Origin: an uncultured Opitutia bacterium
GTDB taxonomy: Bacteria; Verrucomicrobiota; Verrucomicrobiia; Opitutales; Opitutaceae
Direction: 5' to 3'
Assembly (NCBI GenBank): GCA_903925425.1
Contig: CAIYFD010000132.1
Span: forward strand, 1 to 32,460
Length of the DNA stretch: 32,460 bases
A program made the position numbers and the translations under genes. Of the stretch, positions 1 to 32,460 are shown one piece after another. Position 1 is the first letter of the stretch; each line of letters starts with the position of its first letter. The notes under the pieces were generated by a model that was given only the letters and a program-made list of their open reading frames with translations, had not been told where the DNA came from and did not search any database.

Positions 1-229
1 AGCCATTCTTGGCCTTGTGGTCGAAGTTGGATTCCGCCGCCACCAAGGCGTAGATAAACGCCGGGTCCATCCGGTAACGCACCGCCCGCGGCTGGATCGC
101 CGCCCAAATCTCGGCCTTCGTCGGCGGCGGCGGTTGCTCGACCACCGCCTCGCGGCGACCGCAACCGGATAGCCCGGCGAACACAAGGCCGAGAGCCACA
201 AAATACAGGGTTGGTCTGATCCAAAGCAT
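1..229 (-). CDS. Lytic transglycosylase (SLT domain) lipoprotein, N-terminal part, truncated by window edge
   Basis: Reverse-strand translation from ATG at 229: MLWIRPTLYFVALGLVFAGLSGCGRREAVVEQ...RYRMDPAFIYALVAAESNFDHKAKNG; lipobox LSGC and the SLT signature 'ALVAAESNFDHKA'. Confidence 0.8.
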   Translation of the reverse strand, partial: MLWIRPTLYFVALGLVFAGLSGCGRREAVVEQPPPPTKAEIWAAIQPRAVRYRMDPAFIYALVAAESNFDHKAKNG

Positions 230-247
230 GCCGATCCGGTTTTAACC

Positions 248-274
248 ACGGATTACACGGATGGAACGGATTAG
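248..274. repeat. Three tandem nonamers ACGGATTAC-ACGGATGGA-ACGGATTAG
   Basis: ACGGAT at 248, 257 and 266, exact 9-bp period. Confidence 0.6.
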
Positions 275-301
275 GAAGACACTAATCGGGAATCCAGACC
301 G

Positions 302-423
302 GTTTTTGCCACAGAGGCACAGAGGTCACAGAGGTCGGATGCTTTGGCATCCGGACACTGAATTCCGAAACCAAAAACACCGAGGCTTGGGATCTGTGAG
401 CTCTGTGCCTCTGTGGCAAAAAC
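302..423. repeat. Intergenic inverted repeat (about 32-bp arms) with an internal hairpin
   Basis: gtttttgccacagaggcacagag (302..) is the perfect reverse complement of ctctgtgcctctgtggcaaaaac (..423), extending imperfectly to 391; internal CGGATGC-tttg-GCATCCG at 336-353. Confidence 0.85.
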
Positions 424-479
424 GGATCGGCGTAATCACGGCGGACTCACCGAGTCGGCCCTACCCCGATCCATCCGCA

Positions 480-1733
480 TCACACCGCGCGGAAGACCAC
501 CGAGGCGTTCTGGCCACCGAAGCCGAGGTTGTTGCTCAGCACGGTGCGCACCTTGGCAGCGCGGGCGGTGTTCGGCACGTAGTCGAGGTCGCAGTCGGGG
601 TCCGGGTGCTCGAGGTTGATCGTCGGGGCGAGCATGCCGGTTTGGATGGACTTCACGCTGATCACCGACTCGATGCCGCCGGCGGCGCCGAGCAGATGGC
701 CAGTCATCGACTTGGTCGAGCTGATGGCCAGGCGCCGGGCGTGGTCGCCGAAGATGCGCTTGATGGCGAGGGTCTCAAATTTGTCGTTGTACGGCGTGCT
801 GGTGCCGTGGGCGTTGATGTAGTCGATGTCCTCGGGATTCACCTGCGCGCTCGCGAGGGCGCGCCGCATCGCCATCGAGAGGCCCTTGCCGTCGGGGTCC
901 GGCTGCGTGATGTGGAACGCATCGCAGGTCGCCGCATACCCGGCGAGCTCGGCGTAGATCCGGGCGCCGCGGGCCCGGGCATGCCCGAGCGACTCAAGCA
1001 CCATCACGCCGGCCCCCTCGCCCATGACGAAGCCATCGCGCTGGGCGTCAAACGGCCGGCAGGCATGCGCCGGGTCGTCGTTGCGCGTGCTCATGGCCTT
1101 CATCGAGCTGAAGGACGCATAGGCAAAGGGCGTGATCGCGGCCTCGCTGCCGCCGGCGATCATCACGTCGGCATCGCCGCGCCGGATCATGTGGGCGGCC
1201 TCGCCGAGCGCATGGGTTCCCGTAGCGCAGGCGGACACGACGCCGAAGTTGGGACCGCGGGCCCCGAGATCGATCGCGACCAAACCCGAGCAGATGTTGC
1301 CGATCAGCGAAGGAATCGTGAACGGCGAAACTTTCCGCGCGCCCTTTTCCGCCATGACCTTCAGCTGCGACTCGTAGGTCCACATGCCGCCGATGCCGGA
1401 GCCGATCACGACACCCGCCCGATCGGGGTCGGCCTTGGTCATGTCGAGCGCCGCATCCTTCACCGCCTGACGGGCTGCGACGTAGCCGAAATGGGTGTAG
1501 CGGTCGTTGCGCCGGACCTCCTTCGGGTCCATGTGCTCGGCGGGATCCCAGTCACGCACCTCGGCCCCAATCTGGCAGGCAAGCTCGGAGGGGTCGAAGC
1601 GCGAGATGCGGTCGATGCCGCAGCGGCCCGCCATCAGACTGGCCCAGAAGGTGTCGACATTCTGGCCAAGTCCATGGACGACGCCGAGGCCGGTCACGAC
1701 CACACGGCGCGAATCAGGCAGGGAATTCTCCAT
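480..1733 (-). CDS. fabF: Beta-ketoacyl-ACP synthase II
   Basis: MENSLPDSRRVVVTGLGVVHGLG..., CATGTHALGEA active-site Cys, NAHGTSTPYND, KSMTGHLLGAAGGIE; next to acpP and fabG. Confidence 0.97.
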   Translation of the reverse strand: MENSLPDSRRVVVTGLGVVHGLGQNVDTFWASLMAGRCGIDRISRFDPSELACQIGAEVRDWDPAEHMDPKEVRRNDRYTHFGYVAARQAVKDAALDMTKADPDRAGVVIGSGIGGMWTYESQLKVMAEKGARKVSPFTIPSLIGNICSGLVAIDLGARGPNFGVVSACATGTHALGEAAHMIRRGDADVMIAGGSEAAITPFAYASFSSMKAMSTRNDDPAHACRPFDAQRDGFVMGEGAGVMVLESLGHARARGARIYAELAGYAATCDAFHITQPDPDGKGLSMAMRRALASAQVNPEDIDYINAHGTSTPYNDKFETLAIKRIFGDHARRLAISSTKSMTGHLLGAAGGIESVISVKSIQTGMLAPTINLEHPDPDCDLDYVPNTARAAKVRTVLSNNLGFGGQNASVVFRAV

Positions 1734-1759
1734 CGGAATGGGGCGGGGAACTCAGGCGG

Positions 1760-1810
1760 AAAAGAAAAAGCGCCCCACCTGCAGCCCGCTCGGGGTACTC
1801 GGTGGAGCGC
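1760..1810 (-). terminator. Intrinsic terminator between acpP and fabF
   Basis: Minus strand GCGCTCCACC...GGTGGGGCGC stem (one T-G wobble) directly followed by TTTTTCTTTT. Confidence 0.75.
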
Positions 1811-1832
1811 CGAAAAACAAACGGCCGGGCAA

Positions 1833-2096
1833 TTACTTGGCAGCGGCCTTGGCCTTGATGTACTCGATCACCTGACCGACGTTCTGAAGCTTCTCGGCGT
1901 CGGCCTCGGGGATCTCACCCTTGATCTCGTCCTTGAATTCTTCCTCGAACGCCATGATCAGCTCGACAGTGTCGAGCGAATCGGCGCCGAGATCGTCGAG
2001 GAACGACGCGGTCGGAGTGATCTGCTCTTCGTTAACATTCAGCTGGTTAACGATGATTTCCTTAACGCGCTGATCGATGGTTTTTTGGTCGGACAT
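1833..2096 (-). CDS. acpP: Acyl carrier protein
   Basis: 87 aa, [21 protein letters not shown] phosphopantetheine site. Confidence 0.98.
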
Positions 2097-2123
2097 GAGA
2101 GAAAATCGTGTGGACGCGAGGCT

Positions 2124-2873
2124 TCACATCGCCATGCCGCCGTCAACGGAAAAAACCTGACCGGTGATGTAGCCGGCCTCCTCGGAACAGAGGAATGCGG
2201 TGACATTTGCAATATCAGCCGCCTCGCCAAAACGTTTGAGCGGCACGGCTTCGAGAATCTTGGCCGCGACCTCGGGGTTGTTCACGAACTCCGTGGTCAT
2301 ATCGGTCTTGATGAATCCAGGGGCTACGGCGTTGACGGTGACGCTCCGGGAGGCGAACTCGCGGGCGAGCGTCTTGGTCAGGCCGATCATGCCGGCCTTG
2401 GCCGCGGAATAGTTGGCCTGGCCGGCGTTGCCCATGATGCCGCTGACGGAAGCCATGTTGACGATGCGGCCCCAGCGGGCGCGCGTCATCGGCCGGGCAA
2501 GGTGCTTCGTCCAGTGGAAGCAGCTCGAGAGATTGGTCTGGAGCACTGAATCCCAGTCCTCGGAACTCATCCGGAAAAGCAGGCCATCACGGGTGATGCC
2601 GGCGTTGTTGACGAGGATGTCGATGGTCGGGAACTCGGCGAGCAGCTGTTCGGACGCCTTGGCCACCGCGACACCGTCCGCCACGTCCACCGCCAAGGCC
2701 TTTGCCTTGCCGCCCGAGGCCGTGATGGCCGCAGCGACGGCACCGCAGCTGTCGGCGGACTTGGACACGCAGATCACGGTCACGCCATGGCGGGCGAGGG
2801 TCTCGGCGATGGCCTTGCCGATGCCGCGGCCGGCGCCGGTGACGAGAGCGGTGCGATTAGTGAAGGTGAGCAT
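2124..2873 (-). CDS. fabG: 3-oxoacyl-ACP reductase
   Basis: MLTFTNRTALVTGAGRGIGKAIAETLA..., NNAGITRDGLLFRM, YSAAKAGMIGLTKTLA, C-terminal ITGQVFSVDGGMAM; start refined from the longer ORF. Confidence 0.95.
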   Translation of the reverse strand: MLTFTNRTALVTGAGRGIGKAIAETLARHGVTVICVSKSADSCGAVAAAITASGGKAKALAVDVADGVAVAKASEQLLAEFPTIDILVNNAGITRDGLLFRMSSEDWDSVLQTNLSSCFHWTKHLARPMTRARWGRIVNMASVSGIMGNAGQANYSAAKAGMIGLTKTLAREFASRSVTVNAVAPGFIKTDMTTEFVNNPEVAAKILEAVPLKRFGEAADIANVTAFLCSEEAGYITGQVFSVDGGMAM

Positions 2874-2983
2874 ATTCTGGAGAGGTCCAGAAGCCAAAGG
2901 TCCAAACTCCCAAGAGTCACCGCCGAAAAACCCGGGCGAGCGGATTTCTTTGGCGTTGGGTCGTTGGAGTTTGGTGTTTCGCC

Positions 2984-4150
2984 TTAATAGACGTCCCGTA
3001 GATACCGGTCGTCCTTTTTCATCTGCTTGACGTAGGCGATGGCTTCCTGAGGGGTCATCTTCCCCTGCTCCGCCACAATGGCGTGCAAGGCAACGTCGAC
3101 ATCCTTGGCCATGCGCTTGGCGTCGCCGCAGACAAAAAAGCCCGCACCGCCCGCGATCCAGGACCAAAGCTCGGCGGCATTCTCACGCATGCGGTCCTGC
3201 ACGTAGACCTTAAGGAGCTGGTCCCGCGACCACGCCAGATCGAGCCGGGCAATCTGCTTGCGCTCAAGGTAAGCGAGCCATTCCTCCTCGTAGAGGAAGT
3301 CCGTGGCGCGTTTCTGGTCGCCGAAGAAAACCCAGTTGCGACCGGTGGCGCCGACGGCGACGCGTTCCTGCACAAAGGCACGGAAAGGCGCGATGCCCGT
3401 GCCCGGGCCGACCATGATGCAGTCGCGCGCTGGATCCTTCGGCGGGCCGAAGTGCGAGTCGGACACAAACACCGGCACCGGCGTGGTGCCGGCCTGGACG
3501 CGGTCCGCCATGAAGGTCGAGCACACGCCCGAGCGCTGGAGACCGTTGGTCTGGTACCGCACGATCGCCACGGTGAGGTGCACCTCGGTCGGAAACACGC
3601 GCGACGACGAGGCAATCGAGTACAGCCGCGGCATGAGCTTGCGCATGTGGTCGACCAGCTCCTGCGGGGTCAGGCGGGCGCTGGGAAACTCAGCGAGCAG
3701 GTCCGCGTACTCGTGTTCCGCGAGAAAGGCCGCGAGCTGCTCGTTGGCCCCGGGGACGAGCAACGCCGCCAGACGCGCTTTCTCGGTGGGATCGGTGGCT
3801 TTGACCGAGAGGGTGTTGACGAGCTTCGTCGTGGGCCCGGCCAGCGCCAGACGGTTGGTCAGCGCCTCGCGGAGCGTGATCGGAGCCGAAAGCTTCAGCA
3901 TGGCGGGCGAAACCGGCTCTTCGCCCGTGGCGCGGAGCAGACCCAGCAAGGCGCCAACGTCCTCCGGCCGGCTCGAGGGCTGGACGCCCAGGGAGTCGCC
4001 CGCCTTGTAGGTCAGGCCGCTGCCGGCGATGCTCACGACAAGATGCCGCGTCTCTTTGCCGGACCCGGCCCGGCTCAACAGGCGATTCTCGGTGATACGC
4101 GCAGGAAAAGGACGGTCCTTGGAGTAGGCAGACGGTGCCGGGGTGCCCAT
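2984..4150 (-). CDS. CysJ-like FAD/NAD(P)H reductase (sulfite reductase flavoprotein C-terminal part, no flavodoxin domain)
   Basis: MPRLYSIASSSR FAD-binding motif, GPGTGIAPFRAFVQER, C-terminal DDRYLRDVY; no FMN/flavodoxin domain in the 388-aa ORF. Confidence 0.85.
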   Translation of the reverse strand: MGTPAPSAYSKDRPFPARITENRLLSRAGSGKETRHLVVSIAGSGLTYKAGDSLGVQPSSRPEDVGALLGLLRATGEEPVSPAMLKLSAPITLREALTNRLALAGPTTKLVNTLSVKATDPTEKARLAALLVPGANEQLAAFLAEHEYADLLAEFPSARLTPQELVDHMRKLMPRLYSIASSSRVFPTEVHLTVAIVRYQTNGLQRSGVCSTFMADRVQAGTTPVPVFVSDSHFGPPKDPARDCIMVGPGTGIAPFRAFVQERVAVGATGRNWVFFGDQKRATDFLYEEEWLAYLERKQIARLDLAWSRDQLLKVYVQDRMRENAAELWSWIAGGAGFFVCGDAKRMAKDVDVALHAIVAEQGKMTPQEAIAYVKQMKKDDRYLRDVY

Positions 4151-4270
4151 TGGTTACGGGATGAATGAAGCCCGGCCCGGGGCTGGCAAGTTCTCTTTCC
4201 AGTTTGGTAATTCTCCTCCCGAGCGATTTTATAGTAGCAGCGGTTGGACTGCTTCGCGCAAGCTAGCCGG

Positions 4271-5059
4271 ATGAGCGAAGCCGAACCAATCCGCCTGCAA
4301 AAGTATCTGGCCGATGCCGGCGTGTGCTCGCGCCGGGCGGCCGAGGCGTTGATCTATCAGGGCGAGGTCTGGGTGAACAGCAAGGTCGCGACACTCGGCC
4401 AGAAGATCACCCCGGGTGAGGACAAGGTCACCGTCAGCGGCAAACCCATCCGCGTCGCTGCCCAGCCGCGCATCACGCTCGCGATGCACAAGCCCCGCGG
4501 GCTCATCTGCTCCAACGACGACCCGCACCACGCCGAGACGATCTTCACCGTGCTGCCGCGCGAGTTCGCCCGGTTCCGCTTCTTCTGCGCCGGCCGCCTC
4601 GACAAGGACAGCGAGGGTCTGCTCATCCTCACGACCGACGGCGATCTCGCCCACCGCCTGATGCACCCGTCGAATATCGTGGTGAAGCGCTATTACGTGC
4701 AGCTCAAGGAGCCCTTCCCGCGCACCAAGGTTCCGCTGCTCCTGAAGGGCATCGTGATCGAGGGCGAACGCCTGAAGGTCGAGCACGCCAATCTCGTCGG
4801 CGACGGCGGTCCGGTCGCCGAGGCCACCCAGATCGATGTGCACATGCACCACGGCAAGAAGCGCGAGATCCGCCAGCTCTTCACCACGCTCGGCTACGAC
4901 GTGAAGCGGCTCAAGCGCTACCAGATCGGGTCGTTCCCGGTGCGGGGAATCCCGCTGCACGCCGTCAAGGTACTTTCTCCGAAGGAAATCGAAATGCTCT
5001 TCCGCGTGCCGCCCTCCACCCGGCCGACGGCGCGCAAGCCCGCACCCTCCCATGACTAG
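4271..5059 (+). CDS. 16S/23S rRNA pseudouridine synthase, RsuA/RluB family
   Basis: S4-like N-terminus (IRLQKYLADAGVCSRRAAEALI), GRLDKDSEGLLILTTDGDL catalytic motif, KKREIRQLFTTLGYDVKRLKR. Confidence 0.93.
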   Translation: MSEAEPIRLQKYLADAGVCSRRAAEALIYQGEVWVNSKVATLGQKITPGEDKVTVSGKPIRVAAQPRITLAMHKPRGLICSNDDPHHAETIFTVLPREFARFRFFCAGRLDKDSEGLLILTTDGDLAHRLMHPSNIVVKRYYVQLKEPFPRTKVPLLLKGIVIEGERLKVEHANLVGDGGPVAEATQIDVHMHHGKKREIRQLFTTLGYDVKRLKRYQIGSFPVRGIPLHAVKVLSPKEIEMLFRVPPSTRPTARKPAPSHD

Positions 5060-5849
5060 CCCACTGACCCGCTCCCTGCTTGCCACCCTCCTCCTTGCGG
5101 CCCCGTTCGCGTCGGCCGCCCCGCTCGGCGAGGCCACCGGCATCCGCAGCCGCCCTGACCTCGGCGCGCCCGTCATCGGCCAGCTCAAGGCCGGCGACGA
5201 GCCCGTGGCGGCCCCGGGATCCGCGGCCAGCGCGCCCGCCGGTTGGATCGCGGTCGAGGTGCCGGGCCCCGTTGACGGCTTCGTGTCCAATGCCGACATC
5301 ACCAAGTCGCTCGACGTCCGGGTCGGCGCCCCGATTCGGCAGGAGGCCAGCGCTACCGGGACGGTGATCGCCAATGGCGAAAAGGGCGACGTCACCCACA
5401 TCACGGGACTGCGCGGCCGCTGGACGCAGGTCAGCATCGAGCGCAAGCGCATCGGCTACATCCGCCAGCGGGTGATCGAGCTCGATGCCACCACTGCCGC
5501 CACGCCCGCCCCGACCGCCCCCACCCTCGCCGCCCCACTGCTGGACATGGGGCCCGGCCGGGCCGTCAACTCGGAGCGGACTTCCGCCGCGCCGCCGGCC
5601 ACGCTGGCCCGCAGCTTCCAGGGCAAGTTCGCCTCGACCCGCCGCCCGCTGGCCCCGCGTCGGCCCTATGATTTTCAGGTGAACGACGGGACCGGCGAGC
5701 GCTTCGCCTACGTCGACGTTTCCCGGCTCACGCCCGCCGAAACGATGGACAAGTATCTCGACCGGACGGTCATCGTGACCGGTGTCACGCGCTATTCCAA
5801 CGAGGCCCAGGGCCTCGTCATCGAGGCGGAGAACATCGTCGTCAAATAA
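5052..5849 (+). CDS. Secreted SH3-like domain protein
   Basis: Signal peptide [22 protein letters not shown]; repeats resembling bacterial SH3 ([56 protein letters not shown]). Confidence 0.7.
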
Positions 5850-5856
5850 GCCTCCC

Positions 5857-6735
5857 ATGGAACTGATCGACGGCAACCGGATCGCCGCGGAGATCGCGGC
5901 CGAGCTAAAATTAAAGGTTTCGACCTTCCCCGGCCGCAAGCCGTGCATCGCGTTGGTGCGCGTGGGAGAGGACCCCGCGAGCGTTTCGTACGTCCGCAAA
6001 AAGGAGAAGACCGCGGAGGAGATCGGCATTTCCAGCCGCGTGATCCTACCCCCGCAGACGATTTCCCACGCCGAGCTGTGCGCGCTGATCGACCAGCTGA
6101 ACGCCGATGAGGGCGTCGACGGCATCCTCGTGCAGTCGCCTTTGCCCAAGCAGATCGACGAGCTCCAGATTTTCCGCCGCATTGCGCCGGGCAAGGACGT
6201 CGACGGCCTCGGCACCATGAACCTCGGCAAGGTCGCGCAGGATGACGACACCGGCTTCGTGTCCTGCACACCGGCCGGCATCATGGAACTGCTGGCGCGC
6301 AGCGGCGTCGACCTGAAGGGCAAGCACGTGGTTGTCCTCGGCCGCAGCCTGCTGGTCGGCAAGCCCGTCGCACTGCTCGCCCTGCAGAAGAAGTCCGGCG
6401 CCAACGGGACAGTAACCGTCTGCCATTCGGGCACCGCCAATCTGTCGGTCCTGACCCGCCAAGCCGACGTCCTGATCGCGGCCATCGGCCGGCCGGAGTT
6501 TGTCACCGTCGACATGGTCAAGCCCGGTGCCGTGATCATCGACGTCGGGATCAACCGTGTCGTGGACGCGACGAAGAAGACCGGTTATCGCCTGACCGGG
6601 GACGTGCATTTCCCGTCCGTGGCGCCATTGGCCGCCAAGATCACGCCGGTCCCCGGCGGGGTCGGGCCCATGACGGTTGCCATGCTCATGAAGAACACCG
6701 TGAAGGCCTTCGAGCAGCGCGCCCACCGCGGCTGA
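5857..6735 (+). CDS. folD: Methylenetetrahydrofolate dehydrogenase/cyclohydrolase
   Basis: [70 protein letters not shown]. Confidence 0.97.
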
Positions 6736-6814
6736 AGCCAAACACGGAGTACTTGTAAACCGCTGGCGGGAAGCTTGCGCCCAAGAGAGCGAACCGTTTG
6801 CCTGTGGCCACGTT

Positions 6815-7948
6815 ATGACCGCCCCAAAAATCTTGGTCGTCGACGATCAGCCGATCAACGTCCAGCTGCTGAAGCGAAAACTGGAGCGCGAGGGCATCAA
6901 AGTCACCACGGCCACGAACGGCTTGGAAGCACTCAGTTCCGTCAGGTGGGATCGTCCGGACCTGATTCTCCTCGACGTGATGATGCCCGACATGGACGGC
7001 ATCGAGGTTTGCCAGCGTTTGCAGGCGGATGAGGCGACGAAATCGATCCCGGTCATCTTCATCACCGCCCGGACCACCAAGGAGGGCAAGATCGAGGGCC
7101 TCGGCGTCGGCGCGGTCGACTACATCACCAAGCCCATCGACCTGGATGAAACGATGGCCCGCGTGCAGACCCAGCTGCGTTTCGTCTCTATCAACCGCGA
7201 GCTTGTCGACCTGCAGCGCCGTTTGTCCGAGGCGCGCCGGGCCGCGACCATCGGCGCAGTCACGCAGGGCATTGCCCACAATCTCAACAATCTGCTCGGC
7301 GTCGTCATCGGCTACCTCGACCTGGTCAAGGCCTACTACGACAAGCCGGAACTCGTGAAAAAGAACGCGACCAGCGTGGAGGAGGCCGTGCTGCGGATCG
7401 TCTCGATCATCAAGCAGCTCAGCACCCTGGTCGTGAAGACCCGCCTGCCCCTGATCGCGGGCGACCTGAATCAACTCATCGAGTGCGGCGTGCAGCGTTA
7501 CCGGAGCGAGTATCGGATCGACGGGCCGGTCACGGTTCAGAATCCGCTCGGTAACCTCGCGATCGACACGCACTACGAGGTGTTCGAGGAGGTGCTCTCC
7601 AAGGTCCTCATCAACGCCTGGGAGGCCTACGGCGACGCCGCCCCCACCCACCAGCGCCCGATCTCGATCAGCACGGAAATCGTGGAAAAGCCGGATGAGG
7701 GCCGCCAGCTGATGGTCAAGGTCGAGGATCAGGGCCGCGGCATCGATCCGGACATCCGCGACCAAGTTTTCGAGCCTTTCGTCAGCTCCAAGCAGACCGT
7801 CGGGGTCGGCATGGGCCTCACGGTCGCCCGCCATGCCCTGCGGAATCTCGGCGGCGACGTGTCCCTCGCCGACCGCCCGGGTGGCGGCACCATCGTCACG
7901 CTGATGCACCCGCTTGACCGGAAGAACCGCCGCTCCAGCGTCGAGTAA
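6815..7948 (+). CDS. Hybrid response regulator receiver / histidine kinase (REC-HisKA-like-HATPase)
   Basis: REC: KILVVDDQPINVQLL...LILLDVMMPDMDG...ITKPID; H-box GIAHNLNNLLGVVIGYLD; HATPase: INAWEA, VEDQGRGIDPDI, GVGMGLTVARHAL. Confidence 0.9.
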   Translation: MTAPKILVVDDQPINVQLLKRKLEREGIKVTTATNGLEALSSVRWDRPDLILLDVMMPDMDGIEVCQRLQADEATKSIPVIFITARTTKEGKIEGLGVGAVDYITKPIDLDETMARVQTQLRFVSINRELVDLQRRLSEARRAATIGAVTQGIAHNLNNLLGVVIGYLDLVKAYYDKPELVKKNATSVEEAVLRIVSIIKQLSTLVVKTRLPLIAGDLNQLIECGVQRYRSEYRIDGPVTVQNPLGNLAIDTHYEVFEEVLSKVLINAWEAYGDAAPTHQRPISISTEIVEKPDEGRQLMVKVEDQGRGIDPDIRDQVFEPFVSSKQTVGVGMGLTVARHALRNLGGDVSLADRPGGGTIVTLMHPLDRKNRRSSVE

Positions 7949-7951
7949 CTC

Positions 7952-8755
7952 ATGAACAAGATCGTATTTCTCGGGGCCGGCCGGATGGCCGGTGCCATGG
8001 TGGGCGGACTGCTGGCGAACGGTGCCGCCAAACCGGCCGACCTGGCCTGCATCGGCGGCGAGGACACCACCGCCCGCGAACTCGCCCAGCGGACCGGCAT
8101 CACGGCGGCGGCCGACCTGCCCGCCCTGCTCAAGGACGCCGACATCCTCGTGCTTGCCTGCAAGCCGCAGCAGCTGGCGGGGCTCGACCGCAGCCTCGAC
8201 GAACTCACCGCCGGCAAACTCATCCTTTCGATCCTCGCCGGCAAACGTCTCAACCGGCTGGCCCAGACTTTTCCGCGGGCGCGCAACGTCGTTCGCGCCA
8301 TGCCCAACACGCCGGGACAGATCGGCGCCGGCATCACCGCCTGGAGTTCGCTCCAGCCACTGACCGGGCCCGATCGCACGGCGATCGATACCATCCTCGG
8401 GTCGCTCGGCAAGGTCATCAGCGTGCCCGAGCCCGACCTTGACGCCGTCACGGGCCTGAGCGGCAGCGGACCGGCCTTTGTCTTCGAATTCGTGGCCGCC
8501 CTGCGCGAGGGCGGCATCGCCGCCGGGCTTTCCCGCGAAGCCGCCGCCCTGCTGGCCCAGGAGACCGTCCTGGGGGCCGCCCGGCTGCTCGCCGAGTCGA
8601 AGTCCGAACCCGAGACCCTGCGCGATCAGGTCACCTCCCCCAACGGCACCACGTTTGCCGGGCTCAAGAAGATGGAGGCCGGCGGATTCCGGGCCCTGCT
8701 CAAGGACACCGTCGTCACGGCCAAGGTCCGTTCCGAGGAGCTGTCGCGGGATTGA
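7952..8755 (+). CDS. proC: Pyrroline-5-carboxylate reductase
   Basis: IVFLGAGRMAGAMVGGLL, VRAMPNTPGQIGAGITAW, VTGLSGSGPAFVFEFVAAL, VTSPNGTTFAGLKKMEAGGFRALL. Confidence 0.96.
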   Translation: MNKIVFLGAGRMAGAMVGGLLANGAAKPADLACIGGEDTTARELAQRTGITAAADLPALLKDADILVLACKPQQLAGLDRSLDELTAGKLILSILAGKRLNRLAQTFPRARNVVRAMPNTPGQIGAGITAWSSLQPLTGPDRTAIDTILGSLGKVISVPEPDLDAVTGLSGSGPAFVFEFVAALREGGIAAGLSREAAALLAQETVLGAARLLAESKSEPETLRDQVTSPNGTTFAGLKKMEAGGFRALLKDTVVTAKVRSEELSRD

Positions 8756-8760
8756 GTTAG

Positions 8761-8782
8761 GGCGCGTTACCCCTAACGCGCC
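8761..8782. repeat. Perfect hairpin downstream of proC
   Basis: GGCGCGTTA (8761-8769) - cccc - TAACGCGCC (8774-8782), 9-bp perfect stem; no T-tract. Confidence 0.8.
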
Positions 8783-8881
8783 GGGTTGGCCTGACTCAAA
8801 CGCGGCCGGTTGAGGACAACCCGTCCTACCTGCTGGATTTCAGGCTTCCGCCAGACTTCTCTTCCGCCGTTTAATCCCTCC

Positions 8882-9931
8882 ATGAGTTCACTCGACGGAC
8901 GCATCCTCGTCACCGGCGGCGCCGGCTTCATCGGCAGTGCCCTCGTCTGGGCGCTCAACCGCCGCGGACACGAGGACATCGTCGTCGCGGATTTCCTCGC
9001 GCCGGGAAAACTCTGGCAGGAGACGGTTCCGGTCAGCAGCTCCAGCGAGGAAAAACGGAAAAATCTCCGGGCCCTCCGTTACCGCGACTTCGTGGAAGCC
9101 GACGAGCTCCGCACGCGGTTGCTGCGCGATCCGGGATCCTTCGGAACGTTTTCGACCGTGCTCCACCTCGGCGCCTGTTCGTCCACCACCGAGAAGAACG
9201 CCGCCTACCTGGCGGATGTGAACCTACAGTACACCGCCCAGCTCGCCACCTGGGCCCTCGGCCAAGGCGCCCGGTTCATCTACGCCTCGTCGGCCGCCAC
9301 GTATGGCGACGGTTCCGCGGGCATGGACGACCGGGACGACAACCTCGCCCGACTGCATCCACTCAACCTCTACGGCCGTTCCAAGAACGATTTCGACCTG
9401 CTCGCTCAGCGCGAAGGCTACCTGCACCGCATTGTCGGCCTGAAGTATTTCAATGTTTTCGGCCCGAACGAGGACCACAAGGGCGACATGCGCTCACTTG
9501 TGAACAAGGCCTTCCACCAGATCACGACCGCGGGACGGCTCCAGCTCTTCAAAAGCCACCGCCCCGACTTCCGCGACGGCGAACAGATGCGCGACTTCCT
9601 CTACGTGAAGGACGCCGTGGAGATGACCCTGCACTTCGCCGAAAAGGGCGCGAACGCCGGTGGCCTCTTCAACCTCGGTTCGGGCGAGGCGAACACCTGG
9701 CTGACCCTCGCGCGGGCGATCTTCGCCGCGCTGGGCCGTGAGCCGCAGATCGACTTCATCGATATGCCCGAGGTCCTCCGCGACAAATATCAGTACTACA
9801 CCAAGGCCGACATCGGGAAGCTGCGGGAGACGGGTTACGCGCAGGCGATGACTCCCCTCGCGACCTCCGTGAGCGACTACGTGGGGAACTACCTCGTTCC
9901 GGGCCGCAAGCTGGGCGAGGAATCTTGTTAA
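8882..9931 (+). CDS. hldD: ADP-L-glycero-D-manno-heptose 6-epimerase
   Basis: ILVTGGAGFIGSALVWALNRRG, SSAATYGDG, NLYGRSKNDFD, GLKYFNVFGPNEDHKGDMRSLV, QMRDFLYVKDAV. Confidence 0.92.
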   Translation: MSSLDGRILVTGGAGFIGSALVWALNRRGHEDIVVADFLAPGKLWQETVPVSSSSEEKRKNLRALRYRDFVEADELRTRLLRDPGSFGTFSTVLHLGACSSTTEKNAAYLADVNLQYTAQLATWALGQGARFIYASSAATYGDGSAGMDDRDDNLARLHPLNLYGRSKNDFDLLAQREGYLHRIVGLKYFNVFGPNEDHKGDMRSLVNKAFHQITTAGRLQLFKSHRPDFRDGEQMRDFLYVKDAVEMTLHFAEKGANAGGLFNLGSGEANTWLTLARAIFAALGREPQIDFIDMPEVLRDKYQYYTKADIGKLRETGYAQAMTPLATSVSDYVGNYLVPGRKLGEESC

Positions 9932-10006
9932 GGTAGGGCTGAGGCGGTGCCTCAGCCGCGATCCATCGATCAAGATCCGGCTGAGGCCCCGCCTCTCAGC
10001 CCTACC
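9932..10006. repeat. Nested inverted repeat between convergent genes (REP-like / bidirectional terminator candidate)
   Basis: GGTAGGGCTGAG (9932-9943) pairs perfectly with CTCAGCCCTACC (9995-10006); GCCTCAGCCG (9949-9958) with CGGCTGAGGC (9978-9987); left arm folds alone as GGCTGAGGC-ggt-GCCTCAGCC (9937-9957). Confidence 0.9.
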
Positions 10007-10013
10007 CCTGCCC

Positions 10014-10670
10014 TTACTTGAGCGCTTGCAGCTCCGCGGACGACCAAGCGCCACGCGTTCCGACCTTGGTCCGGATCTCCGTGACCTTTTCGGTGGAGAT
10101 TTCAGGTGCCGTGTTGCCGAAGGCTTGGCGGATATAGGTCGCAACTGCCGCGATATCGCTGTCGTTCCAGCCTGCTCCGCCAGGACCGATTGCCGGCATC
10201 GCCACGGCACCGGCGGCGGCACCAAATTCCTTGCCGTCGACGGTCACGGGGCCCGCGAGTCCGTTCAGGAGAATGCGAATGAGTTTTTCGTCCGTTGCCA
10301 CCACCCATTCGGACTTAGCCAGCGGAGGAAAGAGACCGGGAGTCCCCATTCCAGCCGGACCGTGGCAGGTCGTGCAAAGGAGCTCATACTTCTTCTTTCC
10401 GATCACCGCCGGATCCACCTTCGTGATCACGACCGCCGAGGCCGTGCCGCGCTCATCGTGGACCGTCGGAGCGAAATGACCGGCATAGAGGCCGATGTAG
10501 GTGCCGCCGAAGAAAATCAGGCTGCTGAGGGCGGCCAGCATCACGAGCGGCAGCAGCTTGTAGCTGCCGCCATCATCCACCGTTTCTTCCCCGGCATGAT
10601 CGTGGACCTGGATGATTTCCTGGTCGGTCAGCCGGCGGGGCTCGGAGGGATCGGAGTGATTCGCGCTCAT
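10014..10670 (-). CDS. Membrane-anchored monoheme cytochrome c, CcoP-like
   Basis: One TM, single CTTCH heme motif with GMGTPGLFPPL and AMPAIG; last gene after ccoN/ccoO-like genes. Confidence 0.85.
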   Translation of the reverse strand: MSANHSDPSEPRRLTDQEIIQVHDHAGEETVDDGGSYKLLPLVMLAALSSLIFFGGTYIGLYAGHFAPTVHDERGTASAVVITKVDPAVIGKKKYELLCTTCHGPAGMGTPGLFPPLAKSEWVVATDEKLIRILLNGLAGPVTVDGKEFGAAAGAVAMPAIGPGGAGWNDSDIAAVATYIRQAFGNTAPEISTEKVTEIRTKVGTRGAWSSAELQALK

Positions 10671-11302
10671 TTCTTGGGCTCCTCCGCGGACTTGGGCGCC
10701 TCGGCAGGCTTCACGGCGTTGTGAGCCGCCTCAGGGCCGTAGGCATGCGGGCTGTTCAAGGACAGGAGATAGGCGGCCAACTCCATCGCCCGGCGGGTGG
10801 GGACCACCTGGTGGCCTTCGGACTGCCCAACAGCGATCGCACCGGTCTGGGCCCCGAGGGGCGAATCGGAAAAGAGGAAAGCGAAAGCCGGCATGGTCGC
10901 CGTGCCCTTGTAGAGGAGCTGGTAAACCTCGGTCGCCGACTTCAGCCGGGCGCCGACATTCGCGAGATCAGGGCCCACCCGGACCAGGCCCAACTGGACG
11001 CGGTTCTGGTAAATATAGTCACGGGCCCAGCTCTGGCGGGTGCCCCATTTGCGATCGATGTCGTTGCCCATGTCGGCGCGACGGACCTGCTGGGTATGGC
11101 ACGACGCACAGCCAAGATCCTGATAAACCAATTGCCCGCGGGCCGCGATGCCCGGCATGGGCTCCGGAAAGGCCTTGGCCTCGGCCGGGTCGTAATAGGG
11201 AACCAAAGAGTCCAGCTGGCGGTGGGAAGCCAAGGCCAGCCCAACCCACGAGAACGTGAGCGCAGCGAGGAGACTGAGGAAGAAGATTGGTCCGTTTTTC
11301 AT
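10667..11302 (-). CDS. ccoO: Cytochrome c oxidase cbb3-type subunit II (CcoO-like)
   Basis: LVYQDLGCASCHTQQVRRADMGNDIDRKWGTRQSWARDYIYQ...LGLVRVGPDLANVGARL...MPAFAFLF; ATGA overlap with the upstream gene. Confidence 0.9.
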   Translation of the reverse strand: MKNGPIFFLSLLAALTFSWVGLALASHRQLDSLVPYYDPAEAKAFPEPMPGIAARGQLVYQDLGCASCHTQQVRRADMGNDIDRKWGTRQSWARDYIYQNRVQLGLVRVGPDLANVGARLKSATEVYQLLYKGTATMPAFAFLFSDSPLGAQTGAIAVGQSEGHQVVPTRRAMELAAYLLSLNSPHAYGPEAAHNAVKPAEAPKSAEEPKK

Positions 11303-12702
11303 GGGGCGGACGGCGCTGGTGTCTCACGCGAGCTGGACGCGGTGCTGAAGGACTCGAGCTGCAGCCGGACAAGGTGAAAGAAAGCGATGATGGCTGCTCC
11401 GAGCAGGATGGCCTCGCCCGCCGTCGCAATCAGCAGACCGGGCTTGGCTGCGGCCGCCACGGCCGCAAAATTATTGGCCGTCTCGGCTTGGGCATGCCCT
11501 TGAGACCAGCCGGCGAAGGCCAGGCCAAGAACCGTCACCAGCGTGCCGGACGCTGCGACCACAAAGTGGGTCCCGATGAGGCCGGGTGCTGGCCATTTGG
11601 CGCCGGAGATGCGCGGCCCCATCTCATACACGGCAGCGAAGATCAGGAAGCTGAACGCACCACCCAAGAGAAGCTTGCTCTGAGCGACACTGAAATACGT
11701 GAAATGCAGCAGTTGCGAAACCGCATGCGTCGAAGTGATCACATCGGCGAGGCCGTTGACCAGATAGGCGGTGAGACCGAAGGCCACGAACCGCAACGTC
11801 GCCGATCCGTTCCAGGCAAAAAGTCCGGCCGGCAGATTGATCGCGACGACGAGGTAGTGAAAAAGCAGCAGATACAGCGCAACCACGGCAACCGTGGACA
11901 CCCACACCGGAGCGGGTCCGCCGATCAGGTGGCGGCCGCCGGTCCAAGCGCCGAAAACGATCAGTGACCAGAACCCGAGCTTGGCGAACTCGTAGTGGGC
12001 GGCCGCGCGGCCGGTGAGCTTCGGCACAAGGTAATAAGCCGCGGCCACGGCGACCGGGAGCAGCCAAAGCGTGATGACGTTTTGGCCGAACCAGTTGGCC
12101 ACGATCGCGTGGGTGATGCCATGGACCGGAGCCGCGAGGAGCATGACCTGCGCCGCGGAAAACAGCCACGGGAAGAGGAAGATCGCCGCAACCGCGTACC
12201 ATTGGCTGGCGTAGGTCGAATCGGAACTACGTCCCGTCCAGGCCAGGACCGCAGGCGTGGTGATCGCGCCGGCGGCGACAAAAAGCAGCGGTTGGATGTA
12301 GCCCGGCATCTGCAGGAACGGGATCGAGGTCGCCTCACCGGCCGCAATGGAAACCACGCCGGCGGTGACGCCCAGATTCCAGAAAGCAGCTCCCGTGGTC
12401 AGCAGGCCCAGGCCGCGCAGCGGCGTGCCACCGAGAACGGAAAGCAGCCAGAGCGAGACGGCGAAGGCGGCGTTGCCGGCCCAACCGTAAATGAAGGCCG
12501 ACTCCTGCATGGCATCCACCCGGCCATGCGTGAAGGCCACGCACGAGGCCAGGAAGGTCGGGGTGTGAAGCTGGATGGTGCCGATCAGCGAAAGCACCGT
12601 GCTGACAATCAGCCAGCCGAAGGCTGAGACGAGCAGCAGCACAAGCGGAACGCGCGCGGTCTTGTCGGATTCGCTGACGATTGCTTGGGACGGGGAAGAC
12701 AT
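11299..12702 (-). CDS. CcoN-like (cbb3 subunit I fold) protein lacking most heme/Cu ligands
   Basis: 467 aa, polytopic; aligns by eye to CcoN (NWFGQNVITLWLLP...YYLVPKLTGR; FWSLIVFGAWTGGRHLIGGPAPVW; AVSQLLHFTYFSVAQSKLLLGG), with ligand His positions substituted. Confidence 0.88.
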   Translation of the reverse strand: MSSPSQAIVSESDKTARVPLVLLLVSAFGWLIVSTVLSLIGTIQLHTPTFLASCVAFTHGRVDAMQESAFIYGWAGNAAFAVSLWLLSVLGGTPLRGLGLLTTGAAFWNLGVTAGVVSIAAGEATSIPFLQMPGYIQPLLFVAAGAITTPAVLAWTGRSSDSTYASQWYAVAAIFLFPWLFSAAQVMLLAAPVHGITHAIVANWFGQNVITLWLLPVAVAAAYYLVPKLTGRAAAHYEFAKLGFWSLIVFGAWTGGRHLIGGPAPVWVSTVAVVALYLLLFHYLVVAINLPAGLFAWNGSATLRFVAFGLTAYLVNGLADVITSTHAVSQLLHFTYFSVAQSKLLLGGAFSFLIFAAVYEMGPRISGAKWPAPGLIGTHFVVAASGTLVTVLGLAFAGWSQGHAQAETANNFAAVAAAAKPGLLIATAGEAILLGAAIIAFFHLVRLQLESFSTASSSRETPAPSAP

Positions 12703-12719
12703 CGGAAAGGGCGGCGGGT

Positions 12720-13052
12720 TCAGCGCTTGGCGCGGGCGTTGAGGTCGCGGACCGTCAGTTCCATGGCGCGGTCAAGCGGAAGCTGGATGCTACCCTTCGC
12801 CTGATCGATCCAGACGTACTTCGCCGTCTGGGAAGCCTGATCTTTTTGCAGTTCCGTGCGGTAGGCCTTCCGGGACTCGGGCGTGGCCCGCCAAGCCTGA
12901 TCCGCCGGGAGCTGCTCGGGGGCGACATTGTAAGGCAGGGCGGCGGCGGACGGGTGATAGAATTCGCTGACCAAGCCGTAGAAAACTACAAAGCCGGCGA
13001 ACACGACGACGACCGTGACCCAGGAGACGGAACGTGGGTTGGAATCACTCAT
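12720..13052 (-). CDS. Small single-TM protein between actF and ccoN-like gene
   Basis: 110 aa, MSDSNPRSVSWVTVVVVFAGFVVFYGLVSEFYHPS... with KYVWIDQAKGSIQLPLDRAMELTVRDLNA; 8-nt overlap with actF end. Confidence 0.8.
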   Translation of the reverse strand: MSDSNPRSVSWVTVVVVFAGFVVFYGLVSEFYHPSAAALPYNVAPEQLPADQAWRATPESRKAYRTELQKDQASQTAKYVWIDQAKGSIQLPLDRAMELTVRDLNARAKR

Positions 13053-14319
13053 GGTGCGTGAGGCATTCGCCAATGCGGGGATCGCGGATCGGGATGATCT
13101 TGGTTCCCGGGAGGCTGCGCAGGTAGGCCCAGACGCAGACACCGCCGACGCCCACCACCGAGGTCAGGACCCAGATGAGGTTCGACGAAAGGAACGGCAG
13201 GGAATCGCCATGCTCATCCTTCAGGGCCGGCAGAATGTTGTAGCAGAGATCGACCAGGATCACGGCGAGGATCCAGTAGGCGATCCGGCGGATGATGTGA
13301 TGGGTGATCTTGAACCGGTAGGAAAGCAGCGCAAAGAAAGGGACAAAGAAATGCCCGAAGAGGATCACCAAGCCGACGTACCACCATTGGTTCGTGCTGC
13401 CGTCGTGATTCAACTCACGCAGATTGTACCAGAAGGTTTCCTCCGGGACGTTGGCGTTCCAGATCAGGAAGTACTGCGAGAAGGTCACGTAGGCCCAGAA
13501 GACCGTGAACGCCAGCATCAGCATGCCGATGCTGTGAAAGTGATTGTTATTGAGGACGCCCTTGAGGTCGCCGCGGCGGTGCAGCCAGACCATGATCAGC
13601 ACGCCGCAGCAGAGCGCGCCGCGCACGCAGTTGGCGAAGAACCACACGCCGTACATCGTGGAGAACCAGTGATACTCAAGGCTCTTGACCCAGTAGATCG
13701 CGGCAAAGGTCAGGGACAGCGCAGTCAGCGGAATGCCGAGCGCCGCGGTCACGCGGCTCATGTGCGTCCACTTGAGGTCTCCGTCCTGGTCCTGCGTGAA
13801 GGACGCCTTGCGCAAACGGGATCCGAGCCAGATCCAGATCAGGAAGAAAATGACCGTGGCACCCGTCAGCATGCCGAGGCTCAGAAAACCGGACTTCTTC
13901 TGGTAGAGGATGTCGGTGGCAACGGTGCCGCCGTGGACCTCGTGCTCCGGATTCATCCACGGCCAGATCAGGTCGTGGGTTCCCATCCAGGAACCGACCA
14001 GCAACGGCAGGAAGAGCAGGAAGAGCCAAGGGAAGGCAGCGAAGCAATGCTCATACTGGCGCCGCAGCAGCACCGACCACGAGGCATCGAAAATATGGTG
14101 GATCAGCACCAGCAGGAGCATCCCGATCGCGATCGCCGTGCAGTAGGTGATGCCGACCAGGTACGCCAGCGCCACGGCATGGTAGTCGTGGGAAATAAAG
14201 AAGCCGACCACCGTGAGCGCGAGGCCGGCGAGGCCGATCATGAGCGCGCGACCGGCCGCAGCGCCGGAAGTACCGGTGACGCTCGGATTAGCTGAGATCG
14301 TGGCGGAGGAGGTGCTCAT
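13045..14319 (-). CDS. actF: Alternative complex III, ActF-like polytopic membrane subunit
   Basis: Polytopic 424 aa, position after actE; motifs GITYCTAIAIGMLLLVLIHHIFDASWSVLLRRQYEH and HFHSIGMLMLAFTVFWAYVTFSQYFLIWNANVPEETFWY typical of the NrfD-like ActF family. Confidence 0.88.
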   Translation of the reverse strand: MSTSSATISANPSVTGTSGAAAGRALMIGLAGLALTVVGFFISHDYHAVALAYLVGITYCTAIAIGMLLLVLIHHIFDASWSVLLRRQYEHCFAAFPWLFLLFLPLLVGSWMGTHDLIWPWMNPEHEVHGGTVATDILYQKKSGFLSLGMLTGATVIFFLIWIWLGSRLRKASFTQDQDGDLKWTHMSRVTAALGIPLTALSLTFAAIYWVKSLEYHWFSTMYGVWFFANCVRGALCCGVLIMVWLHRRGDLKGVLNNNHFHSIGMLMLAFTVFWAYVTFSQYFLIWNANVPEETFWYNLRELNHDGSTNQWWYVGLVILFGHFFVPFFALLSYRFKITHHIIRRIAYWILAVILVDLCYNILPALKDEHGDSLPFLSSNLIWVLTSVVGVGGVCVWAYLRSLPGTKIIPIRDPRIGECLTHHE

Positions 14320-14960
14320 CGGATGCCGAGGGATTGGCGGAAAGCGGCGTCGGTGACGTCAGCGGCGGTGCCCTGCCGGGAACGCTGCAGCGCGCGTACG
14401 TAGGCGACGACGGCCCAACGGTCCTCCGGGTCGAGTTTGTCGGAGTACGGGAGCATCAATTTGCTCGGGGAGCCGTTCGTGATCGTGTCGAAGATCTGGC
14501 CGTCCGCCATCAGGCGAATGCGGTCATCATGGTAGCTCGTGGCCGCCACGCCGTACTTCTTAACCACCCCGTTGCCGTCACCCAGGGCGCCGTGGCAGGG
14601 GGCGCAGTAGATGGTGAAGCGCTCTTGTCCGCGCGTGAGCAGCTTGGCGTCAATGGTGATGCCGGCGGGAAAACTCGTGATGAAGGCCCCGGCGGCATCT
14701 TTGCCGCGGTACAACCCATCGTCGGCGCGGAGCGGAAGGCTCGCGGGCACGACATTGGCCGGCAGCGGACGATCGGACCGTCCGTCGGCGAAAAAGGTGC
14801 TGGAGGACTGAGGGCGGAACTTCGGCTGGTACTTCATCCCGGGAAACGCCCACTCGGGGAAGACATCCATCGGGGCGGACGTGAAGTTTTCTCCGCGGAA
14901 ACCGAGGAGAGAAACGGTCAGGACGACCACGAAGGCGGCGACAAGATAGACGTAGCGCAT
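14316..14960 (-). CDS. actE: Alternative complex III, ActE-like monoheme cytochrome c
   Basis: FTIYCAPCHGALGDGNGVVKKYG, MLPYSDKLDPEDRWAVVAYVRALQ; N-terminal hydrophobic segment. Confidence 0.88.
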   Translation of the reverse strand: MRYVYLVAAFVVVLTVSLLGFRGENFTSAPMDVFPEWAFPGMKYQPKFRPQSSSTFFADGRSDRPLPANVVPASLPLRADDGLYRGKDAAGAFITSFPAGITIDAKLLTRGQERFTIYCAPCHGALGDGNGVVKKYGVAATSYHDDRIRLMADGQIFDTITNGSPSKLMLPYSDKLDPEDRWAVVAYVRALQRSRQGTAADVTDAAFRQSLGIR

Positions 14961-14963
14961 GGG

Positions 14964-15497
14964 TCAGGCCTCCAGTTCCTTGATATCCAGACCGCCCGCC
15001 GCCTCAAGGAGGGCGCGGGTCTTGGCGGCGTCGAAGCGATCATCGCGGGCCTCGATCACGATGAAAAAGCGGTCGTCCATTCCGCGGCGGATCTGATCGT
15101 GCTTGAGCACCGGGTGGTAATGCATCGGCAGCCCGTTGAGGACGAACATCCCGCCGATCGTGGCGAAGGCCGTGAAGAGAATCGTCAACTCGTACGACAC
15201 CGGGAAAGCGAACATCGGGCTGAAGAGCGGCTTGCCGCCGACCACCAGCTTGTAGTCGTAGGCGCCCGTCCACCAGATCATGGTCATGCCGGTGATGAAT
15301 CCCGTGATCCCGCCGACCAGTGAGATCCGGGGAACGATCGAGCGCTTCACGCCCATGGCCTTGTCGAGGCCGTGCACGGGGAACGGCGTGATGCAGTCCC
15401 ACCGACGGAAACCGGCATCGCGCACTTTTTCCGCGGCGCGGTAAAGCCCGGGAGCGGTGTCGAAGGCGGCGATCAGGCCGTAGTTTTGGGCAGCCAT
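14964..15497 (-). CDS. actD: Alternative complex III, ActD-like (DUF3341) membrane protein
   Basis: MAAQNYGLIAAFDTAPGLYRAAEKVRDAGFRRWDCITPFPVHGLDKAMG..., start refined to avoid overlap with actC. Confidence 0.9.
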   Translation of the reverse strand: MAAQNYGLIAAFDTAPGLYRAAEKVRDAGFRRWDCITPFPVHGLDKAMGVKRSIVPRISLVGGITGFITGMTMIWWTGAYDYKLVVGGKPLFSPMFAFPVSYELTILFTAFATIGGMFVLNGLPMHYHPVLKHDQIRRGMDDRFFIVIEARDDRFDAAKTRALLEAAGGLDIKELEA

Positions 15498-15504
15498 GGT
15501 CGGA

Positions 15505-16932
15505 TCAGTGATGGTCGTGCCCGCCGTGGACATCGGCCTGGGGCGTGACCGCCTTCAACTCGGCCATCGGCATGATGGGGAGGAAGCGGATGAAGAGGAG
15601 GAACAGGACCGAGAAGACGCCGAAGGTCCCGAAGAACGTGAAGATCTCAACGATGCTCGGCGAGTAGTAGCCCCAGCTCGAGGGCAGGAAGTCGCGGGCC
15701 AGCGAGGTCACGATGATGACGAAGCGCTCGAACCACATGCCCACGTTGACGAAGATCGAGAGGATCCAGACGAGGGCCGTGTTCGAACGGACACGCTTCG
15801 ACCAGAAGAACTGCGGGGTGATCACATTGCAGGTGATCATGATCCAGTAGGCCCAGGCGTAGGGGCCGAACGCGCGGTTGATGAAGGTGAAGCCCTCGTA
15901 CGGATTCGCGCTATACCACGCGATGAAGAACTCCATCGCGTACGCGTAGCCGACCATCGTGCCGGTCGCCAGGGTGATCTTACACATGCAGTCGATGTGG
16001 TACTGCGTGATCAGGTCCTCGAGCTTGTAGACGGCGCGGAGCGGCAGCATCAGCGTCATCACCATGCCGAAGCCGGAGAAGATGGCGCCCGCGACGAAGT
16101 AGGGCGGGAAGATCGTGGTGTGCCAGCCCGGGATCAGTGAGACGGCGAAGTCGAACGACACGATGGTGTGCACCGAGAGCACCAGCGGGGTCGAGATGCC
16201 GGCCAGGATCAGGTAGGCCATCTCGTAGTTGCTCCAGTGGCGGTTCGAACCGCGCCAGCCCATGGCGAACAGACCGTAGAGGAAGGAGCGCAGCTTGTTG
16301 CCGGCCGCCTCAAAGCGGTCGCGCAGCGTGGCGAGGTCCGGCAGGAGGCCGACGTACCAAAAGAGGACGGAAACCGTACCGTAGGTCGAAACGGCGAACA
16401 CGTCCCATTCGAGCGGTGAACGGAAGTTCTGCCAGATCCAGTTCGAGTTCGGGATCGGGAACAGGTACCACGCGTACCAGACGCGACCGACGTGGAAGAC
16501 CGGGAAGATCGCGGCGCAAACGACGGCGAAAATCGTCATCGCCTCAGCGGCGCGGTTGATCGACGTGCGCCACTTTTGGCGCAGCAGGCAGAGAATGGCC
16601 GAGATCAGGGTGCCGGCGTGGCCGATGCCGATCCAGAAGACGAAGTTGACGATGTCCCACGCCCAGTTGACCGGGTTCGCGTGGCCCCAGACGCCGACGC
16701 CGGTCGAGATCAGGTACGTGATGCCGGCGACCGTGAAGGAGGCGACGCAGCAGGCGATGACGAAGCAGATCCACCACCAGGCGGGGGTCTTGCCCTCGAT
16801 GATGCCGCAGATCTTGTCGGTGATCCACGCGAAGCTGCGATTATTTTCAACGAGGATCGCCCGGGGGAAGACCGCCGGGTTGACCTCCTGCAGGATCGCG
16901 GGAGCGGGGACGCTGGATTCGACGTGGGCCAT
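15505..16932 (-). CDS. actC: Alternative complex III, ActC-like NrfD family quinol-interacting membrane subunit
   Basis: [77 protein letters not shown]. Confidence 0.92.
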
Positions 16933-16933
16933 G

Positions 16934-19900
16934 TCAGTGCTTAGCTCCCGTCTTTTCCGCCGCGCCACCGGGGGCGACAGCGGCCTCCGCGCCATGAGCG
17001 CCGGGGTGGTTCTTCTCGTTGTATTCGATCCGGCTCAACGGGAGCGCGGCGTAGTCGGGCATCCGCGGGTTCGGATTGCGCAGCTTGCCGAGATAGGTGG
17101 TGCGGGGACGGATATTGAGATAACCGAGCACCGCGTAGTCCTGCTCGCGGCTCTTGGCCTGCGATACCTCGCTGTTCGGATCGAGAATGTTGCCAAACAC
17201 AACGGCCTCGACCGGGCAAACCTGCTGGCAGGCGGTCTTGATCGTTCCATCCGGCACGAGCACATCAGCCGGGTTGCCCGCCTGCGAGCTGGCCGTCCGG
17301 TGCTGGATTTTGCCGTTCTGGATGCGCTGGATGCAATAGGTGCACTTCTCCATGACACCGCGCATGCGCACGGTGACCTCGGGGTTCTTCACCATCTTGA
17401 CGAGCTCCGGCATGCCCTGCGGGCCGACCGGGCCAAGGTAGAGGCTGTCGAGCTGACGCTCGTTGAAGTCGAAGAAATTGAACCGGCGGGTCTTGTACGG
17501 ACAGTTGTTGGCGCAGTACCGCGTGCCGATGCAGCGGTTGTAGGCCATCGTGTTGATACCCTCGGCATCGTGCACGGTAGCATTGACGGGGCAGACGGTC
17601 TCGCACGGAGCGAGCTCGCAGTGCTGGCAGGCCATCGGCTGCAGGGAAACCTGGGGATCCTCGGGCAGCTCGCGGTTGCCCTCGCCGCCAAAGGCACCGG
17701 CCTCGGCCGTGCCCGTGGAGTAATAACGGTCGAGCCGGATCCAATGCATCTCGCGGCCGCGGGCCACCTGCTCCTTGCCGACGATCGGAATATTGTTCTC
17801 CGCCTGACAGGCCACCACGCAGGCGTTGCAGCCGGTGCAGGTGTTCAGATCGATCGACATGCCCCACTGGTGGTAGCCGTCGAGATTCGGGGTCGAGTAG
17901 AGCGACTGGCCGCGCGGCAGGGACGCCTGAACGGCGCCACCGTGGATGCGCTTCTTGTAGTCCGCTTCGCTCTCGCCCGGCAGATGCGCGCCCTGCTCGC
18001 CGAGGACGGCGGGCGTGTGCGACTCCATGCCGATGGTGTTGACGTAGGCGAGGCCCTTGCTGCCTTCCTTCTGGACCTCGTCGAGATTGGCTTCGCGCAC
18101 GATGTCGCGGCCTTCCATCGACCAATGCTCCTGGGTGTTCGCCAGCAGCATCCGTTCGTCGGTCACCGTAAGCTTGGCCCCCGTGACGAAATGCGGCGCG
18201 GTGGACGTCCGGAGCGCATAGGCGTTGTAGCCGGTTCCCTGGCCAACGTGGCCGGTCACACTGCGCCCATACCCGAGCGGCAGCACGATCGTGTAGTTCG
18301 AAAGACCCGGTTGAATATGGATCGGACCGCGAATCTTGCGGGTGCCGATCGTAACCTCTCCGACGTGGGCGTTTTCCTGGCCGCGGCTGAAATCCGCCTC
18401 TTCCTTGCGGGCCACCTGGAGCATCGCGCCCTTCGGATCGATCCCGAGCTCCTTACCGAGCTTGGGGCTGACGAGGATGGCATTGTCCCACGAAATCTTG
18501 GTGATCGGATCCGGGCACTCCTGCAGCCAGCCGTTGTTGGCGAAGCGGCCGTCGTCCATCTTGTAGTCGGCGATGAAGCGGACCTCGAGATTCGACGCGG
18601 ACAGGGCCGGGGCCAAGGCCGCCACCGCGGTCGCAGCCGTGGGCTGGACCTGGCCGACCACGCGGAAAACGGAATTGGCGAGCAGGCCGTCGTGCAGGAA
18701 CTTCTGCATCGCCTTCTCGGCGTCACCACCGGCCAAAGCCGTGATCGTGGCGCGCACGTGGGCGTAGGGATCCGTTTCGGTCTGGCCGGAGATCCGGGCG
18801 AGAACCTCGATCTGGGTCAGCCCGCCGAACAGGGGGACAATCATCGGCTGCACCGGCACAATCGTGCCGTCGACCGTGCGGGCATCACCCCACGACTCGA
18901 GGTAGTGGGCCGCGGAAAGATGGGTGCCGGCGATCGAGGAGGTCTCGTCGACGTAGCCGCTCAGGTGAATGACATCAGCCACCTTCTTCTGGGTGGCGGT
19001 CCACTCAAGATCGGCCGGGGCATTGTAGGCGGGGTTGCCGCCGAGAATTACGAGCGTGCGGACCGAGCCGCCATTGATCGCGGTGGCCAGCTGCGAGATC
19101 GTCGCGGCGGCGGGCGCGGCCGGAACCTCGACCAGATCCACCGTGTGGCCCACGTTGCCGAGGGCGACATTCATCCGGTAGGCCAACGCGTGAACCGACG
19201 CGGGCAGGTGGGCGCCGGCGACGATCAGCGAAGCGCCGCGATTCGCGAGGAGGTCCTCGGCGCAAGCATCGATCCAAGGCTGGTTGATCCCGGTGACCGC
19301 GGCGGGAGCGGCGGTGCGAGTCACCTTGGCGGACAGCGCGGCGGCAAACGCCTCCATATGGCTGCTCGCCAGACGGAGCCGATGGTCGGCCATCGCTCCG
19401 GTGAGCGAGAGGCTGCTCTCCGCCATGTAGAGGCGGTTCATCGGGTCGTCCTTCTTGGTCACCCGGCGCCCCTTGGCGAACTCGCGGGCGTAATAGAGAC
19501 TCCCGGCCTCGGCCTGGAGAAAGTCGGCCTCGAGCGAAACGATCCGTTTCGCAGCAGCGAAGCGGTAGAGCGGACGGAGATTGGCGTTGCCGAAGACCGA
19601 CGCGGAGGCCGCGGCCGGGGGCAAATCGGTCACCGGCTCGTACTCGGCCCAAAGCGCCTGCGGATAACGCTGGCGCAGGGTGGCGACCAAGCGGGCGCGG
19701 GTCGGCGAAGAGGATTCGTCGGCGAGGAAGGCCAGACCGGCGCCGCCCGTCGGCGTGTAGGTCGTGGCGATCGCGGCGAGGAGCGCGTTGACCGCGGCGG
19801 CATCGAGTTTCGCCCCACCCTTCGTGTGCGCCATCGAGCGCTCCGGGTCGTAGAGGTCGAGCACCGAGGCCTGCGCGAGCAACGAACTGGCGGAACCGTG

Positions 19901-20296
19901 CAGCCCATAGGTGGGATTGCCCTCGATCTTGGTCGGACGGCCCTGATGGGTCTCAGCGAGCAGCGGGATCGCCGTCTTGCGGATCGGCATCGAGGTCGCG
20001 AAGTAGAGCGGCAGACCGGGAATGACACCCTCCACAGACTTGCCGTAGGGCAGAATGAACTTCTCGGGGCGGCGGCAGCCGGCAAGCCCAAGCCCGCCCA
20101 GCGCAAACGACGCCGCCATGATCTTCATGAAACGGCGGCGGTCGACCCCGTTCAGCGAATCCGCGCCCTCGGGAAACTCGCGGTCCATCCTGGCTTGGAA
20201 GCCCGGCGTGGCGGACAGCTCGTCAAGGCTGCGCCAGTATTGCGGCCCGGAAAGGGCGCGTTCGGAAGGAGCCGGATGCTGAAATTGGCGTTTCAT
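16934..20296 (-). CDS. actB: Alternative complex III, ActB-like molybdopterin-oxidoreductase-fold / Fe-S subunit
   Basis: [33 protein letters not shown]; ferredoxin-like clusters [64 protein letters not shown]...[17 protein letters not shown] overlap with actA. Confidence 0.94.
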
Positions 20297-20946
20297 CGAT
20301 GGCAACCGGAGCAGCTCTCGGGCGGTTTGATTTTCCAGTCGTGGATGAACTTCATCCCGGCCTCGACGCCCGACTTGTCGGCGATCCGCGGTGAATCGAG
20401 GTTAAAGACGTCGGCCTTCTCGCGCACCCGGAGCTCAGGGTTGCGATGGCATTCGATGCAGAATCCCATGCTCAGCGGCTGGGCGTGGGCGACCACATCC
20501 ATCTCGTTGATCTTGCCGTGGCACTCCACGCAGCTGACCCCGCGGTTCACGTGGGCGGCATGGTTGAAGTAAACATAGTCCGGCGTGGTATGGATCCAGA
20601 CCCAGGGAACCGCCTCGCCGGTTTCGTAGCTCGCACGCACCGGGGCCAGCAGGGCGCTGTCCTTCTTGACCTGATTGTGGCAGTTCATGCAGGTCTGCGC
20701 CGTCGGGACATTGGAATGACCCGATTTTTCGACGTTCGAGTGGCAGAAACGGCAGTCGAGGCCGAGCTGGCCGGCATGCAACGCGTGGCTGAAAGGCACG
20801 GGCTGCACCGGCGCATACCCGACCCGGGTGTACTTCGGCGTCATGTAATACGTGACGCCCGCCGTGGCCACGCCGCCGAACACGACCAGAAAGATGATGA
20901 TTTGGAGCGGGAGCCGGTTGGCCGATTTTGGGAAGATCTTCGACAT
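20293..20946 (-). CDS. actA: Alternative complex III, ActA-like pentaheme cytochrome c
   Basis: Five CxxCH motifs: CRFCH, CMNCH, CVECH, CIECH, CSGCH; N-terminal TM. Confidence 0.92.
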   Translation of the reverse strand: MSKIFPKSANRLPLQIIIFLVVFGGVATAGVTYYMTPKYTRVGYAPVQPVPFSHALHAGQLGLDCRFCHSNVEKSGHSNVPTAQTCMNCHNQVKKDSALLAPVRASYETGEAVPWVWIHTTPDYVYFNHAAHVNRGVSCVECHGKINEMDVVAHAQPLSMGFCIECHRNPELRVREKADVFNLDSPRIADKSGVEAGMKFIHDWKIKPPESCSGCHR

Positions 20947-20956
20947 GGCCGGATGA

Positions 20957-21145
20957 TCAGAGCGATGCGTTGCGCCGGGCGACCGCGCGGGACTCAACCG
21001 CAAGTTTCACCGGAACTGCATCCACGGCGGGCACGGCCGGCTGAGCCTCCACCCGGTTCACGAAAGCCCGGGGAAGGGCCACAGCGGCTACGGCAAGGCC
21101 GAGCGCTTTCGCGAGGAAGTGTTTGCGTGACTGGTGTTGGCTCAC
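20957..21145 (-). CDS. Small protein with a signal/TM-like hydrophobic N-terminus preceding actA (GTG start proposed; ATG start at 21232 also possible)
   Basis: VSQHQSRKHFLAKALGLAVAAVALPRAFVNRVEAQPAVPAVDAVPVKLAVESRAVARRNASL; same strand, 10 nt before actA. Confidence 0.55.
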   Translation of the reverse strand: MSQHQSRKHFLAKALGLAVAAVALPRAFVNRVEAQPAVPAVDAVPVKLAVESRAVARRNASL

Positions 21146-21308
21146 AGTTGAACGGGTGAGGAAATAATCAGCGCCGAAGCAAGGAGTCGCCCCGGGCGTT
21201 GTAAACGAAAATTCCTTCAGACATTTCGGCATGGGGATTAATTAGCATCGCGCCGGTTCAGCCTTGGCCCGGCTAATTGCGCGCTAATAACCGCGGCGAA
21301 CGAACGAG

Positions 21309-22010
21309 TCAGACGAAAAGCCCGTCGCGCATCGGCCGGGTGGCGTCGCAACGGTTCGCAATCTCGGGGTTGTGCGTCACCAGGACCACCGCTTGGCCGT
21401 TTTCCTTGGCCAAACGGGTCAGCAGGTCGAATACGAGGGCGGAATTCTTCACGTCGAGATTGCCCGTCGGTTCGTCCGCCAAGATGATCGTCGGCTGGTT
21501 CGCCAGCGCCCGCGCCACCGCCACGCGCTGCTGTTCACCGCCGGAAAGCTGGGTGCCAAGCCGGTGGCTCTTCTCCCCCAGCCCGACCGAAGCCAGCAGG
21601 GAATGGGCCCGGGCCGTCATCTCGGGCTCCGGGAGCCGGCCCAGCTTGCGCATGGGCATCATGACATTCTCCAGCGCGGTGAACTCCAGCATCAGGAAGT
21701 GAAACTGGAAAACAAACCCGATGTGCGCGCCGCGAGCCGCGGTGCGGGCGGCGTCGTCGGTGTTCGACATGACATTTCCGTTAATTGAGATCTCGCCGCC
21801 GTCGGGCTGGTCGAGGAGACCGAGCAGGTAGAGCAGCGTGCTCTTGCCGCAGCCGGACGGGCCGACAATCGCCTCGACCTGTCCGCGCCGGGCTTCGAAA
21901 GAGACCCCCTTGAGGACATGGACTCTGCCCTCATCGCGGCCCAGGTAGCGATGCAGACCCGAGCAGCAGAGCACGACCTCGCCGGGGGCGCTGACGGAGG
22001 CAGCCTTCAT
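21309..22010 (-). CDS. LolD/MacB-type ABC transporter ATP-binding protein
   Basis: Walker A VGPSGCGKSTLLYLLGLLD, signature LSGGEQQRVAVARALANQPTIILADEPTGNLD. Confidence 0.94.
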   Translation of the reverse strand: MKAASVSAPGEVVLCCSGLHRYLGRDEGRVHVLKGVSFEARRGQVEAIVGPSGCGKSTLLYLLGLLDQPDGGEISINGNVMSNTDDAARTAARGAHIGFVFQFHFLMLEFTALENVMMPMRKLGRLPEPEMTARAHSLLASVGLGEKSHRLGTQLSGGEQQRVAVARALANQPTIILADEPTGNLDVKNSALVFDLLTRLAKENGQAVVLVTHNPEIANRCDATRPMRDGLFV

Positions 22011-23266
22011 TGCGCGGTCCCCCGAACGATATCACCCGGCTCGAGCCGCGCGGCCCGGCGGGCCGGGATGATGCTGGCCAGCATGACCATGACGACGGCC
22101 GTGCTGACGGCCTCAACGTAATGCCAGACATCCCAGGCCACCACGTAGTACTTGGCGGAGAAGATGCCGCTGATGCCGCCATTGCGCAGGGGCATCTTGG
22201 AGATGCCGTAGGTGGACGCCGCACCGAAAACGCACCCGATCACAGCCCCGATGGTGAGAACGATGACGGCCTGCCAAAGGAAGATCCGGGTAACGTCTGC
22301 CCGCTCGTAACCCATCGACCGCAGGATCGCGATGTCCTTGGTCTTCTCGATGACGATCATCGCGAGTGTGTTGAACATGGCCACGCCGGCGATGAGCGTG
22401 AAGACAAGCACCGTGATCGCCGACGAAACCTGCAGCGCGCTGAACGCCGAGAGCCAGGAGCGCTCCCGTTCCTGCCAGGGCTGGGCATTGTACCTCAACT
22501 CATCGACAATCCGCGCCGACTCGACCGGCGCACGCGCGGGATCGGCCAGCTGGAGTTGAAGATAGGACACGCCCGTCGGACGGTGCAGGACCGAGGCCGC
22601 GTCGGACAGGGAGAGATAAATCCGCTCGCGGTCCATCGCACTGATGCCCGTGACAAAAATCGCCATCACCCGATACCGCTGGGGCGTAGCACCCGATTGG
22701 CTGACCTGGATGAAGTCGTTGAGGCCAATCAGCAGCCGGTCCGCCAGCTCCCGCCCGATCATCGCTCCAGCCGGGCGGTTCCGGAAATCATCGACGCTCC
22801 CCTCGACGATCTTCGCCCCGAGATTGGAGACCTTGAGATGCTGGTCGATATTGATGCCGTAGACGCGGCCCGTGTCGGAGCGCACCGCGCTGGAGATGTC
22901 GACCGAGCCCTTGAGCACCTGCGACACTCCGACCACCGCGGGGTTGTCGTCGAGCGCGGCCACCAAGCCGGCCGGTTCCTCAATGCCCGCCTGCAGTTTC
23001 ACCGCGTTGTCCTGCGTCGTCTCGATGACCACCCCGGAGCCGTGCTCGGTCTCAAAACTGGTGCGCGCCGACTGGATCTTGTCCTGGATCAGGACGGCAC
23101 CGTCGGCGCCGATGATCGTCTCGATGAAAAGATCCTGAAACCCGGTCGTGGTGGCCTGGGTGATGATGAACAAGCCGACGCCGAGCACGATGCAGGTCAG
23201 GCTCATCACCATCGCCCGTTTCTTCGCCGTGAGGAAACGGAAGGCGATGCGAAGATTCGGCGACAT
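22007..23266 (-). CDS. FtsX-like/LolC-E type ABC transporter permease
   Basis: MSPNLRIAFRFLTAKKRAMVMSLTCIVLGVGLFI..., C-terminal VFTLIAGVAMFNTLAMIVIEKTKDIAILRSMGYERADVTRIFLWQA. Confidence 0.92.
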   Translation of the reverse strand: MSPNLRIAFRFLTAKKRAMVMSLTCIVLGVGLFIITQATTTGFQDLFIETIIGADGAVLIQDKIQSARTSFETEHGSGVVIETTQDNAVKLQAGIEEPAGLVAALDDNPAVVGVSQVLKGSVDISSAVRSDTGRVYGINIDQHLKVSNLGAKIVEGSVDDFRNRPAGAMIGRELADRLLIGLNDFIQVSQSGATPQRYRVMAIFVTGISAMDRERIYLSLSDAASVLHRPTGVSYLQLQLADPARAPVESARIVDELRYNAQPWQERERSWLSAFSALQVSSAITVLVFTLIAGVAMFNTLAMIVIEKTKDIAILRSMGYERADVTRIFLWQAVIVLTIGAVIGCVFGAASTYGISKMPLRNGGISGIFSAKYYVVAWDVWHYVEAVSTAVVMVMLASIIPARRAARLEPGDIVRGTAQ

Positions 23267-23295
23267 TGACGGTAAAACCGGCGGTGAGACCCGAA

Positions 23296-24423
23296 TTATT
23301 TGCCCGCGGGTGCCACGGACTCGGTCCGCACACTCTGGCCGTCGCTGAAAAGTTCCTGGCGATCCACGATCACCTCTTCACCCGGAGAAACCCCGCTCAG
23401 GACCTCGATGACGCTGTCGGAGTCATAACCAGGCTTCGGGGTCCGGACCTCCACCTTGCCATTCCGCACCACATAGATGCGGTTGTTGTAGATCGCGCGC
23501 CGGGGCACCCGAACCTTGGCCTCCCGCTCATCGATCGTAATCACGCCATCACCGGACTGTCCGGTCTTGTTCAGCAGCGCCGGGTCGATGGCGAGGTCGA
23601 GATGGGCGATATAGCGCAGCGTCGAGGAATCTTGCGCCGGGAGGATCGTCTTGATCGTGCCAAAAAAATCGCCGTCCAAGCCGGTAAGCCTGACCCGGAT
23701 GCGAAGGCCTTCCTTCACTCCCTTGGCCAGATTCTCCTCGCTGATGCGCGCCTCAACGATGCGCGAATTGGTGATCAGGGTCGCCACGGTCTGACCGCCA
23801 TTGATATAGGCGCCCTTCGAGAACTTGATGTCGGTCAGCGTGCCGGCGAACGGCGCCCGGAGAGTCAGGTTCGCAAGCTCGAGTTTGCGGCCCTCGATCT
23901 CTTTTTCCTTATGGGCGACCGCATCGTCCGCCAGAATTTTTGCCAACTCCTGATTGAATCCCAAATCCCGCACCTGATTCTCGATTTGCTCGTAAGCCAC
24001 CAGAGACAAGCGACCGGCGTCCTTGTCGACCCGCTTGAGATCGAGATTCTTCTGCGCGCTCTGCAGAGCGCTGGCGCGGATCTTCTCGTTGACGGTGTTC
24101 ATGGCCTTGGCGGTGTTCAGGCTAATTTCAAGGTTATCGACCTCCAACTGCTTGTTCTGGGTGTCGACGCGCACCAGGACATCGCCCTCCTGCACGACCT
24201 GCCCCTCCTTCAGCTCGTTCAGCATCCGCCCGGAGCCCTCGATCTTGAGTTCGAGCGAATTCTCCGCCCGAACCTTGATCTGGGCCGACACGGCCTTGGC
24301 GACCTTGCCACCCTTGGCCTCCTGCACCGTCGCGGTGGGCCGCAGGTACAGGGTGACGCCGAAGTAACCCGCGGCGACGATGCCGGCGACCACGAGCAGT
24401 TTGATTCCGGGATTATTTGCCAT
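23296..24423 (-). CDS. HlyD/MacA-family membrane fusion protein
   Basis: N-terminal TM; LKEGQVVQEGDVLVRVDTQNKQLEVDNLE, LTLRAPFAGTLTDIKFSKGAYINGGQTVATLI. Confidence 0.9.
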   Translation of the reverse strand: MANNPGIKLLVVAGIVAAGYFGVTLYLRPTATVQEAKGGKVAKAVSAQIKVRAENSLELKIEGSGRMLNELKEGQVVQEGDVLVRVDTQNKQLEVDNLEISLNTAKAMNTVNEKIRASALQSAQKNLDLKRVDKDAGRLSLVAYEQIENQVRDLGFNQELAKILADDAVAHKEKEIEGRKLELANLTLRAPFAGTLTDIKFSKGAYINGGQTVATLITNSRIVEARISEENLAKGVKEGLRIRVRLTGLDGDFFGTIKTILPAQDSSTLRYIAHLDLAIDPALLNKTGQSGDGVITIDEREAKVRVPRRAIYNNRIYVVRNGKVEVRTPKPGYDSDSVIEVLSGVSPGEEVIVDRQELFSDGQSVRTESVAPAGK

Positions 24424-25819
24424 GGCTGAGATAACTGGGGGGAAGCTGGTTCATCATCGGGTCGGCCCCCACGAGGGAGACAAAGTCGGACCATTGCTGG
24501 AGAAAATTCGCGCGGGCGACGAACGCGTTGATCTCGGCGGCCTTGAAGGCGGCCGCGGACAGTTCCACCTCCACCTCGGCGCGCTGGCCGCTGGCGAGGA
24601 GTTCCTTGTCGACATGCAGAGCACCCGCGGCGCTCGAAAGACCGCGCTCGGCCAACTGCATGGCCCGATACTCCAGTGACACTTGCTTCCGGCGGTTCTC
24701 CGCCTCGTCGCGGGTCGTCTCCATGTAAGTCTGAAGCTGGCGCTCGTACGAGCGCTTGGTACTCAGGGCGGAAAGTCTTCCGGCGCGAGCGGCCCCGGCG
24801 TCAAACAGGGTGAAGCTCATACTGACGCTGGCGCTCCGGACGGCCACAAAAGATGAAGAGACATTGCCCGCACTGTCCGATGAGTTGCTGGCACCGGTGC
24901 TATACCCGGCGCCGAGACCGATTTTCGGGTAATTCGCATACTTCGCCATCCGGGAGCTGAGATCGCTCTGCCTCAGGTACAGGGCGTAGGACTGCGCCAC
25001 AGGGGTTTCCGCCACGCCACCATGCAGGAAAACATCCAACAACGCGGCCGGTGTCTCCTCCGGCAGGCGCGGTTCGGGAAGGACGTCAGGAATCGCCGAT
25101 TCGGCGAAGACGATCTGCCCTGCCAAGCGGGCGAAAAGCCGCTTGAAATTCTCAAAATCCTGCTCCTGGCGGTCCGCCGCCAGTCTCACTGACAGAACGA
25201 CCGACTCGGCGGCGGGCAGTTCATCAGGCGCGCTCACGCCGCGCTCAATGCCGTCCTTCTTCGCCGCCAGCGCCTTCTCCTGCATCGTCGCCTGCAGGCG
25301 GGCCTGGGCCAGGGAGGCCTTCTTGATGATGAGCTGCGTGTACTGCGACCTGAGCGCACCCAGCAAAGTGCGATAAGCATCGGCATAGTTCCTTTTGGCG
25401 ATCTCCTCTCCCAGCTTTCCGATGTCGGCGCGGGCCTTCACATCGCCCTCCTGAAAAAGGGGCTGTGAAATTCCCACCCCGTAGGTGAAACCGCTCGAGG
25501 AACTGGAGGAGCTCGCATTGCCCGACGCTGAGGAAACACCGCTAATGCCATAACCGGCGCTGCCGGTCAGCCGGGGATAGAGGCCCGAAACCGCCGTAAT
25601 CTTCGCCGCCTCGGTTTGGGCGAGGGTGATGCGCTGGTTCAGCATGGTGGGCGCCAAGTTCACCGCGTCGGCCAGGATCGTTTTCAGTCCGGGCATGAGG
25701 TCCTCGGTCAAGGTGCCGCTCACGGCGGTGGCCTGGCCCGCCAGCGCGAGCGGCCCGAGCGCAAGGGCGGCGAGGACGATCGGGAGCCGCAACAGGCGAA
25801 TCATCGTGGAGACAGTCAT
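24413..25819 (-). CDS. TolC-family outer membrane efflux protein
   Basis: Signal peptide; duplicated TolC-like coiled coil and [12 protein letters not shown]...[32 protein letters not shown]...[18 protein letters not shown]. Confidence 0.88.
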
Positions 25820-25979
25820 GGATCGCGGTGGGCCGGCATCAGATCGGGGCTGTCGAGCCGGTTCGATCTTCGCAGGCATGGCAATCCCGAAAACCCGTCG
25901 GGCCCGTTACGGCACATCCGGCACTTGCCTCGACCGCCGGCAACCCCAACGTCGGCGCTCACGCTTCCACTCTTTCGCC

Positions 25980-27089
25980 GTGAAGATCCCCATCCTTGAC
26001 CTGAAGCCCGCGACCGAAGAACTCCGGCCGGAGTTGAACGAGGCCTTCGCCCGGGTCATGGCGTCCGGACATTTTCTCCTCGGGCCCGAACTGGAGGCAT
26101 TCGAGCGCGAATACGCGCAAAGCACGGGAGCCAGCCACTGCGTCGGTGTCGCCAACGGGCTCGAGGCGCTGCAGCTGGTGCTCATGGCCTGGGGCGTGGG
26201 CCCGGGCGACGAGGTCATTGTGCCCTCGAATGGCTACATCGCCACCTGGCTCGCCGCCACTCACGTCGGGGCGACCATTGTCCCGTGCGAGCCCGATCCG
26301 CTGACCTACAATCTCGATCCGGCGAAGCTTCCCGCGCTGATCACCCCCCGGACCAAGGTCATCCTGCCAATCCACCTCTACGGTCAGACCGTGGACATGG
26401 ACGGCATCAACGCGGTGGCCCGCCCACGCGGCATCAAGGTGCTGGAGGACGGCGCCCAGTCCCATGGGGCGCGGCTGCGGGACCGCCAGAGCGGCAATCT
26501 GGGCGATGCCGCCGGCATCAGTTTTTATCCGAGCAAGAACCTCGGCGCACTCGCCGACGGCGGAGCGGTCCTGACCAACGACGCGCCCCTGGCCGATCAG
26601 ATCCGCCAGCTGCGGAACTACGGCTCGAAAGTGCGCTACCAAAACGAGCAGCTCGGGTTGAATTCCCGCCTGAGTGAACTGCAGGCGGCTTTCCTGCGCG
26701 TGAAACTGCCGTACCTCGCCGCGTGGAATGCCCGGCGCTCCGGCCTCGCCCGGCACTACCTGAAGAATTTGAGCGGGATCGATGGCCTGACCCTGCCGGC
26801 GGTGCCCGCGTGGGCGGAGCCCGTCTGGCATCTGTTTGTCGTGCGGACCACCCGCCGCGATGCGCTGCGGGATTTCCTGACTGCGCGCGGCATCGGCACC
26901 CAGATCCACTACCCCATCCCGCCCCATCTCTCGGGAGCCTACCACCACCTAGGCTGGAAACCGGGAGACTTTCCACTGGCCGAGACCCTCGCCGCCGAGG
27001 TCCTGAGCCTGCCGATCGGGCCACACGTGGCACCCGGTGACGTGGACGAAGTTTGCCGGGCCGTGCGCGAATTCTTCGGGCGTGGCTGA
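25980..27089 (+). CDS. DegT/DnrJ/EryC1/StrS family PLP aminotransferase
   Basis: GTG start; [100 protein letters not shown]. Confidence 0.94.
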
Positions 27090-27147
27090 GGCTCCGCGGT
27101 CTTTAGCCTTGAAGGTGCCGGCTCGGTTGCTGGCATGCAGCCTACCC

Positions 27148-27999
27148 ATGGCGGTCACAGCCTCCCGATTGTTCCTGGCCGGATTGAATCCGGTCGCCCC
27201 CCTTCGCCAGCTCACCGCCCGACGTGAACTGCTCTGGCAGTTCACCAAGCGCAACTTCGAGCAGAAGCACAAAGGCAGCTACCTGGGCATCGGCTGGGCC
27301 GTGCTGAACCCACTGCTGATGCTCGGACTGTACTTCATCGTCTTCGGTAAGATCTTCGGGGGTCACTTCGGCGGCATTCCGGAGGAAGGACCGTTCGACT
27401 TCGCCTTGGCCCTGCTCATCGGCCTCACGATCTTTCACTTCCTCTCCGAGGCCATCAACCAGTCACCGGCGCTCATCGTCGCGAATCCCAACCTCGTAAA
27501 GAAGGTGGTATTCCCGGTGGAAATCATCCCGGTGGCCAATCTCGGCGCGGCCTTGGTGAACTTCGCCGTCTGTCTGGCCCTCGTGGTCGTGGGGCAGGCA
27601 TTTTGGGGCAAGCTCGGGCTCGGAATCGGAATGCTTTGGCTGCCCGTGCTCGTCACTCCCGTGATCCTCATGGGCTTCGGCCTCGGCTGGCTGCTGGCAG
27701 GCTTGGGCGTTTTTCTGCGCGACATCGCCCAGACCACCCAGTTTCTGTCCCTGGTCCTGATGTACATCAGCGCGGTGTTTTTCCCGGTGGAGCGGATCAA
27801 ACAAATCCCCCTGCTGTGGGACTTCTTGAAGTTCAATCCGGTGCTGCAATCGATCCGCCTGTGCCGGGAAACCCTGCTCTGGCACCACGCCATCGACTTG
27901 ACCCTCCTCGGCTGGCTCTACGTTGCCGGCCTGCTGATCTTCGTCGCCGGGCACGCGTGCTTCGCCGCGCTCCGGCCGTCCTTTGCCGACGTTCTTTAG
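27148..27999 (+). CDS. ABC-2 type polysaccharide export permease (Wzm/TagG-like)
   Basis: RRELLWQFTKRNFEQKHKGSYLGIGWAVLNPLLMLGLYFIVFGKIF; QFLSLVLMYISAVFFPVERIKQIP; LLKFNPVL region. Confidence 0.92.
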   Translation: MAVTASRLFLAGLNPVAPLRQLTARRELLWQFTKRNFEQKHKGSYLGIGWAVLNPLLMLGLYFIVFGKIFGGHFGGIPEEGPFDFALALLIGLTIFHFLSEAINQSPALIVANPNLVKKVVFPVEIIPVANLGAALVNFAVCLALVVVGQAFWGKLGLGIGMLWLPVLVTPVILMGFGLGWLLAGLGVFLRDIAQTTQFLSLVLMYISAVFFPVERIKQIPLLWDFLKFNPVLQSIRLCRETLLWHHAIDLTLLGWLYVAGLLIFVAGHACFAALRPSFADVL

Positions 28000-28072
28000 G
28001 ATTGCCGTTGCCGTTCGCCGGCAGCGTCATCTCCGGTTCAACTTTACCGACGTTTCCAAGACATTTCCGGCC

Positions 28073-29545
28073 ATGCCCTCCCTCCTCCGATCCCGCCTGA
28101 AACTCGCGATTTCCTTCGGCCTGACTACGCTAGTCCTCTTTTTCAGCGGTTGCGCCAAGCAAACCACCCCCGCGGCGGAGACAGAGGCCGAAGCCAAGCG
28201 GCTTTACGAGCGGGCCGACGACTTCGTGAAGAAGATCGGCGAGGGCACCTACTCCTACGAGTACATCAATTTCCATTACAATCAGGCGGACAAGAACATC
28301 CAACGGATCCTAACCGCCTACCCCGAAACGGAGATGGGCAGGAAGCTAAAGGCCGGGGAACTCAAACTGGGCAACTACACCATCGACCAGTTCCGGGACT
28401 CCATCCTGCCCCAGTTGGGCGACATGAAGGAGGCCACGGAGAGCTTCATAAATTGCGCCATCTACCTGCATAATCTGCCCGAGGCGAATAGGGCGGAGTC
28501 GCGCGGTGCGCTGGCCCTGATTCTGGAGACACTCTGCCGTCAGGTGCGATCGGATGAGGCGCTCATATTTCCCAACCTCGATGAGGACCGGCTGCTCAAG
28601 CTGGCAACCATCACTCGCATCGTGTCCACGGGGGCGCAAAAAGGCGTCGGCTTGAACGTGATCCAAAGTGCGGAGCCGGGGGAAGAGCCGACGCTGGCAG
28701 GAGCCTACGCCCAAGGCTTGGCGGTCGGCGGCATGAAACTTGAGGATTTAGAGGCGCTGCCCGGTCGCTTCGAATCCCCCGGCCGCGAAGTGGAGCTGGG
28801 CATCCTCCGAGGCATGATCGAGCGCATGGCCAACATCTACCGCAACGATCACGACCTCATGCTCAAGAAAAAGACGGCCGAGAAGTCCGCGATTTCGGAA
28901 AAATCGCCCGCACCCGCCAAGGTCGAATCGGTCCGCTATGATGTGGCGGACTATTTTCGCCAAACCTTTGGGAGTCGGCCCTTGCCCGCCGCCAGCATCG
29001 CCTACGCCGGTTACCGGGCTCTGCAGGGTGAACTGGAGGAGGCCCGCGCCCTGACCGCCGGTCTCGGCGACGAAGCCCTGGCGCAGGTCATCATCAACTA
29101 TTACGATTCCCTCGGCCTGAACGACCGCCTGACCGGCGGCGAATCGCTGCACCGGCAATGGGGCTTGGGAGCGGCTGCCGTGACGCAGTGCGACCTCAAG
29201 CTGGTCGATTACTTGGCGCGCAACGGCCTGCTGCCCGAAGCCGAACGCCTGCGCATCTCCGCCGTGGCCACGACCCCGGCGCTGCGCGACCAGTACATCC
29301 GCAGCTACATGCATGGCATGTTCTATTCCCGCACCGCTCTCTTCCGGCTCACCAACACCACGATTCCGGATCTCGACATCCGTGACCCGGCAATCTGCGC
29401 CGAGGTACTGCTCGACTGGGTCCTCTCGCCCAACCGGCTCCAAAAGGGCTCTTCCTGGGGCGCCGACCAGATCCTCTTCAAGTACTTCTCCATGCAAAAG
29501 GAAGGCCGGCCGGTTTCCCGCCAGATTGGCGCCAAGCGCAAGTGA
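28073..29545 (+). CDS. Uncharacterised lipoprotein
   Basis: MPSLLRSRLKLAISFGLTTLVLFFSGCAKQTTPA lipobox; alpha-rich remainder with no family recognised. Confidence 0.8.
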   Translation: MPSLLRSRLKLAISFGLTTLVLFFSGCAKQTTPAAETEAEAKRLYERADDFVKKIGEGTYSYEYINFHYNQADKNIQRILTAYPETEMGRKLKAGELKLGNYTIDQFRDSILPQLGDMKEATESFINCAIYLHNLPEANRAESRGALALILETLCRQVRSDEALIFPNLDEDRLLKLATITRIVSTGAQKGVGLNVIQSAEPGEEPTLAGAYAQGLAVGGMKLEDLEALPGRFESPGREVELGILRGMIERMANIYRNDHDLMLKKKTAEKSAISEKSPAPAKVESVRYDVADYFRQTFGSRPLPAASIAYAGYRALQGELEEARALTAGLGDEALAQVIINYYDSLGLNDRLTGGESLHRQWGLGAAAVTQCDLKLVDYLARNGLLPEAERLRISAVATTPALRDQYIRSYMHGMFYSRTALFRLTNTTIPDLDIRDPAICAEVLLDWVLSPNRLQKGSSWGADQILFKYFSMQKEGRPVSRQIGAKRK

Positions 29546-29598
29546 TGGTTTGCCCGGTGTCCTGACGTCATCCCGTCCGGCTCAGCCACCCCTCCCCC

Positions 29599-30918
29599 AT
29601 GAACGAATTCCTCTCCTTCCTGCGCATGGCGTTCGAGCCTGCCGGGGCGGATGAAGCTGGCCGGATCTTCAACACCTACTGGTTCGTGGTGTTCGCGGCA
29701 GTCGCAACTGCCGGTTTCTGGCTCCTGCGCAAACCGGCCCTTCGCCTGCCGTTCCTCGCCCTCGCCTGCGTGGCCTTCCACTACCATTTCGCCGGACCGG
29801 CTGGAATGGCCCCGATCATCGTTCTCGGCATTGTCACCTACCTCATTGGGCTGACCCGCAGCCGCCACGCCTGCGTGGCCGGCATCATCCTGTCCGTCCT
29901 GGCGCTCTGTTTCTACAAGTACGCGCATTTCCTGACCCTCGAGGTGCTGGGCCAGATCAACAAAAGCTGGGGTCCCGCGATCGAGGCCTACGCCCGCCTG
30001 AAACTGCCCAAGCTGGCCTCCCCCGAGGGCAGCGCCTATCTTTTTGTGCCGCCCCTCGGCATGAGTTTCTTCGCGTTCGAGTTCGTGCACTACCTTTACG
30101 AGGTAAGGAAGGGTGCCGCCCCGCTCAGGAATCCGCTACACTTTACCCTGTTCTCGATCTTCTTCCCCTCCCTAGTAGCGGGGCCGATCAAGCGTTTCGG
30201 ACAGTTCATCCCGTCGCTCGAGGCCGGGGCGAGTCAGGTCGGTCCCGACGATGTGGCGATTGGTTTCCGCCGGATCGCCATGGGCTTCCTCAAAAAGGTG
30301 GTAATTGCGGACAACCTGACGTCGGCACTCGGGCTTTATATCGGCACTTACAACGATCCGCATGTGGCCCAGTTCGCGGCGTACGGCATGGCCACCCGCT
30401 GGTTCCTGCTAATCCTGATCGCGCTGAGAATTCTCTTCGATTTCAGCGGCTACAGCGACATCGCCATCGGGCTGGCCCGCCTGCTCGGCATCCAGCTTCC
30501 GGAGAACTTCAATTGGCCCTACGCAGCCAAAAGCATCCAGGATTTCTGGCAGCGCTGGCACATTTCGCTGAGCTCGTGGATCCGGGACTACGTCTACATT
30601 CCCCTCGGCGGCAACCGCCACGGAGCCGGCCGCAAGATCCTGAACGGACTCGTGGCCTTTGCCTTGTGCGGACTCTGGCATGGCGCGGCTTGGAACTTTG
30701 TGGTCTGGGGCCTTTATCACGGCACCGGGCTGGCCATCTGCGCCAATTACCGCGCTCTGCCGGGCGTCGGCCAGCCGCTGGGCAAACTGCTCGATCTGGC
30801 CCCGAAGGGTTCATGGCTGCTCACCCAGCTCTTTGTTTGCCTCGGCTGGCTGCTGTTCTTCTATCCCCTCGACAAGGCGGCGCAACTGGCCGGGCTGCTC
30901 TTCGGAATCACCCCATGA
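29599..30918 (+). CDS. MBOAT family O-acyltransferase (AlgI/DltB-like)
   Basis: SIFFPSLVAGPIKRFGQFIPSLE, DFSGYSDIAIGLARLLGIQLPENFNWPY, DFWQRWHISLSSWIRDYVYIPLGGNRHG, catalytic His in GLWHGAAWNFVVWGLYHG. Confidence 0.96.
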   Translation: MNEFLSFLRMAFEPAGADEAGRIFNTYWFVVFAAVATAGFWLLRKPALRLPFLALACVAFHYHFAGPAGMAPIIVLGIVTYLIGLTRSRHACVAGIILSVLALCFYKYAHFLTLEVLGQINKSWGPAIEAYARLKLPKLASPEGSAYLFVPPLGMSFFAFEFVHYLYEVRKGAAPLRNPLHFTLFSIFFPSLVAGPIKRFGQFIPSLEAGASQVGPDDVAIGFRRIAMGFLKKVVIADNLTSALGLYIGTYNDPHVAQFAAYGMATRWFLLILIALRILFDFSGYSDIAIGLARLLGIQLPENFNWPYAAKSIQDFWQRWHISLSSWIRDYVYIPLGGNRHGAGRKILNGLVAFALCGLWHGAAWNFVVWGLYHGTGLAICANYRALPGVGQPLGKLLDLAPKGSWLLTQLFVCLGWLLFFYPLDKAAQLAGLLFGITP

Positions 30919-32159
30919 CCACCAAGGAGATTTTCCTGGCGCTCCGCACCAGCATGGTCACCCGCACCGTGCTGGCGGGCCTCGCGGTCGGTTTCGTCGG
31001 CATGTGCCTGCTCGGACGCCGCGCCGCCCACACCGTGGCTCACGAGAACTTCATCCGCTTCACGCAGTACACTTCCCCGGAATCAAAGTACTACCCGACG
31101 GTCAGCGAGATGATGTCGATCGTCCGCGCAAAGATCAAACCGGGGCAGATCCTCGTGGTCGTCGGCGGCAATTCCATCCTGCGCGGCGTCGCCCAGACTC
31201 CGGACCAGGTCTGGTCCCGAAAACTGCAGGAAAAGCTGGGCGATGGCTACTGCGTGGTGAACTTCGCCTTCAACAGCTCCCTGATCACGGACGCCGCCTC
31301 GGTCGCCGCGGAGGCACTGTCCAAGGAGTTCCCCCGCCAGATCTACATCGCGAACGCGGCGCCGACGCAGGCGCCCACGCCGGGCGGCAGCAGTGTCTAC
31401 CGCTGGGTCTATTGGGATGCGTATTACAAGGGCCTGTTGCTCGATGCTCCTGCCCGGGAAAAGAAGGTCGCGGACACCATCTATACCCGGATTCCTTATC
31501 CAGACGGGCACGTCGTCTACCCTTTCAGGGGCAATATCCAGGAGCTGAAGCTCGCCGCCTGGTTGGACAGCTGGTGCTACTTCAACGATTTCTGGAATGA
31601 CGTTGCCTATGAGGATTTCAACACCGTCTGGGGCAACCTGATGCCCGGGTTGGCCGACTTCATGCAGCCGCGGAAAAACTGGCGGGACCCGGATCCCGAC
31701 GGGACGCAAATCCCCATGACCGTCCGCTTTCCTGCCACGACTCTCGAGGGCGAACTGGCCAACATCCGCGGCAACAGCCAATACGCCTTCAACAAGGACG
31801 CTGCTGGAAAATGGGAGATCTATCTCCCCCTTTGGGACGACGTTTTCCAAAAAGGCATCCAGGATATTTTCCCGCCGGCCCTGAAATCGCGCACCTTGAT
31901 TCTGCTCAGCGGCACCGCGACGTACTACACGCGCTGGCTAACCGAGGATGAGCGCTATCGCGACAAGATCGCCTATGAGATGGCCGTGCAGCGCTGGAAG
32001 GCGGGCGGCTTCGACGCCATGGAGTACGGGCGCGATTTCGCGATCGAGGACTTTTATGACCGGACCCATCTCACGGCAACCGGCGCCCTGAAGCTGTCCG
32101 GCATGGTGGCACCCAAGGTCCGCGAAATGGCTCAGCAACTCGGATATCTCCCCAAATGA
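30915..32159 (+). CDS. Membrane-anchored SGNH/DltD/AlgJ-like acyltransferase
   Basis: N-terminal TM; block I VVGGNSILRG (Ser), block V-like DRTHLTATG (Asp-x-x-His); ATGA overlap with the MBOAT gene. Confidence 0.75.
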   Translation: MTTKEIFLALRTSMVTRTVLAGLAVGFVGMCLLGRRAAHTVAHENFIRFTQYTSPESKYYPTVSEMMSIVRAKIKPGQILVVVGGNSILRGVAQTPDQVWSRKLQEKLGDGYCVVNFAFNSSLITDAASVAAEALSKEFPRQIYIANAAPTQAPTPGGSSVYRWVYWDAYYKGLLLDAPAREKKVADTIYTRIPYPDGHVVYPFRGNIQELKLAAWLDSWCYFNDFWNDVAYEDFNTVWGNLMPGLADFMQPRKNWRDPDPDGTQIPMTVRFPATTLEGELANIRGNSQYAFNKDAAGKWEIYLPLWDDVFQKGIQDIFPPALKSRTLILLSGTATYYTRWLTEDERYRDKIAYEMAVQRWKAGGFDAMEYGRDFAIEDFYDRTHLTATGALKLSGMVAPKVREMAQQLGYLPK

Positions 32160-32302
32160 GCTCGCCCGAACAATTCGTCCGCTCCCCGCTCGCCCGGCAT
32201 GCGTTCTCGCTGCTGGTCGGGCTGACCGTCGGCGTGTTTCTCCACTACCTGCTCTACCGGCTCGGGCTCCCGATCCAGCCGTTCATCTACGTGGCGTTCT
32301 GA
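32156..32302 (+). CDS. 48-aa single-TM microprotein with DltX-like C-terminal FIYVAF motif
   Basis: MSSPEQFVRSPLARHAFSLLVGLTVGVFLHYLLYRLGLPIQPFIYVAF; ATGA overlap with the SGNH gene and stop/start overlap with the next gene; below the length cutoff of the supplied ORF track. Confidence 0.8.
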   Translation: MSSPEQFVRSPLARHAFSLLVGLTVGVFLHYLLYRLGLPIQPFIYVAF

Positions 32303-32460
32303 TGTCGCTGTCCTCCCGCACCTTCCTGCTCGTCACCGCGCTGCTGCTCAGCGGCGCCGCCCTGCGCGCCGATCCCCTCGACGAGTGGACGTGGCGCGGC
32401 ACGGAGGCCAAGGGCAGTTTTAAGGGCGAAAACTACAACGGTGCCGCCTACGCCAACGGC
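32302..32460 (+). CDS. Secreted protein, N-terminal part (truncated by window edge)
   Basis: MSLSSRTFLLVTALLLSGAALRADPLDEWTWRGTEAKGSFKGENYNGAAYANG...; signal peptide; ATG overlaps the preceding stop. Confidence 0.7.
   Translation, partial: MSLSSRTFLLVTALLLSGAALRADPLDEWTWRGTEAKGSFKGENYNGAAYANG

Follow-up and report, generated by a model that had tools for sequence, protein, structure and literature searches.

The window, the whole stretch of DNA that was analysed, comprises 32,460 nucleotides from an uncultured Opitutia bacterium. At its end an MBOAT gene, an SGNH/GDSL-fold gene and a small ORF follow one another on the same strand. The features at this locus are as follows.

25983..27089, + strand: DegT/DnrJ/EryC1 sugar aminotransferase (PF01041, 4e-107)
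27037..27999, + strand: ABC-2 polysaccharide-export type permease, Wzm/KpsM-like (PF01061, 7e-18; weak KpsM/Wzm hits)
27983..29545, + strand: 520-aa lipoprotein-like conserved protein without a Pfam match, a possible accessory part (conserved upstream neighbour)
29599..30918, + strand: MBOAT acyltransferase with an AlgI/PatA-like core (Pfam PF03062, 1e-34; alignment; tree)
30915..32159, + strand: SGNH/GDSL-fold acyltransferase with a single N-terminal membrane helix, predicted at 3-39 (alignment; AlphaFold)
32156..32302, + strand: 48-aa single-span microprotein, proposed acyl shuttle (homology, selection, linkage)
32282..32299, + strand: C-terminal hexapeptide FIYVAF of the microprotein, in which the acyl group is proposed to sit on Y45 (codon 32288-32290) (sequence, conservation)
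32302..32460, + strand: downstream exported protein, N-terminal part only since the window ends inside the gene (conserved after the microprotein)

The genes are tightly packed. The MBOAT stop and the SGNH ATG (30915) overlap in ATGA, as do the SGNH stop and the microprotein ATG (32156), and the microprotein stop overlaps the ATG of the next gene at 32302. The microprotein has the sequence MSSPEQFVRSPLARHAFSLLVGLTVGVFLHYLLYRLGLPIQPFIYVAF. Rechecking the DNA reproduced all the coordinates and motifs that the sequence-only reading had assigned to the MBOAT, the SGNH protein and the 48-aa ORF. Among these three products Pfam recognizes the MBOAT alone (PF03062), with no match for the SGNH protein or the microprotein.

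The MBOAT ends in LLFGITP, with neither a C-terminal extension nor a C-terminal F-x-Y-x-x-F. That it lacks a shuttle motif at its end had been claimed from the window, and is confirmed in the sequence and in the homologue alignment. Judged by that alignment, the end is genuine and not the product of a frameshift, because 19 homologues stop no more than a few residues from the column where it lies. The start is less certain: in most homologues the first residues are M-I-F-x-T-Y-W-F, and this falls about 21 residues into the window ORF. The catalytic-type histidine (LWHG, H361) is invariant in 20 of 20 aligned rows. DltB is the only NCBIfam match of the protein, and the score against this equivalog (TIGR04091) is 176.8 bits, below the curated cutoff of 375; the match to DltB in the PDB (6bug) is 8e-30. 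In hhalign comparisons its profile matches the fused AlgI/PatA type at 6.5e-95 versus 1.8e-32 for DltB, which places it nearer to the AlgI/PatA type at the level of profiles. The window genome also encodes a second, ordinary fused MBOAT ending in FLYFQF.

The SGNH protein contains the motifs GGNS (S87) and DRTH (D382, H385), and these three residues are invariant in 18 aligned SGNH proteins. An exported SGNH protein with a serine and D-x-x-H is thus present in the window system. Its AlphaFold model has a pLDDT of 91.8 and a pTM of 0.90, and includes the N-terminal helix. The best fold match in the PDB is DltD (3bma; E 2.9e-4, probability 1.00, 416 columns), with a TM-score of only about 0.4. 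The SGNH profile did not match either of two DltD sequences.

Homologues of the microprotein were found by several routes. A search with the SGNH protein across 388 genomes of the phylum matched five other genomes, all of the window's family. These loci were found without a microprotein profile and before any motif search. At six of the seven SGNH-relative loci, ...HYLLYR..LP..PFIYVAF (once FIHVAF) is the exact C-terminus of a short ORF or ORF end; the seventh locus is cut by a contig end. A microprotein profile search of Opitutaceae matched 39 of 252 genomes in 14 of 49 genera, and a few of these matches (E ~1e-3) are probably due to chance. Scanning contigs of 84,980 species gave 37 microprotein loci. 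Four are from Melainabacteria/Cyanobacteriota MAGs (L027, L032, L039 and L056), and the others are all Opitutales/Opitutae-type or labelled so. Since PxxPFI[YH]VAF was one of the two scan patterns, these 37 loci exaggerate how well the motif is conserved. Less biased sets come from the SGNH-first search and from the profile or MBOAT-first searches.

The hexapeptide is the exact C-terminus in nearly all of these proteins. F-x-Y-x-x-F ends 45 of 46 distinct microproteins, and the single exception, FIHVAF, is in a genome that lost its MBOAT. The x positions vary (FIYVAF, FIYVSF, FIYAAF, FIYVVF, FIYAVF, FLYVAF, FVYVAF and FVYVGF). Homologues without this C-terminal motif would have refuted the original proposal, which survives this comparison. 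Pairwise pN/pS over whole microprotein genes is 0.05-0.47, and in the pooled last 19 codons pN is 0.012 compared with a pS of 0.485. By this measure the ORF is a conserved gene under strong purifying selection. Outside the hexapeptide H30, Y31, R35, P39 and P42 are conserved. Lys and Arg are more frequent on the N-terminal side of the membrane segment in 27 of 39 microproteins and less frequent in four, which weakly favours an N-in/C-out topology. What weakens the bias is R35, often together with a lysine, on the C-terminal side; apart from it, the C-out orientation is argued only from the proposed function. A PDB match to the light-harvesting 1 alpha chain (E 0.014) covers only the transmembrane helix and a histidine and ignores the conserved C-terminus; it was rejected as chance.

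The distribution of the separate microprotein is complementary to that of the fused motif. MBOATs were sought in 171 genomes of the family (at least 90% complete) with the motif-less MBOAT profile, and 80 more loci were retrieved. A long C-terminal extension is present in 54 MBOATs, and in every one of them it finishes with F-[IL]-Y-x-x-F. Within the retrieved stretch, mainly the downstream side, neither a microprotein nor any further short ORF ending in this way was found near any of the 54. Conversely, all 27 evaluable MBOATs without the extension adjoin a motif-bearing microprotein: 24 window-type MBOATs with enough contig have it within the cassette, and three are accompanied by a second microprotein family described below. 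None of the 27 carries a fused hexapeptide or any other copy of the motif, and they stop 1-7 aa past the core. Counted per genome, 25 of the 171 contain a split MBOAT and a microprotein, none a split MBOAT alone, three a microprotein alone and 143 neither (Fisher 5e-27, kinship ignored). The gene order varies (MBOAT-SGNH-microprotein, MBOAT-microprotein-SGNH or SGNH-microprotein-MBOAT), and the set remains together. The proposal that a separate microprotein supplies the motif missing from the MBOAT is supported by this complementarity, which is complete in the loci examined.

In each of the three genomes with a microprotein alone (G469, G533 and G161), the MBOAT is decayed or lost. In G469 the MBOAT carries an internal deletion and FLYVAF is kept. 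G161, of the same genus, has no split MBOAT and carries the sole Tyr-to-His change (FIHVAF). The loci of this decay series are L017:3752-3934 and L135:2331-2956. In G533 an MBOAT remnant runs into the SGNH end. Genomes that lost the MBOAT offer a natural control, with the proposed carrier tyrosine free to change.

Several other cassettes depart from the usual arrangement. At L036:4675-6105 the MBOAT and microprotein genes are adjacent and in frame with a single TGA between them, a natural near-fusion, and no related SGNH gene is found within 6 kb. An AlphaFold model of the read-through protein (TGA read as W) has a mean pLDDT of 73.8, and below 50 at the motif. The confidence is low since no more than six MBOAT rows could be combined with microproteins in one alignment, and the model was set aside. 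Degraded cassettes (L050, L134 of G580, L040 of G533, L032 and L056) contain a frameshifted or deleted MBOAT, an in-frame stop in the microprotein or a truncated SGNH gene; some of these copies may be assembly errors. In G182 a second SGNH-microprotein pair (L013:7986-9394) is located in a heptose cluster without an MBOAT of its own, and may share the MBOAT of the L012 locus.

The second microprotein family is found at L138:1424-1606, L140:3175-3354 and L141:2601-2780 (genomes G582, G564 and G572). Its members are 60-61 aa long, end in ...GQSS[KR]FIYIDF and lie beside a motif-less MBOAT, followed by a GDSL/SGNH gene. No sequence kinship with the window microprotein is detectable beyond the hexapeptide. 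Over positions 28-60, the profile of the second family hits fused MBOATs at their C-terminal end (E 8e-5 to 3e-4). This is as expected if the microproteins are a detached, or never attached, last helix.

We placed 52 MBOATs in a tree rooted on DltB. Fused MBOATs from six phyla form one clade (99/99). Window-type MBOATs, including two cyanobacterial-lineage rows, form a second (96/99), and those of the second microprotein type a third (100/100). One change between the separate and fused states explains all rows of the tree. The separate shuttle is possibly the older state, with the hexapeptide fused to the MBOAT once to give the AlgI/PatA clade; we hold this as a conjecture that may well be wrong. 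As part of the same conjecture, stand-alone microproteins (DltX and two unrelated Gram-negative families) would mark deep MBOAT branches. The root branch is long and rests on three DltB rows only, so the direction of change is no more than a suggestion. The window's MBOAT type occurs in only four of 279 sampled Verrucomicrobiota genomes, all of the window's family, and the remaining MBOATs listed from those 279 genomes have fused-type lengths. In the phylum of L027, a single genome among the 292 sampled contains the microprotein. These counts indicate that the variant is rare and patchy.

The surroundings of the cassette bear on its substrate. The window lineage keeps the order aminotransferase, permease, 520-aa protein, MBOAT, SGNH, microprotein and downstream exported protein. 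The DegT/DnrJ/EryC1 aminotransferase is kept in L020 and L022, and the ABC-2 permease in L020, L022 and L024. The 520-aa protein is directly upstream in these last three loci and near the cassette in L013, L025, L028, L033 and L035; it is possibly an accessory factor. L020-L024 and L030 retain the downstream exported protein behind the microprotein. At about 12 other loci the cassette occurs with an HddA-like heptose kinase, a nucleotidyltransferase, a GmhA-like isomerase, a transaldolase and a Gfo/Idh oxidoreductase, and glycosyltransferases recur around cassette loci. In L013, L014 and L015 the cassette is inside a cluster of the kinase, nucleotidyltransferase, isomerase and transaldolase, which hints at a heptose-containing surface glycan as the acceptor. 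The acceptor is likely a surface polysaccharide, with its identity and the acyl group undetermined. No DltA (TIGR01734 above cutoff) was found in 12 genomes, comprising the window genome and relatives, most with the cassette; two of 14 control genomes exceed the cutoff. From this we infer that acyl-CoA is a likelier donor than D-Ala-DltC.

Three linked genes, an MBOAT without extension or motif, a conserved hexapeptide and a complementary distribution are observed. We interpret them as a three-component envelope-polymer O-acylation machine with a microprotein shuttle, and give this reading a probability of about 85%. Its acyl-Tyr chemistry, donor, polymer, C-out topology and complex formation are inferred. 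A cytoplasmic thioester (probably acyl-CoA) would donate an acyl group to the MBOAT, which would pass it through the membrane to Tyr45 of the extracytoplasmic C-terminal FIYVAF. The flexible end of the microprotein would then bring the acyl group to the membrane-anchored SGNH protein, at Ser87, and the SGNH protein would transfer it onward to a surface polysaccharide. The microprotein would replace the last transmembrane helix and hexapeptide of AlgI/PatA-type MBOATs, as DltX does for DltB. In PatA, acetyl-Tyr has been demonstrated on the hexapeptide, and a Tyr-to-Phe substitution abolishes acetylation there (PMC12148441). The stand-alone shuttle put forward by the sequence-only reading is supported on comparative grounds, without experiment; with the same reservation, the 48-residue membrane protein very probably carries the acyl group between both enzymes.

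The microprotein could instead scaffold or stabilize the MBOAT-SGNH complex without carrying an acyl group. DltX likewise binds both partners in a heterotrimer (PMC12148441), and a binding surface is suggested by H30, Y31, R35, P39 and P42, which are conserved beyond the hexapeptide. However, the most constrained part is the tyrosine-containing end, an F-x-Y-x-x-F with free x positions fits the acyl-shuttle rule, and these MBOATs hold no other copy of the motif. We consider a purely structural role unlikely, and both roles may be true.

Still less probable is a Dlt D-alanylation system of DltB, DltD and DltX, either transferred or divergent. The sole NCBIfam match of the MBOAT and the best PDB match of the SGNH model point in this direction, and hhalign aligns the microprotein with DltX over 24 C-terminal columns (E 0.0026, probability 12%). 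Against it, fused AlgI-type MBOATs score similarly to the window protein, which falls far short of the DltB cutoff, and its profile is far nearer to the fused AlgI type. The DltX Pfam model (PF12459) gives no hit to the microprotein at E<=1, whereas a true DltX from L. crispatus used as control gives 7e-16, and DltA is above cutoff in none of the 12 genomes. Horizontal transfer of Dlt was rejected on the DltB score, the lack of a DltA above cutoff in those genomes, the hhalign ranking and the absent DltX Pfam match. The selection and homology results refute a chance reading frame overlapping real genes. Although this G+C-rich sequence contains many ORFs of 48 aa, this one has homologues in 14 of 49 family genera and another phylum, strong purifying selection and ATGA coupling.

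The shuttle system proposed here has a bearing on what is currently said of such pathways. A 2025 paper describes non-Dlt MBOAT/SGNH pathways as having no DltX-like microprotein (PMC12148441), which would make the window system a new variant; outside Dlt, the shuttle had been reported only as a C-terminal part of the MBOAT. The literature searched, subscription papers not covered, gave no mention of this kind of microprotein in Verrucomicrobia and no contrary account. Two families of proposed shuttle microprotein in Gram-negative bacteria contradict the current statement. A detached shuttle of 38-66 aa beside an AlgI-type MBOAT amounts to the fused enzymes dissected by nature, with shuttle, MBOAT and transferase separately mutable, swappable and titratable.

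The second family shares with the window system a motif-less MBOAT, an adjacent single-span microprotein ending in F-x-Y-x-x-F and a GDSL/SGNH gene; it differs in its unrelated microprotein sequence and separate MBOAT clade (100/100). Like Dlt, which serves teichoic acid D-alanylation in Gram-positive bacteria (DltB-DltX-DltD), the window system combines a motif-less MBOAT, a separate single-span F-x-Y-x-x-F microprotein and a separate SGNH transferase whose model is closest in the PDB to DltD. Unlike Dlt, its microprotein is outside the DltX Pfam model, its MBOAT is below the DltB cutoff and nearer to the AlgI type, its hosts are Gram-negative and, in the genomes searched, without DltA above cutoff, and its neighbours are genes for nucleotide sugars and glycosyltransferases. 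With the PatA/PatB and AlgI/AlgJ O-acetylation pairs, which form a neighbouring clade in the tree, it shares an AlgI-type MBOAT core, a separate SGNH protein and an acyl-shuttle hexapeptide. In those pairs, however, the MBOAT itself carries the hexapeptide, fused on through two extra helices. The comparison supports well, as far as sequence relationships can, a new variant in which a DltX-like architecture is built from non-DltX parts.
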